NCBI RefSeq assembly: GCF_026240635.1
Contig: NZ_CP110848.1
Location: 2,420,501-2,484,500, forward strand
Length of the DNA: 64,000 nucleotides
Source of the DNA: Trichothermofontia sichuanensis B231
Lineage (GTDB): Bacteria > Cyanobacteriota > Cyanobacteriia > B231
Reading direction: 5' to 3'
The position numbers and the translations under genes are program-made. Of the stretch, positions 1-64,000 are shown piece by piece (the first letter of the stretch is position 1; each line of letters begins with the position of its first letter). The notes beneath the pieces were generated by a model that saw nothing but the letters and a program-made list of their open reading frames with translations, did not search any database and was not told where the DNA came from.

Positions 1-707
1 GTATCGGTAAAGGCGTTCACTTCTCGAAACTTATGGGTAATTAGGAGTACACTCAACCGCCCGGCGCTGACTTGCTCCCGGAGCAGGCCCAGAACCTCAT
101 CAGCTTCCTGGGGGGTTAACACGGAGGTTGGCTCATCCAGAATCAAGATCCGACTTTGTAAGTACAGTTGTTTGAGGATTTCTAACTTTTGCTTTTGCCC
201 GGCTGCCAGTTCACCCACAGGCACATCCAGCGGCACCTGAAACGGTGCGGTTTCTAGAAATGCTTGTAAATTTTTATACTCTCGTTGCCAGTGAATCAGG
301 GGGCGATCGTCATAGCGGGCGAGCACCAAGTTCTCAGCCACGGTCATCGCTGGCACGGAGGTAAAGTGTTGATAGACCATGCCAATACCATAGTGGTGGG
401 CATCCCGTGGACTCGCGATCGCCCGCCGTTGGCCATCAATTAACACTTCCCCCGCCGTTGGGGTATAAAACCCCATGATGCACTTTACCAGGGTACTTTT
501 TCCCGCGCCATTCTCCCCCAATAGAGCATGAAAGGTACCCGGTTTGAGGTGCAGAGAAACCTGATCCAGCGCCACCAAACTGCCAAAATGCTTACTCAGC
601 CGGACGACTTCCAGCTCAGGTGGCTTCATGCTCTCTGCGGTTGGGGGAGGCAATGTCCGCTCTGCCATCGTCACCGTCTCACCAACGAGATCACCAGCAT
701 CGGTCAT
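1..707 (-). CDS. ABC transporter ATP-binding protein, sugar/nucleoside type (3' end outside window)
   Basis: This is the first of the two nucleotide-binding domains expected in simple-sugar or BMP/purine-nucleoside ABC ATPases, which energise uptake at the inner membrane. The visible 235 residues contain Walker A GENGAGKST, the Q-loop segment GMVYQHFT, a signature-like stretch GELAAGQKQKLEIL and Walker B ILILDEPTSVLTPQEA followed by the switch histidine in LLITHKFREV. The PTSVLTPQEA form after Walker B is typical of the RbsA/NupO/YufO-like subfamily, whose proteins are about 500 residues, so roughly half the gene lies beyond position 1. I start it at the ATG at 707 because GGGGGAGG lies just upstream; a second ATG at 630 is possible. 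The substrate cannot be read from this part. Confidence 0.9.
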   Translation of the reverse strand, partial: MTDAGDLVGETVTMAERTLPPPTAESMKPPELEVVRLSKHFGSLVALDQVSLHLKPGTFHALLGENGAGKSTLVKCIMGFYTPTAGEVLIDGQRRAIASPRDAHHYGIGMVYQHFTSVPAMTVAENLVLARYDDRPLIHWQREYKNLQAFLETAPFQVPLDVPVGELAAGQKQKLEILKQLYLQSRILILDEPTSVLTPQEADEVLGLLREQVSAGRLSVLLITHKFREVNAFTD

Positions 708-1412
708 AGTCCTCCCCCAGCAACAGAACTTTGAGCACAATTCCAACCAATCGTTGAGGTTTGGGACAAGGGGCAACCGATACTAAATTTTGTCCTTGAC
801 GGTTTGGTTGACGTCTTTGTAACTGATACAGGCTTTACCTAATTTACTCAGTACACCGTTAAGGTTTGGATTGCGATCCAACCGGCAGTCCTCATCCCCC
901 ACCCCCTTCTCCCAAGTAGGGAGGAGAAAACCCTCACCCGCGGGTTGCCCCTATCCTACCCCGGCAAAAGTGTACTTTATGATTGAGGTAAAATCTGTAA
1001 CTAGTGGCCTGCCAGACCATTGATGGAGCTACTAGGCAACCGATCCCTGTCTCCCGTTCGTTTGCTGCCCCCACTGAACACTTCCAGTCTAATGCCACCG
1101 CTATCAGGATTGTGTAGAACAACACACATTTGGCCCAGCAATAGGGGGGAAACGTGCTCAGGCAAACACTTGGTGCTTGGGGTGCTTGCAAAGCATCTCG
1201 GCAAGAAAATTGTCCATCAACTGCTCGCCCTGCTCGTTTGACATTGCTTACAAAGCATCTTGGCAGGCAAATCGCAGTCAATGCCAATGGCCATCCATAC
1301 AGTCACCGATCGGGTGAATGCGGTTGCCAAGGGGGGGGCCTTCAGGGAAAACTAGAGTTTAAGAAAATTTAAGGTTATTTTCGTCAAAACGCTTCGCGAA
1401 CGCAAATTGAGC
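708..1412. other. Long intergenic region with degenerate repeats
   Basis: No convincing gene is visible in these 700 bases between a divergent ABC gene and glgB. It holds a degenerate copy of the CCCTCACCCC...GGGAG repeat core (about 888-940) followed at 955-999 by a 45-base segment that recurs, with a few changes, at 23678-23723. A short imperfect direct repeat built on CAAAGCATCT appears near 1190-1210 and 1250-1270. The glgB promoter must lie here, but I see no clear -35/-10 pair. Confidence 0.5.
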
Positions 1413-3491
1413 ATGTATAACACAGAAAGTCTCCCAGGCAGCCTGTTCAGTGACTTTGACCTCTACCTCTTTGGTCAAGGCAAACACTATCAGCTTTATG
1501 AAAAGCTGGGTGCCCACCTAATCAAACACAAGGGGGTAAGTGGTGTGCATTTTGCCGTTTGGGCACCGAACGCTTCAGCCGCCAGTGTGGTGGGCGATTT
1601 CAACGATTGGGGAGTCGATAAGCATCCCATGCAGGCCAATAGCCTGGGGGTCTGGGAGACTTTTATCCCTGACCTCAAGGTGGGCACAATCTATAAATTT
1701 GCAATCCGAAGTCAACACAACCACTGGTGTTTCAAAACCGATCCCGTGGGCTTCTACCAGGAATTGCGACCGGCTACGGCGTCGATCGTGGTTGACCTGA
1801 GCTACACTTGGCACGATCAGGCATGGCTCGCCCAACGACGACAGACCGATCCCCTCCAGCAGCCGATCTCTATCTACGAGGTGCACTTGGGTTCCTGGTT
1901 GCACACTAGCATTGACACCCCACCACCAGCAGGTGGGACACCAGTACCCGTTCCCGACAAGCCCGGTGCTCGCTTCTTGACCTACCGAGAACTAGCGGAT
2001 AAGCTCCTTCCCTATGTCAAGGAGATGGGCTACACTCACATTGAATTGCTACCCGTTACCGAGCATCCCTTCGATGGCTCCTGGGGCTACCAAGTGGTAG
2101 GGTTCTACGCCCCAACCTCCCGCTTTGGCACGCCGCAGGATTTTATGTATTTTATCGATCGCTGCCATCAAGAGGGCATAGGTGTGGTGATCGACTGGGT
2201 TCCCGGCCACTTCCCCAAGGATGCCCACGGCCTCGCCCGCTTTGATGGCACCCACCTATACGAACATGCCGACCCCCGCATTGGTGAACACAAGGGCTGG
2301 GGAACCCTGGCTTTTAACTATGGTCGCAATGAAGTCCGCAACTTCCTAGTGGCCAGTGCCCTCTTCTGGTTTGAGAAATATCATATCGATGGGATTCGCG
2401 TGGATGCCGTCGCCTCGATCATCTACCGCGACTATGAACGGCCCGCCGGCCAGTGGCTCCCCAACCAATATGGAGGGCGCGAGAATATCGAGGGCGTCCA
2501 GTTCCTCAAGCAGTTGAATGAAGCCATTTTTCAATACTACCCAGGGGCCCTGTCGATCGCTGAAGAGTCCACGACCTGGGCCAATGTGTCCCGACCCACT
2601 GACTGGGAGGGCGGCTTGGGTTTCAACTTCAAGTGGAATATGGGCTGGATGAACGACACCCTGCGCTACTTCCACACCCACCACGACGATCGCTCCAACC
2701 ACCACAACAAGCTAACCTTCAGCCTGCTCTACGCCTTCACTGAAAACTTCATGCTGGCCCTGTCCCACGACGAGGTGGTGCATGGCAAAGGTCACCTATT
2801 CCAGAAAATGCCAGGGGACGATTGGCAGAAAATGGCAAACGTCCGTGCCCTGTTCGGCTTCCTCTATACCCACCCCGGCAAGAAGACCCTGTTTATGGGC
2901 ATGGAATTTGGCCAAACCCGCGAGTGGAACGTCCACAACGATCTCGACTGGTGGCTGCTGAACTACGACCCCCACATCGGGGTCAAGAAACTCGTGCAAG
3001 ACCTGAACCTGTTATATCGCCGCGAACCAGCCCTTTATACTAATGACTTCCACTACGACGGCTTTGAGTGGATCGACTGTAATGATGCTGGGCGCAAGAT
3101 GCTCAGCTTTATCCGCAAGTCCAAGGACTTCCAGGATCAGGTGATTGTGGTGTGTAACTTCAAGCCCCAGGTCGAGCACAACTACTGGTTAGGGGTGCGC
3201 GAACCTGGCCATTACACCGAACTGCTGAACACTGATGCCCTTTGCTATGGGGGCAGCGATGTCATCCATCCCAATGGCGTTGAGGCCCGCGAATGGCACC
3301 ATAGCCCCTGGCCCTATGCCCTAGAAATCCGGGTGCCGCCCCTCGGCGTAGCCATTTTCAAGAAAACCTCGACCGTCAAGGCCGTTCCCCCCAATATGGC
3401 GGTAGCCACCTCCCAAGCCACCGGCATTCCCCTAACGGCTATTCCGGGCGTCAATGGCAATGGGGTTAATGGCAATGCCTCCTTTCGTTAA
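1413..3491 (+). CDS. glgB: 1,4-alpha-glucan branching enzyme (GH13)
   Basis: Glycogen branching enzyme: it cuts alpha-1,4 glucan chains and re-attaches them through alpha-1,6 links in cytoplasmic glycogen synthesis. At 692 residues it closely follows bacterial GlgB: a CBM48 domain (about 25-130, GVHFAVWAPNA), a GH13 barrel with HPFDGSWGYQ, and an all-beta C-terminus. The catalytic triad is present: nucleophile D331 in GIRVDAVAS, acid/base E384 in IAEES and D453 in LSHDEVVHG. The N-terminal N1 module found in E. coli and most cyanobacterial GlgB is missing, making this a shorter group-2 type. The ATG at 1413 is preferred over an in-frame TTG at 1407. The last 30 residues are a low-complexity tail with a short repeat (VNGNGVNGN). 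Confidence 0.95.
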   Translation: MYNTESLPGSLFSDFDLYLFGQGKHYQLYEKLGAHLIKHKGVSGVHFAVWAPNASAASVVGDFNDWGVDKHPMQANSLGVWETFIPDLKVGTIYKFAIRSQHNHWCFKTDPVGFYQELRPATASIVVDLSYTWHDQAWLAQRRQTDPLQQPISIYEVHLGSWLHTSIDTPPPAGGTPVPVPDKPGARFLTYRELADKLLPYVKEMGYTHIELLPVTEHPFDGSWGYQVVGFYAPTSRFGTPQDFMYFIDRCHQEGIGVVIDWVPGHFPKDAHGLARFDGTHLYEHADPRIGEHKGWGTLAFNYGRNEVRNFLVASALFWFEKYHIDGIRVDAVASIIYRDYERPAGQWLPNQYGGRENIEGVQFLKQLNEAIFQYYPGALSIAEESTTWANVSRPTDWEGGLGFNFKWNMGWMNDTLRYFHTHHDDRSNHHNKLTFSLLYAFTENFMLALSHDEVVHGKGHLFQKMPGDDWQKMANVRALFGFLYTHPGKKTLFMGMEFGQTREWNVHNDLDWWLLNYDPHIGVKKLVQDLNLLYRREPALYTNDFHYDGFEWIDCNDAGRKMLSFIRKSKDFQDQVIVVCNFKPQVEHNYWLGVREPGHYTELLNTDALCYGGSDVIHPNGVEAREWHHSPWPYALEIRVPPLGVAIFKKTSTVKAVPPNMAVATSQATGIPLTAIPGVNGNGVNGNASFR

Positions 3492-3616
3492 GCGTTGGTT
3501 GTGGCGCTGGTTAGGTCTGCGTTAGAGGTGTAGCGATGGAATAGAACCTGGGTGGAACAGTTCTATCGGCTGTTTCACCCTTTGCTAGAGCGCAGTCCCC
3601 GCAACCGCCCACTTGA

Positions 3617-3959
3617 TTACGCTGGATAGCGCTTCGCTGGCTCAAACAGACGTAATTGTTTTGAGTGGTGAACGATCTCCTGAGACTCACCTGCTATAAT
3701 TCTTTGATATAAAAGCCTAATGTCATCTTCATTGGCATCTTCTTCCATAAAGCGAAACGAAGATGCTGCAAGATATTGAAGTTCTTTCTCAAAAGCTAAC
3801 CAATATCTATTTTCCTGTTCAGCCACAAAGCCAGTTGTGTTAGAGCCTGCAAAAATATCGACAACTAGATCTCCAGGCTCAGTCAGAAAACGAATAAAAA
3901 ATTCTGGGAGCTTGCTAGGAAATCGTGCAGGGTGAGCCTTTAAACCTAAAGTTTTACAA
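3617..3959 (-). pseudogene. Remnant of PvuII-type DNA methyltransferase (C-terminal part)
   Basis: Open frame without a proper start, reading from the edge of the hairpin at 3960. Its translation contains [20 protein letters not shown], then motif I-like [12 protein letters not shown], then a helical C-terminus. From memory this follows the C-terminal third of M.PvuII, an N4-cytosine methyltransferase modifying CAGCTG. Motif IV (SPPF/Y) and the target-recognition region, N-terminal in this class, are absent, so it cannot be active. The surviving codons are uninterrupted, implying recent loss. It points away from the endonuclease remnant at 4017-4358, the divergent arrangement of the PvuII system. 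An internal GTG at 3826 could allow a 69-residue peptide but I see no reason to think it functional. Confidence 0.85.
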
Positions 3960-4014
3960 CTCTTCTGAGTTTATGGTGGGGGCGCGTAGCGCCCCCACCA
4001 TAAACTCAGAAGAG
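3960..4014. repeat. 55-bp perfect hairpin, short form of the 112-bp palindromic element
   Basis: Two perfect 26-base arms (CTCTTCTGAGTTTATGG continuing to GGGGGCGC, and its complement) surround the 3-base loop GTA. The same palindrome forms the left half of the elements at 44117-44228 and 56573-56684 and of the reverse-oriented diverged copy at 5271-5378. Here both ends are symmetrical and no asymmetric half follows. It lies exactly where the two divergent PvuII-type gene remnants are joined. Confidence 0.95.
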
Positions 4015-4016
4015 CC

Positions 4017-4358
4017 ATGATTTTGCCTGGTCGAGAAGGTAATGATGCTGTGGACGAATTGGGTAACGAGTATGAGCTAAAGTCAGTAAATATAGCGCTA
4101 ACTAAGAGTTTTTCGACGCATCACCACATCAATCCCAGAATTATTGAAAAATATAGACAAGTAGATTGGATATTTGCCGTCTATAGAGGAATTAACCTCA
4201 TTGCCATATACAAACTTACCCCAACTGATCTTGAGTATTTTTACAGTCAGTGGGAAACAATATGGCATAGCAGAGGTGGAAGAGATATTAACAACCCCAA
4301 GATTGCGCTAAAGTATGTGATGGAGCATGGAGTTCTTGTGTACTCAGCCGAAGGTTAA
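4017..4358 (+). pseudogene. Remnant of PvuII-type restriction endonuclease (C-terminal two thirds)
   Basis: The 113-residue frame matches, from memory, R.PvuII from its catalytic segment to its end: [11 protein letters not shown], then EYELKS, then [27 protein letters not shown] and [16 protein letters not shown]. The catalytic residues corresponding to D58, E68 and K70 of R.PvuII are retained. About 47 N-terminal residues, which carry the dimer interface and another active-site Asp in PvuII, are missing and are replaced by the hairpin ending at 4014. The ATG at 4017 arises by chance at the junction. R.PvuII is a homodimer cutting CAGCTG; this fragment is very unlikely to dimerise or cut. The controller gene that normally lies between the two genes is also gone. 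Confidence 0.87.
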
Positions 4359-4701
4359 GCTGTTTAATTGATCTGCTGGTAGCCAGACCAACCGGCTTGC
4401 ATGGGAACGCGAACGATCCTCCAGATCGCTAACCCGACTCCCTCCGTTTGGCATGATGGCTTGAGTCGTCACGGATTACGTTCACCTGCAACCCCACAGC
4501 CAGACTCCCCCTCCCTAACTACAACTACCCCAATCCAGCCGCTAGAAATAGCTGCTGAACACCAGACCCACACCAGCAAAGCCATGAAAGCCACAAAAAA
4601 TCCCGCCGCTCTGATGAGGGTAGAGCCACGAGATTACCACTATTCGGTAAATTTGTATACGTCTTTTACAATTTAAGGCGCTATACTGCCTTAAACAATA
4701 G
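4359..4701. other. Gene-free stretch after the restriction remnant
   Basis: I see no supported gene in this region. A 91-codon frame at 4401-4676 has no recognisable motif, is rich in Thr/Pro/Ser and has no ribosome-binding site; it is probably chance. Confidence 0.4.
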
Positions 4702-5019
4702 CTAGCGCAAAGAGGATGTCAGGGAAAACTTACTGGTGCCGTCCTCTGAAGCTCGCAGACTGGGGAACAGAAAATGGTTCTCCTCAACGTACTGCGCACC
4801 GAACAGCCCCTTCTCTGCCCAGAAGTAGCGATCGGTGGTATGCTCGTTGCGGCGAACCAATAACAAGGCAGGAGGTGTGATCCCTTTATCGTGGATAAAT
4901 TTACGGGCAGCCGTAACAGGTTTATCCTCACCACTTTCGATGCTATACTGAGGCACCATTTCTAGAATCCGACGTCCCTCCTGACGACGACGACTCTTCC
5001 GCTTACGTCTTCTAGCCAA
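4702..5019 (-). CDS. DUF3155 family protein
   Basis: A 105-residue cyanobacterial protein of unknown function. It opens with a strongly basic stretch (ARRRKRKSRRRQEGRRILEM) followed by the conserved body PQYSIESGEDKPVTAARKFI and ALLLVRRNEHTTDRYFWAEK, which I recognise as DUF3155. I start it at the TTG at 5019 because family members begin with M-A-R-R-R-K-R-K and GAGAGGG lies a suitable distance upstream; the frame itself is open to 5151 but those extra 44 residues do not look like the family. The basic N-terminus would suit nucleic-acid or ribosome binding, but that is inference. Confidence 0.85.
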   Translation of the reverse strand: MARRRKRKSRRRQEGRRILEMVPQYSIESGEDKPVTAARKFIHDKGITPPALLLVRRNEHTTDRYFWAEKGLFGAQYVEENHFLFPSLRASEDGTSKFSLTSSLR

Positions 5020-5270
5020 TGTGCTTACCCTCTCTGACCAACGTTGTGTGTAGTTGCAGATACCAAATCCGTCGCAAGTATATCGATTTGCAATGGAAAA
5101 TTCAACTTCTCTTAAACTTTTGACATAAACTGCAAATCCTTTGCAGTGCAAGCATTTGCGCTACTTATCACTGTAGGGGCCATGAACCAAGTTACCAGCT
5201 TTTTTAAAAAAGTTTACATTTTTGACTTTTCTCCCGTGGCATCTTCTATCTATGCCGGCTCTTCCTATCC

Positions 5271-5378
5271 CGGCTCTTCTGAGATTTGGGTGTAAACAGT
5301 ATAACCAACTACCCATGAATCATCTGAAACGCCGAGTTTAGGTGGGCGCTACGCGCCCCTACCATAAACTCAGGAGAG
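5271..5378 (-). repeat. Diverged reverse-oriented copy of the 112-bp palindromic element
   Basis: Read on the minus strand it follows the elements at 44117 and 56573: CTCTCCTGAGTTTATGG at one end, a GGGGCGC-GTA-GCGCCC hairpin, then the asymmetric half with GTTTACACCCAAATCTCAGA and the terminal AGAAGAGCC. Several mismatches and small gaps mark it as older. It ends just after the cruP stop codon and could also act as that gene's transcription terminator. Confidence 0.85.
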
Positions 5379-5381
5379 TTT

Positions 5382-7016
5382 CTATCCATTTGCCTTGTCG
5401 GCAGGGGCGCGATCGCTGCCGGAGCCATAGGTCCAGGCATCTTGCCAGCGATGGTAGGTGTATTGGGCCTTGGCAGGTAAGAACCTAGCCCAGGGGGCCA
5501 GAGTAGTCGCGAGGGGGGCTAGGGCTGTGTAAACGCCCAGATTGGCATAGTGGCGCGACCAATCCAGGAGAGTGAGCGGGCCTACTTGGGGTAGAAGCTG
5601 AAAAATTAAGCGAGGATAGTGCAGGGCTGCCCGTGACAGGGTTATGGATAGGGCGGGGAATTGGATGACATCTTGTAAGAAGGGTTTGAGCACATCCTCC
5701 CCGGCAGCCGCCATTACGCCAAAAATGGCGTCCAGAAGACGGTTGATCTGATTGGGATCAGGGGTTTGATCGAGGCGGACACTCATGGTTTGCTGAAACA
5801 GCCAGGTCACGGCTAGATTCGGTTGGTAAGGCTGGAGTCCCTGGAGGGAGCGGCGATCGAGGCGATCGCTGCTGAGTGCTTCCCCAATACCTGTACTGAG
5901 GCGGTGCAAATGGCGCAACATGGCCCCAAACCCGCCAAAACTGAGGGGAGACTGACTGCTGCTACTGTCTCCGACGGGCAGAATCCGCGCCCAGGGCAGG
6001 CGCAAGGGACTTTGGCGATAACTGGGGAAAAAGCCGAAGAGGGCACGTTGCCACTGTAAATCTGAGAGGGAGACACCCTGGTAGTCCGGCAGGAGCCGTA
6101 GGTAATCTTCAAACAATTGGGTCAAGCTGGGGCGATCGGGGTGGGCATCAACGTAGGTAAACAAGTAGGTCGTCCGGCCTTCCCTAGCGGGGAATGCTTC
6201 CCAGAAGTACTGGCAGTGGTTCTGGATCGGTGTAAATGAGACCAACAAGTCCCCTGTTTCATTCTGGGGAAAGCCACGGGCGCAGGTGCCCACCACCAGG
6301 CAAATCCCGTCGGGGACTTGCCCCTGACGCGCCTGACCCACGATCGGCGAAAAGTGTCCCATTGCATCCAGCAATAGCCGTCCCCGTAATCGCTCTGGAA
6401 CTGGGCTAGCGGACACCGAGCCTGGGGCGATGATTCCAGGTGCCGACGCTGATCGCCGCATAGCCTTGACGGCAACACCATCCGGATGGAGCGTCGCTCC
6501 CACAAACGCCGTATGTTCTAACAAGTGGCCACCTGCAGCTAAAAAACGCTGTTTCAAGCGTTCCAGGAGAAAGACCGGGTCAACCCCCAGATTAAGAACG
6601 TCGGCGACCCAATAGTCGGAGTTACCCAGAAAGCTGATCCGGGCAGGATTATAGGTTGTGGCGATCGCCCGCGTCAGTTCCTCCGGTGATAATAGCCCCA
6701 GCTCAAGAAAAACCTGCAATTCCGATCGCGACACATTCCACTCCTGATCGCGACCGCGCAGTGCCCCCCGTTCAAGCAACGCTACCCGCCAGCCCTGTTG
6801 GGCCAACGCCGCCCCGATAAAAATTCCTAAGGTACCGCCACTGATAATCACATCCCAATCCACGGTTCCCAAGGGATTGGGCTCTGCATGGACAACCTGG
6901 GGAATGGGTAATTGGCGCTGGCGGAGAGATTGCCAAAGGCGATCTGCCTGCATCAGTCCCTGCTGGGGATTGCCCGGTATTTGGGGCAGGATAACGTCGG
7001 TCAATAAGGGTGGCAT
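5382..7016 (-). CDS. cruP: CruP-like FAD-dependent lycopene cyclase paralogue
   Basis: A 544-residue flavoprotein. An FAD/NAD-binding Rossmann segment lies about residues 53-84 (WDVIISGGTLGIFIGAALAQ then GWRVALLERG). The body resembles the CruA/CruP family of cyanobacterial lycopene cyclases, with DAMGHFSPIVGQAR and LPVGDSSSSQSPLSFGGFGA near the second flavin contact. Length is nearer CruP (about 550) than CruA (about 650). CruP has been linked to carotenoid metabolism under oxidative stress and is a poor cyclase. The gene stands alone; its start at 7016 follows a short AT-rich leader. The assignment to CruP rather than another cyanobacterial FAD oxidoreductase is from memory. Confidence 0.75.
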   Translation of the reverse strand: MPPLLTDVILPQIPGNPQQGLMQADRLWQSLRQRQLPIPQVVHAEPNPLGTVDWDVIISGGTLGIFIGAALAQQGWRVALLERGALRGRDQEWNVSRSELQVFLELGLLSPEELTRAIATTYNPARISFLGNSDYWVADVLNLGVDPVFLLERLKQRFLAAGGHLLEHTAFVGATLHPDGVAVKAMRRSASAPGIIAPGSVSASPVPERLRGRLLLDAMGHFSPIVGQARQGQVPDGICLVVGTCARGFPQNETGDLLVSFTPIQNHCQYFWEAFPAREGRTTYLFTYVDAHPDRPSLTQLFEDYLRLLPDYQGVSLSDLQWQRALFGFFPSYRQSPLRLPWARILPVGDSSSSQSPLSFGGFGAMLRHLHRLSTGIGEALSSDRLDRRSLQGLQPYQPNLAVTWLFQQTMSVRLDQTPDPNQINRLLDAIFGVMAAAGEDVLKPFLQDVIQFPALSITLSRAALHYPRLIFQLLPQVGPLTLLDWSRHYANLGVYTALAPLATTLAPWARFLPAKAQYTYHRWQDAWTYGSGSDRAPADKANG

Positions 7017-7140
7017 GAAAACTTTACAAAAACATCATCAAAAGTCGGGGTAGCAGTATGGTCATGCCCCTACTCTTTCGCCCAGAATAAGAAGTATGGA
7101 CTCATCACTCATCTTTAAATGTAGGCTGGATGTAAAGATT

Positions 7141-7473
7141 ATGAAGCGCCTTTCTCAACACCCTATCCGTCATCACAGACATCCGGCTTTCCGACTTCTG
7201 GCTCTAGGGGTACTGGGGGGAGCGGTTGTAGGACTGACTGCGCCTGCCAGTGCTCAGATCTTTCAGAATGATGGGTTATCGCAATCTACCTCCTCCCAGC
7301 CCGATACCTCGTATTACGACAGTTTGTATGCCGGTTATGATAGCTATTCCGGGGAAGCGAGCACCGGCACCTATGGGACTGAGGGCGTGCCGGAGCCAAC
7401 GATTCTCGCGGGTCTTATCCTGGCAGGGGTGGGTTTTACCTATCTACGGCATTATCAACCGCAAAAAGTCTGA
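7141..7473 (+). CDS. Small exported protein with PEP-CTERM sorting signal
   Basis: A 110-residue protein. The N-terminus is basic (MKRLSQHPIRHHRHP) followed by a hydrophobic stretch and PASAQ, a likely signal-peptidase site. The middle is rich in Ser, Tyr, Gly and Asp (YYDSLYAGYDSYSG). The C-terminus is VPEP, then a transmembrane segment (TILAGLILAGVGFTYL), then RHYQPQK: the three-part PEP-CTERM signal recognised by exosortases, which attach proteins to the cell surface. The ATG at 7141 is chosen because it gives a normal signal peptide; the frame is open from 7096. The function of the mature peptide is unknown. Confidence 0.8.
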   Translation: MKRLSQHPIRHHRHPAFRLLALGVLGGAVVGLTAPASAQIFQNDGLSQSTSSQPDTSYYDSLYAGYDSYSGEASTGTYGTEGVPEPTILAGLILAGVGFTYLRHYQPQKV

Positions 7474-7495
7474 GCCGCCCATATCTACCTCAGTT

Positions 7496-7870
7496 CTACC
7501 TGGGTGATGGTGGTTCAGGATGTGGGAAGCGGCATTCAACCGTAACTCGGAGGTTGCACCCCGCTTCTCCAGTAGCAATGTAGGGGATGCCCGTCATGCC
7601 ACTCACGGCCACACCAAACTCCAGGGTGACTGTTTCCACCTCGGCGATCGCAAGTTCACGAAACGCATTCAAGGTTGAATTGGTATAGGCGCGGATTGCG
7701 CCTTCAATTTGTTTAAAGCTCGGTAGATGGGCGCCACCTCCCTTAGCACCAGTCCGTTGCTGTTCACCACTGACCGCCGCTAGGTTAGGCGCAGGCGAAT
7801 CGAGATCATCGCGCGTCTCAATGTAAATTTCTGTCCCATCATCCAACTTGATCGGGGTTAAAGAAGTCAT
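7496..7870 (-). CDS. Trypco1/CU044_2847-like protein
   Basis: A 124-residue protein resembling the CU044_2847 family (trypsin-co-occurring domain 1): an opening strand IKLDDGTEIYIETRDD, a central helix TLNAFRELAI, and the strand pair VETVTLEFGVAVSGM then CNLRVTVECRF. Members often lie next to trypsin-like proteases or other effector genes and are thought to be accessory parts of conflict or signalling systems. No protease or effector is adjacent here, so this copy is an orphan. It converges with the PEP-CTERM gene, with 22 bases between their stops. Confidence 0.72.
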   Translation of the reverse strand: MTSLTPIKLDDGTEIYIETRDDLDSPAPNLAAVSGEQQRTGAKGGGAHLPSFKQIEGAIRAYTNSTLNAFRELAIAEVETVTLEFGVAVSGMTGIPYIATGEAGCNLRVTVECRFPHPEPPSPR

Positions 7871-8547
7871 TTTATGGCAACCCTAGGTGTACATACGGTG
7901 CACCCAGCATAAACCCGGTTACAGGCGATGCTAAACAGGTTTAGGGACACGGGGGGTGAGTCCCCTCGATCGATAGTGATGGGTGTCTTTACTTTTGTAT
8001 TGTTTACTTAACAAATGTATCGTTTTTCTGGCGGGTCGAGTTGCAATTAGGGAGATATGCTAGGATACTAACCCCCAGCCAGCGAGAAATTGAACCTTGG
8101 CAGCATCGCTCAGGGGTAAAGGGGCGGGTAGTTGCACTCCCAGTCATTAGAGAAGCTGTCATGGGTGCCATCAGGGATTTGGACCCTGGGTATGTGTTTT
8201 AGCTGTGCCTAAATTGAGATCAAAGGATCTGAGCGGCAGGCTAGGTGAGAGGGGGAACCTTTGGCTGCACCAGGTAGTCAGGTAATCAACCTCTACAACC
8301 GATACTTGAGCGGGGGAGTGCTGTCGGCAGAACGTTGACTCAAGATACTTAGCCTGGAAAGTGGCGCCTAGAGGGGCTGGCCCAACGCTTGCTGGTTTGA
8401 GGCGGGTTAGCCCAGATGAGTTGGCGCATTCCGGTGACACTGATCACGCAGTTCCCTTGAATAAATCACCTTGTGGGTGATTCCACATCATATACCCGGC
8501 TTCAGAACTGGTCGAGGATAGTAAACATAATCCAACTGGTGTATCTT
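7871..8547. other. Gene-free region, possible unassigned RNA
   Basis: About 680 bases without a supported gene. The part from about 8080 to 8460 is GC-rich and contains several short complementary segments, but I could not match it to tmRNA, 6S RNA, SRP RNA or a known riboswitch. A small hairpin AATCACC-TTGT-GGGTGATT at about 8463-8480 could be a terminator or a processing site just before the next gene. An 89-codon minus-strand frame here has no recognisable motif. Confidence 0.35.
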
Positions 8548-8778
8548 ATGAATCCCTCCCATGCTATTCGATTACTTGTTGAGAAAGCACTATATTTCAA
8601 GCGGTTAACCCCTGAAATTGAAGCTGCTATTAACCGTGAGTTAACTCGCTTGGGGTATATCTCGGACATTGACTATGAGGCCCTAGAACTGTTGATGGAT
8701 GAAATGGATGCAGGCCGGATTCAACTGGTGCCGCGGGCGTCTTTTCTCAATCAAGATCCCCTGCTAGGTAGTTTGTAG
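8548..8778 (+). CDS. Small conserved hypothetical protein
   Basis: A 76-residue acidic, helical protein beginning MNPSHAIRLLVEKALYFKRL and continuing TPEIEAAINRELTRLGYISD and YEALELLMDEMDAG. It resembles small cyanobacterial proteins of unknown function. The ATG at 8548 is preferred; the frame extends upstream to 8473 but those residues look non-coding. No role is proposed. Confidence 0.6.
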   Translation: MNPSHAIRLLVEKALYFKRLTPEIEAAINRELTRLGYISDIDYEALELLMDEMDAGRIQLVPRASFLNQDPLLGSL

Positions 8779-9029
8779 TCTTGATCGCTCAAAATACGCA
8801 GGGGTGAATGGCTGATGACCTTCTGAAGGTTGACTGAAGGTTGACTCTAGTTTGCGGTGAGCCGATTCCCCTGCCCCTAACAGGATTTGCGGACAATTTG
8901 GGTCTGGTTTGGTTGCAGATGCTTGTCCGGGGCGCAGGATACTCCAGCTCAAGCAGTATGCAGGCAAATGTAGAGAGGCGCAAATAACAAAGGCACAAAC
9001 GATCAGCGTTGACGTTGTGGATAAGTTCG

Positions 9030-9422
9030 CTATTGTTGATATATTTGCTGCATAAAATGATACAAGCATTGATAAGCTACATAAGTAGGCGGATCTAGTT
9101 TAGGTGATTCTGGCCCTAACTGGGCTAGTAAGGGTATCACGTCGAGATCGAGGGCTGGTTGTACACGTGTCATGGGCCAGAGGAGATCGCTGCCCTGGCG
9201 CAAATCATAGATTTCTGCCCCCTCTGTCTGGATGGGGGCATGGAGGCTTGGGAACGGCTCTGTCGCCCGTGGCGGGGAATCGAGAGAGGGAAGAGCTTTC
9301 TCTAGAGCGAGGGGACGTAGCCATAGCATCTGACGATCGGGGACGACCTGAATAATTTCGGCAAACAGCCGGGCTTGTGCAGCCTGAAGGTAAACAATTT
9401 GGTGGGGTTGCCAGTTGATCAT
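9030..9422 (-). CDS. Conserved hypothetical protein, translationally coupled to NUDIX hydrolase
   Basis: A 130-residue protein with no domain I recognise. The N-terminal half (MINWQPHQIVYLQAAQARLF, then EIIQVVPDRQMLWLRPLAL) looks like a small beta-rich fold, followed by a Pro/Ser-rich linker and an amphipathic C-terminal helix (AYQCLYHFMQQIYQQ). Its ATG overlaps the stop of the upstream NUDIX gene in an ATGA arrangement, so the two are almost certainly co-translated. Confidence 0.7.
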   Translation of the reverse strand: MINWQPHQIVYLQAAQARLFAEIIQVVPDRQMLWLRPLALEKALPSLDSPPRATEPFPSLHAPIQTEGAEIYDLRQGSDLLWPMTRVQPALDLDVIPLLAQLGPESPKLDPPTYVAYQCLYHFMQQIYQQ

Positions 9423-9874
9423 GATGTTACTGGTTGACCGCTGAATTGGGAGGTCAGGTAGTGCTGGACTTGGATTAGCACGTCACGGCTACTCGGATAG
9501 GTCAGGCGGTTAAGGGCATCTTCAAATTTATCCCAATGGTATGCCTGGATTTCTTTTGCCTGGATGGTGACTTGACTGTCTTGGACGATCGCCAAAAAAT
9601 AGGTGACCTGTTTATCGAGCAGGGTGCCTTTCTTTTGAGTATAGTAGCGCTCATGCCAGCAAGGCGTGGCGATCGGCTGATAGCGGGTAATGCCGGTTTC
9701 CTCTTCCAACTCCCGACAGGCGGCAGTAAGGGCTGTTTCTCCGGGTTCGGCATGTCCCTTGGGGAATCCCCAGTGTCCTGCATGGTGTTGAATCAGCAGA
9801 AATACGGTTTCCTCCCCCTGGATGCGGATGGGAATGATGCCAAAGGATTGGTCTTGACGCGGGAAATCGGCCAT
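9419..9874 (-). CDS. NUDIX hydrolase, Ap4A-hydrolase type
   Basis: A 151-residue NUDIX protein. The Nudix box reads GHAEPGETALTAACRELEEE followed by TG, fitting G-x5-E-x7-RE-x2-EE-x-G, with the preceding HHAGHWGFPKGH seen in asymmetric diadenosine tetraphosphate hydrolases. Such enzymes clear Ap4A and related dinucleotides from the cytoplasm. I start at the ATG at 9874 behind AGAGGA; the frame continues upstream to 10072 but that stretch is not NUDIX-like. It is the first gene of a two-gene unit with the hypothetical gene at 9030-9422. Confidence 0.85.
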   Translation of the reverse strand: MADFPRQDQSFGIIPIRIQGEETVFLLIQHHAGHWGFPKGHAEPGETALTAACRELEEETGITRYQPIATPCWHERYYTQKKGTLLDKQVTYFLAIVQDSQVTIQAKEIQAYHWDKFEDALNRLTYPSSRDVLIQVQHYLTSQFSGQPVTS

Positions 9875-10113
9875 CGGGAATCGGTCCTCTAGAATTGTTC
9901 GTGGGAATTCGTTCGTAGGCCAGCTACAGCCCCAGCCTGATTCTGACAAGTTGAGGCAGCGATCGCCAGCCGAACCCCCCGTTCCCCGCAGTCTCTCGCT
10001 TGCCTTACATATCACATGATGGTTCAGACTTGTCCCTGTTGTTACATTTTTTAAGAAAATATTCGTTACCATAAGGGTGATCAGCTTTGCGGGAATTTTG
10101 CGGGAGTATCCTT

Positions 10114-10569
10114 ATGGGACTGATGGCTCAAGTTGAAGTGCGGCCTCTGGCTTCGATCGCGAGTGGCATGGCCACGTTCTATACGCCCCAGGCTAGCGAC
10201 GAAACCATGCTGGTGCACATTCCGGCGGGGGCGATCGATGATCTGTTTGTGCATCACTTCCAGACGGATCAACTGCTGGTCGTGAAGGGCAGTTTTATTC
10301 TGGTGACTTTACAGGGGCGGCGTTATCAGTATTTTGCGTTGAGCGATCGCCAGCCCCAGGTGGTGAAAATTCCGCCGGGTATTCCCCACGGGGCGATTAA
10401 CCTCAGCTCGGAAGCGTGTCTTCTCGTTAATGCCGTCCTGCGGCATGGGCCAACCCATCCTCGTGATTATCGTCCGCTGCGCAAACCGTTTCCTTATGAT
10501 TGGGAGCGGGTGAGAGCCTTACAAGCCCAACTGGACACTGGGCGACCAGCGGTGCCGGTGTTGGCCTAA
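10114..10569 (+). CDS. Cupin-fold protein
   Basis: A 151-residue single-domain cupin-like protein. Features are the strand pattern MLVHIPAGAIDDLFVHHFQT, then QLLVVKGSFILVTLQGRRYQ and VVKIPPGIPHGAINL, the PPGIPHG turn being a typical second cupin motif with a metal-ligand histidine. The first motif keeps HH but is not a textbook HxH-E. Function is unknown. The ATG at 10114 has GGGAG eight bases upstream; a TTG at 10087 is less likely. Confidence 0.7.
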   Translation: MGLMAQVEVRPLASIASGMATFYTPQASDETMLVHIPAGAIDDLFVHHFQTDQLLVVKGSFILVTLQGRRYQYFALSDRQPQVVKIPPGIPHGAINLSSEACLLVNAVLRHGPTHPRDYRPLRKPFPYDWERVRALQAQLDTGRPAVPVLA

Positions 10570-10803
10570 TGGTTTGGGCAGTGAATGGCCTAACGTTACG
10601 CCTGTCCAGTCAGTGGGGGGTCTGGCCAGCCGCAGGGCATCGTCGTTGCCTAGGCTAGTCTCTGCGTCTCTTTAACGCTGAGTCTCTTTAAACTGTCTTT
10701 AGACTGTCTGGTTAGACTATCTAGCAAGTTGCCGATGGGATTGTTGCACGGGCCTGAGACCTTTAGGCGGGATTTTTTCGGTAAAGTAGGGTCTGGACGA
10801 TCC

Positions 10804-12675
10804 ATGTTGCTGGCACTGTCATTCATGAAGCTAAGTTTTAATCGTTGGTTGGGGTTCAAACCTGTCACTTGGGAGCAGCACCCCCCCTTCTTCTGGCTGT
10901 TGTCCGGTAGCTGGGTCTTACTGTTAGGGGGGATTGTGTTCCTCTGGCATCTGGGCAGTACTGGTTTGCTGGATGAAACGGAACCCTTGTTTGCGGAAGC
11001 GGCTCGCCAGATGACGGTTACGGGGGACTGGTTGACCCCCTACTTTAATGGAGAACACCGCTTTGATAAACCCCCTTTGATTTACTGGTTAATGGCGATC
11101 GGCTACCAGATGATCGGGATAAATGAGTGGGCGGTGCGTTTGCCCTCAGCGCTGGCGGCGATCGGCGTGATTAGTTTAGGGGGCTATACCTTGGCTCGTT
11201 ACAGCCAGTCGCGGTTGACGGTGTGGGTTGGGGTGGCGGTGATGGCCCTAGGGCCAGAAATGATGATCTGGGGTCGGGTTGGCGTTGCGGATATGCTCCT
11301 GACGGGGTGTATGGGGTCAGCGCTTTTGACCTTCTTTCTGGGGTATGCCCAACCCCGGTGGGAGATTAAACAACGCTGGTATCTGGCAGCTTACCTGTTC
11401 ATGGCGCTGGCCGTGTTGACCAAGGGACCGGTGGGCATGGTTTTACCGGCCCTGACGGTGGGAATCTTTGCTCTTTACCTGGGCAATGGGCGATCGCTCT
11501 GGCAGGAGATCCAGCCCCTGAAAGGGGGGTTACTGGTGGCAGCGATCGCTGTGCCCTGGTACGTCCTGGTGATTATGGCCAACGGGGAAGCTTATATTGA
11601 GGACTTTTTTGGCTATCACAATCTGGAGCGTTTTACCCGTGTCGTCAACAACCACGCGGCCCCCTGGTATTTCTACTTTCTAGTTGTCAGTGTCGGGCTG
11701 CTGCCTTGGTCAGCCTATTTGCCAGCGGCCCTGTTGCGTCTGCGGGTTTGGCAGCGATCGCAGTGGCAGGCCCAGCCGCGATCGCACCACTTGGGTTTGT
11801 TTTGTGGCTGTTGGTTTATTAGTATCTTCGGCTTTTTTACCCTAGCCGTGACCAAACTTCCCAGTTACGTGTTGCCCTTGATGCCAGCAGCAGCCATCCT
11901 GATCGCTTTGTTAATGGAGGAGATGCGCTTGGCCCAGCCTTGGTCTTCCTTGCCCCCCGCCCAAGCTTTGCAGTTACCCAAACCCTGGCGCTATCTGTTT
12001 ACGGTCAGCCATTGGGGCACCGTGTTGCTGATGGTTTTGCTAGCGATTGGCCTTTACCTGAGTCCCCGGTGGTTAGGCGGCGACCCGGTCATGCCAGAAT
12101 TACCCGAAGCGTTTGTGGCGTCGGGTGCTTTGGCGTGGGGTGTAGGCATCTGGTCCGTGGCCGCGATCGTGGCCACAGCCTTACTACTGCGTCAGCGCAG
12201 CCAATGGCTTTGGGGTGTAAGCGTTGTGGCCTTTGTGGCTTTTATCCTGTTTACCCTGCAACCCACCTACTACCTGGTAGATACCTATCGACAACTCCCC
12301 CTGCGGCAACTGGCTACTGCGATCGTGAAATTTCGCCAGCCCAACGAAGACGTGATCATGATGGGGTTTAAGAAACCCAGTCTGGTGTTTTATACTCAAC
12401 AGTCGATTACCTATCTCCGCACCGCCGGTCAGATCCGCAAACACTTACACCAGCAGAACCCGCCCCGCACAGCTACTCAGATCAGCCCGCCACAGCTGGC
12501 GCCGAGCATCAATGCGACCGTACCTCCCCCCTCTACCGTCCTCATCCTTGCCTATCCCGCCGAGATCCAGGAAGATTTACATCTCTCACCAGGAACCTAT
12601 CAAGATCTCGATCGGGCCGGCGTTTACCAACTGGTCCGTGTTGCGAAATCAGATCTTTTGAGAGCCACGGAGTAG
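10804..12675 (+). CDS. ArnT/PMT-like glycosyltransferase, family 39
   Basis: A membrane glycosyltransferase of about 623 residues with roughly 11-13 transmembrane segments. The first periplasmic loop carries the GT-C signature: LLDETEPLFAEAARQM followed by the DKPPLIYWLM segment that defines ArnT/GT39 enzymes. These transfer sugars from polyprenyl-phosphate donors to lipid or protein acceptors on the outer face of the inner membrane. Starts at 10804 or 10825 (MKLSFNRW) are both plausible. The C-terminal soluble part (about 500-620) is less conserved. A 21-base direct repeat begins at its stop codon. Confidence 0.85.
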   Translation: MLLALSFMKLSFNRWLGFKPVTWEQHPPFFWLLSGSWVLLLGGIVFLWHLGSTGLLDETEPLFAEAARQMTVTGDWLTPYFNGEHRFDKPPLIYWLMAIGYQMIGINEWAVRLPSALAAIGVISLGGYTLARYSQSRLTVWVGVAVMALGPEMMIWGRVGVADMLLTGCMGSALLTFFLGYAQPRWEIKQRWYLAAYLFMALAVLTKGPVGMVLPALTVGIFALYLGNGRSLWQEIQPLKGGLLVAAIAVPWYVLVIMANGEAYIEDFFGYHNLERFTRVVNNHAAPWYFYFLVVSVGLLPWSAYLPAALLRLRVWQRSQWQAQPRSHHLGLFCGCWFISIFGFFTLAVTKLPSYVLPLMPAAAILIALLMEEMRLAQPWSSLPPAQALQLPKPWRYLFTVSHWGTVLLMVLLAIGLYLSPRWLGGDPVMPELPEAFVASGALAWGVGIWSVAAIVATALLLRQRSQWLWGVSVVAFVAFILFTLQPTYYLVDTYRQLPLRQLATAIVKFRQPNEDVIMMGFKKPSLVFYTQQSITYLRTAGQIRKHLHQQNPPRTATQISPPQLAPSINATVPPPSTVLILAYPAEIQEDLHLSPGTYQDLDRAGVYQLVRVAKSDLLRATE

Positions 12676-12712
12676 CTACACTTCTTTTAACAGCCACAGA
12701 GTAGCTACACTT
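12663..12712. repeat. Two 21-base direct repeats at gene end
   Basis: AGCCACGGAGTAGCTACACT at 12663 recurs with one change at 12692, 29 bases apart. The first copy contains the stop codon of the GT39 gene. It is followed by a TTTTGCCTTTTGCC-type run, common between cyanobacterial genes. Confidence 0.9.
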
Positions 12713-12748
12713 TGCCTTTTGCCTTTTAACTTTTCTTCCCCATCTTCT

Positions 12749-13468
12749 ATGGCAAAACTGCCGCCATCTTCTCCAACCTTTGGCCAGCCCCCCCTCCCCG
12801 CCGAGTGGCAAGCCCAGTTAACAGCCGTTGCCCATCGCTACAACCGGGAATATCAGGGAGAGGCAGTTGAATTACCGGCAGAAGCCACCAGCCTATCCCT
12901 CTATCCGGATTGGCGGACGGGGACCCTGGCCACCCGCCTGGCCTCACCGTTTTGGCAATTAGCCCAACCCCAAAAGAACCAAGTCTGCCTAGATCTCGGC
13001 TGTGGAGTCAGTTTTTTGATCTATCCCTGGCGGGATTGGGGTGCTTTTTTCTACGGTCAGGAAATCAGCGAGGTAGCGCAGGCAGCCCTCAACCAGCGGG
13101 CACCCCAGTTGAACTCCAAATTATTCAAGGGAGTCCGGCTTCAGGCAGCGCACCAGCTTGACTATGCCCCAGCTCAGTTTGATTGGGCGATCGCGACTGG
13201 AGTCAGTTGCTATTATCCCCTGGCCTACTGGGAAATAGTGATCACCGCAGTCAAAGCCATCTTGAAACCCACTGGGATGTTTGTGTTTGATGTATTGAAT
13301 CCTGCAGCCCCCCTGGCAGAGGATTGGGCCATTCTAGAAACCTACCTGGGGGCCGAAGTGCAGCTGAACCCGCTTAGCGATTGGGAAGCCCTGATTAAAC
13401 GCTTAGGCGGCAAGGTCATGGGTCAGCAGAGCGGGGAAGTGTTCCAGCTTTATAAGGTTCGGTTTTAA
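12749..13468 (+). CDS. SAM-dependent methyltransferase, class I
   Basis: A 239-residue protein with a Rossmann-type methyltransferase core. Motif I is VCLDLGCGVSFLIYP; a second acidic strand is FFYGQEISE; FDWAIATGVSCYYPLAYWE corresponds to motif IV and is followed by the helix VITAVKAILKPTGMFVFDVL. The substrate is unknown. The ATG at 12749 is chosen; upstream in-frame sequence is the TTTTGCC-rich spacer. It lies 73 bases after the GT39 gene and may be co-transcribed with it. Confidence 0.8.
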   Translation: MAKLPPSSPTFGQPPLPAEWQAQLTAVAHRYNREYQGEAVELPAEATSLSLYPDWRTGTLATRLASPFWQLAQPQKNQVCLDLGCGVSFLIYPWRDWGAFFYGQEISEVAQAALNQRAPQLNSKLFKGVRLQAAHQLDYAPAQFDWAIATGVSCYYPLAYWEIVITAVKAILKPTGMFVFDVLNPAAPLAEDWAILETYLGAEVQLNPLSDWEALIKRLGGKVMGQQSGEVFQLYKVRF

Positions 13469-13643
13469 GAGAGAAGCGAGAAAAGAGAAGCGAGAAGTAA
13501 GAGGGAACTGGTATCGTTGAGAGCATTCTCGTTTGGCAACAGACAGCCCTCATCCTGCAACCCCTTCTCCCTGTCCCCCCACAAACGGTGAGATGGCCCC
13601 CCTATTATTTCTGTCCTCTCTTCTCTTTCCTCCCTCCTCACTT

Positions 13644-14693
13644 CTAAGCATGGCTCAGACTCGCCGTTGCCACCTGCACTTCTGGTTGATAGAGGCCGGA
13701 TAACATGGCGGCGGGGGGTTTGGAGTGGGGCCATGCAAAGGCATGGCGGAAGGCTGCTTCCTGACAGGCTTGGAGTTGACGAAAGTCAATAATGTTGTGG
13801 GTGAGCAGATTCTCGTATTCAAAGGGGAGGCGCACATTGTGCAACCCAGCATTATCGGTACAAATGGCAATGTCAACGCCCGCGTCAAAGCAGCGATCGA
13901 AGACCACCTTGAGTTCTTGAATGTCTGTTAAGGTATTGGTCTTGAAGTAAGTCGTGGGGCAGACTTCTAAACATTGCCCCCGGGCTGCGACTTTGGGCAA
14001 TAATTCCGGATACCGCAGGGGGATCTGAATGCCGTGACCAATGCGCATCAGGTAGGGCAACAATTCGGGATAACACCCATCTCTGGTTTCGTATAAATGA
14101 CCCGTCGTTTTCAGTCCTAGGCGGTGGGCGTAGGCATAGAGTTCGCGGAATTCGTCGAGCCGCTCGCCGTAGTGGGCATCCCCGCCTGCCACATCGATCG
14201 CGCAGACATACTCCGGCATTTGGGCCGCCAATTCCACGATCGCCCGGTTCACCGCATAGGGCAAGCGCGAGTGCATCGCCAGAATTTGACTCGTCACCAC
14301 GGGATATTCGCTCAACTGGCTCGCCTGTCCCACCGTTTGAACAATCTCAGCCATGCGATCAATCCGCTCGGTCTGGGAAAGCTCATCCGGCGTGCGCAGG
14401 TAAGGTGTATAGCGAATTTCCAAATAAGCTAGATTCTCAAACACATAGGCCCCCCGGATCAGCCGATAGAGGAAATAAGGCAGGGTGGCCTGGGTTTGTA
14501 CACTTTCGACTAGCGTATGCAACTCCAGGTACTCATCCAGCGTTTTGCGAGGCCGGGTATAAAATTCCTCAAAGGGGGAATAATCCGGGAAGCGATCGGC
14601 TAGGTCGGGATTGTGTCGTTGAAAGTAGCGCCAAAGGATACGGGGGACGACGGAGCCACCCAAATGCCGATGAAGTTCTGCGTATAGGGCCAC
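13644..14693 (-). CDS. Adenosine deaminase-like amidohydrolase
   Basis: A 349-residue TIM-barrel deaminase. Metal-ligand motif HRH is at residues 8-10 in ELHRHLGGSV. Further family features are the H-x-x-E pair in TGHLYETRDG (HAGE in classical enzymes), RIGHGIQIP, and CTDNAGLHN in place of the STDDP motif. Classical enzymes convert adenosine to inosine; the changed STDDP region leaves the substrate open (adenosine, deoxyadenosine or a modified purine). The gene starts within a few residues of the catalytic HxH, as in short ADA-like members. Confidence 0.82.
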   Translation of the reverse strand: MALYAELHRHLGGSVVPRILWRYFQRHNPDLADRFPDYSPFEEFYTRPRKTLDEYLELHTLVESVQTQATLPYFLYRLIRGAYVFENLAYLEIRYTPYLRTPDELSQTERIDRMAEIVQTVGQASQLSEYPVVTSQILAMHSRLPYAVNRAIVELAAQMPEYVCAIDVAGGDAHYGERLDEFRELYAYAHRLGLKTTGHLYETRDGCYPELLPYLMRIGHGIQIPLRYPELLPKVAARGQCLEVCPTTYFKTNTLTDIQELKVVFDRCFDAGVDIAICTDNAGLHNVRLPFEYENLLTHNIIDFRQLQACQEAAFRHAFAWPHSKPPAAMLSGLYQPEVQVATASLSHA

Positions 14694-15003
14694 GGGTCCT
14701 CCTTAATGGCTAAGGGAAAAGGTAATGAATCTCAACATTATGCTTAAGTCCCAGTTTAGCCTGATTTTTCTGACGAGCGCTAGTGGCGACTGTAGTTATC
14801 TGGATACTGCTGCAGCCTGACGGTTAGTGCCGATAGGACGGCTTCACTGGGGGGTGGGTGAGGGCAAGGTACAGGTAGCTACGAAGATGCGGCGCGAATG
14901 CCTGAAATCGCGTAAGGTTGAAGAATACATAGGAGAATATATAGGGATTGGATATCGATCGGCAGGGTACTGCTTGGGGTCACTTCTCCTGTCTAGATTC
15001 TTT

Positions 15004-16191
15004 ATGAATTGGTTCCGATCGCTAATGGGTTGCCTGGGTGCTTTCACCCTGGGGACGGGCTTGGGGCAGCCCCCAGTCCTGGCGCAGATGCCCCTGGGGA
15101 CAGAGGTACTGCAACAGATTCAGCAGTGTGTTCGCACGATGGGGACGCAACACCCCCCACTGAGCCTGGAGCAATTGCAACTGGTGGCCATGCAATGTAC
15201 GTTTACCGCGATCGCAATGGCTCCCGATGGTCAGATTTACCCCAATGTGGACGATCGCCTCACTGCCCTGGTACAAACCCTAGGGATCCGCCTGCCTAAC
15301 CCCACAGGTACGGGTACGGCACGGGTGTCCTTAACGCCACTGACTGAGAGTCGCGTCTTTACCCTGCCGGTCAAGGTTGGGGGAACCGTACAGGAATTTT
15401 TGCTGGATACGGGGGCGTCGGCCTCGATCTTGAGTCGTCCCCTCCTCGATCGGGCCGCCTCGCTGCCAGCGCATCGTGCCCAGCAGTCTGGCGTAGACCT
15501 GCCCGATCGTCTGTTCAGTTATCTCGTTGTGGGTGAAGACTGCCAGGGATTAGGGGCCAGTTTGCATATCTTGCCACCAATGCAGGTAGGACAGGCCCAA
15601 GTAGCCAATTTGATGGGGATGGGCTTCCCGCCCCAGTCCATGCCCAAGCAGCTAGCAGGGGTGTTGGGGATGGACTTCCTCAGTCGGTTTGACTTCAGCC
15701 TTGACCCCCAAGCCTTAACGCTGGAACTGCGCTCCCACACGGCGTCCTCGCGCACTGCATCACCAGCCCCGACGGCCATTCCCCTTCGGGGAAAAATGGG
15801 TATCATGACGACCCAGGTATGGATCAATGGTCAAGGTCCTTTCACCTTTGCCCTCGATACGGGAGCCGGTTGGGTGGTCTTGTCGCCCCAGTTAGCCCAA
15901 GCTCTTAAGGTCACGGCCAAGGCCCAAGCGATCGCAGTCTTAGGCTTTTGTGGTACAGCTCCAGCCCAATGGGTGGTCCTCGATCGCGTCAGTATTCAAA
16001 CCCACACCGTCGAGCAGTTGGATACAGTAATCCTAACGGACAGTCGCCCCCTGGAACTGCTGGGCGTTGACGGTGTCATTGGTCAAAATTTTCTAAATCA
16101 ATTTCGGCAAACCTGGCGCTTTGGCGATCGTACGCCTCTAGGGTTTCCCGCCACCGGCACTTTGGAACTCACACCCCTAACATCGCCCTGA
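15004..16191 (+). CDS. Secreted protein with two retropepsin-like aspartic protease domains
   Basis: A 395-residue protein with an N-terminal signal peptide (hydrophobic LMGCLGAFTLGTGLG, then PPVLAQ). Two aspartic protease active-site motifs are visible: DTGAS at 135-139 (EFLLDTGASASILS) and DTGAG at 285-289 (FALDTGAGWVVLS), each followed about 85-110 residues later by a hydrophobic-Gly segment (GVLGMDFL and GVIGQNFL) like the second psi-loop of retropepsins. Two half-proteases on one chain could pair intramolecularly like pepsin. The substrate is unknown; it should act in the periplasm. An in-frame extension to 14827 lacks a signal peptide and is rejected. Confidence 0.8.
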   Translation: MNWFRSLMGCLGAFTLGTGLGQPPVLAQMPLGTEVLQQIQQCVRTMGTQHPPLSLEQLQLVAMQCTFTAIAMAPDGQIYPNVDDRLTALVQTLGIRLPNPTGTGTARVSLTPLTESRVFTLPVKVGGTVQEFLLDTGASASILSRPLLDRAASLPAHRAQQSGVDLPDRLFSYLVVGEDCQGLGASLHILPPMQVGQAQVANLMGMGFPPQSMPKQLAGVLGMDFLSRFDFSLDPQALTLELRSHTASSRTASPAPTAIPLRGKMGIMTTQVWINGQGPFTFALDTGAGWVVLSPQLAQALKVTAKAQAIAVLGFCGTAPAQWVVLDRVSIQTHTVEQLDTVILTDSRPLELLGVDGVIGQNFLNQFRQTWRFGDRTPLGFPATGTLELTPLTSP

Positions 16192-16289
16192 ATCGTCACC
16201 TTAACCTTTGTTGCTTTACACCTGTTGGTCTACACCCTGATGGCTGACGCGCATGACCGACTCAACGGCACACGGTTTGATTGTTGCTA

Positions 16290-16396
16290 TATAGTCATTG
16301 CAATTTAGGCTGAAACAGCCCTCTCACCCCCAGCCCCTCTCCCAGAGCGGGAGAGGGGAGTGAAAAACTCTATCGTTCTTATTTGGATTGACCATA
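16290..16396. repeat. 107-bp MITE, copy 1
   Basis: Begins TATAGTCATTGCAATTTAGG and ends TTATTTGGATTGACCATA, the ends forming an imperfect terminal inverted repeat of about 19 bases with TA at the outer edges. The core is the CCCTCACCCCCAGCCCCTCT / GAGCGGGAGAGGGG hairpin. The same length and layout occur at 21687, 42382 and 52929. Confidence 0.93.
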
Positions 16397-16430
16397 TCAA
16401 TAGTTCAATATCGAATTCCAATGGCAAGGT

Positions 16431-16826
16431 TTAAGCCTCCTGGCACAGGTGGGGAGGCAGCAATAGCTCCCGTCGCCAGAGTTCTGCTCGACAAACAGCT
16501 ACACAGTAACGCCCAATTAGGTTCCGTTGCGCAGCCGTGGGCAGCCGACCGTCTACATCGTAACGAGCAATTACCTTAGCCACCTCCCATGCGTCTTGAC
16601 TGGGTACCTCAGCCAGCATGAGTCGTTCCCAGTAGCGATATTTATAGATGAGCTTCTCCCGCTGGCGATCGGGTAAATCTGCCTTGAGCTGGTGCAAAAT
16701 TCGGCGTCGCAGGTACTGGGCATAGGCATGACCATCGGCATTGGGGTTAGGATCAGCCTGGGTAGAGGGGGGGGTATTGAAACTGGTGTGGGGTTTGAGG
16801 CTAGTTTTGGCATAGGCAGCGGACAT
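16431..16826 (-). CDS. Conserved hypothetical protein
   Basis: A 131-residue protein, basic and helical after a low-complexity start. Recognisable stretches are HAYAQYLRRRILHQLKADL, EKLIYKYRYWERLMLAEV and AWEVAKVIARYDVDGRLP. I do not know the family. The ATG at 16826 is chosen because GAGGAG sits eight bases upstream; the frame is open to 16898. Confidence 0.6.
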   Translation of the reverse strand: MSAAYAKTSLKPHTSFNTPPSTQADPNPNADGHAYAQYLRRRILHQLKADLPDRQREKLIYKYRYWERLMLAEVPSQDAWEVAKVIARYDVDGRLPTAAQRNLIGRYCVAVCRAELWRRELLLPPHLCQEA

Positions 16827-17190
16827 GGTAGTGCTCCTCAGCATGGCAAATTTAACCCTTAAACATCCCTGAACATAATGTTTATCATTACTTATCATCT
16901 ATGAGCTTGACTAGCCCAGAAGTCATGCATCCCCAAGACCGATGTGTGTTTTACCTCATTTGTGGGGGATGGACATCAGGCACGATCGGTGCTATCCATC
17001 CCTTAACCGTGTGATCCAGATCAATGGTGCTCAACGGCAGAGTTAGGCGTAACTCCCCATCAGGACACCTCGATGAATTGAGTTCAGGGCAGTTGCACTG
17101 CTCCAACCGCCGGAATTTCGTGGGTTCTCAAGGTAGCTAGCACACTTTCGGTGTCCCCTCACCGGAACCACAGGCGTTAGGATAGGACCA

Positions 17191-17630
17191 GGGAAAGAGT
17201 TGGCGCAGGCAATTGCGGGTTAGCTTCGTCGTTAAAGACGGGGTTAATCTGAGGAAAGTCCGGACTCCCGAAAGACCAGACCTGCTGGGTAACGCCCAGT
17301 GCGGGTGACCGCGAGGAAAGTGCCACAGAAACATACCGCCAAAACAATTCAAAATTCAAAATGCACAATTTTGGATTAATTGAATTGCACGGTAAGGGTG
17401 CAAAGGTGCGGTAAGAGCGCACCAGCAGCATCGAGAGGTGCTGGCTCGGTAAACCCCGGTCGGGAGCAAGGTGGAGGAACAAGGGTTGGTCTTTTTCCGG
17501 TTCCGCTGAGGGCTGTGTCCCTCCTGTGCCGCCAGAGGTGTTTGGTAACAAACATCCCAGATAGATAATTGCCCTGATAACGGAGACCCGTTATCCAGAA
17601 CAGAATCCGGCTTATGTCCAACTCTTTCTC
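17191..17630 (+). ncRNA. rnpB: RNase P RNA
   Basis: The catalytic RNA of RNase P, which trims tRNA 5' leaders. Conserved elements are in order: GAGGAAAGTCCGGACTCC (P4 5' strand), GGGTGACCGCGAGGAAAGTG, CCACAGAAACATACCGCC, GGTAAGGGTGCAAAGGTGCG, GGTAAACCCC and finally ACAGAATCCGGCTTATG (P4 3' strand). P1 is formed by GGAAAGAGTTGG near 17191 and CCAACTCTTTC near 17618-17629, which sets the ends. Between the CCGCC and GGTAAGG elements the P12 region (about 17338-17390) is an AT-rich imperfect hairpin containing AATTCAAAATTCAAAAT, a known cyanobacterial intergenic repeat. The gene lies 150 bases before rnc. Confidence 0.96.
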
Positions 17631-17780
17631 TTTTGTCTCTGATGGGCTAGCGGGCAGGTGGAATGCTCTGACTCTACTAGCGTTTGGTGGTACGTTACTA
17701 ACAGTGACGGTTACAAGCTGTCCCGATGCCTATCTGCCGATGCCTATCTACCGATGCCTATCTGCCGATAATGTCTGCCA

Positions 17781-18521
17781 ATGACTGTGCTGGAGCCACT
17801 GATTGATCCCCGTCGCCAGAAAGAATTGACGCTGCTGGTGCAGAAACTCGGTTTATCGCTGACCCAACCGATTCAATGGCACCTACTCGATCGGGCGCTA
17901 ACCCATGTCTCGGTTTCCAGTACACATAACTACGAACAATTGGAATTTATTGGCGATGCGGTGGTGCGGTTGGCAGCGACGGAGTTCTTGGTGCAAGCCT
18001 ACCCCGACCTGCCCGAAGGAGAACTGTCGGCAATCCGCGCTATCCTGGTGAGCGATCGCATCCTGGCCCAGTTAGCCGATCAATATGGGATAGCGCGATC
18101 GTTACTGGTTGCGCCGAGTGCAGCGGGGGATCAAGCTGGTCGTGAGTCGCGCTTGGCCGATGCTTTTGAGGCGGTGGTGGCTGCCCTGTATTTAAGTACC
18201 CACACCCTGGAGTTGATTCGTCCCTGGTTAGATTTGGAATTGAAACCACTGGCGATCGCGGTTCTCAATGATCCCGCCCGTCAGAACTACAAAGCCGCCC
18301 TCCAGGAATGGACCCAGGGTACCCTCAAGCAACTGCCAGAATATCGGGTGACTGAAATCAGCGACCTCCACGGTGATCAGGAGCGTTTTCTGGCAGAAGT
18401 GTGGTTGCAGGGGAACTGTTTAGGAACGGGCAAAGGGCGATCGATCAAACAGGCTGAGCAAGCAGCGGCGAAAGTTGCCTGGTTCCGCTATCACCCTTCC
18501 CAGAGCCGTGACGCTGAGTAA
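17781..18521 (+). CDS. rnc: Ribonuclease III
   Basis: Double-strand-specific endoribonuclease, 246 residues. The catalytic domain contains the signature NYEQLEFIGDAVVRLAATEF and the second acidic segment LADAFEAVVAALYL; a dsRNA-binding domain follows from about residue 165 (NYKAALQEWTQGTLKQLPEY and KGRSIKQAEQAAAKVAW). It processes rRNA precursors and structured mRNAs in the cytoplasm. The gene lies directly after rnpB, so two RNA-processing genes are neighbours, and it overlaps the start of the glycerate kinase gene. Confidence 0.95.
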   Translation: MTVLEPLIDPRRQKELTLLVQKLGLSLTQPIQWHLLDRALTHVSVSSTHNYEQLEFIGDAVVRLAATEFLVQAYPDLPEGELSAIRAILVSDRILAQLADQYGIARSLLVAPSAAGDQAGRESRLADAFEAVVAALYLSTHTLELIRPWLDLELKPLAIAVLNDPARQNYKAALQEWTQGTLKQLPEYRVTEISDLHGDQERFLAEVWLQGNCLGTGKGRSIKQAEQAAAKVAWFRYHPSQSRDAE

Positions 18522-19623
18522 CGCCACCCTCGAACGGCTGTTGCCAACTTGGCTAGCTGGGCCGGGACCCGCTGCTGATGAGTGGGCGGCAGTGATCGCG
18601 CTGGAGTTAGCAGATGCCGCACGGGCACGGGCCTTAGGGATAACTGTCGCATCGGTCAGGTCCCACTTGGAACAACGCTTGGCGCTACTGCGATCGCTGT
18701 GGCCCAGCCTAGAGCACGATTTCACCCTGTTTCCAGCAGCAATGACCGAGGGCGAGCGCTTGACCCGACTCTGGCAGGTTTGGCTACCCCTCGCCCAACA
18801 GTTGGCCACATGGCGATCCACGCTCAAACGCCCCCTGATTCAGGGGATTTTGGGTGTCCAGGGAACAGGCAAAACCACACTGGTCAGAATTTTGCAGCGG
18901 ATTTTGGCACACCTAGGCTATCCCACGCTGGGGATCTCGATCGATGATTTCTATAAGACCTATGCCGAACGGCAACGGCTCCAACGTCAGGACCCCCGGC
19001 TGATCTGGCGGGGGCCACCGGGGACGCATGACGTGGAGTTGGGATTACACGTCTTAGCGCAATTACGTCAGGAACAGTTCCCCGTTGCGATCCCCCGGTT
19101 TGACAAGTCAGTTTGGGATGGGGCGGGCGATCGCACGGAGCCAGAGTGGGTCTGGCAGGGAGCGATCGTGCTGTTTGAGGGATGGATGGTGGGGCTACGT
19201 CCGTTACCACCGGCTGCCTTTGAAGCACCACCGTGGCCGATTGTGACAACTGCGGATCGGGCCTTTGCCCGTGATATGAACCAGGCACTCCAGGCCTATT
19301 TGCCCCTGTGGGCTTACCTCGATCGCCTCATGGTCTTACATCCCCACGACTACCGCCTCAGCCAACAGTGGCGACAACAGGCGGAACAGCAAATGCGGGC
19401 CACAGGGAAGGCGGGTATGAGTGAGGCGACGATCGCCCAGTTTGTTGAATACTTTTGGAAAGCCCTCCATCCAGCTCTGTTTATACCACCCCTCCTGCGC
19501 CCACCGAACGGGGCCGATCTGGTCTTGGAACTGGATGATCAGCATCGGGTGACAGCGCTGTATTCCGCCAACAAACAGCCCCCTCACCCCCAACCCCTCT
19601 CCCAGAGCAGGAGAGGGGCTTAG
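18508..19623 (+). CDS. glyK: D-glycerate 3-kinase (plant/cyanobacterial type)
   Basis: Phosphorylates D-glycerate to 3-phosphoglycerate, the last step of photorespiratory salvage. It is a P-loop kinase of the phosphoribulokinase/uridine kinase group: Walker A GVQGTGKTT, ISIDDFYKTYAERQRLQ with the conserved DDFY motif, GPPGTHDVELG, and IPRFDKSVWDGAGDR. These match the plant GLYK family. I use the GTG at 18508, inside the last codons of rnc; an in-frame TTG at 18475 is an alternative. The last 15 or so codons come from a mobile repeat (19576-19655) that also supplies the stop codon, so the native C-terminus has been replaced. Confidence 0.88.
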   Translation: MTLSNATLERLLPTWLAGPGPAADEWAAVIALELADAARARALGITVASVRSHLEQRLALLRSLWPSLEHDFTLFPAAMTEGERLTRLWQVWLPLAQQLATWRSTLKRPLIQGILGVQGTGKTTLVRILQRILAHLGYPTLGISIDDFYKTYAERQRLQRQDPRLIWRGPPGTHDVELGLHVLAQLRQEQFPVAIPRFDKSVWDGAGDRTEPEWVWQGAIVLFEGWMVGLRPLPPAAFEAPPWPIVTTADRAFARDMNQALQAYLPLWAYLDRLMVLHPHDYRLSQQWRQQAEQQMRATGKAGMSEATIAQFVEYFWKALHPALFIPPLLRPPNGADLVLELDDQHRVTALYSANKQPPHPQPLSQSRRGA

Positions 19624-19655
19624 ACATCTCTGAAATAACTTCTGAAATAACTATA
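19576..19655. repeat. Repeat core fused to the glycerate kinase 3' end
   Basis: Contains the CCCTCACCCCCAACCCCTCT core with its complement GAGCAGGAGAGGGG, then CTTAGACATCTCT and an end reading GAAATAACTATA, similar to the outer end of the 107-bp MITE. The right part resembles that of the reverse-oriented variant at 39198-39303. The left terminal repeat is missing. Confidence 0.75.
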
Positions 19656-19915
19656 GTATTGAATGAGGGGAACAGAAACCGTTGCTGGGGCAAGGGTGAA
19701 GGTAGCAACGGTGGGATGCACCCGTTCGGAAGACACCCATTGCCCAAAAATTTAGGGGGATATGCGGAACGATCGCGCCGCGGTGTGTAGATCCCTGTGA
19801 CAAGTTCAAAATCCTGACAGGCCAATGGGTTGGATGCTTATGGGCAGCAGGTTTGGGAACGGTCACCGTTGTAATTCTCGATCACGATAGGAATAGATGG
19901 TTTCATGGGGGCGCT

Positions 19916-20566
19916 ATGACCGAGCAACCAAGATATCAGCAAGACCTGCGCTCAGCAGCCGAGCAGGATTTGCTCAGTTCTCTCTGGCAATCCGAAGCCC
20001 AGTGTTACCCCTGGGACCTGACGCCGGATTTAGATGAAACCTATTTTCTGGCCCTGGAAGCGGCAGCGGATCTCGATACATGGGAAGCCGCCCCCGGACA
20101 AAGCCAGGCTTTCTACAGTCATCTCGATCAACTCTGGTTAGCCACGACAACAGCAACGGCTGCCACCGCTACCAGTATCTTTAGTCGTCTGAGTGCCCGC
20201 TTTGCTGGCAAGATCCCCGCCGATCTGTTAGCCACGATCGTTGAACGGGCACAACAGGCGCTCCACAACCCCATGCCAGCAGGGGGGCTGGCTACCCAGT
20301 TACGCCTCGAACAACTGGTTTATTGTGTTCAGAGCATTGTGCCAACCTGGGCGGAAGCGGATCTGCAAGTGTTGGCCCGGCCTCTCGCCTATGCCATGCG
20401 GAGTGGGGATTACCGCTCGGCTAGCGATCGGCTTCTAGAAACCGTGCGACCTATGGAGTGGGAGGCGCTCTCCGATATTGAGAAAGCCCGTCTCAGTCTG
20501 ACGATCGCCGACTACGCTCTGAGCACCCTCACGATGACAGTAGCTGAAGCCCCTGAGGCACAGTAA
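19916..20566 (+). CDS. Conserved hypothetical protein
   Basis: A 216-residue acidic, mainly helical soluble protein (for example SSLWQSEAQCYPWDLTPDLD, FSRLSARFAGKIPADLLATI, WEALSDIEKARLSLTIADYA). It has no signal peptide, no transmembrane segments and no motif I recognise; it resembles cyanobacterial proteins annotated only as hypothetical. The ATG at 19916 is the first plausible start. It precedes hisA by 226 bases. Confidence 0.65.
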   Translation: MTEQPRYQQDLRSAAEQDLLSSLWQSEAQCYPWDLTPDLDETYFLALEAAADLDTWEAAPGQSQAFYSHLDQLWLATTTATAATATSIFSRLSARFAGKIPADLLATIVERAQQALHNPMPAGGLATQLRLEQLVYCVQSIVPTWAEADLQVLARPLAYAMRSGDYRSASDRLLETVRPMEWEALSDIEKARLSLTIADYALSTLTMTVAEAPEAQ

Positions 20567-20792
20567 CAGCCACGGCGCTCGTCTAGGGGAGCAGCCTTGT
20601 TGAAACCGGATTCCTAGGCGCACGCCTATCCCCCCTTCTGAAACTTTGAAATTCCTCGTGTCTGGGGCGCTAGTAGCGCCCCTTTTACTGTTTGGGGGGC
20701 TGTTTGGGGGGCGAAATCGGTGCCGGGACCCTGCCCTAAATTTGTTACCATCAGGGCTGGCGGTGTGTTGTCGCGATGGGCGTGGCTGTGCG

Positions 20793-21581
20793 ATGGAGAT
20801 TATTCCAGCGATCGATCTTTTGGGGGGGAAATGTGTTCGCCTTTACCAGGGGAATTATGACCAGGTAGAGCCGTTTAGCGACGATCCCGTCCAGGTGGCT
20901 CGGCAATGGGTCGAGCAAGGAGCTACCCGGTTACATTTAGTCGATCTCGATGGGGCTAAGATGGGAGAACCCGTGAATTTACCCGCGATCGCGGCGATCC
21001 TGGAGAGCCTGAGGGCTGCACCCACCCCCATTCACGTCCAAGTGGGCGGTGGCTTACGCACTCGTGAGCGCATTCAAACCTTGTTGGACTTGGGTGTCCA
21101 GTCCGTTATTGTGGGCACGATCGCCGCGGAAAACCCAACCCTGGTTGCTGAGCTTTGCCAAATCTTTCCCCAACGGATCATCGTAGGCATCGATGCTCGT
21201 AATGGTCAGGTAGCGATACGGGGCTGGCTGGAAACCTCAACCCTGACAGCGACAGCCCTGGCCACCCAAATGGCCGCGATCGGTGCCGCAGCCATCATCT
21301 ACACCGATATTCAACGGGATGGCACTTTGCAAGGTCCCAACCTGCCGGCTTTGCGCGAAATGGTAGAGCACTGTCCAATTCCTGTGATTGCCTCGGGTGG
21401 CATAAGTTCGGTGACGGATTTACTCAGTTTACTCAGCCTTGAAGCCATCGGCCTAACCGGCGCGATCGTAGGGCGGGCCTTGTATACCGGTGCGATCAAC
21501 CTCCGGGAAGCCCTTCAGGCTGCCGGACCAGCACGGATTCAGGATATTCCCCCGGATTTTGGGCAATCCAGTTGGGCCTAG
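20793..21581 (+). CDS. hisA: Phosphoribosylformimino-5-aminoimidazole carboxamide ribotide isomerase
   Basis: Histidine biosynthesis enzyme catalysing an Amadori rearrangement of ProFAR. It has 262 residues in a beta/alpha barrel: the catalytic Asp is in [18 protein letters not shown], the first phosphate loop in [12 protein letters not shown], the second catalytic Asp in [14 protein letters not shown] and the second phosphate site in VIASGGIS. The ATG at 20793 matches the family start; the longer frame from 20646 would add 49 residues. No other his gene is nearby, as is usual in cyanobacteria. Confidence 0.96.
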
Positions 21582-21686
21582 GGAGTTGTCAACGACCCTA
21601 CGAGCAACTGCTTGCGACATCCTGTCTGTGCCACGCTTGCAAGAACTGATGCCGTCTGGGTCACCCGTCCTCAACCCATTTCCCAA

Positions 21687-21793
21687 TATAGTCATTGCAA
21701 TTTAGGCTGAAACAGCACCCTCACCCCCAGCCCCTCTTCCGCTCTGGGAGAGGGGAGTGCAAAACTGTATCGTTCTTATTTGGATTGACCATA
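21687..21793. repeat. 107-bp MITE, copy 2
   Basis: Same start (TATAGTCATTGCAATTTAGG), core and end (TTATTTGGATTGACCATA) as the copy at 16290, and the same length, in the same orientation. In the core the arm reads CCGCTCTGGGAGAGGGG, a small rearrangement of the stem. Confidence 0.93.
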
Positions 21794-21929
21794 AGTTTCG
21801 CCAACCGTACGGAGCCTCGTTCATAGCCCCTGGTCTATCGGTAGGATTCTGTCAGACCACTGTAAACAAGCGCTTTACTTTAAAAGTAAAAACGCAATAA
21901 TAGGGTAACGAAGTGTAACGACCGTATTC

Positions 21930-22193
21930 ATGGCTAAACATACCCAAGCGCACTTGCCCCGCAGGATTGACAAAAAACTCCCCCCGCCATTGAAGGAGCG
22001 CGCGCGCCAACAAATGGAGTACTACATGGGAGCTAAGCTGATCGAGATTGGCGTTGAACCCAAATCGGCCATTTACCGTTGGTCGATCGAAGACCAGGGG
22101 ACGCAGGAAATCTGGACTTACAGCGCCTACTGGGGGGAGTCGAAGGAAAAAATTCTCCAGGCGGAACAACAGGAGCAGGTCTCCGTGGACTAA
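21930..22193 (+). CDS. Small conserved hypothetical protein
   Basis: An 87-residue protein with a basic N-terminal half (RRIDKKLPPPLKERARQQME) and a Trp-containing C-terminal half (AIYRWSIEDQGTQEIWTYSA). No domain is recognised; it looks like a small soluble cyanobacterial protein. The ATG at 21930 is the only sensible start. Confidence 0.6.
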   Translation: MAKHTQAHLPRRIDKKLPPPLKERARQQMEYYMGAKLIEIGVEPKSAIYRWSIEDQGTQEIWTYSAYWGESKEKILQAEQQEQVSVD

Positions 22194-22550
22194 GTCTGAT
22201 TGACGGGGTCTCGCGGACTCAGTCTGGGGTAGTGGCAACGGACTGGACCTAGCGACCGCTAGCTACTCCCCTCCCTAGCGGATTGACTGACGAAACTCGA
22301 ACGGCCCTCATCCCAACCCCTCTCCCAAGTGGGTGAGGTGCTCATCGCGCCAAGTGTTGCTGACGCTGCCCTGGCACCTTTATTGCTGGTATTGCGTATA
22401 TTGCCAATGGTTGCAAAACCGACCGTCCCCCACCGTTTCTCCCTGTGTGCCCCGATCAGGGGTTACCCCCCACAGCGGAGACAGCCCCGACGGGTCTCGC
22501 CCCGACAGCGGCGATCGTATGGTAATATATGTTACGTTTTGCGACGTTCT

Positions 22551-23489
22551 GTGAGTGCAGAACGTTTGCTGGATCGACACCCACGGGGTTGGAAGGTTGC
22601 ATCTGCCATGTTGTTTTTAGGACTGGTCTGGGTGACTGCCTGGACCAATTGTTTTGTCGCCTCAGCCCCGCTGCCGGCTGAGCGGTTGAATCTCCAAGCT
22701 CACGATTGTCGCGGGACACTGGCCGGGTGGTTCAATGATCAACTCATACCGATCCAGCGCGGCTTCGGAACGCTGCCCCCGCTAGCCCAAAAGGTGGAGA
22801 TCCGTCGTGTTGGCCATCGCTGGGTATCCGATCGCCATAGTTTTCAGGTCTGGGTAGGGCCAACCCTGATCGCTACTCTACCCAATCGGGTTAGGGCGGA
22901 AGACCTTGCCGGCAGCGTGCAGCGGTTGTTGCGGGATGTTCACCTCAATCCGGCGGCGATCGTACCCACGCTGGTGTCCGGTCAACCCGCGATTGAACAT
23001 CGTAATCGGGTTTACCTGGTGGTTGATCCACAATTCGCCGCTGAGTTAAACCGCAATGCGGAATTAGCTGTCATTCAGTGGGTGAACCAACTGCGAGTAG
23101 CCCTAGCGGCTGCCCCCTTGGCACTGACAACCGCCCAAGCCCAAATGTACGGTTTGAGTGAAACACCCGAAACCCTATCAGGACTAGCATCCTGGTATGG
23201 TCCCTATTTTCATGGACGCTTAACGGCAACGGGCGAAGCCTTTGACCAGACTGAATTAACAGCAGCCCATCCCTTCCTGCCCTTTGGTACCTACCTGAAA
23301 GTGACTAACTTGAATAACGGCAACACGGTCATCGTGCGGATTAACGATCGCGGCCCCTATATCGATGATCGCAGCCTGGATCTCTCACGGGAAGCCGCCC
23401 GCCAACTCGATAGTGAAATGACGGGCGTGGTTCCCTATCAAGCGATCGTTATGGAACCCACGCGTACGACTCTGGTCGCCCAACGATAA
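22551..23489 (+). CDS. RlpA-like double-psi beta-barrel protein
   Basis: An exported protein of about 312 residues. A hydrophobic segment near the N-terminus ([16 protein letters not shown]) is a likely signal or anchor. The C-terminal 100 residues are a double-psi beta-barrel of the RlpA family: [57 protein letters not shown]. The GLASWYG and RINDRGPY motifs with catalytic Asp fit septal lytic transglycosylases that cleave naked glycan strands. The 150-residue middle part is specific to cyanobacterial members. I use the GTG at 22551, just after an AT-rich TATGGTAATATA stretch that looks like a promoter -10; an ATG at 22609 is an alternative. Confidence 0.82.
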
Positions 23490-23544
23490 CAGGACTGGTT
23501 CACAGTACCACCTAGGCTCCGGCTCCACGAACCCAATTTCTGAG

Positions 23545-23595
23545 TTTTCCACAGACTTTTTAAAGTTTTCCACAGATTTCTTAAGGTTTTCCACA
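23545..23595 (+). promoter_or_regulatory. Three phased DnaA-box-like sites
   Basis: TTTTCCACA occurs at 23545, 23566 and 23587, in the same orientation with an exact 21-base period, each within AGTTTTCCACAG or GGTTTTCCACAG. TTTTCCACA is the reported cyanobacterial form of the DnaA box. I saw no others nearby, so it is a small cluster rather than a typical origin. Confidence 0.7.
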
Positions 23596-23623
23596 GTTGC
23601 GCGGCTTCAAGATTTCCCCAATT

Positions 23624-23723
23624 TATAGTCATGGCAATTGAGGCTGAAACAGCACCCTCACCAGCGGGATGCACCCAGCCTACCCCGGTAAAGCTGTACT
23701 TTATGATTGCGGTAAAGGCTGTA
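23624..23723. repeat. MITE variant with a different right end
   Basis: Starts with TATAGTCATGGCAATTGAGG and GCTGAAACAGCACCCTCACC like the 107-bp MITE, but the second half reads CCTACCCCGGTAAAGCTGTA and continues through TTTATGATTGCGGTAAAGGC. That second half recurs at 955-999. Confidence 0.75.
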
Positions 23724-23922
23724 TGCTCAAGGTCATCAGTTGCGATATTCAGGTAACCAAGAATCAGGGGGAGGGTTCTGCCAATTTCAGGGCATATTAA
23801 AGTTACGTAAAGAAAAGCCCCTCCTCCCTTAACCTTTTTTCTCAAGGTGTCTCAAGGGAAGGGGGACTGATGGCTCCCCTTGGCCCACCCGCTCGCGTCG
23901 CGAGCGCAGGGGGATAGGAAGG

Positions 23923-25476
23923 TTAACGGGCTGCCAGTTGGGTATTAGGCGGGGGCGTTTGCAAACTGGCTTGGAGCATATCCGTGCGGGTGACGGAGTC
24001 GTTAGCCAGGATGAACAATGGATTCGAGAGGATGCCAGCGAGGGAGGTGGCCACCACCATTAGGATCAGGCTGACCTGGAGGGCACGCATCCCCGGTAGG
24101 TTCCAGGTGATCGGGGGGTAGTTTTTCACTGACTCCGACATTTCCTGGGGTTCCTTGACCACCATCATTTTGACCACGCGGATGTAGTAGTAAATCGAAA
24201 TCACACTGGTCACTAGGGCAATCAGGACAAGGCTATAGAGACCTGCCTGCCAACCAGCCCAGAAGAGATAGAGCTTGCCAAAGAAACCAGCCATGGGCGG
24301 AATTCCCCCGAGGGAGAGCAAACAGAGGCTTAGGCCCAGGGTTAACAGGGGATCTTTTTGATAGAGACCTGCGTATTCGGCAATCTCATCGGTGCCGGTA
24401 CGCAGCGTGAAGAGGATGACGCAAATAAAGCCGCCCAGGTTCATGAACAGGTAAACCAGTAGGTAGAAAATGGCACTGGCATACCCGGCTTCCGTCCCGG
24501 CAATGAGTCCCAGCATCACAAACCCAGCTTGCCCGATCGACGAATAGGCCAACAACCGCTTCATACTGGTTTGCGCCAAGGCTACGACATTTCCCAAAAT
24601 CATGCTGAGGATTGCGAGGGCGGCCAGGATAAAGTGCCATTCCTCCGACAGCAGCGGAAAGGCCGTCACCAACATCCGAATCGCCAGGGCAAATCCGGCA
24701 GCCTTCGACCCAACGGATAGGAAGGCAACCACAGGGGTTGGGGATCCCTCATACACATCCGGTGTCCACTGGTGAAACGGTACCGCTGAAATCTTAAAGG
24801 CAATGCCGGCAATGACAAACACCAGCGCCACGACTAATCCCAAGGATTGACCCTCACCACCGTTAGCTAAGCTGGCCGCGATCGCGCTCAAACGCGTTTC
24901 GCCCCCGGACAGACCATAGAGTAACGAGGCTCCGTAGAGGAAAATCGCAGAACTGGAGGCCCCAATCAGCAGATATTTCAGGGCTGCCTCATTTGATCGG
25001 GGATCACGCTTGGTATATCCCGTTAGCAGGTAGGACGAGATACTCAGGGTCTCCAGGGCGACGAAGACCGCTACCAATTCATCTGCACCACTCAGGAGCA
25101 TCCCGCCCAGGGTAGCTGTCATTAAAACGATCAGGAACTCAGCTAGGGGAGTCCCCGTTTGGTCGATGTAGCGAATCGACATGGCCGCCGTGACTGCCGC
25201 CGATAGGGCAATCATGGCACGAAAGATCAGACTGAGGGCATCACTATTAAACTCACCCAGGAAGGCGATCGGGTTGCCCATACTCAGCCATTGCTGGTAG
25301 AGAGGAATCAGGGAGAGCAGGAGACCGACGATCGTCACATAGGGAGACCACCGTACCGAACTGAGGCGTCCGACGATCAGATCCCCAATCGTGACCACCA
25401 GTAAGGTGACGATGATGATGCCTTCTGGCAGGATTGTGCCAGCGTTGAGTTGGGCCGCGAGGGTCGCAAAATCCAT
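23923..25476 (-). CDS. ndhB: NAD(P)H-quinone oxidoreductase subunit 2 (NdhB)
   Basis: Membrane antiporter-like subunit of the photosynthetic NDH-1 complex of thylakoids, used in respiration, cyclic electron flow and CO2 uptake. It has 517 residues and about 14 transmembrane helices. Family features include [40 protein letters not shown], with the conserved [10 protein letters not shown] loop, and [19 protein letters not shown]. The ATG at 25476 gives the usual [15 protein letters not shown] start; the frame is open to 25518, where a short repeated sequence (GTGCCGATTGAGA twice) lies. It is a single-gene unit here, as in most cyanobacteria. Confidence 0.97.
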
Positions 25477-25609
25477 AGTGCCGATTGAGATAGTGCCGAT
25501 TGAGAAGGGATGACGCAAGGAGCGAAAACCAAGCTACAGGGCATAGTTGCTTAATTTTCTTTAATCATTCTAGGGCCTTAGCGCCGTTCTCCCGCAGCCA
25601 GTTGCAAAT

Positions 25610-26113
25610 CTAGATCCCGACCAGTGGAGGGGAACTGGGCCAGCGCTGATAGCAGGCCGCAAGGGTAATCAAGACATTCGGGGCAGCCGCCGGTGCGGTT
25701 TCTAGCCAGCGGGCATTGATTTGAAGCGTGGTGCCCGTTGCGGTTTGGATTTCATCTTCCAGAATCAGGTCATACTCAGGGAACAGGTCATGGCTTTCGA
25801 TGAGGGCCTGGACCAAACGCGAGATTGGCTTGGGTAAGGTGAGGGATCGTCCGGATTGGGGCAGTAATTGCTGGCAGATTTTCTGGGCATAGCGGTTGGC
25901 ATGGAGGATCGTCCCACTCAGGGTCACGATCAAGACCCCCGCCTTTAAACCTTCGGTCACCCCCATGAGCAAGGGAGGTGTCAGGCCAAGGGGGATATCC
26001 TCGCTCGTGATTGGAGATGCCGATGGGGTTGGGGAAGGCGGCTTAGCTGGTAAGGGTAGATTGCTCATGGTGCGGCTCACGGTAAGGGCAGGCCCGGACA
26101 GAAAACTGGACAT
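25610..26113 (-). CDS. Stand-alone PAS-like domain protein
   Basis: About 167 residues. The conserved part is GLKAGVLIVTLSGTILHANR, then AQKICQQLL, PISRLVQALIESHDLFPEYD and TLQINARWLETAPAAAPNVL. This looks like the N-terminal PAS sensor half of cyanobacterial PAS-LuxR regulators, but the frame stops right after LITLAACYQRW and no helix-turn-helix follows in any frame. It is either a naturally stand-alone sensor or a regulator that lost its DNA-binding half. The start is uncertain (26113 or 26068). Confidence 0.65.
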   Translation of the reverse strand: MSSFLSGPALTVSRTMSNLPLPAKPPSPTPSASPITSEDIPLGLTPPLLMGVTEGLKAGVLIVTLSGTILHANRYAQKICQQLLPQSGRSLTLPKPISRLVQALIESHDLFPEYDLILEDEIQTATGTTLQINARWLETAPAAAPNVLITLAACYQRWPSSPPLVGI

Positions 26114-26453
26114 AACGAAAATTGATGATTGCCTGATGCTCAAGCGAGCAGACTCTGGGGCCAGGGGATCGGGGATCCGACGGCATCAGGGTTCCCAGGA
26201 GAACTCAGGTCCTGATGAGCAAGGCATATTCCCATACAACCCGATCGCTCCCCCAATGAGGTCCTTCCCTATGCCACTACACAAACTGCCCCTTGCATTC
26301 CGTAGGCAATTCCGTCTGTAGGAACATAGGCAAGAGCTTGGGGAGCTAGATGGGTTCCCCTGCTGCCGGCTTGGGAGCAGGGGATGAGGGGCTTCCATCC
26401 CATTCCCCCCACCTAGCTTAATGAGGGGATTGATGCCAGGGTATGTCGAGGGT

Positions 26454-26819
26454 TTAGGAGGAAACCACCATAATGACACCCGCAATAATGAAGGCAACTC
26501 CTACCCAGCGAATCAGAGGGATCGCCTCACCAAAGATAAAGTTGCCCCCCAAGACTGTAAACACGTAACTCATGGCGATGACAGGTGCAGCCGCGCTGAG
26601 TTTGGCTCGCGATAGGACCATGATGTAGGCGATCGCCCCAATCCCGTACAGCCCTAAGCCTCCCCACAGGAGGGGTTGCAGGGTCATGTGGAGCAACTTT
26701 TGGCCCAGATTGTCTGAACTTACAGGTCCTAATGCCGTTGCCCCCGCCTTGAGTAAAAACTGGCCACCCACCCCACAGAGGATGGATGTCAGCAGGAGCA
26801 ATAAAGTATTTCTGGTCAT
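26454..26819 (-). CDS. Small EamA/SMR-type membrane protein
   Basis: A 121-residue protein with four predicted transmembrane helices: LLLLLTSILCGVGGQFLLKA, LLWGGLGLYGIGAIAYIMVL, APVIAMSYVFTVLGGNFIFG and WVGVAFIIAGVIMVV. The layout and the GQFLLKAGA and GEAIPLIRWVG motifs fit the DMT superfamily, near SMR/ArnE-type half-size transporters. Such proteins work as dimers, moving small cationic compounds or undecaprenyl-linked sugars. With sugar-transfer genes immediately beyond, a role in lipid-linked sugar flipping is possible but not shown. Confidence 0.75.
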   Translation of the reverse strand: MTRNTLLLLLTSILCGVGGQFLLKAGATALGPVSSDNLGQKLLHMTLQPLLWGGLGLYGIGAIAYIMVLSRAKLSAAAPVIAMSYVFTVLGGNFIFGEAIPLIRWVGVAFIIAGVIMVVSS

Positions 26820-27009
26820 GATTCTGTCTTTCCTGGCATTGTCGGGTATTCTTGGAAAACTTCCCCAATCAGGGACGTTAGCATACGCTCATGAGCAGTT
26901 CGGTGCTAATAGGGCTAAAATTGCGACCCAGATTGTGGCCCAAATTATGGCTTAGGTAGTGGCTTAAGGTTGCAGAGTACATCAGGCTGTGGCAAGGATT
27001 TAGGGCAAG

Positions 27010-28899
27010 ATGTCGATCGCCAGTCCCTCCCAATCGAATCCTCAATCAAATCCTCATTTGACCTTGAAACCCACCCCTATTCACCCTGCGCCGCGCCACG
27101 TGACCCTCTGGCTGGGCTTCAGCCTGCTGTTTGCGGTCACCTACGCCCTGCTGGCCTGCCAAGAAGCCTTTAGTCATGCGTATGTGGTCCAGGATGACGC
27201 CCGCCAACATGTGTTTTGGATGGCGCGTTTTGTGGACCCTAACCTGTTTCCCCAGGATTTAATTGCCGATTATTTCCAGTCAATTTCGCCGCTCGGCTAC
27301 AACGCGGTGTACTGGGGGATGGCCGCGATCGGGGTCGATCCGCTGGTATTAAACAAATGCTTGCCCCTGGGACTGGCTCTGGTAACGACGTTCTATTGCT
27401 ACCGGTTGACGTTGCAGTTCCTGCCAATTCCGGTGACGGCCTGGTTAGCAACGGTCTTACTGAACCAAAATCTCTGGAGCCAGGATGGGCTAATTTCAGG
27501 GACCAGTCGGACGTTTTTGTATCCGATTTTTTTTGCCTTTTTATACTATCTGGTCCGGGAAACTTCCCCTGAGCAGACGACTTCAGACACCGGGATCGCG
27601 CTGGCCTATCGCTGGCTTCCCTGCGGGATCACGATCGTCCTGTTGGGGTTGGTGTATCCTTCCTATGCCTTGGTGGCAGGGGGGCTATTGGTCGTTCGGT
27701 TATGGGATTGGCAGCGCTGGCCTCCTGCCTTTTGCGGTCAACGTTCGCATCTGGTGTTCACGGGCCTCGCATTGGCGGCGATCGTCCTCTTGCTCTTACC
27801 CCACATTCTCATCGACTCTCCCTTTGGCCCCATGATTACGCGGGCGGAGGCTGAGACGATGCCGGAATTCTGGCGGAAGGGCCGGAATGCCTTTTTTAGT
27901 GATGATGCCTGGTTTTTCTGGTTTAACGGCACCCGGAGTGGGGTGATGTTGGCCTCGGCTTTGGTGCCTCCCCTTACCTACAGTGGCTTTCTCCTGCCAA
28001 TTTTTCTGGCCTTGCCCCGTGCCTTTCCCCTGGGGAAACACATTACCGGCAAGACGATCGTCCTAGTGCAGATGGTAGCGGTGGGGCTGGGCCTGTTCTT
28101 GGCCGCCCATATCCTGCTATTCCAACTGTACCTGCCGAGCCGCTATACGCAGCATACCCTCCGGATTAGCTTCGCGATCGCCGCCGCGATCACCCTTACC
28201 CTCGTCATCGATAGCCTGTGGCGCTGGGCCAACCTCTCCCTCACCCGTTTCTGGTGGGTGGGTGCTCCCGCCTATCCCGACATCCCACGGTTTGCCCTCA
28301 AGCGATTAACGTACCAGCGGGCAGAGATCCTGAAGCTGCGGCGATGGCTCGTAGGGGTGATGACCAGTAGTCTGGTCATCACCCTGATTTTTTTCCCGTG
28401 TACCCTGAACCATTTTCCCTGGACCAATTACATGGTGGGGCAGGCCCCCAGTTTATACCGCTTTCTGGCCCAGCAGCCTCCGACAACCCTCACGGCAGCC
28501 TTAGGAGAGGAGGCCAATAACCTGCCAGTGTTTACCCAGCGTCCGGTGCTGGTGGGGCGGGAGTATGGCATTGCCTACCACGTGGGCTATTATCGCCAGT
28601 TTCGCCAGCGGGTGATCGATTTAATCAACGCCCAGTACAGTGATAACCTCGCTGAAATCCAGACCTTTATCCGTAAGTATGGGATTGATTTCTGGCTCCT
28701 GGATAAAAATGCATTTACCCCGGACTATCTGGGGCAAAATCATTGGCTCAGGCAATTTAAGCCCGCCACCACCCAAGCCCGTGAGCGCCTAGAGCGGGGC
28801 GAGGTTCTCGCCCTCCCCGCGCAGATTGATCGCTGTCGCGTTTTGGAAACCGATACCCTCATCTTGTTAAAAGCCACCTGTTTGGGAAATGACAAGTAA
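27010..28899 (+). CDS. Polytopic membrane protein, probable GT-C-fold glycosyltransferase
   Basis: A 629-residue protein with about 11 transmembrane helices after a Pro/Ser-rich cytoplasmic N-terminus. The first large loop contains AYVVQDDARQHVFWMARFVD; an acidic pair after the first helix is typical of GT-C transferases using lipid-phosphate sugar donors. The remaining loops and a C-terminal soluble domain (about 480-629, with GREYGIAYHVGYYRQFRQRV) do not match a family I can name. It is followed after 35 bases by a second membrane glycosyltransferase, so the pair is probably one unit. Confidence 0.65.
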   Translation: MSIASPSQSNPQSNPHLTLKPTPIHPAPRHVTLWLGFSLLFAVTYALLACQEAFSHAYVVQDDARQHVFWMARFVDPNLFPQDLIADYFQSISPLGYNAVYWGMAAIGVDPLVLNKCLPLGLALVTTFYCYRLTLQFLPIPVTAWLATVLLNQNLWSQDGLISGTSRTFLYPIFFAFLYYLVRETSPEQTTSDTGIALAYRWLPCGITIVLLGLVYPSYALVAGGLLVVRLWDWQRWPPAFCGQRSHLVFTGLALAAIVLLLLPHILIDSPFGPMITRAEAETMPEFWRKGRNAFFSDDAWFFWFNGTRSGVMLASALVPPLTYSGFLLPIFLALPRAFPLGKHITGKTIVLVQMVAVGLGLFLAAHILLFQLYLPSRYTQHTLRISFAIAAAITLTLVIDSLWRWANLSLTRFWWVGAPAYPDIPRFALKRLTYQRAEILKLRRWLVGVMTSSLVITLIFFPCTLNHFPWTNYMVGQAPSLYRFLAQQPPTTLTAALGEEANNLPVFTQRPVLVGREYGIAYHVGYYRQFRQRVIDLINAQYSDNLAEIQTFIRKYGIDFWLLDKNAFTPDYLGQNHWLRQFKPATTQARERLERGEVLALPAQIDRCRVLETDTLILLKATCLGNDK

Positions 28900-28934
28900 T
28901 TTATGATAGGGGCGTGTGGTGTTGGGGATCGTTC

Positions 28935-30842
28935 ATGTTACATAAAACCGCGCTGAAGTCGCTGGTCTTACCTCGTTCGCGTAGCGTCACCGCCGGGGAA
29001 TCGCGCCAGTTGGTGTGGCCCTGGGTGCGCCTATTTGTAGTGGCCTGTCTTGTGCTGGGGATTTTCTTTCGCTTCTATAACCTGGGCTACAAGGTTTACT
29101 GGAGCGATGAAACTATGACCTCGTTGCGGATCTCTGGCTATACCACTGAGCAGTTGGTCGCCAATGCCTTTAATGGTCACCCCCTCTCCGTGGCAGAAAT
29201 CGTGCAAACCTATCAGGTCCCTGACCCTGATCGTCCCCTCTCAGATACCCTCGCTGCGCTGGCCAGCCATCCCGAACATTCTCCTTTGTTCTACCTTCTG
29301 GCTCGCTACTGGTCCCAGGGATGGCCTGATCCGGTATTGGCAACCCGCAGTCTAGCGGCCCTGATCAGCCTGGGGCTTTTCCCAGCGATTTACTGGTTAT
29401 GTCAGGAACTGTTTCAATCCAGTTGGGTGGGCTGGGGAGCGATGGCGTTGGTCGCGGTTTCCCCCTTGCAGGTCCTCTATGCCCAGGAAGCCCGTCAGTA
29501 TAGTTTATGGGCGTTGACGGTTGTCCTGGCGAGTGCTGCCCTGTTGCGGGCCATGCGGGTTAAATCCCTTGCCGCCTGGGGCCTTTATACCCTCATGCTG
29601 GCGTTGAGTTTCTATACCCACCTTTTCTCCGGGTTAGTTGCCCTAGGACATGGCCTCTATGTCGTGGCGATCGTGGCTGAGGAGCGATGGCAACGGTGGC
29701 AACTGAATCAACGTTTTCAACCCTCATCGGCGATCGGCCTCCAAACTTCACCCCGGCTTCCCCCTCACCTTGCCAAATCCCAAAGGCAATTCGGGCACGA
29801 TGCTAGGGGGAGCCTTAAGGCAGGGGTACTATACTTTTCCCTGGCAGCTTACGGGGTTGCCAGTCTTGCTGCCCTAATCCTGTTTTCGCCGTGGCTGTGG
29901 ATTGTCATTACCCGTGCTGATCGCGTGCAGGAAGCGACGGAATGGGTGACTGCCGATCGTGAGAACTTGATTGCCCACTGGTTGTTAAACCTCAATCGTC
30001 TCTTCTTTGACATGAACCAGGGGACGAGTCTCTTTAACCCTCTACTTTATTTGACAGCAGCTTTAACGGGCTATGCGGTGTACTTTCTCTGGCGCACGAC
30101 GTTGCCCCGTATCTGGCTGTTTATTGTTTGTCAGATGGGGGTGACCAGTTTGGGATTGATCCTCCCGGACCTGTTGCTGGGGGGACGGCGATCGACGATC
30201 GGTCGCTATCTCATTCCGTGCCATATTGCGGTTCAACTGGCTGTGGCTTATTTGCTGACGCTGAAGGTAATGGGTAGCCCCTCTGCCCAAACCCTACCCT
30301 TTGGGGTGACGCATTCGTCGGGATTGGGCGACGATCGCAGCACACCCCCCAGCAGGCATTGTACTGATCAGACGACCATACCCCAGGCGTGGTTTGCCCC
30401 TGCTTACCGGTGGCGGCAAGTGGTTGCCCTGGTTGCCTTGAGTGGTGTTCTCTCTTGTCTGGTGAGCGCCCACGTGGCCGTCTGGTGGCATAAAAGCCCT
30501 ACCAAGAGCCGTCACAATCCCCGTGTGGCCGAGGTAGTCAACCAGGCTGAGCACCCCCTGGTCATCAGCAATGAACCTCCCACATTGATTTTGCCGTTGT
30601 GTCACCTCTTAGCCCCGACAGTTACCCTCCAACTAATCCAGAATGAAGATCTACCCACGATCCCGGATGGCTACAGTGAGGTGTTCCTCTATCGTTCGTC
30701 GGATGAGCTACAGCAGGTGCTGAGTGAGGAACTGGGGTTTGATCTGCTCCCAGCAGCCCCCCACTGGTTACAACGGCTGGAACTGCGTGCGTCCGGCACC
30801 GCTGCCAGAGAGTTAGCCCCACCCCTAGGCCCCCCAGCTTAA
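28935..30842 (+). CDS. Glycosyltransferase family 39-like membrane protein
   Basis: A 635-residue integral membrane protein. It has a basic N-terminus, then a helix (LFVVACLVLGIFFRFYNLG) and the GT39-like loop KVYWSDETMTSLRISGYT, continuing ASHPEHSPLFYLLARYW, in which the acidic pair and the H-x-P-L-F-Y motif match PMT/ArnT-type enzymes of cyanobacteria. SPLQVLYAQEARQYSLWAL is another typical segment. It presumably transfers a sugar from a polyprenyl donor to a surface polymer or lipid. The ATG at 28935 is used; it is the second gene of a three-gene sugar-transfer group (27010-31685). Confidence 0.78.
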   Translation: MLHKTALKSLVLPRSRSVTAGESRQLVWPWVRLFVVACLVLGIFFRFYNLGYKVYWSDETMTSLRISGYTTEQLVANAFNGHPLSVAEIVQTYQVPDPDRPLSDTLAALASHPEHSPLFYLLARYWSQGWPDPVLATRSLAALISLGLFPAIYWLCQELFQSSWVGWGAMALVAVSPLQVLYAQEARQYSLWALTVVLASAALLRAMRVKSLAAWGLYTLMLALSFYTHLFSGLVALGHGLYVVAIVAEERWQRWQLNQRFQPSSAIGLQTSPRLPPHLAKSQRQFGHDARGSLKAGVLYFSLAAYGVASLAALILFSPWLWIVITRADRVQEATEWVTADRENLIAHWLLNLNRLFFDMNQGTSLFNPLLYLTAALTGYAVYFLWRTTLPRIWLFIVCQMGVTSLGLILPDLLLGGRRSTIGRYLIPCHIAVQLAVAYLLTLKVMGSPSAQTLPFGVTHSSGLGDDRSTPPSRHCTDQTTIPQAWFAPAYRWRQVVALVALSGVLSCLVSAHVAVWWHKSPTKSRHNPRVAEVVNQAEHPLVISNEPPTLILPLCHLLAPTVTLQLIQNEDLPTIPDGYSEVFLYRSSDELQQVLSEELGFDLLPAAPHWLQRLELRASGTAARELAPPLGPPA

Positions 30843-30926
30843 CTGATGAGGGGTTCGGGGAGCGATAAGTCCCGCGCTGTACCCGTAGCAGCGTCGGGAG
30901 GATGTCACTCAACCGGGAGGAGAGCT

Positions 30927-31685
30927 ATGCCTACGAAGGTGATTGCGGCCACGCTCTTGTGTGATCGGAAGGTGCGATCGCAGTTAGTCGCTATTCCCGC
31001 TATGCTCAAAATTGAGGGCCTCGATCGACTCTATATCAACATTGAAAGTAACCTGCGGGGGCAGAAGTTTGAGGCGGCCTATCGACCTCTACGGGATTTT
31101 CTGCGAGCGGGGACCTCAGTGCCGGTGGATGTGGACATCTGGTCCTGGGAGAGCACTTGGCGACAACAACCCACCTATGACCAGGATCAACGCCGCCTGG
31201 ATGCCATTGTGATCGCCCGTAATATGGCTCGTGCTTATATGCTCCGGACGGATGCCACCCATCTTCTCTTTATTGATGCGGATGTGATTGTGTCGCCCGA
31301 TGGTCTGCAAAAGTTGCTGGCGCTGGATCATCCCGTTTGTGGGGGCTTGGTACCCGGTCGGGGTGCCCACGGTCATGTCTATTATGTATTTGGCCCCCGG
31401 CGATCGGTGCCAGAACACCCGGAAGTGATTGAGTGTAGCCACGGTACCTGTGGTTATATGCTGATCCGGCGGGATGTGCTGAGTACCCTGGCATTTCGAT
31501 TTGGGGCATCCCGTGAGACACCGGGTAAGGCGCTGTCGGAAGATCCGGCGTTTTGTTCCGATGCGTTTCTCAATGGGTTTGGTCGCTACTGGATTCACAC
31601 GGGCGTGAAGGCAGCCCATTGGGATGATCCCCAAGATCCCTTGGTGGCGGCAATGGCTGCGAAGGATGAGGAGATTCCGCTGTAG
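30927..31685 (+). CDS. Glycosyltransferase, Anp1/GT2-like
   Basis: A 252-residue soluble glycosyltransferase of GT-A type. The sugar-nucleotide region is HLLFIDADVIVSPDGLQKLL with a DxD-like DAD, preceded by AIVIARNMARAYML, and followed by HPVCGGLVPGRG and CGYMLIRRDVLSTLAFRF. SEDPAFCSDA provides a possible catalytic acidic cluster. The ATG at 30927 has GGGAGGAGAG directly upstream. Its last 116 bases are overlapped antisense by the DUF29 gene, and a degenerate copy of those bases exists at 32232-32349. Confidence 0.8.
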   Translation: MPTKVIAATLLCDRKVRSQLVAIPAMLKIEGLDRLYINIESNLRGQKFEAAYRPLRDFLRAGTSVPVDVDIWSWESTWRQQPTYDQDQRRLDAIVIARNMARAYMLRTDATHLLFIDADVIVSPDGLQKLLALDHPVCGGLVPGRGAHGHVYYVFGPRRSVPEHPEVIECSHGTCGYMLIRRDVLSTLAFRFGASRETPGKALSEDPAFCSDAFLNGFGRYWIHTGVKAAHWDDPQDPLVAAMAAKDEEIPL

Positions 31686-32178
31686 GGGCGGCGGGGGAGG
31701 ATAGCGATGCGGATGGCCAGGGCAGCCAGTCTTCATCCAGGGCTTGTTCCAGGGTAAAGTCTGGCTCTTGGGGAATGAGTATTGCACTTAAATCGCTAGC
31801 ATCTAGAAATAGCTTTCTACCATTTTTGTATTGTTTGGCAAAAATATCCTGCAAGAATGCTTTCAAGCTTGGACTGGTTTCTAATTCTGCTTGGATTTGC
31901 AGTCGAAAATTTCGCACTTCTAACTTCCAACCTCTAAAGCACATGTCTCGTTCAGCGTCCCAATACTTGATTTTGAGCAGATGCTCACACAGCCGCATGA
32001 GATAGCTCGAAATTGCCTGTTTTTGGCTTCTACCCAAGCTTTCAATCTCCTCGATCAAGTTTTCCAAATCCAGACTGCTGAAATTCTGTGCTTTCAATTG
32101 AGCAACCGTCTGCGCCAACCAAAGTTGGTAGTCAGTATCGTATAACGAGGTAGGTCTAGCTTGCATTTGAGGTTCCAT
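31570..32178 (-). CDS. DUF29 family protein with antisense-derived tail
   Basis: A 202-residue protein whose first 155 residues are a DUF29 domain: SLYDTDYQLWLAQTVAQLKA, LENLIEEIESLGRSQKQAIS, LMRLCEHLLKIKYW and a closing FTLEQALDEDWLPWP, where members of the family normally end. The remaining 45 or so residues, rich in Pro and Ser, are read from the opposite strand of the glycosyltransferase 3' end and resemble the tail of the kinase at 32241. DUF29 function is unknown; the genes are common in cyanobacteria and often multicopy. Confidence 0.85.
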   Translation of the reverse strand: MEPQMQARPTSLYDTDYQLWLAQTVAQLKAQNFSSLDLENLIEEIESLGRSQKQAISSYLMRLCEHLLKIKYWDAERDMCFRGWKLEVRNFRLQIQAELETSPSLKAFLQDIFAKQYKNGRKLFLDASDLSAILIPQEPDFTLEQALDEDWLPWPSASLSSPAAPTAESPHPSQPLPPPRDLGDHPNGLPSRPCESSSDQTH

Positions 32179-32231
32179 GTTTAGATACCTTCAGCCACAT
32201 CTTGATTGTATTTAGAGCGCAAAGTGATTAC

Positions 32232-32349
32232 GTTCTCGGTTTAGTCGCTACTCGATTCACACGGGAGTGAAAGTGACCCCTTGACATGATTCCCAAGCTC
32301 CCTTAGAGGTGGAGATGGCTGCGAAGGATGGGAAGATCTCGATCTAGGG
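32232..32349 (+). pseudogene. Degenerate copy of the glycosyltransferase 3' end
   Basis: About 118 bases matching 31565-31687, for example GTCGCTACT-GATTCACACGGG and ATGGCTGCGAAGGATG, with several substitutions, a 4-base gap and in-frame stops. It lies in direct orientation to the intact end, so the DUF29 gene is bracketed by two direct copies. On the other strand it encodes the last 35 or so residues of the hybrid kinase. Confidence 0.9.
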
Positions 32350-35300
32350 AATTTAGGAGTAGCTTGAGTAACCGTTTCCGATTGGATTGATTCCGTTGTT
32401 GTCACCTGATCCAGCAATGAGAGGATTTGATCAAAGCGGAAAATGCTGGCTAAATGCTCAAGTCCCGCCGCTAGTCCTGATTGCTCAGAGGGAAGCTCTG
32501 CCAGAAGTTCAAAGATATGATCATCATTACATTGAATAGTGGCCTGTCGTAGGGCCATCAACCACGAGATTGGCATGGTTGCCAGCATCTCTGGTGTAAT
32601 CGCCGCCAACGAGACGGCGGCAGGGGAGGGGAGGACCTCATCAGCATAACGATACTGGAGGTTTAAATATTGTTGCATTTTGGCGAACAGGTCGGTCGCT
32701 CGGAATGGCTTGCGGAGCATATCGTTACACCCTGCAGCCAGGATCGTGGCTTTATTTTCCTCAAAAACTGTGGCGGTGATAGCAATGATCACGGTTGGGG
32801 GTAGCCCGCGATCGCGTTCCGCTGCCCGAATCCGACGAGTGGCTTCGTAGCCATCCAGCCTAGGCATCCGCATATCCATCCAGATGAGATCTGGTCGCCA
32901 CGTTTCCCAAATTTCCAGAGCGGCTTCGCCATCAGCAGCCTCCCGCAGGTCTAACCCCAAAGGAGCTAGGAGATCCTGAAGCAGTAGCCGGTTTACGGGA
33001 TGATCTTCGACAATCAGAATGCGATAGCGGGGTTGATTGGGAGCCAGTCCAATCACGTTGCCTGTGGGCAGCATGGGGGATTGGGGTTCAACCCCAACAA
33101 TGGGTTTAGCTAACACGGTAAAGGCAAACCGGGTCCCTTGTCCCAGGACACTCGCAACTGTTAACTCGCCGCCCATCAAATGGACGTATTGCTGACACAG
33201 GGGTAAGCCCAGGCCAGTCCCCTGCGCGGCTCTCAAACCCGATTGAGCCTGATGGAAAGGCTGAAAGATTTTTTCTAACTCTTCCGGTGCGATACCCATC
33301 CCCGTATCCACCACGCTGAATTCCAGGGCAATTGCCTCAGCATCCTGGGGGGTGTCCGGCGGGCCCAATTGTCTAACCTCTAATTCAATCTTGCCAACTT
33401 CAGTAAATTTCAGACTATTCCCTAGGAGATTGATCAAGACTTGGCGCAGCTTCCCCTGATCTGCCTCAATGTAGGTGGGCACTTCTGGGGCTAGGGTGAG
33501 TTGCAAGGTCAACCCTTTACTCTGGGCCTTTAACCAAAACAGATCTTGGACTTCTTGCAAAAGGCGAGGCAGGCTAAAGGCTTCTGTCTGAAGACGCATT
33601 TGACCTGCCTCAATTTTGGATATTTCCAAAACGTTATTAATGAGTTCTAACAGATAATTGCCACTGTTATTAATAATCTCTATATACTGGCGGTGATGGT
33701 TCAATAAATTGGTGTCATTATGGAGAAGCTCAGTGAATCCCAGGATGGCATTGAGGGGCGTGCGTAGCTCATGACTCATGCTGGCCAGAAATTCACTTTT
33801 GGCCTGGTTGGCGCGATCGGCGGCCTCTTTAGCCACCTTTAATGCCTGGGCTTGCTGCCGGGTTTGCTGGAATAGTTCTGCCTGTTGAATGGCCACCCCT
33901 AACTGGGTGCCAATGCGGGCAACCGTCTGACATTCCTCCGGTTGCCAAGCGCGGGGGCCCGTGTTCTGATAACAGGCGAGGAGCCCCCAGAGGCGTTGCT
34001 CCTGGCCAATATAGATGGGCGCGATCAGATAGGCATGGGCTTGTAGCGTTTCTAATAGCTCGATGTAGCAGGCACTAAAGTCACGGCTGTAGATGTCATT
34101 GACGCATAAATAGTCGATGCCCTGGGTATACATCCCCCCCTGGTTGTCCTGTAGGTAGGTGTCGCGGATGAGGGTAGGATTATCGGCGAGAAGGCGGACG
34201 GTGCAGCGATTGGCTTGCAGTAGGCTAGTCTGCCAAGGTAGGGGCTCGCCAGGGGTACCCGCCGGTAACAACAGCGATCGCCAACCCGCAGCCACCGCTT
34301 CTGCAATCACCTGCCCACTCCAGTCGGGGTTGAAGCGATAGGTAATGACGCGATCGCAGGCGATTACCTGCCGCAGTTCTTGGGTTGTGGTATAAAAAAT
34401 CGTTTCCAGATCCAGACTTTGCCGCATACGCTGGATCACACGAGTCGTGGCCTGTTCCCATTGGGCCACCTGGGTTAACCGAATGTTGGCCCGCCTCAGG
34501 TCAGCCGTGCGTTCCTTCACCCGCTGCTCCATTTCTGTATAGGCTTGGCGGAGGGCTAAGTCAGCCTTGCGTCGTTGGAGTTCTGCTGCCGCTTTGGCCG
34601 CAAAAATTGTCATGATAGCCTCCGCTTCCTGGGGATGCGCCAGCGGCTGATCGTGGGCAATGCAGAGCAGCCCCAGGGGATGTCCCTGGCTATCTAGCAC
34701 CGGTACGCCCAAGTAGCTAGTGATCCCCATCACTCTCAGTAGATTTGCCTGGGGGAAGATCGCTTGAACTGCATTGGGAAAATAACAACTCTGGCCAGAC
34801 TCTACGACCCGGCCACAAGGATTTGCTTGCGTCGATATTTCAAGATTGGGTGCTAATGCCCCATCACTCCACACCGCCAGCGAACGCAGCATGGTCGGGG
34901 AGCCGAATACCTCCCAAATAAAGGCATGGCGTACCCCTAGGGCTTCAGCTAAATGCTGCACTAAGGCCGGGAAAAATGCCTCACCGGTGACCGGGGCTGT
35001 CCTCTCCAGCAGGCTGTGTAGGGTTTGCTGGGCCTGTCGACGGGCCACGATCTCTTGCTGAAGTTGGTGGTTAAGTTCCGTGAGTTCTTGGGGCGATCGC
35101 AGGGCTGGAAATTGCGGCATCCACTCCAAGAGTTTAAAAGCCGTGAAGACCGATACCAAGGCTGTGAAGGCTCGTTCCAATCCCGATAGCCAGTAATTGG
35201 GAAACCATAGCGTCCAGATATCCAATACATGGCCCACCCCACAGACCAGGATAAACGTCGCAAACAGCAGGAACACGGTCGTCAAAGGTGTTTGCCGCTG

Positions 35301-35474
35301 CTTGGTGACAAAGTACACCAACATAGCCGGGATGGAGAAATAGGCGATCGCGATGCATAAATTGCTGGCAACATGTAACCCAACCAGGGGAGTTTGCCAG
35401 AGATAACAATGACCATGCGGCATATACGGGTTACCTGATAAAAATATCAAGTACAGCCACTCATTGATAAGCAT
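32241..35474 (-). CDS. Hybrid histidine kinase with ethylene-receptor-like membrane domain and two GAF domains
   Basis: A 1077-residue sensor. Residues 25-115 form three membrane helices of the plant ETR1 ethylene-binding type: IAIAYFSIP (41-49) and VCGVGH, whose C78 and H82 correspond to the copper ligands C65/H69 of ETR1. The essential D25 of ETR1 is N38 here. A GAF domain spans about 155-300 and a coiled coil 300-345. A second GAF spans about 350-535 and contains FSACYIELLE, where C469 sits at the usual bilin cysteine of cyanobacteriochromes but is followed by Tyr instead of His. HisKA has H568 (MSHELRTP), the ATPase has DTGMGIAPEE and GTGLGLPLCQ, and REC has D867 (WMDMRMPRLDG). The 35-residue tail is read from a degenerate antisense gene copy. 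Related in layout to Synechocystis SynEtr1/UirS but with a built-in receiver. Confidence 0.88.
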   Translation of the reverse strand: MLINEWLYLIFLSGNPYMPHGHCYLWQTPLVGLHVASNLCIAIAYFSIPAMLVYFVTKQRQTPLTTVFLLFATFILVCGVGHVLDIWTLWFPNYWLSGLERAFTALVSVFTAFKLLEWMPQFPALRSPQELTELNHQLQQEIVARRQAQQTLHSLLERTAPVTGEAFFPALVQHLAEALGVRHAFIWEVFGSPTMLRSLAVWSDGALAPNLEISTQANPCGRVVESGQSCYFPNAVQAIFPQANLLRVMGITSYLGVPVLDSQGHPLGLLCIAHDQPLAHPQEAEAIMTIFAAKAAAELQRRKADLALRQAYTEMEQRVKERTADLRRANIRLTQVAQWEQATTRVIQRMRQSLDLETIFYTTTQELRQVIACDRVITYRFNPDWSGQVIAEAVAAGWRSLLLPAGTPGEPLPWQTSLLQANRCTVRLLADNPTLIRDTYLQDNQGGMYTQGIDYLCVNDIYSRDFSACYIELLETLQAHAYLIAPIYIGQEQRLWGLLACYQNTGPRAWQPEECQTVARIGTQLGVAIQQAELFQQTRQQAQALKVAKEAADRANQAKSEFLASMSHELRTPLNAILGFTELLHNDTNLLNHHRQYIEIINNSGNYLLELINNVLEISKIEAGQMRLQTEAFSLPRLLQEVQDLFWLKAQSKGLTLQLTLAPEVPTYIEADQGKLRQVLINLLGNSLKFTEVGKIELEVRQLGPPDTPQDAEAIALEFSVVDTGMGIAPEELEKIFQPFHQAQSGLRAAQGTGLGLPLCQQYVHLMGGELTVASVLGQGTRFAFTVLAKPIVGVEPQSPMLPTGNVIGLAPNQPRYRILIVEDHPVNRLLLQDLLAPLGLDLREAADGEAALEIWETWRPDLIWMDMRMPRLDGYEATRRIRAAERDRGLPPTVIIAITATVFEENKATILAAGCNDMLRKPFRATDLFAKMQQYLNLQYRYADEVLPSPAAVSLAAITPEMLATMPISWLMALRQATIQCNDDHIFELLAELPSEQSGLAAGLEHLASIFRFDQILSLLDQVTTTESIQSETVTQATPKFPRSRSSHPSQPSPPLRELGNHVKGSLSLPCESSSD

Positions 35475-35735
35475 TTTTACTTACGAAACTCCCTTGAGGT
35501 TGTCGCTGATACCAGCCTAGCAATCCTGGCAAGGTATTCAAATAAAATTGATACCGGCAGGACTGATCGTGGTTTAAACGGCACAGTACTAGCCGTTTCC
35601 CAACGGTTGATTCTTTGAGTTGACGAGGGTGACGATCGCGCGATCGCTGACCGTTACCCAGGGGAACAGAGTACAATGGCGGGCAACGGACACCTGTCCG
35701 CCTGTTGTCTTGTGAGTAAGTTAGTACGATCGCCG

Positions 35736-35915
35736 ATGGATACCCAAACTGTTCGTGAGTGGATCAGCCTGATTCAGGGTAAACGCGAAGCCCTCGTCCG
35801 CCTGCTGGACTATCCCAACCTGGGCACCCTGCGGGTGGACATTAACCAGGCCCTTGAAGAGATCGATGATCTGCTTGACGACTTCCAGCGCACTTTCCCG
35901 GAGGCTAAGAGTTAA
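35736..35915 (+). CDS. Small helical conserved protein
   Basis: A 59-residue acidic, fully helical protein (TVREWISLIQGKREALVRLL, LRVDINQALEEIDDLLDDFQ). It resembles small cyanobacterial proteins of unknown function. The ATG at 35736 is preferred to 35676, whose extra residues look non-coding. Confidence 0.6.
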   Translation: MDTQTVREWISLIQGKREALVRLLDYPNLGTLRVDINQALEEIDDLLDDFQRTFPEAKS

Positions 35916-36037
35916 GGCGTCCCTAATGGCAAGGGTGACCGATAACCGATTTACCGCCGGTTGATTTCAACCCCTGGGGGGCAGGTTAATGGGAATAGTC
36001 GTTGGCTCGCCGGATTTTCTGGACAACCTGCCCCTCC

Positions 36038-36128
36038 CCCGTATTGGCACGATCGTTTGTACGCTTGCTTGAGGCTTTCCTTTTTCCTTCCCGTATTGGC
36101 ACGATTGTTTGTACGCTTGCTTGAGGCT
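36038..36128. repeat. 39-base direct repeat in the sbcD leader
   Basis: CCCGTATTGGCACGATCGTT continuing to GCTTGCTTGAGGCT occurs at 36038-36076 and again, with one change, at 36090-36128, a period of 52 bases. The second copy ends six bases before the start codon at 36135. Confidence 0.93.
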
Positions 36129-36134
36129 GTGTCT

Positions 36135-37403
36135 ATGGCCCGTTTTCTGCATGTTGCTGATGTGCATCTCGGCTACGATCGCTACGACAACCCCCAACGT
36201 AGTCGCGATTTTTTCTGGGCTTTTCAAGACGCGCTGCAACGGTATGCGATCGAAGCGGCAGTCGATTTTGTCCTGATTGCGGGGGATTTATTTGAACATC
36301 GCCATATTCATCCGGCAACGCTGAACCAGGCGCAGTTGTGTTTAGAGCCATTGCGGGAGGCGAACATTCCGGTACTGGCGATCGAGGGGAATCATGATCA
36401 CTGCCCCTACGGCACGAAGACCAGTTGGTTACGGTACCTGGCTGATTGGGAGTATTTAATTCTCTTGGAACCGGACGAAGATGCAATGGGGGATAACGGT
36501 CTTCTCAGTCCTTGGGACCCAGCAGTGCATCGGGGGGGCTATATTGACCTGCCCTGTGGGGTGCGGGTGGTGGGGTCCCATTGGTACGGGGCTGCGGCTC
36601 CCCAAATGATTGCGAAATTGGCTGCGGCTTTGCCAAACTTGCCCCCCGGTCCAGACTATACAGTGATGATGTTCCATCACGGCTTGGAGGGACAAATCAG
36701 TCGCTATACGGGGGCGCTGCGCTATGAGGATCTGCTGCCCCTCAAGCAAGCCGGGGTTGATTATTTAGCCTTAGGTCATATTCATAAGAGTTATGCCGTA
36801 GAGGGCTGGATTTTTAATCCGGGCGCGGTGGAAGCCAATAGTGTGGCCGAAAGTCGGGATCAGATTAGCCGGGGCGTCTACCTGGTCGAGTTGAACGAGG
36901 CCGGTATCCACGCGACCCTCCAGCAGGATTATCACCAACGCCCGATCGTGCGCCTCACCTATAAAGCCGATAAACGTCAATCTCAAGTGGAGTTAGAGCA
37001 GGCGATCGTCGAGCAGGTGACGCAACTGGCACGGGCCGGTGCGACGGCGGACGCGATCGTGGAGCTGCGGATACAGGGGCAAATCGGGTTCAGCCGCCTG
37101 GATTGGGATCTGCGGTCACTGCGCGAGCAGTTACTGACCCTGAGTCGCGCTCTGATCTTGTTGTTAAAACCCGATATGGCAGATACCGCCTATGAAACCT
37201 ATTTAGCCGATACGGGCACGGGTTCGCCGCCCCGTCAGGTGATCGAACGGCAAGTCTTCCAGGATCTCCTGGTTGCCCAAACCCAGTATGAAGATCAGGC
37301 TGACACCCTGACCCAGGGGTTAATTGACCTGAAGGAGCGTACCCTCGCCGAACAGTCAGACGCCGATCTCTACGCCTTCGTCAGCACTCTCCTCGCCTCT
37401 TAA
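36135..37403 (+). CDS. SbcD/Mre11-like DNA repair exonuclease
   Basis: A 422-residue calcineurin-like metallophosphoesterase. Metal-binding motifs are in order: LHVADVHLGYDRYD (D-x-H), VLIAGDLFEH (GD), IEGNHDH (GNHD), VMMFHHGLE (H) and LALGHIHKSY (GHxH). This order and the YDNPQRSRDFF segment fit the SbcD/Mre11 family that, with SbcC/Rad50, opens hairpins and protein-blocked ends. No SbcC gene is adjacent, as often in cyanobacteria. The ATG at 36135 gives the normal family start. The 39-base repeat in the leader may affect expression. Confidence 0.85.
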   Translation: MARFLHVADVHLGYDRYDNPQRSRDFFWAFQDALQRYAIEAAVDFVLIAGDLFEHRHIHPATLNQAQLCLEPLREANIPVLAIEGNHDHCPYGTKTSWLRYLADWEYLILLEPDEDAMGDNGLLSPWDPAVHRGGYIDLPCGVRVVGSHWYGAAAPQMIAKLAAALPNLPPGPDYTVMMFHHGLEGQISRYTGALRYEDLLPLKQAGVDYLALGHIHKSYAVEGWIFNPGAVEANSVAESRDQISRGVYLVELNEAGIHATLQQDYHQRPIVRLTYKADKRQSQVELEQAIVEQVTQLARAGATADAIVELRIQGQIGFSRLDWDLRSLREQLLTLSRALILLLKPDMADTAYETYLADTGTGSPPRQVIERQVFQDLLVAQTQYEDQADTLTQGLIDLKERTLAEQSDADLYAFVSTLLAS

Positions 37404-37488
37404 TCCCCTGGGTACCTTCATGCCCCTGGATCTGCGTCTGTTTGTGTTAAGAGTCTCTTTGTGTTAAAAAATCTGCGCCCTGTCTCGC

Positions 37489-38553
37489 ATGACCACTCCC
37501 CTCGTCACCCGTAACGCTTCCCTGCGCACGATCGTCCAAACCGCGATCACCTTCCTTACCAGTGACACTGCCCTCTACGTGGGCAAGCGCCTCTTGCAAG
37601 CCCTGTTCACCCTGCTCCTCGCGTCGGCCCTCAGCTTTTTTATTATTCAACTGGCTCCCGGCGATTATGTAGATACCCTGCGCCAAAACCCCCAGATCTC
37701 CCAGGCTCGTCTCGAAGAATTACAACGCCAATTTGGCCTCGATCGCCCCTGGCCGGAGCAATATGGCCGTTGGCTGTGGCAAATTATCCGCTATGGTAAC
37801 TTTGGTGAAAGTTTCGTCTATGAGCGATCGGTGGCCTCGTTACTCTGGGAACGGATGGGCGCAACCCTACTGTTGGCCGTGTCTTCATTGATTGTGACCT
37901 GGGCGATCGCGATTCCCCTGGGGATTATTGGTGCCGTGAAACAGGATCAATGGGTCGATCGTGGCCTCCGGGTTCTGAGTTACCTGGGGCAAGGTTTACC
38001 CAGCTTTGTCACCGCCCTGTTGTTGCTCGTCCTGGCTCAAAATACCTCGCCCCTGTTCCCCGTGGGGGATATGACCAGCACCTTTCATGACGATCTGTCG
38101 CCTCTAGGGAAAGTGTTGGATATTGGCTGGCACATGATTTTACCGACGATCGCCTTGAGCATCACCAGCTTTGCGGGCCTCCAGCGCATCACCCGTGGGG
38201 AACTCCTGGATGTGCTGCGCCAAGATTATATTCAAACGGCACGGGCCAAGGGCTTACCAGAACACCGGGTTATCTACGGCCATGCCCTGCGTAATGCCAT
38301 TAATCCCCTAATTACCCTACTGGGGTTTGAGTTTGCCAGCCTCTTGAGCGGCGCCTTTATTACAGAATACTTTTTCAACTGGCCGGGTCTCGGTCGGTTG
38401 ATTCTACAAGCCGTCTTCAACCAGGATGTTTATTTGGTGATGGCCAGTCTGATGATGGGGGCGGTGATGTTGATCGTGGGTAACCTGTTGGCCGATCTAC
38501 TACTACGGGCCGTCGATCCACGCATCCAGTTTACTCAAGATGCCCTGCGTTAA
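37489..38553 (+). CDS. DppB-like ABC transporter permease
   Basis: A 354-residue inner-membrane permease for peptide/nickel-type ABC importers. After a short N-terminus come the first helix (LLLASALSFFIIQLAPGDYV), the typical periplasmic segment QFGLDRPWPEQYGRWLWQII and further helices. The EAA loop that contacts the ATPase is ARAKGLPEHRVIYGHALRNA. The usual partners (DppC, ATPases, binding protein) are not next to it; cyanobacteria often scatter them. The substrate is unknown. Confidence 0.9.
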   Translation: MTTPLVTRNASLRTIVQTAITFLTSDTALYVGKRLLQALFTLLLASALSFFIIQLAPGDYVDTLRQNPQISQARLEELQRQFGLDRPWPEQYGRWLWQIIRYGNFGESFVYERSVASLLWERMGATLLLAVSSLIVTWAIAIPLGIIGAVKQDQWVDRGLRVLSYLGQGLPSFVTALLLLVLAQNTSPLFPVGDMTSTFHDDLSPLGKVLDIGWHMILPTIALSITSFAGLQRITRGELLDVLRQDYIQTARAKGLPEHRVIYGHALRNAINPLITLLGFEFASLLSGAFITEYFFNWPGLGRLILQAVFNQDVYLVMASLMMGAVMLIVGNLLADLLLRAVDPRIQFTQDALR

Positions 38554-38561
38554 CCCTACCC

Positions 38562-39176
38562 TTATATCCCCGCGGCAAAGACCTGTTCTGCTGTCAAATT
38601 TAACTCTGGAAAAGCGACGGAGAGAATGCGATCGCTGCCTCGAAATAGCTGCCCCTGATACTCGCCATTCACAAGTTGATAAACCGAAAGGGTGGGTTCT
38701 TTAGGGGAACCAATATAGCGACTACCTCCTAGACCCAAGTAATCGACAATCCAGTATTCAGGAATTCCCAAGGCTTCATAGTCAATAAACTTGTGACCAT
38801 AGTCATCACGCCAGTTCGTACTGACCACTTCAATCACGACCCGGACTGATTTACCCTGAGTAATTGTGGAACGTTGCTTCCAGAGGGGTTCCTCACTCAA
38901 CACCGCCTGATCCAGAATAATCACATCCGGATTGTAGCCCGACTTATCAGTGTCAAGCGGCTTGACGATCACCTGCCTGGGAATCAAATAAGGCAGCGCC
39001 AAGCGATCAATTTCAACCCCTAGCTTCATGCCCAAAAAACCACCCACCTGCTCATGGGTTCCGGTTGGCTGCATAGTAATCACAACCCCATTCCACAATT
39101 CATAACGACCATACCCATCGGGATACCAGTTGAGAAACGCCTCTAGGGTCATTAATTCAGGAACCGCTTGCAACAT
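38562..39176 (-). CDS. Uma2 family (DUF820) putative nuclease
   Basis: A 204-residue PD-(D/E)XK-fold protein. Motif elements are the start LMTLEAFLNWYPDGYGRYEL, the acidic NPDVIILDQ, VRVVIEVVSTNW (E-x-V) and HKFIDYEALGIPEYWIVDY. These are standard Uma2 features; activity is generally unproven and the genes are multicopy in cyanobacteria. It converges with the permease gene, with eight bases between their stops. Confidence 0.88.
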   Translation of the reverse strand: MLQAVPELMTLEAFLNWYPDGYGRYELWNGVVITMQPTGTHEQVGGFLGMKLGVEIDRLALPYLIPRQVIVKPLDTDKSGYNPDVIILDQAVLSEEPLWKQRSTITQGKSVRVVIEVVSTNWRDDYGHKFIDYEALGIPEYWIVDYLGLGGSRYIGSPKEPTLSVYQLVNGEYQGQLFRGSDRILSVAFPELNLTAEQVFAAGI

Positions 39177-39197
39177 GACTCTGAAAGCTCCGAAGAG

Positions 39198-39303
39198 GAA
39201 ATTAGAGTTATTTGAGATTAGGAAGAGATATCTAAGCCTCTCCCAGAGTGAGAGAGGGGTTGGGGGTGAGGGTGCTGTTTCAGCCTAAATTGCAATGACT
39301 ATA
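39198..39303. repeat. Reverse-oriented MITE variant
   Basis: Read on the minus strand it starts TATAGTCATTGCAATTTAGG and contains the CCCTCACCCC core, but instead of the ATCGTTCTTATTTGG end it has CTTAGATATCTCT and CAAATAACTCT, the right-end type seen at 19576-19655. Confidence 0.85.
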
Positions 39304-39456
39304 GTCTTTACTTTAGCCGTTACGAGTGACGATTGCCCCCGCCCAAATCGTCCGATCGGGTGACGCCTTCGGGGGACGTGCCGCACCGGGCAGACTGACT
39401 AAGCTAGATCCCAACCTAGCATCCCATTGCATCTACCCTGCTCAGGAGGCAGATCC

Positions 39457-39666
39457 ATGCAAGCTGCGACGACAACGCCCCTTTCCCGCAGTCAATTCAA
39501 GACCGTCATTCAGCAGATTTTACGCACGGGCAAGATCACGCCAGACGCCAAGCACCAGCTTCTGGCCGCCAACCGTTGGGAAGCCCCCCTCACCGTTGAA
39601 GAATTGGCTGCGGTTCAGGCCGTGACTGCTCGCCTCCAGATGGGTTTTGTGCGCGTAGTGGATTAA
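39457..39666 (+). CDS. Small conserved hypothetical protein
   Basis: A 69-residue helical protein (SRSQFKTVIQQILRTGKITP, WEAPLTVEELAAVQAVTARL). It has no known domain but the sequence is like small cyanobacterial proteins. The ATG at 39457 follows AGGAGG. Its TAA stop overlaps the stop codon of the convergent gene at 39663. Confidence 0.65.
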   Translation: MQAATTTPLSRSQFKTVIQQILRTGKITPDAKHQLLAANRWEAPLTVEELAAVQAVTARLQMGFVRVVD

Positions 39667-42230
39667 AGTTCGATCATTTCCCGCACTTCCGTAATGCCCT
39701 GTTCCGCATCCACAAATTCCTGCACCCGTGCCCGATACTCCCGCAGGATCTCATCCACCCAATGGCGATCGGCACTGTTCGCGAACAAATGCACCAGCGG
39801 TTCCCCCGCATCGGGCAAGACTAAAATCCAACTGTCCCGATTCGGGCTAAAGATTTTTACCCCATCGATGAGTTCAATGTCTGCTGCCGGATGGGTTTCC
39901 ACCAGGTAGCGCATCAGTGTTCCCTTGGCGCCCCAGGGACACCGAACGGTATAACTCTTGTGATACACGTTGGGTAAGTCGGCTCGCATTTGCCCTAGGG
40001 CACGAGGGCCGCCGCCTATCCCATTTTGTTCTTGTAAAGACAACATTTCCACCAATTTTGCCACACAGAACATGGCATCAAAGCCGGGGTGTAATTGGGG
40101 GAAAATAAAACCCATTTCACCGCTGCCCCCCAGGACGACATTGGGATTCGTTTGGCAGGCTTCCATCAAGGCTGTCGGGTTGGCCTTGGTCCGAATGACA
40201 TGGCCGCCGTGACGATAGGCGATTTGCTCGATCGCGCTAGAGGCATGAACCGGCACCACCACCGTCCCACGCGGATGCTGGGTCAGGACCATATTCACCA
40301 TCAGGGCCGTCAGGGTTTCGCCGCGAATGGCGATGCCCATCTCGTCCACCAAGACCAACTGTTCACCATTGGCTGCCATCTGGACCCCAAAGCTGGCCTT
40401 CAGTGCCTCAACCACGTGACCCAATTGATTGAGCAGGGCTTCCCGTTCCGTGTGGGTGGGTCCCGTCTGATGCAGGCTGGCGTTAAGGACGACAGCATCA
40501 CAGCCAAATTTCGCTAGGAGTTGGGGTAAGACGGCCCCGGAGACGGCGTAGGCGTAGTCAATTACAATTTTCGATCGCCCCCGCTGAATCGCCTCTACAT
40601 TGAGATTGCGCTCAAACCCCTGACTGTAAAGCTCGATCACCTGGGTGGGATACACCATGTTGCCAATTTCATGGATCTGGGCACGGCGCATATCTTCCTT
40701 AAAAAAGGCCCCTTCAATCTTTTTCTCCTTCGCCTTGGTGATGTTAATGCCTTTGTGATCGAAAAATTCAATCAGAATATGATCTGGACGATCAGGATGA
40801 ATGCGCACATGAATCCCCCCGACCGCTGCCAACGTGGGGACGACCGATCGCGCGAGGGGTAAGGCCGTCGCCTGGAGGTTGTGAATATGAACCCCCACCG
40901 ACATCAGGCCCGCGATCAGCGATCGCGATACCATGCGGGAAATACTGCGCTGGTCGCGTGAGACTGTCACATGGGCACCCTGGCGCAGCGTCGATCCGTA
41001 GGCAGCCCCCAACTTGACCGCAAATTCCGGTGTGATGTCGATATTCGCTAGCCCACTGACGCCGCGTTGACCAAAGAGGTTGCGACGGGCCGTACTGCCC
41101 CAGATCAGATTCAGGTTAACGATCGCGCCGGAGTCAATGCGCTTACTCGGCCACACCCGCACCATTGGGCTAATCTGGGCCTCTTCGCCGATCGACGACA
41201 GCGCCCCCACCACTGCCCCCTCCAACACCTGGGCACGGCGATCGATGCGTGTGCCCCTGGCAATTACACAGGCTCGCAAATTCGCCTCTTCCCCAATCAC
41301 ACACCCACTCCAGATCACCGGACGCTTGAGCGTAGCATCGGCATGGATGGTCACGTTATCGCCAATCACAGTACCCGCATCAATGTGAACTCGCGGTCCA
41401 ATCCGGCAGTTGCTGCCAATTAAAACCGGGGTTTCAATTTGGGCGAGGGGATCGATCGTCGTATTTTGACCTACCCAGAGACCGGGCGATCGCTCGTAGT
41501 AGGCAAAGGTCAAATGTGCCCGCCCATGCAGTGCATCAAACTGGGCCTGCCGATAGGCTTCCAAATGCCCCACATCACACCAATAACCTTGGGCAATATA
41601 GCCATACATGGGTTCCCCCTTGGCTAACATCAGGGGAAACAAATCTTTAGAAAAATCACACTCCTGGTATGTCGGCAAATATTCCAGTACTTTGGGTTCC
41701 AGGATATAAATGCCTGTATTGACCGTATCAGAAAAAACTTCACTGGCGGAGGGTTTCTCGAGAAACCGTTGGATTTGCCCTGTTTTGGGATCGGTGATGA
41801 CTGCTCCAAACTCCAACGGATTAGAGACACGCGTAAGAATCAATGTAGCTTGCGACTGTTTATGGCGATGGTAGTCGATCGCGGCCTGCAAATCAAAATC
41901 CGTAATGCAATCGCCACTAATCACCAGAAACGTATCATCTAGCAACTCTGCAATGTTCTTCACACACCCCGCCGTGCCCAGAGGTTGATCTTCCTCCACG
42001 GCGTAGGTGATACGCACCCCAAATTCACTCCCATCCTGGAAATAATCCTGGAGGGCATCGGGCAGGTAATGGAGGGTTGCAATTACTTCTGTGATGTGGT
42101 GGCGTTTGAGCAGGTTGATAATATGCTCGGCGATCGGGCGATTCAGGATCGGCACCATTGGCTTGGGCAAATCACAGGTCAAGGGCCGCAACCGGGTACC
42201 TGAACCACCGGCCATGAGTACTGCTCGCAT
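39663..42230 (-). CDS. Mannose-1-phosphate guanylyltransferase with phosphomannomutase-like domain
   Basis: An 855-residue fusion that makes nucleotide-sugars for surface polymers. Residues 1-230 are the nucleotidyltransferase (MRAVLMAGGSGTRLRPLT, then LPKPMVPILNRPI); 250-370 are left-handed beta-helix hexapeptide repeats (for example IGSNCRIGPRVHIDAGTVIG); about 380-855 resemble phosphomannomutase. The phosphoserine loop of true mutases (TASHNP) is replaced by VGGIHVRIHPDRPDH, so the mutase part is probably not catalytic; this is typical of this cyanobacterial/actinobacterial family. The ATG at 42230 has GGAGGAAGGAGG upstream. It fits with the sugar-transfer genes at 27-31 kb. Confidence 0.9.
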   Translation of the reverse strand: MRAVLMAGGSGTRLRPLTCDLPKPMVPILNRPIAEHIINLLKRHHITEVIATLHYLPDALQDYFQDGSEFGVRITYAVEEDQPLGTAGCVKNIAELLDDTFLVISGDCITDFDLQAAIDYHRHKQSQATLILTRVSNPLEFGAVITDPKTGQIQRFLEKPSASEVFSDTVNTGIYILEPKVLEYLPTYQECDFSKDLFPLMLAKGEPMYGYIAQGYWCDVGHLEAYRQAQFDALHGRAHLTFAYYERSPGLWVGQNTTIDPLAQIETPVLIGSNCRIGPRVHIDAGTVIGDNVTIHADATLKRPVIWSGCVIGEEANLRACVIARGTRIDRRAQVLEGAVVGALSSIGEEAQISPMVRVWPSKRIDSGAIVNLNLIWGSTARRNLFGQRGVSGLANIDITPEFAVKLGAAYGSTLRQGAHVTVSRDQRSISRMVSRSLIAGLMSVGVHIHNLQATALPLARSVVPTLAAVGGIHVRIHPDRPDHILIEFFDHKGINITKAKEKKIEGAFFKEDMRRAQIHEIGNMVYPTQVIELYSQGFERNLNVEAIQRGRSKIVIDYAYAVSGAVLPQLLAKFGCDAVVLNASLHQTGPTHTEREALLNQLGHVVEALKASFGVQMAANGEQLVLVDEMGIAIRGETLTALMVNMVLTQHPRGTVVVPVHASSAIEQIAYRHGGHVIRTKANPTALMEACQTNPNVVLGGSGEMGFIFPQLHPGFDAMFCVAKLVEMLSLQEQNGIGGGPRALGQMRADLPNVYHKSYTVRCPWGAKGTLMRYLVETHPAADIELIDGVKIFSPNRDSWILVLPDAGEPLVHLFANSADRHWVDEILREYRARVQEFVDAEQGITEVREMIEL

Positions 42231-42381
42231 AGCACCTCCTTCCTCCTTCGCAGTGACCGTGCCACTTTCCTTTACCATAACCATATTCTGGCTAGGGCCG
42301 TAGGGAAGGAAGGATTAACTTCATTCTGAACTAAACGTCAAGCCGCGATCGGCACTCAACGATATAGCGAGGCTTTGAATG

Positions 42382-42488
42382 TATAGTCATTGCAATTTAA
42401 GCTGAAACAGTACCCTCACCCCCAGCCCCTCTCCCAGGGCGGGAGAGGGGAGTGAAAAACTGTATCGTTCTTATTTGGATTGACCATA
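42382..42488. repeat. 107-bp MITE, copy 3
   Basis: Full-length copy with TATAGTCATTGCAATTTAAG at the left, core CCCTCACCCCCAGCCCCTCT and right end TTATTTGGATTGACCATA. It lies between the divergent mannose-1-phosphate guanylyltransferase leader and the end of the SRPBCC gene. Confidence 0.93.
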
Positions 42489-42629
42489 AAGTACAGATCT
42501 ATAAAAACCCCCTAGAACCCCCCTAAAGACAGAGGAAACGCCAAGGACTGCCTGTCCCTTCGTGCCCTTTGTACTGGCATGGTGCAAAATCCAGGCGGTT
42601 CTCAATCTGGGCGGGTATCGAACGGATAG

Positions 42630-43253
42630 TTACCCCCGACACATCACCTGGCGCATCTGACGCAGGTTATTAGGCAGATCCATCTGCATCGCTTGTTGAA
42701 TAAAGCAACTGGGTACCGGAATGGTCGGCGTTGCCTGGACCCGATAGCTCAGGATCGTTCCTTGTTGATAGGGATATAACCAAAGATCTGCGGCAAAGTC
42801 CCGCAAACTCCCTCGCTCTAAGCGGAACGCAATCGTATCTCCCGTCTCCGGTTGTTCGATCACGTCCAGGAACACTTCCACCTCAAGATTTAATAGGAAA
42901 AAGGATTTTTGGGCCGTCTGATAAAGCCGCTTCCGGGTAACCCCGGCTGCGACCACGCCCAACACCTCACTGCGGGTTACGTCGGGAAAGTATTCGGTCC
43001 ACCGAGAATAGTGAGTGATATGGTGCCAGACCTGGGCACGATCGCGGGGAATATAGACCCAAGCAGTTACGGCTCCCCCCCAGTCAGAGTAGGTATGGGG
43101 CTGGGTGACGATCGCGCCTCGGATCAAGGACTCCAGACGGTTGGCATCAAGCTGAAAGCGGAATTGAGTTGGGGCGGCACTGCCCCCAGAGATAGTCGTT
43201 GTCGTTTCGTTGATAGCAGTGATGGTAGTACGGGGGGATAGGGTTGCGACCAT
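42630..43253 (-). CDS. SRPBCC/polyketide-cyclase-like protein
   Basis: A 207-residue protein with a START/SRPBCC lipid-binding fold from about residue 55: AVTAWVYIPRDRAQVWHHIT, YSRWTEYFPDVTRSEVL, FRLERGSLRDFAADLWLYPY and a closing amphipathic helix. These are the markers of the COQ10/aromatase-cyclase-like group common in cyanobacteria. The first 50 residues are Thr/Ser-rich. The ligand is unknown. Confidence 0.8.
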   Translation of the reverse strand: MVATLSPRTTITAINETTTTISGGSAAPTQFRFQLDANRLESLIRGAIVTQPHTYSDWGGAVTAWVYIPRDRAQVWHHITHYSRWTEYFPDVTRSEVLGVVAAGVTRKRLYQTAQKSFFLLNLEVEVFLDVIEQPETGDTIAFRLERGSLRDFAADLWLYPYQQGTILSYRVQATPTIPVPSCFIQQAMQMDLPNNLRQMRQVMCRG

Positions 43254-43480
43254 GCTTGTCCACACTTATATTTATTCGGACGGGACCTCGCAAGAAACCG
43301 ACGCGGCTCAAGCAGTCAGGCTTAAGTTGTCAACTCAAGGCGTGTGTCTCACTCCCTATAAGGTACCCCTCGCCCCCTAGAGAAGCAACAAATTCACCAA
43401 AATCTCATCTTGGTCCCTCTGGTGCGCGGCAGCAGCGGGTGGTCAACCTTCCTGATGGGTGTAAAGTTAGGCAGATCTTC

Positions 43481-43960
43481 TTACTGACCTTGGATAGTCA
43501 AGACCGAACAGGGGGCGTGGTGCAGCACATAGTTACTGACACTCCCCAGCAGCAGTTCACTTAATCCCGATCGCCCCCGTCGCCCGATGATAATCAGATC
43601 AGCCTTCCAACTTTTAGCAATCTTGCAGATCAATTGGCCTGGATCGCCCACATTTTGGCTAAACTCAGTGGGAATGCCCAAGGCTGTGGCTTTGTCCGTT
43701 TGGGCACGCAGGTAATCCAGGCCCGTTTCCTCGATCGTTTGCCATTGCTTCATATAGTTCTTCAGCGCTTCGGTGTGTGCTGCGGAGTAAATGCTATCAG
43801 GTTCTGGATAGACCGGGGGGGGATAATCTTCGCCAAACGGTGGCAGAACATGGAGCAGCATCAGACCAGCATTGCAGAGTTTAGCCAACTCTAGGCCCCG
43901 CTCAAAAATAAGCTGGCTGGTAGCAGAATTATCTAGACCAATGAGGATTTTCTTAAACAT
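43481..43960 (-). CDS. Universal stress protein (UspA family)
   Basis: A 159-residue soluble protein starting MFKKILIGLDNSATSQLIFE. The ATP-binding signature is IGRRGRSGLSELLLGSVSNY continuing VLHHAPCSVL, matching G-2x-G-9x-G(S/T). Such proteins bind ATP and act in stress adaptation; specific partners are unknown. The ATG at 43960 gives the family start. The 112-bp palindromic element lies in its upstream region. Confidence 0.93.
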   Translation of the reverse strand: MFKKILIGLDNSATSQLIFERGLELAKLCNAGLMLLHVLPPFGEDYPPPVYPEPDSIYSAAHTEALKNYMKQWQTIEETGLDYLRAQTDKATALGIPTEFSQNVGDPGQLICKIAKSWKADLIIIGRRGRSGLSELLLGSVSNYVLHHAPCSVLTIQGQ

Positions 43961-44116
43961 TGTCCAAGCCCCTTGCTTCAAAACGGAATTGGGCAGCAGC
44001 ACTGTCTACACCTTAAGCCGCTAAGCCTACTGCCATGGTTGATATCGCTAACTGACCCTACTCTAAGCGAAAGCTCTCGGACTACGCAGAAATTTATTAA
44101 AATTGTCAAAATTAGC

Positions 44117-44228
44117 GGCTCTCCTGAGTTTATGGTGGGGGCGCTACGCGCCCCCACCATAAACTCAACGTTTCCGATCGTTTATTTGTAGTTGCTGATA
44201 CTGTTTACCCCAAAATCCCAGAAGAGCC
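44117..44228 (+). repeat. 112-bp palindromic element, copy with TAC loop
   Basis: The left half is a hairpin GAGTTTATGGTGGGGGCGC-TAC-GCGCCCCCACCATAAACTC; the right half is an asymmetric 62-base segment with TTTATTTGTAGTTGCTGATA and ends CAGAAGAGCC, an imperfect inverted repeat of the start GGCTCTCCTG. It is identical to 56573-56684 except for the loop (44145-44147) and the last base. Confidence 0.95.
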
Positions 44229-44262
44229 AAATTAGCAAAAGTCAGTTGCCAGGAAAATCGCT

Positions 44263-44520
44263 ATGAATGAGACGCAGGCAGCCAATGCGCAATTTCTAAC
44301 GATCGAAGAAGCAACCCAAGTCGATGCCGCCCTGCTTTCCTCCCATGAGAAGTTCCTTGTACGGCTGACGATCTCATCCCTGCGCCTGCTGATCCAGATT
44401 GCTAAGGATGAACAGGTGGCGATCGCCGATCTCACGCCCCAACAAATTATCCACTGGTTTGAGCGCGATAGCCAAATCCGCCGGGAACAGGGCCAGGAGG
44501 CGGCTTTCCTGAAATGGTAA
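44263..44520 (+). CDS. Small conserved hypothetical protein
   Basis: An 85-residue acidic helical protein (FLTIEEATQVDAALLSSHEK, FLVRLTISSLRLLIQIAKDE, IADLTPQQIIHWFERDSQIR). It resembles a family of small cyanobacterial proteins of unknown function. The start is just downstream of the palindromic element, which may therefore lie in its promoter. Confidence 0.65.
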   Translation: MNETQAANAQFLTIEEATQVDAALLSSHEKFLVRLTISSLRLLIQIAKDEQVAIADLTPQQIIHWFERDSQIRREQGQEAAFLKW

Positions 44521-44602
44521 ACCAGAGCTTTAGGACAGGCTTATCTAGCGGCCTGGTTTTGACCTAACCCCTAGCGGTAACTCAGGGTAAACAATATCGC
44601 CA

Positions 44603-45349
44603 CTAGCCCAATTTCTCAGCGAAGAGGGCAAAAATAGCCTCCCAAGTTTGGGCGGCGACTTCAGGTCGGTAGTCGGGCCGTTGATCGCAGCAAAAGCCAT
44701 GCCCCGCGCCGGCAAACCGAAAGATCCGATGGTCTACCTGGTGAGCTTGGAGGGCAGCCGCGATCGCGTCGACCGCCGCCGCCGGAATCAGCGGATCATC
44801 CATCCCCAAAAAAACATAAATCGTCCCGTGGATGTCGGGCGTGCGCGTGATTGTGGGCGGTCCCTCATCACCAGGCGTCATCGTGGCAATGCCTGCACCA
44901 TAACAGGAAGCGGTGGCCCGAATTGCCGGGAGGGTTGCTGCCAGGTAGGCCACATGGCCCCCAAAACAAAAGCCAACACACCCCATGCCCCCCGGTTTAA
45001 CCCAGGGCTGTGCCTGTAGATAGGCAATAGTGGCTTGAATATCGCTTAACAGTTGTGATGCCCGCGTCTGGTTTTTGTGGTGTCGTCCTTCGGCTAACTC
45101 TGCCTCGCTGTAGCCCACCTCAAAGCCGGGAGCGGTGCGTTGGAACAGCGCAGGGGCGATCGCGACATACCCAGCTTGGGCGATCCGCTCCGTTACCTGA
45201 CGAATGTGGGCGTTTACCCCAAACACTTCCTGTAAAACGATCACTGCCGGGAAAGGCCCTCCCATCTGGGGATAGGCCAGATAGGCTTGAATCGCTAGGT
45301 CCCCATTGGGAACGGTTACAGATTCAGTATGGAGAGACGGATCAGACAT
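44603..45349 (-). CDS. Dienelactone hydrolase family protein
   Basis: A 248-residue alpha/beta hydrolase. The nucleophile is the Cys in MGCVGFCFGGHVAYLAA (G-x-C-x-G-G), the acid is in FLGMDDPLIPAAAV and the His in GAGHGFCCDQR; the early segment AVIVLQEVFGVNAHIRQVTE, with its Glu contacting the nucleophile, is typical. The true substrate is unlikely to be dienelactone in a cyanobacterium. The ATG at 45349 is used. Confidence 0.9.
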   Translation of the reverse strand: MSDPSLHTESVTVPNGDLAIQAYLAYPQMGGPFPAVIVLQEVFGVNAHIRQVTERIAQAGYVAIAPALFQRTAPGFEVGYSEAELAEGRHHKNQTRASQLLSDIQATIAYLQAQPWVKPGGMGCVGFCFGGHVAYLAATLPAIRATASCYGAGIATMTPGDEGPPTITRTPDIHGTIYVFLGMDDPLIPAAAVDAIAAALQAHQVDHRIFRFAGAGHGFCCDQRPDYRPEVAAQTWEAIFALFAEKLG

Positions 45350-45625
45350 GGAGGATTCACCCAACCTTCAGCAGTTTAAATGTGAAGTGCGATTCCAGAT
45401 TTTCTCACGGCTTCCGAGTCATACACCACAATGACTGCCGCCAAATACCGAGTGTAGCTCATATCAGCTACCGGAATATAGACATTGGGGTTCTTCTACC
45501 TGCACCCGCTGCTCATTGTTGCAGATTATTGATCACCTATTGAACCCTCGAACCCGCCATTGAATGCCTGCTAGCGGTTGGCGGTTGGTGACACTGCGCC
45601 CATGAATGAAGCTAGGTTAGTGGAA

Positions 45626-45699
45626 TGGCTCAGGCGTGATTTGAACACGCGACCTTGGGCTTATGAGTCCCCTGCTCTGACCAACTGAGCTACTGAGCC
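45626..45699 (-). tRNA. tRNA-Met (CAT)
   Basis: On the minus strand a 73-base cloverleaf plus discriminator A: acceptor GGCTCAG pairs with CTGAGCC, D-arm AGCTCAGTTGGTCAGAGC, anticodon loop CTCATAA (anticodon CAT), T-arm CGTGTTCAAATCACG. The CCA end is not encoded. The sequence resembles the elongator tRNA-Met of cyanobacteria rather than the initiator or the lysidine-modified tRNA-Ile. The anticodon stem has weak end pairs. Confidence 0.92.
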
Positions 45700-45993
45700 G
45701 CAAGCTGTCTTTAGCTATCATATCGCGTTGTGGCCCTTTCTGATACGCCATCCGCCAAAATGGTCTGAAACCTGGATTGACTGACCAAACTCGGACTCCC
45801 CTCACCCCCACCCCTGTCCCAGAGCGGGAGAGGGGCTTCCAGCCAGGGGATTGGGGTAAAGTCCCTTCACTCCTGGTGGGAGAAGGGATTTAGGCGTGAG
45901 GATAGAGCAGTGAGCAGTGAGGGCAACGGAGTGACTATCTCTGTTTTCTGTTTTCTGTTTTCTCTCCTCGTGAAAGGGGAAAAGATTTGTCAG
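45700..45993. other. Intergenic region with repeat core
   Basis: About 290 bases without a gene. It holds a lone repeat core (CCCTCACCCCCACCCCTGTC with GAGCGGGAGAGGGG, about 45798-45836) without the MITE ends, and a TGTTTTCTGTTTTCTGTTTT run near 45942-45962. Confidence 0.6.
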
Positions 45994-46785
45994 TCAACCA
46001 ATAATTGCGCCCCGGTTGACCAGATCTTCCTTCTGGTTGCTGTCTAGGCTGAACGCTTTGCCAAAGATGGCTCCCTTGACGATCGCATCGCGGAAATCGG
46101 CTTCAGTTAAAAGCGCGTCCTCAAAGTTAGCCTCCCGCAGCAGCGCTTTACGAAAATCCGCGCCCCTGAGAATGGATCGTCGGAAGTCAGCACTGATCAA
46201 GTAGGCATTGCGGAGATCAGCCTTGGTTAGGTCTGCGCCAATGAGATCTGCTTTGGTCAGGTTGGCATGGCTGAGATCCGCCCCCTTGAGGTTTGCGCCA
46301 CTCAGATCAGCAGCGGTTAGGTTAGACCCGATAAAATCCGCCTCGGTTAACTTGGCCCCACTGAGGTCAGCCCCGATTAACTCAGTCCCAATTAACTGAG
46401 CACCAATCAAGTTCGCGTCAATACAATTTGTCCGGATGAGGCAGGCCTCGGTAAAGTCAGCCCCACTGAGCTTTGCCCCAATGAGATTAGCCCCCTTGAG
46501 ACAGGCTTCCACAAAATCAGCCCCAAACAAATTGGCCTTATCCAGATTGGCTCCCCGCAAATTAGCTCGAATTAGGTTAGCTCCAATTAAATTGGCCTCA
46601 CCGAGAAACGATTCGCTTAAGTCAACTCCATTGAGGTTAGCCATACTCAGGTTAATACCCATTAGATCGGTACGGGCAAGATCAGCCCCTACCAAGTCTG
46701 GCAAAATTTCGGGATTAGCTGCCCGCCAGTCATTCCAACGCTGACTTCCCTGTTTGAGGAGATTGAGATGTTCCCGGTTTGCCAT
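45994..46785 (-). CDS. Pentapeptide repeat protein
   Basis: A 263-residue protein made almost entirely of A(D/N)LXX pentapeptides from about residue 25 to 245 (for example ADLARTDLMG, ANLIRANLRG, ADLSGAKLTE), giving a right-handed quadrilateral beta-helix of about 11 coils. The N-terminal helix (HLNLLKQGSQRWNDWRA) and C-terminal cap (LDSNQKEDLVNRG) are typical of cyanobacterial members. No signal peptide, so cytoplasmic. Function unknown. Confidence 0.95.
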   Translation of the reverse strand: MANREHLNLLKQGSQRWNDWRAANPEILPDLVGADLARTDLMGINLSMANLNGVDLSESFLGEANLIGANLIRANLRGANLDKANLFGADFVEACLKGANLIGAKLSGADFTEACLIRTNCIDANLIGAQLIGTELIGADLSGAKLTEADFIGSNLTAADLSGANLKGADLSHANLTKADLIGADLTKADLRNAYLISADFRRSILRGADFRKALLREANFEDALLTEADFRDAIVKGAIFGKAFSLDSNQKEDLVNRGAIIG

Positions 46786-47306
46786 AGCGCCTCGTGATGT
46801 TTTGGGAGTTGACCAGCGGTTTCTGCCTTCTCACCCTTCACTATCGTCTTCTAGTTCCAGTCCTAGTGCTGACCGCTGTTCTGGGGAGAAGGCTTGTCAT
46901 TTAGCGAATAGTTGTCGTCACTGTTGACGTTCCTGAATGATTTAATCAGTCGATTTGGTCAGGATGGCAATCCCTTGTCAAAGAGAGTTCATCGCTCCAG
47001 AGTATCGGGCAGGAAAGGAATAGCGTTGTCAGGCAGGAGGGTTACCCGGCTGACGGCGATGACCTCGTCGGGAATGGGTTGCTGCAGTCGCTCAATGTCC
47101 ATCCTGATTCTCCCAATCCCTATGGTCCCCAGTGTAGGGGTGGCTCGCAAGTCATACAAGGACCGCCGGCTGGCACTGCATACCTTGCACCTATGTCTAA
47201 ACTCGATGGTCATACTGGTAAGCACGATCGCCGCCTGCGCGTTAGAGTGCAGGAAAGTAGGAAAGCTTGTCTATCTTTGCACCTGAATATCTTTGTACCT
47301 GAATTA
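46786..47306. other. Gene-poor region
   Basis: About 520 bases with no supported gene. Two overlapping frames exist (plus 46912-47286; minus 46989-47225, ending in DEVIAVSRVTLLPDNAIPFL). The latter has a protein-like ending but no family match and no good start signal, so I leave both unassigned. Confidence 0.4.
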
Positions 47307-48167
47307 ATGCTAACACCACCCCCCCCTTACTTAACCCATGAACCGCTGATTCGCTTGGGCTGCTTTGTTGGCGTCCTAGTCCTGATGAGTTTATGGGAAC
47401 TGGTGGCTCCCTGTCGGCCCCTCGTTGCGTCTAAACCTCAACGTTGGGGAAGTAATCTGGGTCTAGTGCTTCTGAATACGATCCTGCTACGCACCGTTTT
47501 TCCCCTGACAGCCGTTAACCTGGCGACGATCGCAACGGCCCAAGGCTGGGGGCTGTTGCAGGCCCTCACGCTGCCCGGTTGGTTGGTTTTAGGTTTATCC
47601 GTGCTGCTTTTAGATTTAATTGTTTATGGACAGCATCTGGTGTTTCATTTCGTTCCCCTTCTCTGGCAGTTGCATAAGGTTCACCATACCGATCTCGATT
47701 TTGATGTGACCACTGCCTTACGATTCCATCCCTTAGAAATTGTGCTATCAATGGGGATTAAATGTGTCGCGATCGTCGGGTTGGGTACCCCCGCCCTAGC
47801 GGTGTTGATCTTTGAGGTTTTGCTCAATGCAACTGCAATGTTTAATCACAGTAATGTGAGTTTACCAAATGGGGTCGATCGCGTTCTCAGAAGGTTTATC
47901 GTTACCCCAGATATGCACCGCATCCACCATTCGATCATTGCCCAGGAAACCAATAGCAACTTTGGTTTTAATTTACCCTGGTGGGATTACCTATTTGGCA
48001 CCTACCGCGATCGTGCCTCCCTCAGTCCCCAAGCGATGGCAATCGGGTTATCGGAGTATCAACAGGATTTGCGGGTTACCCAATGGTTCTGGTTGTTGTT
48101 ATTGCCTTTTGGCCCAGTTAGCAATAAAAATGACTGCGATCGAGAAAATGACTGCGATCGAGAATGA
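47307..48167 (+). CDS. Sterol desaturase / fatty acid hydroxylase family protein
   Basis: A 286-residue membrane protein with four or so helices and the histidine clusters of the di-iron hydroxylase superfamily: HLVFH, HKVHH, FNHSN and HRIHH. These bind a non-haem di-iron centre and hydroxylate lipids or carotenoids. The ATG at 47307 is chosen as the first start giving a normal N-terminus. The last 12 residues (NDCDRENDCDRE) come from a tandem 18-base duplication around GCGATCGAGAAAATGACT, and overlap antisense with the next gene. Confidence 0.85.
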   Translation: MLTPPPPYLTHEPLIRLGCFVGVLVLMSLWELVAPCRPLVASKPQRWGSNLGLVLLNTILLRTVFPLTAVNLATIATAQGWGLLQALTLPGWLVLGLSVLLLDLIVYGQHLVFHFVPLLWQLHKVHHTDLDFDVTTALRFHPLEIVLSMGIKCVAIVGLGTPALAVLIFEVLLNATAMFNHSNVSLPNGVDRVLRRFIVTPDMHRIHHSIIAQETNSNFGFNLPWWDYLFGTYRDRASLSPQAMAIGLSEYQQDLRVTQWFWLLLLPFGPVSNKNDCDRENDCDRE

Positions 48168-48396
48168 TCTCGCCATGATCAGGTACCCACGCTACCCAGG
48201 TCGTCGGGGATTCTGGGCACAATAACTTAGCCTCCTCATACGCATATTGCCCCAACGGGTTGAGCAAGGTGACCCAGGTGTCACGGGTATAAGTGATGTG
48301 ACACGCGGGATACCAACGGGGAGCGATCGTCGCCGAGGGGGTTTCCCCCGGCATCGGTGTGAAACCCAGCGATTGGGCAAGAGTGGGTAAAGCCAT
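48118..48396 (-). CDS. Small conserved hypothetical protein
   Basis: A 92-residue protein beginning MALPTLAQSLGFTPMPGETP and with a central HITYTRDTWVTLLNPLGQYA and TTWVAWVPDHGEIIL. The start at 48396 follows GGAGAA. Its last residues (DRSHFLDRSHFYC) are read from the complementary strand of the tandem repeat that also ends the desaturase, so both C-termini are repeat-derived. Family unknown. Confidence 0.6.
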   Translation of the reverse strand: MALPTLAQSLGFTPMPGETPSATIAPRWYPACHITYTRDTWVTLLNPLGQYAYEEAKLLCPESPTTWVAWVPDHGEIILDRSHFLDRSHFYC

Positions 48397-48822
48397 GTGA
48401 GTTCTCCAGTGTAAAGCAAGGCGACTGAAGGCGAGATGGATTGATCGACTGCCAGTCAGCCAACTGAACGGCGTACCACTCAACGTGATACCCCTAGACA
48501 AAAATTTCCCCCACCGCCTCTCCCTCTAAACTCAACCAGGGGAACTAGACCAGGAGAAACGTACCGGAGAATTTCTGTCTCCATTTTTACAAAAAGTGAT
48601 TTCGATCGCGTCTTGTTGACTCATAAATTCACAAATCCTGACAAATGCATTGCCAAATCTTTGCAATATAAAGATACTATTCTGTTCGCCGAAAAGTAGC
48701 TGAAAAATACAAGTGATGTTGGTTATAGTGGTGTGCTTGCCGAACAGCCTAAAATAGGGCAATGGGGTAATGGGACATAGACTTGACTTGTATCCATTGC
48801 CTTGATTCATCGAGGTATATCT
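48397..48822. other. Intergenic region
   Basis: About 425 bases between divergent genes. A 92-codon minus-strand frame (48532-48810) has no motif and no ribosome-binding site. I see no repeat or RNA structure I can name. Confidence 0.4.
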
Positions 48823-49314
48823 ATGGCTAACTTGACCGTTTGGAAATTCAGCACCGCAGAAGGGGCTGAGAATGCGTTAGAGAAACTGACTGAACTGAAG
48901 AAGCAGCATCTCATTGAAATTGTTGATGCCGCGATCGTGACTTGGCCCACCGGCAAGAAGAAGCCGAAGACCAAACAAGCGATTAATCTCGCGGGTCTGG
49001 GTGCCCTAGATGGGGCCTTCTGGGGGATGCTCTTCGGGCTAATCTTTTTTGTGCCGTTGTTTGGCATGGCGCTGGGGGCGGCGATCGGTGCCCTGTCAGG
49101 TAGCTTTGCTGACTATGGCATCGACGATCGCTTCATCAATGATGTCAAGAGCAAGGTCACGGAAGGAACCTCTGCCCTCTTCCTGTTGAGCGGCGAGGCG
49201 ACTCTGGACAAGGTAAGTGAGGCGTTCGCTGGCGATCAGATGGAACTCATTCAATCCAACCTGTCCAGGGAACAAGAGGAAACCCTGCGCGAACACTTTG
49301 GCCTGAGCGAATAG
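48823..49314 (+). CDS. DUF1269 family membrane-associated protein
   Basis: A 163-residue protein of the DUF1269 family: N-terminal ferredoxin-like part (LTVWKFSTAEGAENALEKLT), a Gly/Ala-rich hydrophobic hairpin (FWGMLFGLIFFVPLFGMALG, AAIGALSGSFADYGIDDRFI) and a C-terminal region with VTEGTSALFLLSGEA. Members are thought to be stress-related and possibly membrane-inserted. Function unproven. Confidence 0.88.
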   Translation: MANLTVWKFSTAEGAENALEKLTELKKQHLIEIVDAAIVTWPTGKKKPKTKQAINLAGLGALDGAFWGMLFGLIFFVPLFGMALGAAIGALSGSFADYGIDDRFINDVKSKVTEGTSALFLLSGEATLDKVSEAFAGDQMELIQSNLSREQEETLREHFGLSE

Positions 49315-49326
49315 CTACCGCCAGCA

Positions 49327-50196
49327 TTACGGGTTGACCCAAATGTAGCCCTGACAGTGTAAGGCTCCCGCTTGGATCTGGAGGACGGTTAATTTCACAT
49401 CGGTTCCCAGATCCAGGACAAAATCCGCAAGCACTTCCACCTGGGGTTGTAGTATCGGTGAGGCATCCTCGCGATTGTCAGCAGTTGAACGTTGATAGAT
49501 TAATTCGGGCCGCTGGAATTGCAGGCAGTGGTGGCCCGCTAATTGTAGATTCGAACTGAGGATTAAGGTTCCGCGTGTCCCTGCTTCATCTATCCACGGC
49601 GCTCTCAGCGTCAGGTGTTTGTGCAGTGTCTCTCCTGGAGAATCGTTGGCTAAAACAATTTGCGGTGATTGGCGGGTATCCAGATGTCCCTTAACCCCCA
49701 CTACCTGAGCTGCCCGTAACCACTGGTTCAGTAAATCGGCAACGGCCCCTGCTAATAAGGGTGCCGCCAGCGATCGATTCAAATCCCTTTCCAATAACTG
49801 TAAATTCACAGCTACGGGCACTGGATGTAATAGGCGCAAAGGCTTACCCCGCATTACTTGCCCAAGATTAATCTGAATATCCCGTCCTTCGATCGTAATT
49901 TGGCTGAGGTGTAATCCCTGGTAAATCGCCTGTTGGGCCGATAGGGAAACCTGGGGAATGCAGCCACTTAAGAGTTGGCGATCGCCCGCTACAATGTCTA
50001 CTGTCAACGTTTGCACCGCTTCCAGTTGACTTTTCAAAAACAGTTTGATGGCGGGTTTAAGGAGGTTGCTAATCCAGTGGGGTTGACGACTGGGGCCGGT
50101 TGACCGGGATTCCGGCTGTGACAGGGGGATCGCTTGACTCAGGCGATCGCGCTCAAGGGTAAATTGGCTGGCCGTCTGGGTGGTTTCAGTCGTCAT
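49327..50196 (-). CDS. DUF2993 family protein
   Basis: A 289-residue protein of the DUF2993 (LmeA-like) group common in cyanobacteria. Recognisable parts are WISNLLKPAIKLFLKSQLEA, VQTLTVDIVAGDRQLLSGCI with repeated beta strands, GLHLSQITIEGRDIQINLGQ and LADLLNQWLR-like helices. The first 40 residues are low complexity. The fold resembles lipid-transfer SMP/TULIP-type proteins, but the cargo is unknown. The ATG at 50196 is used. Confidence 0.82.
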   Translation of the reverse strand: MTTETTQTASQFTLERDRLSQAIPLSQPESRSTGPSRQPHWISNLLKPAIKLFLKSQLEAVQTLTVDIVAGDRQLLSGCIPQVSLSAQQAIYQGLHLSQITIEGRDIQINLGQVMRGKPLRLLHPVPVAVNLQLLERDLNRSLAAPLLAGAVADLLNQWLRAAQVVGVKGHLDTRQSPQIVLANDSPGETLHKHLTLRAPWIDEAGTRGTLILSSNLQLAGHHCLQFQRPELIYQRSTADNREDASPILQPQVEVLADFVLDLGTDVKLTVLQIQAGALHCQGYIWVNP

Positions 50197-50411
50197 GGGT
50201 GAGTCGAGCAAGCCTCATTGATTGGCAATGGCAGTCATTTGCTTGTCTGCCATCATACTGGGAAACGGCAATACCGGTAAAATTTAGGCTCGCCTGAGGG
50301 TATGGTGGGGGTGCTAGATCTTAGCAACGCCGAAGTTTAGCTAGAAGTTTGGCTAAATGATTGGGCGAGATTAGCTAGATTAAGGGTATTTGCTGCCTTG
50401 GTGTCTTTACT

Positions 50412-51245
50412 ATGCTAGCTACCCCTCCTCGCTATACCATCACCTGGGAAAAGCTACCTGATGATTTTGTACTACCCGATGATCCTGTGGACAATATCAA
50501 TCAACCCATGTTGGCGGCGGCTTTAACGGAAAGTTTGCAACTGGCGGGGAAGTTGCCCGAAACTGCCCTAACGCCTACGAATTACGGAATTTGTGCCACA
50601 GTGAATGGTCAGGTTGTGGTCAAGGCTCCGGATTGGGCCTTTATCCCCCACGTCTGGGTTGATCGTGCTGAAGTCGAGCGCAGTTATACCCCGCGGTTGC
50701 AGGGGGATATTCCCGCGATCGTCCTGGAGTTTCTCTCCGATACCGAGGGCCATGAGTATTCGGTCAAAGAAACCTATCCGCCTGGTAAATTCTTCTTCTA
50801 CGAGCAGATTTTACAGGTTCCGAACTATGGTATTTTTGACCCGGCCACTGGGGCACTAGAACTCTACCGGCTGCGGGATACCGGTCGCTATCGCTTGGAG
50901 TCTCCCGATTCCGCCGGGCGATTTTGGCTACCGGAAATGGCTCTCTGGCTGGGGGTATGGCAGGGTGGGCGGGAAAACCGATCGGGCTACTGGCTCCGCT
51001 GGTGGGATGAATTGGGCAATTTGCTGCTGTGGGGCTCGGAACGGCTGCAACTGGAAGCCGAACGCACGGAACAGGAACGCCAGCGAGCGGAGCAGGAGCG
51101 TCAACGGGCGGAGCAGGCCCAACGGCAGGCGGAGCAGGAGCGTCAACGGGCGGAGCAAGAGCGTCAACGGGCGGAGCAAGAGCGTCAACGGGCGGAGCGC
51201 TTAGCGGCTCAACTGCGGGCAATGGGGATTAAGCCGGAGGGGTAG
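50412..51245 (+). CDS. Uma2 family protein with repetitive coiled-coil tail
   Basis: A 277-residue protein: a Uma2 PD-(D/E)XK domain (about 1-205, with VKAPDWAFIPHVW, AIVLEFLSDTEGHEYSVKET and NYGIFDPATGALELYRL) followed by a 60-residue tail of ERQRAEQ and QRQAEQ units forming a long charged coiled coil, ending LAAQLRAMGIKPEG. The tail and last 15 residues are nearly the same as in the next gene. Function unknown; the coiled coil would allow oligomerisation. Confidence 0.88.
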   Translation: MLATPPRYTITWEKLPDDFVLPDDPVDNINQPMLAAALTESLQLAGKLPETALTPTNYGICATVNGQVVVKAPDWAFIPHVWVDRAEVERSYTPRLQGDIPAIVLEFLSDTEGHEYSVKETYPPGKFFFYEQILQVPNYGIFDPATGALELYRLRDTGRYRLESPDSAGRFWLPEMALWLGVWQGGRENRSGYWLRWWDELGNLLLWGSERLQLEAERTEQERQRAEQERQRAEQAQRQAEQERQRAEQERQRAEQERQRAERLAAQLRAMGIKPEG

Positions 51246-51326
51246 GTATTCAGGAGTAAGCTGACAGAATGACCTGCGTTTTACAACTTTCTAGAATAGG
51301 ACCTATCCATCACTCACCCGATCGCC

Positions 51327-52199
51327 ATGACTATTCCCTTCCAAACACTCGGCCTTGTGCTCCCGCCTACCCAACGTGATCTCCCCTGCGATGACGGTGA
51401 ACCGATGGAGACCCAGCGCCATAAGGCCCAAATGGATCTGTTGATTGATGCGATCGAGGTTTGGCTAAAGGGTCGGGAGGATGGCTATGTGGGTGGCAAT
51501 ATGTTTGTTTACTACAGTTTGGCTCAGGTGAAAAATCAGGATTTTAAAGGGCCGGACGTTTTTGTGGTTCTGGGTGTCCCCAAGGGGGAGCGGCGCAGTT
51601 GGGTGTGTTGGGAAGAGGGCAAAACCCCCGATGTTGTCATTGAATTACTGTCTGAAAGTACTGCCGAATTTGATAAGACAACGAAAAAGCAACTCTATCA
51701 AGACCGACTCCACGTGCCGGAGTATTTCTGGTTTGATCCCTTTAATCCCAACGATCGCGCTGGCTTTCAGCTACAGGGTGGTACCTATTACCCAATCGAA
51801 GCAGGTCCTAACGGGGAATTAGTCAGCCAGGTTCTCAACTTAGCCCTAGTACTGTGGACGGGAACCTATAAAGGGATTGAAACGACCTGGCTGCGTTGGA
51901 CCGATCGTGACGGTTTTCTTCTACCCACTGCCCAGGAGGATGCCTACTCCCAGGCGGTCCAAGCGCAACAAGCGGCAGAACAGGAGCGCCAGCGGGCGGA
52001 ACAGGCGCAACGGCAGGCAGAACAGGAGCGCCAGCGGGCGGAACAGGCGCAACGGCAGGCAGAACAGGAGCGCCAGCGGGCGGAACAGGCGCAACGGCAG
52101 GCAGAGCAGGAGCGCCAGCGGGCGGAACAGGAACGCCAACGGGCGGAGCGCTTAGCGGCTCAACTGCGGGCAATGGGGATTGATCCGAATACACTTTAG
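51327..52199 (+). CDS. Uma2 family protein with repetitive coiled-coil tail
   Basis: A 290-residue paralogue of the preceding gene. The nuclease-like domain contains FKGPDVFVVLGVPKGERRSW, TPDVVIELLSESTAEFDKTT and HVPEYFWFDPFN. The tail is four exact or near-exact 14-residue units (EQERQRAEQAQRQA) encoded by a 42-base tandem repeat, then RLAAQLRAMGIDPNTL. The start at 51327 lies 81 bases after the previous stop; both are probably one unit. Confidence 0.9.
   Translation: MTIPFQTLGLVLPPTQRDLPCDDGEPMETQRHKAQMDLLIDAIEVWLKGREDGYVGGNMFVYYSLAQVKNQDFKGPDVFVVLGVPKGERRSWVCWEEGKTPDVVIELLSESTAEFDKTTKKQLYQDRLHVPEYFWFDPFNPNDRAGFQLQGGTYYPIEAGPNGELVSQVLNLALVLWTGTYKGIETTWLRWTDRDGFLLPTAQEDAYSQAVQAQQAAEQERQRAEQAQRQAEQERQRAEQAQRQAEQERQRAEQAQRQAEQERQRAEQERQRAERLAAQLRAMGIDPNTL
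51977..52145 (+). repeat. 42-base tandem repeat in a coding region
   Basis: Units start at about 51981, 52023, 52065 and 52107 with CAGGAGCGCCAGCGGGCGGA followed by ACAGGCGCAACGGCAGGCAG; the units are nearly identical, which points to recent expansion or gene conversion. A shorter 21-base version (GAGCGTCAACGGGCGGAGCA) repeats in the neighbouring gene at about 51145-51205. Confidence 0.95.
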
Positions 52200-52285
52200 G
52201 ATGGTAGAGAGTTGGGGTTACAGAACTGGTAACCACGCAGCCTAGACTGGTTCTATTTCCTATCCTGGGAGTTATAGAGTTATCC

Positions 52286-52897
52286 GTGAAGTCCTCAAAC
52301 CCAGTGTCGTCCGTTGAAGCGCTGACTCTGCCAGAGACGCCAGCCCCAGAGCAACTTGATAATATCAAGGCGCATCTGGATCTGGTATTGTTGGCACTCG
52401 AAGCGTTAGCGGGGATTGGTTCCGAGGCCATGTTGCAAGCAGCAACGACTCTCGGCCTGACGGAGATGTTGCCCGATCGTGTTGCCCTATGGCGTCTACG
52501 GCAGGCCAATCCCCGCCGTAAGAGTCAGGGGAGACGCAAAAAACTCGATGTGGACGAGGCTCGCGCCCTGGTGCTCATTAGCAGCCATTTGGCCACTCAA
52601 CACCAGGAACTGATTCGCCGTGCTGTTGCCCTCCTGGAACAGATGACGCGTCAGGGGCAAGCGCCCTACCGCGCCGCGCTACTGGGGGATTACCTCGATC
52701 GGTTTAGTAATACCTACCAGGAGCGCATGGAGACCAATGAGACGGTTACCCCGGTCACCCTCACGCGGTTGGCCCTCAAGCTGCTCATCGATCTGTTGTT
52801 TTACAGCGGTCCAAGTGGTCCCCGGCGTCTCTGGCTATCCTTACTTGATCGGGCAGCCCCCCCGATCGCCGTCACCAGTGAAGACAAATCATCATGA
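52286..52897 (+). CDS. DUF3038 family protein
   Basis: A 203-residue, mostly helical cytoplasmic protein of the cyanobacterial DUF3038 family: LDNIKAHLDLVLLALEALAG, MLPDRVALWRLRQANPRRKS and EARALVLISSHLATQHQELI. It is next to the DUF4335 gene at 53110, an association I recall as common in cyanobacteria, so the two may act together. Here a 107-bp MITE has inserted between them. Function unknown. Confidence 0.85.
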   Translation: MKSSNPVSSVEALTLPETPAPEQLDNIKAHLDLVLLALEALAGIGSEAMLQAATTLGLTEMLPDRVALWRLRQANPRRKSQGRRKKLDVDEARALVLISSHLATQHQELIRRAVALLEQMTRQGQAPYRAALLGDYLDRFSNTYQERMETNETVTPVTLTRLALKLLIDLLFYSGPSGPRRLWLSLLDRAAPPIAVTSEDKSS

Positions 52898-52928
52898 TAG
52901 GCCAAGCATTATGTTCAGTCACCCTACT

Positions 52929-53035
52929 TATAGTCATTGCAATTTAGGCTGAAACACCACCCTCACCCCCAGCCCCTCTCCCAGAGCGGAAGAGGGGAGT
53001 TAAAAACTGTATCGTTCTTATTTGGATTGACTATA
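52929..53035. repeat. 107-bp MITE, copy 4
   Basis: Full-length: left end TATAGTCATTGCAATTTAGG, core with GAGCGGAAGAGGGG, right end TTATTTGGATTGACTATA. Here the right end matches the left end slightly better than in the other copies. It lies between the DUF3038 and DUF4335 genes. Confidence 0.93.
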
Positions 53036-53109
53036 CCCCCTAACCCTCAACCACTAGCGACTTGGCATTCCCACTCTTTTCTCTTTTCTCTTCCCTAAAC
53101 GCCCTTACC

Positions 53110-54750
53110 ATGTTTGCTGCCACCACTCTCCTGCGACGCTATACCCCGCCGACGTGTACGCTGGAACTATACGTTCACCAGTCGCCCCTGTCGCGTTGGG
53201 CTGGCCGCCCGGTGGTGCGTGATCTGCACTTTCGGCTTCATCTGGATGATCCCCGGCTGCCGGATGAACAACGGGTAACCCTTCAGGGCGATCGCCAGCA
53301 CTTGGATGCTCTCCACGCGGTCGTTGAAACCTATGTGCAGGCGCACCTAACCCAAATGGATTGGGATCTAGAGGCACTGACCAGTACGGTCCTAACTGCA
53401 CTAGCCCCAGCGGCGGATGAGGAGATGCCTCTCGAGGAAGAGGCATCTTCCGAAGCGATGATGGCTGAGGCTACCCCTCCCCAGGATGCTTCTCCCCCCG
53501 GTTGTCTGTCAGTCAGCCCACCTGTGTCTGCCCCAGATGAGGCCCCGATCGTCCCAGTTCCGGCTTTGGTCCGTTCGGCTCCCAGCGTCCTATCGGAGCA
53601 GCAGGCGACTACAGAATCGCGCTCACGGGTGGAGCGGGGTTCGATGGCGCTACAGTGCGATCGTCGAAATCCCCTTCAGATCGAACCGGATGGGGGTCTC
53701 TATCATCGGTTACACCTGGGTCCGTTGGCGACGCCCCAGGTTGGGGATACGGTCCAGCTGAGTACGCTGCAATTGTTTGACTTGGCAACGGCCTTAGATG
53801 CCTATGGCGAAGAGTTAATGGCTCTACCCGAAACGTTGGGACGGGCTTGGTTTAAGCCTTCGACTACCTGGGCGCGGACGGCAGCGATCGCGATCGTGGT
53901 GATTGGCGTAGCAACGTCGATCGTGCGCTTGGCGGAACAGCCCCAAGTGGCTATGCAAGCTGAGGTTCCCACGGGGAGTGAGGGTGCCAGTAGTTTCGAT
54001 CAGCGGCGAGAGGCTGTGGCTGTGGCTCCCTTACCGACTCCAAGTTTTCGGGGGATACCGGGTAGTTTGACTCCCGAAGCCGTTCCCGGTGCCCCGCCGC
54101 CAGGGATTCCTACCCCCCCTCCTGGCTCTCTGGCACAGTTACCTCCCTATTCGCCGGGCAACAGTTCACCGCCGAGTAGCCCTGAGGTTGCCACGGTGCC
54201 CATTCCTGCGGCGCCACCGCCCGACTTGGCGATGGCGCCACCCCCGCCGTCGCCTTTACCGGCTCCGAGTGAAATGGGGACGATTACGATTCCGGCAGAG
54301 CCTTCAGGGACTGCCGACCTACCGGAGATTCCCGCAAGCCTGCGCAATGCAGCGCCTCCAACTGCGGCCCGATCGGGGGTAGCTGCGGATGAGGTAGCGA
54401 CAGGGGCTAGCCAGGATGGTCAAACGGCAGCCAGTACACCGGGGACGACCAGTACCGCCTTTGATGTCATTCCCCAGGTGGCTGAAGTGCGCGCCTATTT
54501 CCAGGGCCAGTGGCAGGTGCCAGAGGGATTGTCGCAAACGCTGGAGTATAGCCTGGAGCTAAACCCCAATGGGTCGATTCAGCGGATTTTTCCCCTGGGG
54601 CAGGCGGCGGGGAATTATATCGATCGCACGGGGATGCCGTTGATCGGGGAACCGTTTGTGTCGCCGATTGCCGATGGGAAACAGGCTCGCATTCGGCTAG
54701 TCCTCAGGCCCGATGGCAAGGTTCAGACTTTCTTAGAGTCGATGAATTGA
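53110..54750 (+). CDS. DUF4335 family protein
   Basis: A 546-residue cyanobacterial protein. The N-terminal 100 residues (LLRRYTPPTCTLELYVHQSP, LHFRLHLDDPRLPDEQRVTL) are the DUF4335 part. A transmembrane helix (TAAIAIVVIGVATSIVRLA) near residue 260 is followed by a long Pro-rich region (about 310-430) and a C-terminal domain with FDVIPQVAEVRAYFQGQWQV and LEYSLELNPNGSIQRIFPLG. The Pro-rich stretch could span the cell wall. Function unknown. Confidence 0.82.
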   Translation: MFAATTLLRRYTPPTCTLELYVHQSPLSRWAGRPVVRDLHFRLHLDDPRLPDEQRVTLQGDRQHLDALHAVVETYVQAHLTQMDWDLEALTSTVLTALAPAADEEMPLEEEASSEAMMAEATPPQDASPPGCLSVSPPVSAPDEAPIVPVPALVRSAPSVLSEQQATTESRSRVERGSMALQCDRRNPLQIEPDGGLYHRLHLGPLATPQVGDTVQLSTLQLFDLATALDAYGEELMALPETLGRAWFKPSTTWARTAAIAIVVIGVATSIVRLAEQPQVAMQAEVPTGSEGASSFDQRREAVAVAPLPTPSFRGIPGSLTPEAVPGAPPPGIPTPPPGSLAQLPPYSPGNSSPPSSPEVATVPIPAAPPPDLAMAPPPPSPLPAPSEMGTITIPAEPSGTADLPEIPASLRNAAPPTAARSGVAADEVATGASQDGQTAASTPGTTSTAFDVIPQVAEVRAYFQGQWQVPEGLSQTLEYSLELNPNGSIQRIFPLGQAAGNYIDRTGMPLIGEPFVSPIADGKQARIRLVLRPDGKVQTFLESMN

Positions 54751-54818
54751 TGGGGCATGTCGATGCATGAAGATGAATGAAGACGAAACGTGCCTCGATC
54801 ATCAACTCAGGAGAGCTT

Positions 54819-56510
54819 TTACCATAAACCACTATCGACATAGTGAACCAACTGGCCCAACCGTTGCCGTAAGGTTTCCAGGCCCAATCGCTCCTGGGCT
54901 GAGATAAACACTGCCTGCGGATACTCTGCTTTGGCCAAATTCAAGGTTTCGCTATCAACCTGATCGACCTTATTAAATACCAATAATGATGGTCCTGGCG
55001 TCACCGGCAATTCTGACAGGATTTTCATCACGGCGCGAATTTGGTTTTGCCAACTCGGTGATGATAAATCGACTAGGTGGAGCAAGGCATCGGCGTCTGT
55101 AACTTCCTCTAAAGTGGCCCGAAATGCATCTAATAATGACGGTGGCAACTCATGGATAAATCCTACGGTATCTGTTAGCAAAATGGCCTGTGGCGTTTGG
55201 GAAACCGCATGGGGGACTAGTAACCGACGGGTTGTCGGGTCAAGTGTGGCAAACAACTGATCGGCTGCTAGCACGTCGGCGTTGGTTAGCGTATTGAGCA
55301 GCGTTGATTTCCCGGCATTCGTATACCCCACGATCGCGACTGTGGGCATTTGATTATGCTGGCGTTGTTGCCGCAGGCGCGATCGGTGGGCTTGGAGTTG
55401 GTTCACCTCCTGTTGCAGGCGCGTAATCCGCCGTTGAATGGCCCGTCGTTCTGTCTCTAGTTTGGTTTCCCCTGGCCCTCGCGTACCAATGCCGCCCCCC
55501 AGCCGCGACATTGCTTGTCCGTGTCCTGTCAAACGCGGCAGACGATACTCTAACTGGGCTAATTCCACCTGCAATTTCCCGGCCCCTGATTGTGCCCGTT
55601 GCGCAAAAATGTCCAGAATCACTTCCGTGCGATCGACGACCCGCACCCCACACAGGCGCTCCAAGTTGCGCACTTGGGCTGGGGACAGGTCGCGGTTAAA
55701 CACGACTAAATTTGCCCCGATCGTCTGCACTGTCAGGGCTATTTCCTGCACCTTACCCGGACCCACCACCGTTTGCGGGTGGGGTTGCGGTCGTTTTTGC
55801 TGGATTACCTGTAACACATCTCCGCCTGCCGATTCGACCAATCGTTGGACTTCAGCGAGATTCTCGGCAAAACTGGCCGCATCCATCGCTTGTGTCATCA
55901 AACCGACCAGGAGAACGCGATCGTGGCTGGCATCTACCTGCTGGGCCACATATTGCCGCCGGAATTCGGCCTCCAGTTCTTCGACCAGGTTGAGAAAATC
56001 CTGCTCACTGAGGGCATCTAAACTCAGGGCGGAGGAAACGGTCCACAGCGTTTCTGGATGGGGGGTTAAGTGGGCCAAAAACGCTGTCTTGATATAACCG
56101 GTTGCGCCCCCGCCCCGCCGCTCAAATCCTGAGCCTGATAGGGTTAACACCACCAGTGCATCCAAGCGTTGAATGGCCATTGCTGTCAAACTGGCTGTAT
56201 CCGGTGGCGTATCGGTCAATTGGGTAGCTATACAGCGAATCCCGCACAGCCGTTCCGCCCCATAGCGCGGGAGTTCCAACGGTGGGATCTGGGTCTGACT
56301 GGGGGTGCCCACACCTACCCGTACGACCTGCCCCCGCCGATTGAGGTAGGCACAGAGGGGCGTTTGGATTTCTGTGCTAATCGCGGCCAGACGCTGGGCA
56401 AATTCGGGTGTGGTCAGGCAATCACCGGGTAAGCGCTGGTGATAGAGCCGCTGAAGTTGCTTGAGTTGACTGGGTTTTAGCCCCTGGAGATGGCCGTAGA
56501 TCGTTTCGAT
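54819..56510 (-). CDS. hflX: GTPase HflX, apparently with an ATC start codon
   Basis: Ribosome-associated GTPase that splits stalled ribosomes. The full frame gives 563 residues: N-terminal cyanobacterial extension (IETIYGHLQGLKPSQLKQLQ), HflX domain (VGLMTQAMDAASFAENLAEV, TVVGPGKVQEIAL, FNRDLSPAQVRNLE), RLGGGIGTRGPGETKLETER, then G1 GYTNAGKSTLLN, G3 DTVGFIHELP, G4 NKVD and G5 SAQE. The conserved N-terminus continues upstream of the first canonical start (GTG 56312) to an ATC at 56510 with GGAGGA nine bases before it; an in-frame TAG lies 36 bases upstream of the ATC and no ATG, GTG or TTG lies between. I therefore place the start at ATC. Confidence 0.88.
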   Translation of the reverse strand: METIYGHLQGLKPSQLKQLQRLYHQRLPGDCLTTPEFAQRLAAISTEIQTPLCAYLNRRGQVVRVGVGTPSQTQIPPLELPRYGAERLCGIRCIATQLTDTPPDTASLTAMAIQRLDALVVLTLSGSGFERRGGGATGYIKTAFLAHLTPHPETLWTVSSALSLDALSEQDFLNLVEELEAEFRRQYVAQQVDASHDRVLLVGLMTQAMDAASFAENLAEVQRLVESAGGDVLQVIQQKRPQPHPQTVVGPGKVQEIALTVQTIGANLVVFNRDLSPAQVRNLERLCGVRVVDRTEVILDIFAQRAQSGAGKLQVELAQLEYRLPRLTGHGQAMSRLGGGIGTRGPGETKLETERRAIQRRITRLQQEVNQLQAHRSRLRQQRQHNQMPTVAIVGYTNAGKSTLLNTLTNADVLAADQLFATLDPTTRRLLVPHAVSQTPQAILLTDTVGFIHELPPSLLDAFRATLEEVTDADALLHLVDLSSPSWQNQIRAVMKILSELPVTPGPSLLVFNKVDQVDSETLNLAKAEYPQAVFISAQERLGLETLRQRLGQLVHYVDSGLW

Positions 56511-56525
56511 GGGAACGTATCCTCC
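56508..56525 (-). promoter_or_regulatory. Shine-Dalgarno and ATC start of hflX
   Basis: On the minus strand GGAGGA (56520-56525) is followed by TACGTTCCC and then ATC at 56508-56510. The spacing is ideal. Codons from ATC onward match the start I remember for cyanobacterial HflX (M-E-T-I-Y-G-H). Confidence 0.7.
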
Positions 56526-56572
56526 TGCCTGTGCTGCTATCGATGCCTATTTTAGGCGTTTAAAGTCTGAAC

Positions 56573-56684
56573 GGCTCTCCTGAGTTTATGGTGGGGGCGC
56601 GTAGCGCCCCCACCATAAACTCAACGTTTCCGATCGTTTATTTGTAGTTGCTGATACTGTTTACCCCAAAATCCCAGAAGAGCT
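56573..56684 (+). repeat. 112-bp palindromic element, copy with GTA loop
   Basis: Same 112 bases as 44117-44228, except that the loop at 56601-56603 is GTA instead of TAC and the last base is T. It lies between the hflX leader and the end of the DUF499 gene. Confidence 0.95.
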
Positions 56685-56744
56685 GTCTGAACTGATAAAG
56701 TCTGAACTGACCTGAACTCTGAAGGTTCGTCAGTCAAGCAGATG

Positions 56745-59700
56745 TCAACTCGCTTCAAAGGATTGATTTTTAAACTTAAGAGCCTGGCAATTTTCCATAA
56801 CTGTGCGCACCACATCATCAGGGACTCCCTCAGGAATCTCAGCTTCAATCTCCAGAGTAATTTTAACCGTTGCGCCATTTAAGGCGATGAGATGTTGAAT
56901 AACTGCATCGGCGATCGCCGATGCATCTCGGTTAATTCGCATCGCATCAATTTCCACATTTCCATAAAACCTCCGGAGGATAGGTGCTTGAGTTCCTCCT
57001 GACCCGTCCTGTTCATCATCCTTTGTAGCATTGTCACCAGAACCATCAGATGGTGTACTGCCACCAGTTGTCCCTCCTACGGGAACGGTTGTAGTACTGC
57101 CCGTGGTAATTGTGATTGCCTGAGCTGCTTCAGTATCGAATTGCTGCTGAGCAACATCTGGCTTAACCAGAAGGCTTTGAGGGCTAATACTGGGACTGAT
57201 GCCCGTTGCAACACGCAGACCCAGGTACTTTCCTTTTACGTCATCAAAGCCTTCTGCATAGGCGAAGTTGTCGGCCCAGACTGTTGAGGCAACGCCCGCT
57301 CGAACGGCTTCAAGCAGCACTTCCTGATTTTTCAAGCGAGGGAGATAGAGATACCGGGTGAGACATTCCCAAAGCCGTTTTAGATCGATGTGATTCGTGT
57401 CTCGCCAGAGAAACTTATCCAGTGCTTCGAGTCGCAGGTTGGTCGCTGCATAGGTGGTAAGCAGATCGCCTTCATAGACTGCTTTGCGACTGGCGCGAAT
57501 GATGGGTGAATCCTGCCCTTGCAGTCGGGTTTCTTTCCACTCGATACCGCCCTGAGCATCGGGTTGAGTTGGTATCAGCAGCCACTGATAGGTATCACAG
57601 AGGATATTATCAACGTCTTTGTTGCTGCCATCCCGTTTGGTTTCAGCCTGAATTCGTTGAAAATTATCGAGGTTAAGCGTCTTCTTCTTGTCGTCAGCCA
57701 GAACAGATTCCCATGCTAGGTATTGGGCGACATTGCGTTCTAGGTTTTCAATTTTGGCTTTATCGGGTGCCAGAAATAGGAGCGTGTTTTTGTAATACCG
57801 AGGACCGCTGCCTTTGTGATTCAGGGCATCCTCGACCCATTGGCGGCCGGGGCTGTCGGCAGTATTTCTGCTGTGGGGATGTTGGGGAGCGAGCACGACT
57901 AACCGGACGCCGAGGGTGGGATCATCGGGAATGTCGGCGGTGGAGTCGGGCGCAACATGAACGGCGCTGAACTCTCCCCGATTTTTATCGGTTTTGATAT
58001 CGGCTTTGAGGCGTTTGATGATTTCGGCCCAGACGGAGTCGCGATCGCTCAGGAGTTGCTCGGCACGTTCCTGGGCGGTGCGGTTGACGTTGGGTTGGGT
58101 GGAGATCCAGTAGCGGTTGCTGTCGATGTAGAGATAGGTGGCTTGATCGGTGAGGCGGCGCAGGGCATCGCCAAAGGTGGCGACGCTTTCTCCGGGTTGG
58201 ACGCAGCCTAGCTTGATACGACGATCGTCAATGCCGCGATTGGCGGCCCGCAGGGTGGGGGCTGATCCCATATAGACGGTGCGGGCGACGCGGCGGCAGG
58301 CGGAGTAGCGCCCTAGGTTGGGATGGTTGCGATCGAGGGTCAGGGGCAGGGAGTTTGTGCCATCGACATCTTTATCGATGACGGGCAGCCAGTTATCTTC
58401 GAGATAGCGGGTTAGTTCTGACTGTACCTGCTGATCATCCATCGGGATGTGGGCGGGCATGATCATCAGGCTGCGGTCCTCCCGCTCCCAGAGGGAATGG
58501 ATAACTTTGGCCATCAGCCGCAGGACGCCCCGGGTGCGCTGGAATTTGTCGAGGGTGGACCAGTCGGTGTAAAGGCGATCGAAGAGTTCGGGGTGGATGG
58601 GGTAGGCGGCTTTCAGGCGCCGTTCATAGTCGCTTTCCTTACATTCGCTGGGGAATTCCTGGCTCTGGTTGCGATACAGATCCATAAAGGCTTTGATGAC
58701 CCCGTCCCGCTGCACAAAGAGGTTGGGGTCGGTGGTGGGCTGGAAGAGGCGGCGGCGGACAATTTCAAAACTTTCTTCGGCACTGGCGGGTCGCCAGGGG
58801 GATTCGACACGACCGATCGCGTTTTTGAGCCGATCGAGGGCTTCTTTGCCGCGATCGCCACCAATCTCGATATCGGACGATGGGATGCTGACCACTAGCA
58901 GGGTGTTGTTAGCGTTTTTGGCCGATTCGCTGAGGGTTTGGGCAAAGGTGAATTGGGTATCGAAGCTGCCGCCGGGTAGGTCGCTTTGTTCGTGGAGTTG
59001 GCGGGCGTAGGACACCCATTCATCGATCAGGATCAGGCAGGGGGCAAAGCGGTTAAATAGGACTTTGATGGCATCACCGGGGTTGGTGGAGGTTTCGTCG
59101 GCGGCACGGACGATTTCATAGCCTTCTGCACCGCCCAGTTGCCAAGCCAGTTCACCCCAGAGGGTGTTGATCAGGGGGCGATTTTGGCTGTGGTGTTCGG
59201 GTTTGTAGGGTTTAATGCCGCTGGGCTGGAGTTTGTTACCCACCAGAACAGCTACGTTGACATTTTGTGGGGGGGCTGCAATCCCTACGGTCTGAAAGAT
59301 CGGTTCCATCCCTGGCAGGTCTGAGATTTGCATGGCCTGACACAGGTGATACAGGGCCAACATGGCGTGGGTTTTGCCGCCGCCGAAGTTGGTTTGCAGT
59401 TCGATCACGGGGTCACCGCCTTGGCCACTGAGCCGTCGCAGGGCGTTGGTGAGCAGTTGTTGCAGGCCGTCGGTGAGGTAGGTGCGGCGATAGAATTCGG
59501 TGGGGTCGCGGTATTCGTCGGAGCCTTCATCTAAGTACACTTGCCAGAGGTCGGCGGCAAATTCGGCTTGTTGGAAGCGACCGGAGGCGACATCGGGGTG
59601 GGGGGTAGCAATTTCGCGCCAGGGTTTGAGTCCCGCCATCGGTTGACCCTCGGTGGGGGCAAGGGTGGTGCGGCGAGTAATGTTGCGGGCCTGTTCTTCA

Positions 59701-60131
59701 AACCGGAGACGCAGGAGTTCTTGTTTTTGCTTTTCGACTGCGGCGGCTTCGGGGGCGGAGATGGCGGTGAGCAGGCGGACCATGCTATCGAGGGCACGAT
59801 AGGCGTCGTCGGTGGAAAAGGTGGTGGTGCGTGCCCAGTCGTTGCGGGTGGTGCGCAGTTCGCTGACGAGGGTGCGTTCGGCTTGGCCCAGGCTTTGCTT
59901 GAATATACTGTTCCGTTGTTCCCACATGACAATCAGCAGCGCGGAGATGTCTTCTTGAAGGACATCTTGAATGGGTTTGTATTTGACGTAGCTGTCGGGC
60001 AGGCAGGCGGAGGCGTGGATCAGCCAGCGATCGCCGTGGATGGCTTTCATCTCCCGCTCAATGTAGGGGTAAAGTCCATTTCGGAGTAAATTCAGGGCGC
60101 GTCCGACCCGTTCGTGGTTGCTGATGGCCAT
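56745..60131 (-). CDS. Swt1-HEPN/DUF499 ATPase (anti-phage-associated family)
   Basis: A 1128-residue protein. Residues 1-125 are a Swt1-type HEPN domain (HERVGRALNLLRNGLYPYIE, LRTTRNDWARTTTFSTDDAY); the catalytic His of the RN-x-x-AH motif is Arg (R101). DUF499 follows: FQQAEFAADLWQVYL, EFYRRTYLTDGL, P-loop TNFGGGKTHAMLALYHL (K253), Walker B CLILIDEWVSYARQL and SIPSSDIEIGGDRGKEAL. The C-terminus has a Gly/Ser/Thr linker and an 80-residue closing domain. Family members accompany DUF1156 methyltransferases in anti-phage loci; none is present here. It is the last gene of a seven-gene minus-strand group, 19 bases after the PIN gene. Confidence 0.87.
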   Translation of the reverse strand: MAISNHERVGRALNLLRNGLYPYIEREMKAIHGDRWLIHASACLPDSYVKYKPIQDVLQEDISALLIVMWEQRNSIFKQSLGQAERTLVSELRTTRNDWARTTTFSTDDAYRALDSMVRLLTAISAPEAAAVEKQKQELLRLRFEEQARNITRRTTLAPTEGQPMAGLKPWREIATPHPDVASGRFQQAEFAADLWQVYLDEGSDEYRDPTEFYRRTYLTDGLQQLLTNALRRLSGQGGDPVIELQTNFGGGKTHAMLALYHLCQAMQISDLPGMEPIFQTVGIAAPPQNVNVAVLVGNKLQPSGIKPYKPEHHSQNRPLINTLWGELAWQLGGAEGYEIVRAADETSTNPGDAIKVLFNRFAPCLILIDEWVSYARQLHEQSDLPGGSFDTQFTFAQTLSESAKNANNTLLVVSIPSSDIEIGGDRGKEALDRLKNAIGRVESPWRPASAEESFEIVRRRLFQPTTDPNLFVQRDGVIKAFMDLYRNQSQEFPSECKESDYERRLKAAYPIHPELFDRLYTDWSTLDKFQRTRGVLRLMAKVIHSLWEREDRSLMIMPAHIPMDDQQVQSELTRYLEDNWLPVIDKDVDGTNSLPLTLDRNHPNLGRYSACRRVARTVYMGSAPTLRAANRGIDDRRIKLGCVQPGESVATFGDALRRLTDQATYLYIDSNRYWISTQPNVNRTAQERAEQLLSDRDSVWAEIIKRLKADIKTDKNRGEFSAVHVAPDSTADIPDDPTLGVRLVVLAPQHPHSRNTADSPGRQWVEDALNHKGSGPRYYKNTLLFLAPDKAKIENLERNVAQYLAWESVLADDKKKTLNLDNFQRIQAETKRDGSNKDVDNILCDTYQWLLIPTQPDAQGGIEWKETRLQGQDSPIIRASRKAVYEGDLLTTYAATNLRLEALDKFLWRDTNHIDLKRLWECLTRYLYLPRLKNQEVLLEAVRAGVASTVWADNFAYAEGFDDVKGKYLGLRVATGISPSISPQSLLVKPDVAQQQFDTEAAQAITITTGSTTTVPVGGTTGGSTPSDGSGDNATKDDEQDGSGGTQAPILRRFYGNVEIDAMRINRDASAIADAVIQHLIALNGATVKITLEIEAEIPEGVPDDVVRTVMENCQALKFKNQSFEAS

Positions 60132-60150
60132 AAGATATAGATCCTTTCAA

Positions 60151-60567
60151 TTAATCAGGACGACAAATAAAGCCCATTTGGGAAAAATGGTGATCAAATG
60201 TGAATGCTTCGGTGATGCCCCGCTCCTTCATCACAATGTAAGAAGGGCAGTCAGTAAATGACCATTGTTTATCAGTATTAAACTGTTCAAATATCTGCCA
60301 AGTTTGGGTAGCGATTGATTCTAATATCCAGACAACTTTAAGTGCATTACGAGCAATCAAAAAATCTAACCGACTTTTGAACTCTACTGTTTTGCCATAG
60401 CCAGTATTAAGCAACAGTAAGGTATAGAGTTCATCGAGAATATAGTTCGTTGTTACCAATCGAATGCCACTAATGGTCTTGTTGAAGCTTACTGCTTTGG
60501 CATGATTGTCATCTTTTTTATCAGCTAGTGCTGCGAAAGCACTGGTGTCTACGAATACTTGCTTCAT
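60151..60567 (-). CDS. PIN-domain ribonuclease, VapC-like toxin
   Basis: A 138-residue PIN protein. Acidic active-site residues are D7 (KQVFVDTSAFAALAD), E46 (NYILDELYTLLL), and the pair in WSFTDCPSYIVMKERGITEA and TFDHHFSQMGF. Such proteins cut tRNA or mRNA when freed from their antitoxin. Its start overlaps the stop of the upstream small gene by one base (TAATG), as expected for a toxin-antitoxin pair. Confidence 0.88.
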   Translation of the reverse strand: MKQVFVDTSAFAALADKKDDNHAKAVSFNKTISGIRLVTTNYILDELYTLLLLNTGYGKTVEFKSRLDFLIARNALKVVWILESIATQTWQIFEQFNTDKQWSFTDCPSYIVMKERGITEAFTFDHHFSQMGFICRPD

Positions 60568-60827
60568 TAGTCTTTGGTATAAAGATAGCGATCGTGGTTG
60601 ATAGATGGGTTTTCTAGTTTGCCTTCAACCGCATCATCGCCAAGGGTTCGCCACACTTCCCAGGCTTCTGGATCGATGACTTCTTCTTTTGTAGTCAGGG
60701 TAGCAGATAGCTCTGAGGATTTGGCTTCGGGCAACAGTCGATTCAGTCGCTCAATGAGTAGGATCTGTTCGTCTTTAGGTAAGGCTTGCACTACCTGAAT
60801 AATGGATTCGACGAGTTGATTGTTCAT
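60567..60827 (-). CDS. Antitoxin-like small protein
   Basis: An 86-residue acidic protein: NNQLVESIIQVVQALPKDEQ, LIERLNRLLPEAK in the N-terminal helices and a flexible C-terminus with EAWEVWRTLGDDAVEGKLEN. This layout (dimerising helices, then a disordered tail) is common for antitoxins of cyanobacterial PIN toxins. It overlaps the next gene by one base and the previous small gene by four. Confidence 0.7.
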   Translation of the reverse strand: MNNQLVESIIQVVQALPKDEQILLIERLNRLLPEAKSSELSATLTTKEEVIDPEAWEVWRTLGDDAVEGKLENPSINHDRYLYTKD

Positions 60828-61060
60828 GGCTGGACTCTGGGGGTAAGTTGTACAACATTTTTGGTTTGGTCTGTTGCTCCATGTGGGACATCTGTAATAA
60901 TGCCTGCAAGCTTTAGCAGTTTGGAGCTATCTTTTGGGAGTAATTTGATCTTGAGGGCTTCATGAATTAGCCCAACGATCGTTTCTTCGGGATGGGTTTG
61001 CAAATAGGGATTGAGTTGTTCGGCGAGTTGATCGGGTCGTTCGATCGTTACTTGGGGCAT
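60824..61060 (-). CDS. Second antitoxin-like small protein
   Basis: A 78-residue protein, MPQVTIERPDQLAEQLNPYL then ETIVGLIHEALKIKLLPKDS and SKLLKLAGIITDVPHG. The last motif resembles the SKLLELAGI segment of VapB-type antitoxins of cyanobacteria. It overlaps the 86-residue gene by four bases (ATGA). Two antitoxin-like proteins before one PIN toxin suggest that one is unpaired. Confidence 0.62.
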   Translation of the reverse strand: MPQVTIERPDQLAEQLNPYLQTHPEETIVGLIHEALKIKLLPKDSSKLLKLAGIITDVPHGATDQTKNVVQLTPRVQP

Positions 61061-61736
61061 TGATCAGTCTCCAGTTTGCAGGGTTGAGCGAATTTTTTGA
61101 CGAAAGGCGCGTAAGGCTGAACTTCGGCCAAGCTGCTGGACTTCGGCCAAGCTCTTGACTTTGCTCTAATACTTCTGACACCCACTCTAAAATTGGTAGC
61201 TTTGGAAAGGTTGGACTGGTCGTAGAACTCTGATATGCTCCGGCTTGCAGTCGGTAGATTTTTAGCTCAGTTCCCTCGTAAACCCATCGTTCCGGAATCC
61301 CCAAGCGGGTGTAGGCATCGATCTCGGTTTTGGAGGTGACATCGACCTCAATAGCGAGATCGGGCGGCGGGTCAATGGATAAATCCAGCCGATCCTTCCC
61401 AATCATGGCCTGGTGGTTTTGGATATAGAAGCATTCATCCGGTTCAATGTCGTAGTTCATTGCTTGCCGCTTGAAGGTGGTTGAGCCAAAACATTCGCAA
61501 TCCATGTCCAATTCGTCTAGTAGGATTTTAACGATGTCTCCGCGAATGGACTTCTCTCGCTCATGTTTAGGGAGTGGCATTCGGATTTCTAAAGTTCCAT
61601 CGCTATAGACAATGCGGCTGGCGCGTTTTTCGCCAAGTTCATCCAGGATGGCTTCAAATTCTGACCAGTTGACATCCTGAATTAGGAGGCGTTGACCGGG
61701 GGGAACGGTGAGTTGTCGAAGTTGCAGGGTAATCAT
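60960..61736 (-). CDS. Uma2 family protein with frameshifted C-terminus
   Basis: A 258-residue frame. The first 190 residues are a normal Uma2 domain: VNWSEFEAILDELGEKRASR, PLPKHEREKSIRGDIVKILL, DLAIEVDVTSKTEIDAYTRL and IPERWVYEG. From about residue 195 a 19-base tandem duplication (61116-61134 and 61135-61153) shifts the frame, giving a nonsense Ser/Arg/Thr tail that runs 104 bases into the next gene. Without the extra copy the frame would end at TGA 61064-61066, just before the ATG at 61060. The catalytic part is intact, so the protein may still be active. Confidence 0.85.
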   Translation of the reverse strand: MITLQLRQLTVPPGQRLLIQDVNWSEFEAILDELGEKRASRIVYSDGTLEIRMPLPKHEREKSIRGDIVKILLDELDMDCECFGSTTFKRQAMNYDIEPDECFYIQNHQAMIGKDRLDLSIDPPPDLAIEVDVTSKTEIDAYTRLGIPERWVYEGTELKIYRLQAGAYQSSTTSPTFPKLPILEWVSEVLEQSQELGRSPAAWPKFSLTRLSSKNSLNPANWRLINAPSNDRTTRSTRRTTQSLFANPSRRNDRWANS

Positions 61737-61773
61737 AGGGGTGATTTTAGATTTTGGATTTTAGATTGGGTAG

Positions 61774-62373
61774 TTATTGGAGAGCGTGGGTGAGGATGCC
61801 GAGGATTTTGGGGAGGTCGGTTTTGGGGTAGTATTCGCTAAGGTCGATATCGAGGGTGGTTTGGGTGAGTTTGAGGAAGCGCCAGATGGTGCCGATCGTG
61901 ATGACGCCGTAGATGCTGGAAATATCATTTTGCTCTTGTTGGTTAAAGATTTGGGCGGCGATCATTGCGGCGATACATTGGGAAAGGCCACTCTTCAGAT
62001 TTTCGTTTTTGGCTTCGACGATCGCGACGACGGGGGCGCGAATGAAGAGTTGTTCGGGGGCTTTGCTAAGGATAAAGTCGCAGATGCCGCTAAGGCCACG
62101 CTCGGGGTCAACGGTGAAGTCGATGCCAGAGAAGAGGCTAATCTGATAGTGAAAGTGACGGCGAATTTCCAGGAGGATGGGGGTAATAATCATTTCGGAG
62201 CGGGCTTTTTCGGTGTTGATGGCGATCGCTAAGTCCAGGGTTTCGCGGAGGGTGTCGGTGAGGAGGGAGCTGGGTTCTACGATCGGGATATCGGCGAAGC
62301 GGTTGGAGGTCTCGTTGAGGGTGAGGCCAAAGTCTTTGATGAGTTGGGTTAATTTGAAGTCGCTGTAGGACAT
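61774..62373 (-). CDS. PD-(D/E)XK-like conserved protein
   Basis: A 199-residue protein widespread in cyanobacteria. It contains a nuclease-like core: GICDFILSKAPEQLF gives the acidic residue and VVAIVEAKNENLKSGLSQCI the E-x-K pair, followed by AAMIAAQIFNQQEQN and YGVITIGTIWRFLKL. This is like the N-terminal domain of type I restriction subunits, but no helicase part follows. Role unknown; 37 bases separate it from the next gene on the same strand. Confidence 0.75.
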   Translation of the reverse strand: MSYSDFKLTQLIKDFGLTLNETSNRFADIPIVEPSSLLTDTLRETLDLAIAINTEKARSEMIITPILLEIRRHFHYQISLFSGIDFTVDPERGLSGICDFILSKAPEQLFIRAPVVAIVEAKNENLKSGLSQCIAAMIAAQIFNQQEQNDISSIYGVITIGTIWRFLKLTQTTLDIDLSEYYPKTDLPKILGILTHALQ

Positions 62374-62396
62374 GGGGAAGTTTGGATGGCAGGGGG

Positions 62397-62969
62397 TTAG
62401 GGCCAGATCAGCGTAAAATCCATCACAAAGTTGGGAAGGACGGGGTTGCCAGCGAGGGTGTCAGGGCGATCGCTCACCTGCACAGGTTGACCGGGACGAT
62501 AGACATAAACTTGCTGGCGTTCTGCATCGATTAACCAGCCCAGTTGGGCACCGTTGTCAATATATTCTTGCAGCTTAGCTTGGAGGGGGGGGAGGTCGTC
62601 GCCGGGGGATTTGAGTTCGAGGACAAAGTCGGGGCAGAGGGGGGCAAATTTGCGCCGTTGTTCGGGGGTGAGGCGTTCCCAGCGTGTTTTTTCGATCCAG
62701 GCGGCATCGGGGGAGCGGATGGCACCGTTGGGGAGGGTGAAGCCCGTCGAGGAGTCGAAGGTGACACCGAGCTTGGTTTGTTGATTCCATTGCCACAATT
62801 GGGCACTCAGGCTCAAATTTTGACGACTACTTTCACTGCCAGCGGGGGGCATGACGATCAGTTCTCCTTGGGCGGTGCGTTCGAGGCGCAGTTCGGGGTT
62901 CTGCTGACAGAGGCGTTCAAAGACTGCATCGGTGAGGGAGAGGGTGGGGCGTAAATTCAGGGCGATCAT
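62397..62969 (-). CDS. Uma2 family (DUF820) putative nuclease
   Basis: A 190-residue Uma2 protein: LTDAVFERLCQQNPELRLER, GAIRSPDAAWIEKTRWERLT, LCPDFVLELKSPGDDLPPLQ with the D and E-x-K residues, and AQLGWLIDAERQQVYVYRPG. The ATG at 62969 is chosen; the frame continues upstream to 63023. It is the first gene of the minus-strand accessory group. Confidence 0.9.
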   Translation of the reverse strand: MIALNLRPTLSLTDAVFERLCQQNPELRLERTAQGELIVMPPAGSESSRQNLSLSAQLWQWNQQTKLGVTFDSSTGFTLPNGAIRSPDAAWIEKTRWERLTPEQRRKFAPLCPDFVLELKSPGDDLPPLQAKLQEYIDNGAQLGWLIDAERQQVYVYRPGQPVQVSDRPDTLAGNPVLPNFVMDFTLIWP

Positions 62970-63243
62970 AGGTGCTTTCTGGGTGGAAATCTCTGTGCTC
63001 TCAGTGTCTCCGTGGTTGGTCATTCACCACAAAAGCACGGAGGACACAAACGGTTTTAGTCATCTGGGCCTTTTTGTAGCTGACCTTGCGTGTTAAAGAT
63101 AGAGCTACGCTTGACATAGCGATCTTCACTTAGGCTGAGGTAGAACGCTCGCATTTTAAGTTGATGGCTAGCTAAGATTGTTATTATACCAGGAGCGTTA
63201 TTAATATAGGTAGAGTGTCAACTAGTTTGAGTGGATAAAAGGG
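62970..63243. other. Divergent promoter region
   Basis: About 270 bases between the divergent Uma2 and response-regulator genes. A TTGACA at 63111-63116 and AT-rich TTATTATACC / TATTAATATAGG stretches near 63180-63210 could belong to the response-regulator promoter; I could not fix one -10 element. Confidence 0.4.
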
Positions 63244-63921
63244 ATGAAAATCCTGCTGGTGGAGGACGATTCTCGGATTGCGAAGGCGATCGCAGAAGCC
63301 TTGCACGATCAGCACTACGTAGTAGAAGTTGCTCATGATGGCGAGCTGGGTCTGACCTTTGCCGAAACCGGTACATTTGACTTGATTATTCTAGACTTGA
63401 TGTTGCCAAAGCTAGACGGGATTAGCCTCTGCAAAAAGCTGCGGCAGCGTGGAAATAAAACTTTAATTCTGATGCTGACCGCTCGCGATACCAGTGCCGA
63501 TAAGGTCTTGGGCCTAGATGCCGGAGCCGACGACTATGTAATCAAGCCGTTTGACCTGCCAGAATTGCTGGCAAGAGTGCGTGCCCTGCTGCGACGTGGT
63601 AATGTTACATTTTCACCCATCTTGAAGTGGGAAAAGTTAACGCTAAATACAAATGAATGCCTAGCGACGTATTGTGATATTCCCTTGAACTTGACCCCTA
63701 AGGAATATGCTTTGCTAGAATTATTTTTGCGAAACAGTAGTCGTGTTCTTAGTCGTAGCGCCATTTTGGAGCGTGTATGGGCATTCGAGGATATACCGGG
63801 AGAGGAAACGGTCAAAGTTCACCTGCGCAGTTTGCGTCAGAAGCTCAAGGCCGCAGGTGCACCACCCAATCTAATTGAAACTGTTTATGGTTTGGGATAC
63901 CGACTCAACCCCAATCTCTAA
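63244..63921 (+). CDS. OmpR-family response regulator
   Basis: A 225-residue two-component regulator. The receiver is at 1-117 (MKILLVEDDSRIAKAIAEAL, phosphoacceptor D51 in LIILDLMLPKLDG, Thr/Lys switch in MLTARDTSADK and VIKPFDLPELL). The winged-helix DNA-binding domain is at about 130-222 (LTPKEYALLELFLRNSSRVL, LRQKLKAAGAPPNLIETVYG then LGYRL). It overlaps the sensor kinase gene at its 3' end. Confidence 0.95.
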   Translation: MKILLVEDDSRIAKAIAEALHDQHYVVEVAHDGELGLTFAETGTFDLIILDLMLPKLDGISLCKKLRQRGNKTLILMLTARDTSADKVLGLDAGADDYVIKPFDLPELLARVRALLRRGNVTFSPILKWEKLTLNTNECLATYCDIPLNLTPKEYALLELFLRNSSRVLSRSAILERVWAFEDIPGEETVKVHLRSLRQKLKAAGAPPNLIETVYGLGYRLNPNL

Positions 63922-64000
63922 CCACCGATTTCGTAATTTACGAAATCGACTACTGTTCTTTTATTGCCTAACCATTGCCGTAATTTTAGGAACATTTTCT
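63887..64000 (+). CDS. Sensor histidine kinase, N-terminal fragment (continues beyond window)
   Basis: From the ATG at 63887 the frame reads MVWDTDSTPISNHRFRNLRN then RLLFFYCLTIAVILGTFS to the window end: a short basic cytoplasmic start and a first transmembrane helix. It overlaps the response-regulator gene by 35 bases, the usual regulator-kinase coupling. Only 38 residues are visible, so the kinase assignment rests on context. Confidence 0.65.
   Translation, partial: MVWDTDSTPISNHRFRNLRNRLLFFYCLTIAVILGTFS

What the first reader, a model, noticed from the sequence alone, without database searches (positions are those of the whole stretch)
32241..35474. Ethylene-receptor-like hybrid kinase with the key Asp changed to Asn and a bilin-type GAF
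Spacing from N38 to Y45, I48, P49, C78 and H82 is exactly that of D25, Y32, I35, P36, C65 and H69 in ETR1; only the Asp is changed. D25 substitutions abolish ethylene binding in ETR1, so the domain may keep copper but sense something else or with different affinity. The second GAF has C469 at the chromophore position of cyanobacteriochromes with Tyr instead of His following. A C-terminal receiver is attached, unlike SynEtr1. It may combine a gas or copper sensor with a light sensor.
Basis: partly seen in the sequence, partly recalled or inferred. Interest (0 to 1): 0.7.

Follow-up and report, generated by a model that had tools for sequence, protein, structure and literature searches.

The report
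Cyanobacterial ethylene-receptor-like, light-sensing hybrid kinase
This cyanobacterial membrane protein joins an ethylene-receptor-like sensor, carrying a rare natural change known from the plant receptor to weaken ethylene binding about 100-fold without destroying function, to a two-cysteine near-UV/violet light sensor on one signalling kinase; it is a new version of a known kind of dual gas-and-light receptor, not a new type of system.

Summary
The ORF at 32241-35474 lies on the minus strand and encodes a 1077-aa protein: ETR1_N membrane domain, two GAF domains, histidine kinase, receiver. N38 sits exactly at ETR1 Asp25, and every other ethylene-binding residue checked is kept.

The interpretation needs correcting. 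Asn at this position is a recurrent natural variant: 15 of 227 distinct domains pooled, about 3% in a class-wide sample, with at least 3-4 independent changes. In ETR1 the same Asp-to-Asn change leaves a functional receptor with about 100-fold lower affinity (PMC13012798). Altered affinity is therefore the best reading, not loss of binding.

All 30 orthologues keep an insertion-loop Cys, the DTYL-motif Asp and a canonical Cys-Tyr: the insert-Cys cyanobacteriochrome pattern. An orthologue (L009) matches the published residue numbers of UG2/Mbl3738g2, a proven 381/556-nm photosensor. All 47 bilin-type GAFs found on ETR-domain proteins here carry a second Cys.

Verdict: a new variant of the UirS/SynEtr1 kind.

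The parts
32241..35474 (-). Hybrid histidine kinase gene, 1077 aa: ETR1_N membrane domain - GAF1 - GAF2 - HisKA/HATPase - receiver - conserved C-terminal segment
35106..35429 (-). ETR1-type transmembrane domain (aa 16-123), three predicted membrane helices
   Evidence: Pfam PF25487 E 4.8e-34; AlphaFold2 pLDDT 85 with three long helices
35361..35363 (-). Codon of N38 (ETR1 Asp25 position), AAT
35241..35243 (-). C78 (ETR1 Cys65, Cu(I) ligand)
   Evidence: kept in 226 of 227 homologues
35229..35231 (-). H82 (ETR1 His69, Cu(I) ligand)
   Evidence: kept in 227 of 227 homologues
35172..35174 (-). R101 (ETR1 Lys91 position, proposed salt-bridge partner of Asp25)
   Evidence: alignment
34584..34979 (-). 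GAF1 (aa 166-297), no canonical bilin cysteine
   Evidence: Pfam GAF_2; alignment
33888..34412 (-). GAF2 (aa 355-529), insert-Cys cyanobacteriochrome type
34203..34205 (-). C424, insertion-loop second Cys (CTVR = CXXR)
   Evidence: invariant in 30 of 30 orthologues
34152..34163 (-). D438-L441, DTYL motif in place of DXCF
34065..34070 (-). C469-Y470, canonical chromophore Cys followed by Tyr
   Evidence: invariant in 30 of 30 orthologues
33114..33803 (-). HisKA and HATPase_c (aa 558-787), phospho-acceptor H568
32676..33020 (-). Receiver domain (aa 819-933), phospho-acceptor D867
32400..32612 (-). C-terminal segment (aa 955-1025) shared with orthologues
32238..32349 (.). Diverged copy (79%) of the 112-nt repeat at 31576-31687; encodes the kinase's lineage-specific tail in antisense

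Best explanation
A membrane-bound, dual-input hybrid histidine kinase of the UirS/SynEtr1 kind. The three-helix ETR1-type domain binds Cu(I) through C78 and H82 and senses ethylene (or a similar small olefin) with affinity lowered by Asn at the Asp25 position. GAF2 covalently carries phycocyanobilin on C469 and forms a light-breakable second thioether with C424, giving a near-UV/violet-absorbing dark state and a green-to-orange photoproduct. Both inputs set autophosphorylation of H568; phosphate passes to D867 and then to a separate response regulator, which in relatives is encoded directly downstream. Shown here: the domains, residues, conservation and gene neighbourhood of relatives. Inferred: copper and ethylene binding, bilin binding and colour, signal flow and partner.
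For: Domain architecture. Cu ligands and the pocket residues at I35, I62 and S98 are invariant or nearly so in 227 domains, including all 15 Asn forms, across several independent Asp-Asn changes. ETR1 with Asp-to-Asn is functional with ~100-fold reduced affinity (PMC13012798). GAF2: C424, D438, C469, Y470 invariant in 30 of 30 orthologues; insertion-Cys to Asp spacing 14 and to canonical Cys 45 in nearly all. L009, an ETR1_N-GAF-PAS-GAF-kinase protein, has L525, Y537, C569, D583, Y585, L586, L622: the same numbers and letters as UG2/Mbl3738g2, a proven PCB-binding 381/556-nm photosensor. GAF2 model matches AnPixJg2 (TM-score 0.88 by target). The genome has a bilin reductase. A REC or REC-HK gene lies directly downstream in 16 of 23 orthologue loci examined.
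Against: No binding or spectral data for this protein. R101 replaces Lys91, so any Asp-Lys bridge is doubly altered. The membrane domain of this protein (and of the Arthrospira Asn form) is somewhat less conserved than expected from the rest of the protein, though inside the range of Asp forms. The downstream partner gene is not adjacent in this genome. The L009 = UG2 link is inferred from residue numbers, not from a sequence comparison.
Confidence: 0.6

Rival explanations
1. The Asn domain no longer responds to ethylene at physiological levels; it stays copper-loaded and reports copper, redox state or another small ligand, while GAF2 senses light.
For: Asp25 of ETR1 and its equivalent in AzoEtr1 matter for binding and function (PMC11819568); R101 replaces Lys91; Cu ligands remain conserved.
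Against: Asp-to-Asn in ETR1 keeps ethylene function at lower affinity. Residues needed for ethylene binding besides the copper ligands (Y32, I35, P36, I62) are kept in all 15 Asn forms.
Confidence: 0.2
2. The membrane domain has lost ligand sensing and is only an anchor and dimerisation device for a light-regulated kinase.
For: Slightly faster evolution of the membrane domain in this lineage; lack of the neighbouring regulator gene here.
Against: Copper ligands and pocket residues are intact; an anchor would not need C78 and H82.
Confidence: 0.13
3. GAF2 is a bilin-free cyanobacteriochrome relative, and the kinase is not light-regulated.
For: Tyr instead of His after the canonical Cys; the Trp of red/green types is replaced.
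Against: Both cysteines and the DTYL Asp are invariant in 30 orthologues. L009 with the same Cys-Tyr matches UG2 at every published position.
Confidence: 0.05
4. N38 is a sequencing or assembly error in this genome.
For: It differs from Asp by one base (AAT vs GAT), and no conspecific genome was available to check.
Against: The same Asn is found in many independent assemblies, including three separate lineages of the orthologue group; the genome is closed and 99.76% complete.
Confidence: 0.02

Closest known systems
UirS / SynEtr1 / PixA (Slr1212, Synechocystis PCC 6803)
   Same: ETR-type membrane domain plus a two-Cys UV/green cyanobacteriochrome on a histidine kinase; ethylene and UV-A inputs shown experimentally (PMC5812497, PMC6682694)
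   Different: UirS has a dual-linked PVB chromophore (DXCF type, from my own knowledge) and is a classic two-component kinase; here the bilin GAF is insert-Cys type with Cys-Tyr, there are two GAFs, and a receiver is attached. Asn replaces the binding Asp.
UG2, Mbl3738g2 of Microcoleus IPPAS B353
   Same: Insert-Cys GAF with the same Cys-to-Asp spacing (14), DTYL motif and Leu at helix 4; L009, an ETR-domain orthologue, carries all its published residues at the same numbers
   Different: 46% identity between GAF2 here and that of L009; the beta-2 residue is Val389 here rather than Tyr537. The paper held does not mention an ethylene-receptor domain.
Arabidopsis ETR1
   Same: Membrane domain, GAF, kinase, receiver order; Cu ligands and pocket residues
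   Different: Asn and Arg at the Asp25 and Lys91 positions; an additional photosensory GAF; bacterial hybrid kinase
GeiEtr2 (Geitlerinema PCC 7105)
   Same: ETR domain, GAF, kinase and C-terminal receiver in one protein of about 1000 aa (PMC6682694)
   Different: Has PAS/PAC between the membrane domain and GAF and keeps all seven binding residues including Asp

Membership tests
Bacterial ethylene receptor (ETR1/SynEtr1 type) | ETR1_N transmembrane domain | tested here: met
   PF25487 E 4.8e-34, above cut-off; three helices in the model
Bacterial ethylene receptor (ETR1/SynEtr1 type) | Cu(I) ligands Cys65 and His69 | tested here: met
   C78 and H82
Bacterial ethylene receptor (ETR1/SynEtr1 type) | All seven residues required for ethylene binding in ETR1 present | tested here: not met
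   Y32, I35, P36, I62, C65, H69 are kept, Asp25 is Asn; Asn is known to be tolerated in ETR1 with lower affinity
Bacterial ethylene receptor (ETR1/SynEtr1 type) | Saturable, copper-dependent ethylene binding | not testable with these tools
   needs a 14C-ethylene binding assay
Insert-Cys cyanobacteriochrome | Bilin-type GAF fold with canonical Cys | tested here: met
   C469, invariant in 30 of 30; structural match to AnPixJg2 and NpR6012g4
Insert-Cys cyanobacteriochrome | Second Cys in an insertion loop, CXXR/K-like | tested here: met
   C424 in CTVR; Cys invariant in 30 of 30, the only loop position so conserved
Insert-Cys cyanobacteriochrome | DTYL in place of DXCF with conserved Asp and Tyr | tested here: met
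   D438-T-Y440-L441; same spacing as UG2
Insert-Cys cyanobacteriochrome | PCB binding and reversible second thioether | not testable with these tools
   only inferred from UG2
DXCF cyanobacteriochrome | Cys in the Asp-X-Cys-Phe motif | tested here: not met
   DTYL, not DXCF
Hybrid histidine kinase | Phospho-acceptor His, ATPase domain and receiver Asp | tested here: met
   H568, HATPase_c, D867

The most novel reading that the evidence does not exclude
ETR-type gas sensors in cyanobacteria are systematically coupled to two-Cys (short-wavelength) cyanobacteriochromes, and this coupling arose in at least two photoreceptor subfamilies (DXCF and insert-Cys). In the insert-Cys family some lineages, including this one, have repeatedly retuned the gas sensor by Asp-to-Asn, making a light-gated receptor for high ethylene or another olefin.
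Probability: 0.3. Interest if true: 0.6.

Novelty: new variant of a known kind. Interest (0 to 1): 0.42.

Why it matters
Natural Asn receptors test in nature what was done to ETR1 in the laboratory: whether lowering ethylene affinity is a used evolutionary dial. The bilin GAF assignment gives a second, easily measured input in the same protein, so cross-talk between light and gas could be measured directly. If L009 is Mbl3738, an already characterised near-UV photosensor would prove to sit on an ethylene-receptor-like kinase, which the paper held here does not mention.

Tried and rejected
Asp25-Lys91 co-variation: Asn forms more often lack Lys at position 91 (8 of 15 vs 51 of 212, raw Fisher p 0.027), but on the tree the effect cannot be distinguished from shared ancestry, so I do not claim it. 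Relaxed selection on the membrane domain of Asn lineages: weak and inside the range of Asp forms. Partner regulator in the window's genome: many REC and REC-HK proteins match, none adjacent, so no partner is named. Solved relatives of the membrane domain: none found by fold search. Key papers not held: Azhar 2023, Aman 2025, Lacey and Binder 2016, the 2015 Microcoleus survey; their content is taken from citing papers where possible. My recollection of the Azhar abstract (Asn receptor functional, Asn variants exist in nature) agrees with the review but was not read. One search used a wrong Pfam accession (BKACE instead of the bilin reductase) and is ignored; one search is the right one.

Full report
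CHECK. The ORF at 32241-35474 is real and lies on the minus strand. It encodes 1077 aa: ETR1_N (aa 30-123), GAF (166-297), GAF (355-529), HisKA, HATPase_c and Response_reg, all above Pfam cut-offs. This is the only ETR1_N protein found in the 4.44-Mb closed genome, which is cyanobacterial by its relatives.

MEMBRANE DOMAIN. Aligned with ETR1, the checked binding residues are kept (Y32, I35, P36, I62, C65, H69, also S98 and P110), but Asp25 is N38 and Lys91 is R101. In 227 distinct domains pooled from all loci, Asp occurs 212 times and Asn 15 times; C65 is kept in 226, and H69, I35, I62 and S98 in all 227. The pooled set is enriched for relatives of this protein. In a class-wide sample, 105 of 194 genomes carry the domain, and 5 of the roughly 150 best-scoring places that I inspected have Asn, about 3%. 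A pattern search had found Asn forms in 7 of 386 genomes of the phylum. On a tree of full-length orthologues the Asn needs three changes, all forced by well-supported branches: this protein; Stenomitos plus Tildeniella; Arthrospira. On the domain tree it needs eight, at least four of them forced. The nearest full-length relatives, such as Leptolyngbya PCC 6406 (60% identical), have Asp.

WHAT ASN MEANS. A 2026 review states that Asp-to-Asn in ETR1 gives a functional receptor with about 100-fold reduced affinity, that natural variants exist, and that the Asp forms a salt bridge to a conserved Lys (PMC13012798). Another paper states that mutation of D25 eliminates binding in ETR1 and that the D35A form of the Azospirillum receptor is non-functional (PMC11819568). 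In this clade the Lys position is often Arg or Gln even when Asp is present, so Lys91 is not constant here. Asn forms more often lack Lys, but this is not separable from ancestry.

LIGHT DOMAIN. GAF2 resembles cyanobacteriochromes by sequence (best PDB match 6bhn, NpR6012g4, E 6.4e-50) and by predicted fold (AnPixJg2, TM-score 0.88 by target). Between aa 403 and 437 it has an insertion that the model leaves disordered. In 30 orthologues the only invariant position of that loop is C424; D438, C469 and Y470 are also invariant, Y440 and L441 occur in 28. These are the published marks of insert-Cys cyanobacteriochromes: second Cys in a loop with a loose CXXR/K motif, and DTYL in place of DXCF (PMC5240096). 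The Cys-to-Asp spacing of 14 is that of UG2 (C569-D583).

LINK TO A CHARACTERISED PHOTOSENSOR. Locus L009, an ETR1_N-GAF-PAS-GAF-HisKA protein, has its insertion Cys at residue 569 counted from its Met, with L525, Y537, D583, Y585, L586 and L622: every UG2 residue number and letter quoted in the paper. Its bilin GAF is the second GAF, as 'g2' requires. I infer that UG2 (Mbl3738g2) belongs to an ETR-domain kinase of this same family; the paper does not say so, and I could not compare sequences. UG2 binds phycocyanobilin and switches between 381 and 556 nm. GAF2 here is 46% identical to the L009 domain. It has Val389 at the beta-2 position by my alignment; UG2 Y537V red-shifts both states, so I predict violet and orange-shifted peaks. 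The genome has a bilin reductase.

A PATTERN. Of 132 ETR-domain proteins examined, 47 bilin-type GAFs (canonical Cys in context) were found, and all 47 have a second Cys: 31 insert-Cys with Cys-Tyr, 15 DXCF with Cys-His, and one ESCF variant (the script's count lists L085 under DXCF because its insertion Cys reads DHCI). None is a single-Cys red/green type. The sample leans towards relatives of this protein, so this is a lead rather than a law.

SURROUNDINGS. In 16 of 23 orthologue loci a same-strand gene encoding a receiver, or a receiver plus kinase, follows directly, which suggests the phosphorelay target. Next to this gene there is none: a DUF29 gene follows. The kinase's last ~36 residues come from a 112-nt diverged repeat of the neighbouring gene's 3' end; the genome holds only these two copies.

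CONCLUSION. The best reading is a dual-input kinase of the UirS/SynEtr1 kind with an insert-Cys light sensor and an ethylene sensor of lowered affinity. Ligand binding, colour and signal flow are inferred, not shown.

Noticed in passing
31576-31687 and 32238-32349: A 112-nt direct repeat, 79% identical, present only twice in the genome; both copies underlie the antisense 3' ends of minus-strand genes (the DUF29 gene and the kinase), and one is the 3' end of the plus-strand gene 30846-31685.
   Followed up: yes
30846-31685: 279-aa plus-strand ORF without a Pfam match at E 0.001; a DADV stretch and general look suggest a glycosyltransferase (impression only).
   Followed up: no
L039:7104-8393, L049:6247-7749 and similar: Orthologues are followed by a REC gene or a REC-HK gene, some by two of them in a row (L046, L053); a conserved signalling pair absent beside the window's gene.
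   Followed up: partly
L033, L034, L035, L037: A set of shorter (about 550 aa) ETR_N proteins that all carry Asn at the Asp25 position and Gly before the Cu-ligand His; architecture not determined.
   Followed up: partly
L013, L045, L068: His at the ETR1 Lys91 position occurs only in Asn forms in this sample (3 of 15, 0 of 212 Asp forms).
   Followed up: partly
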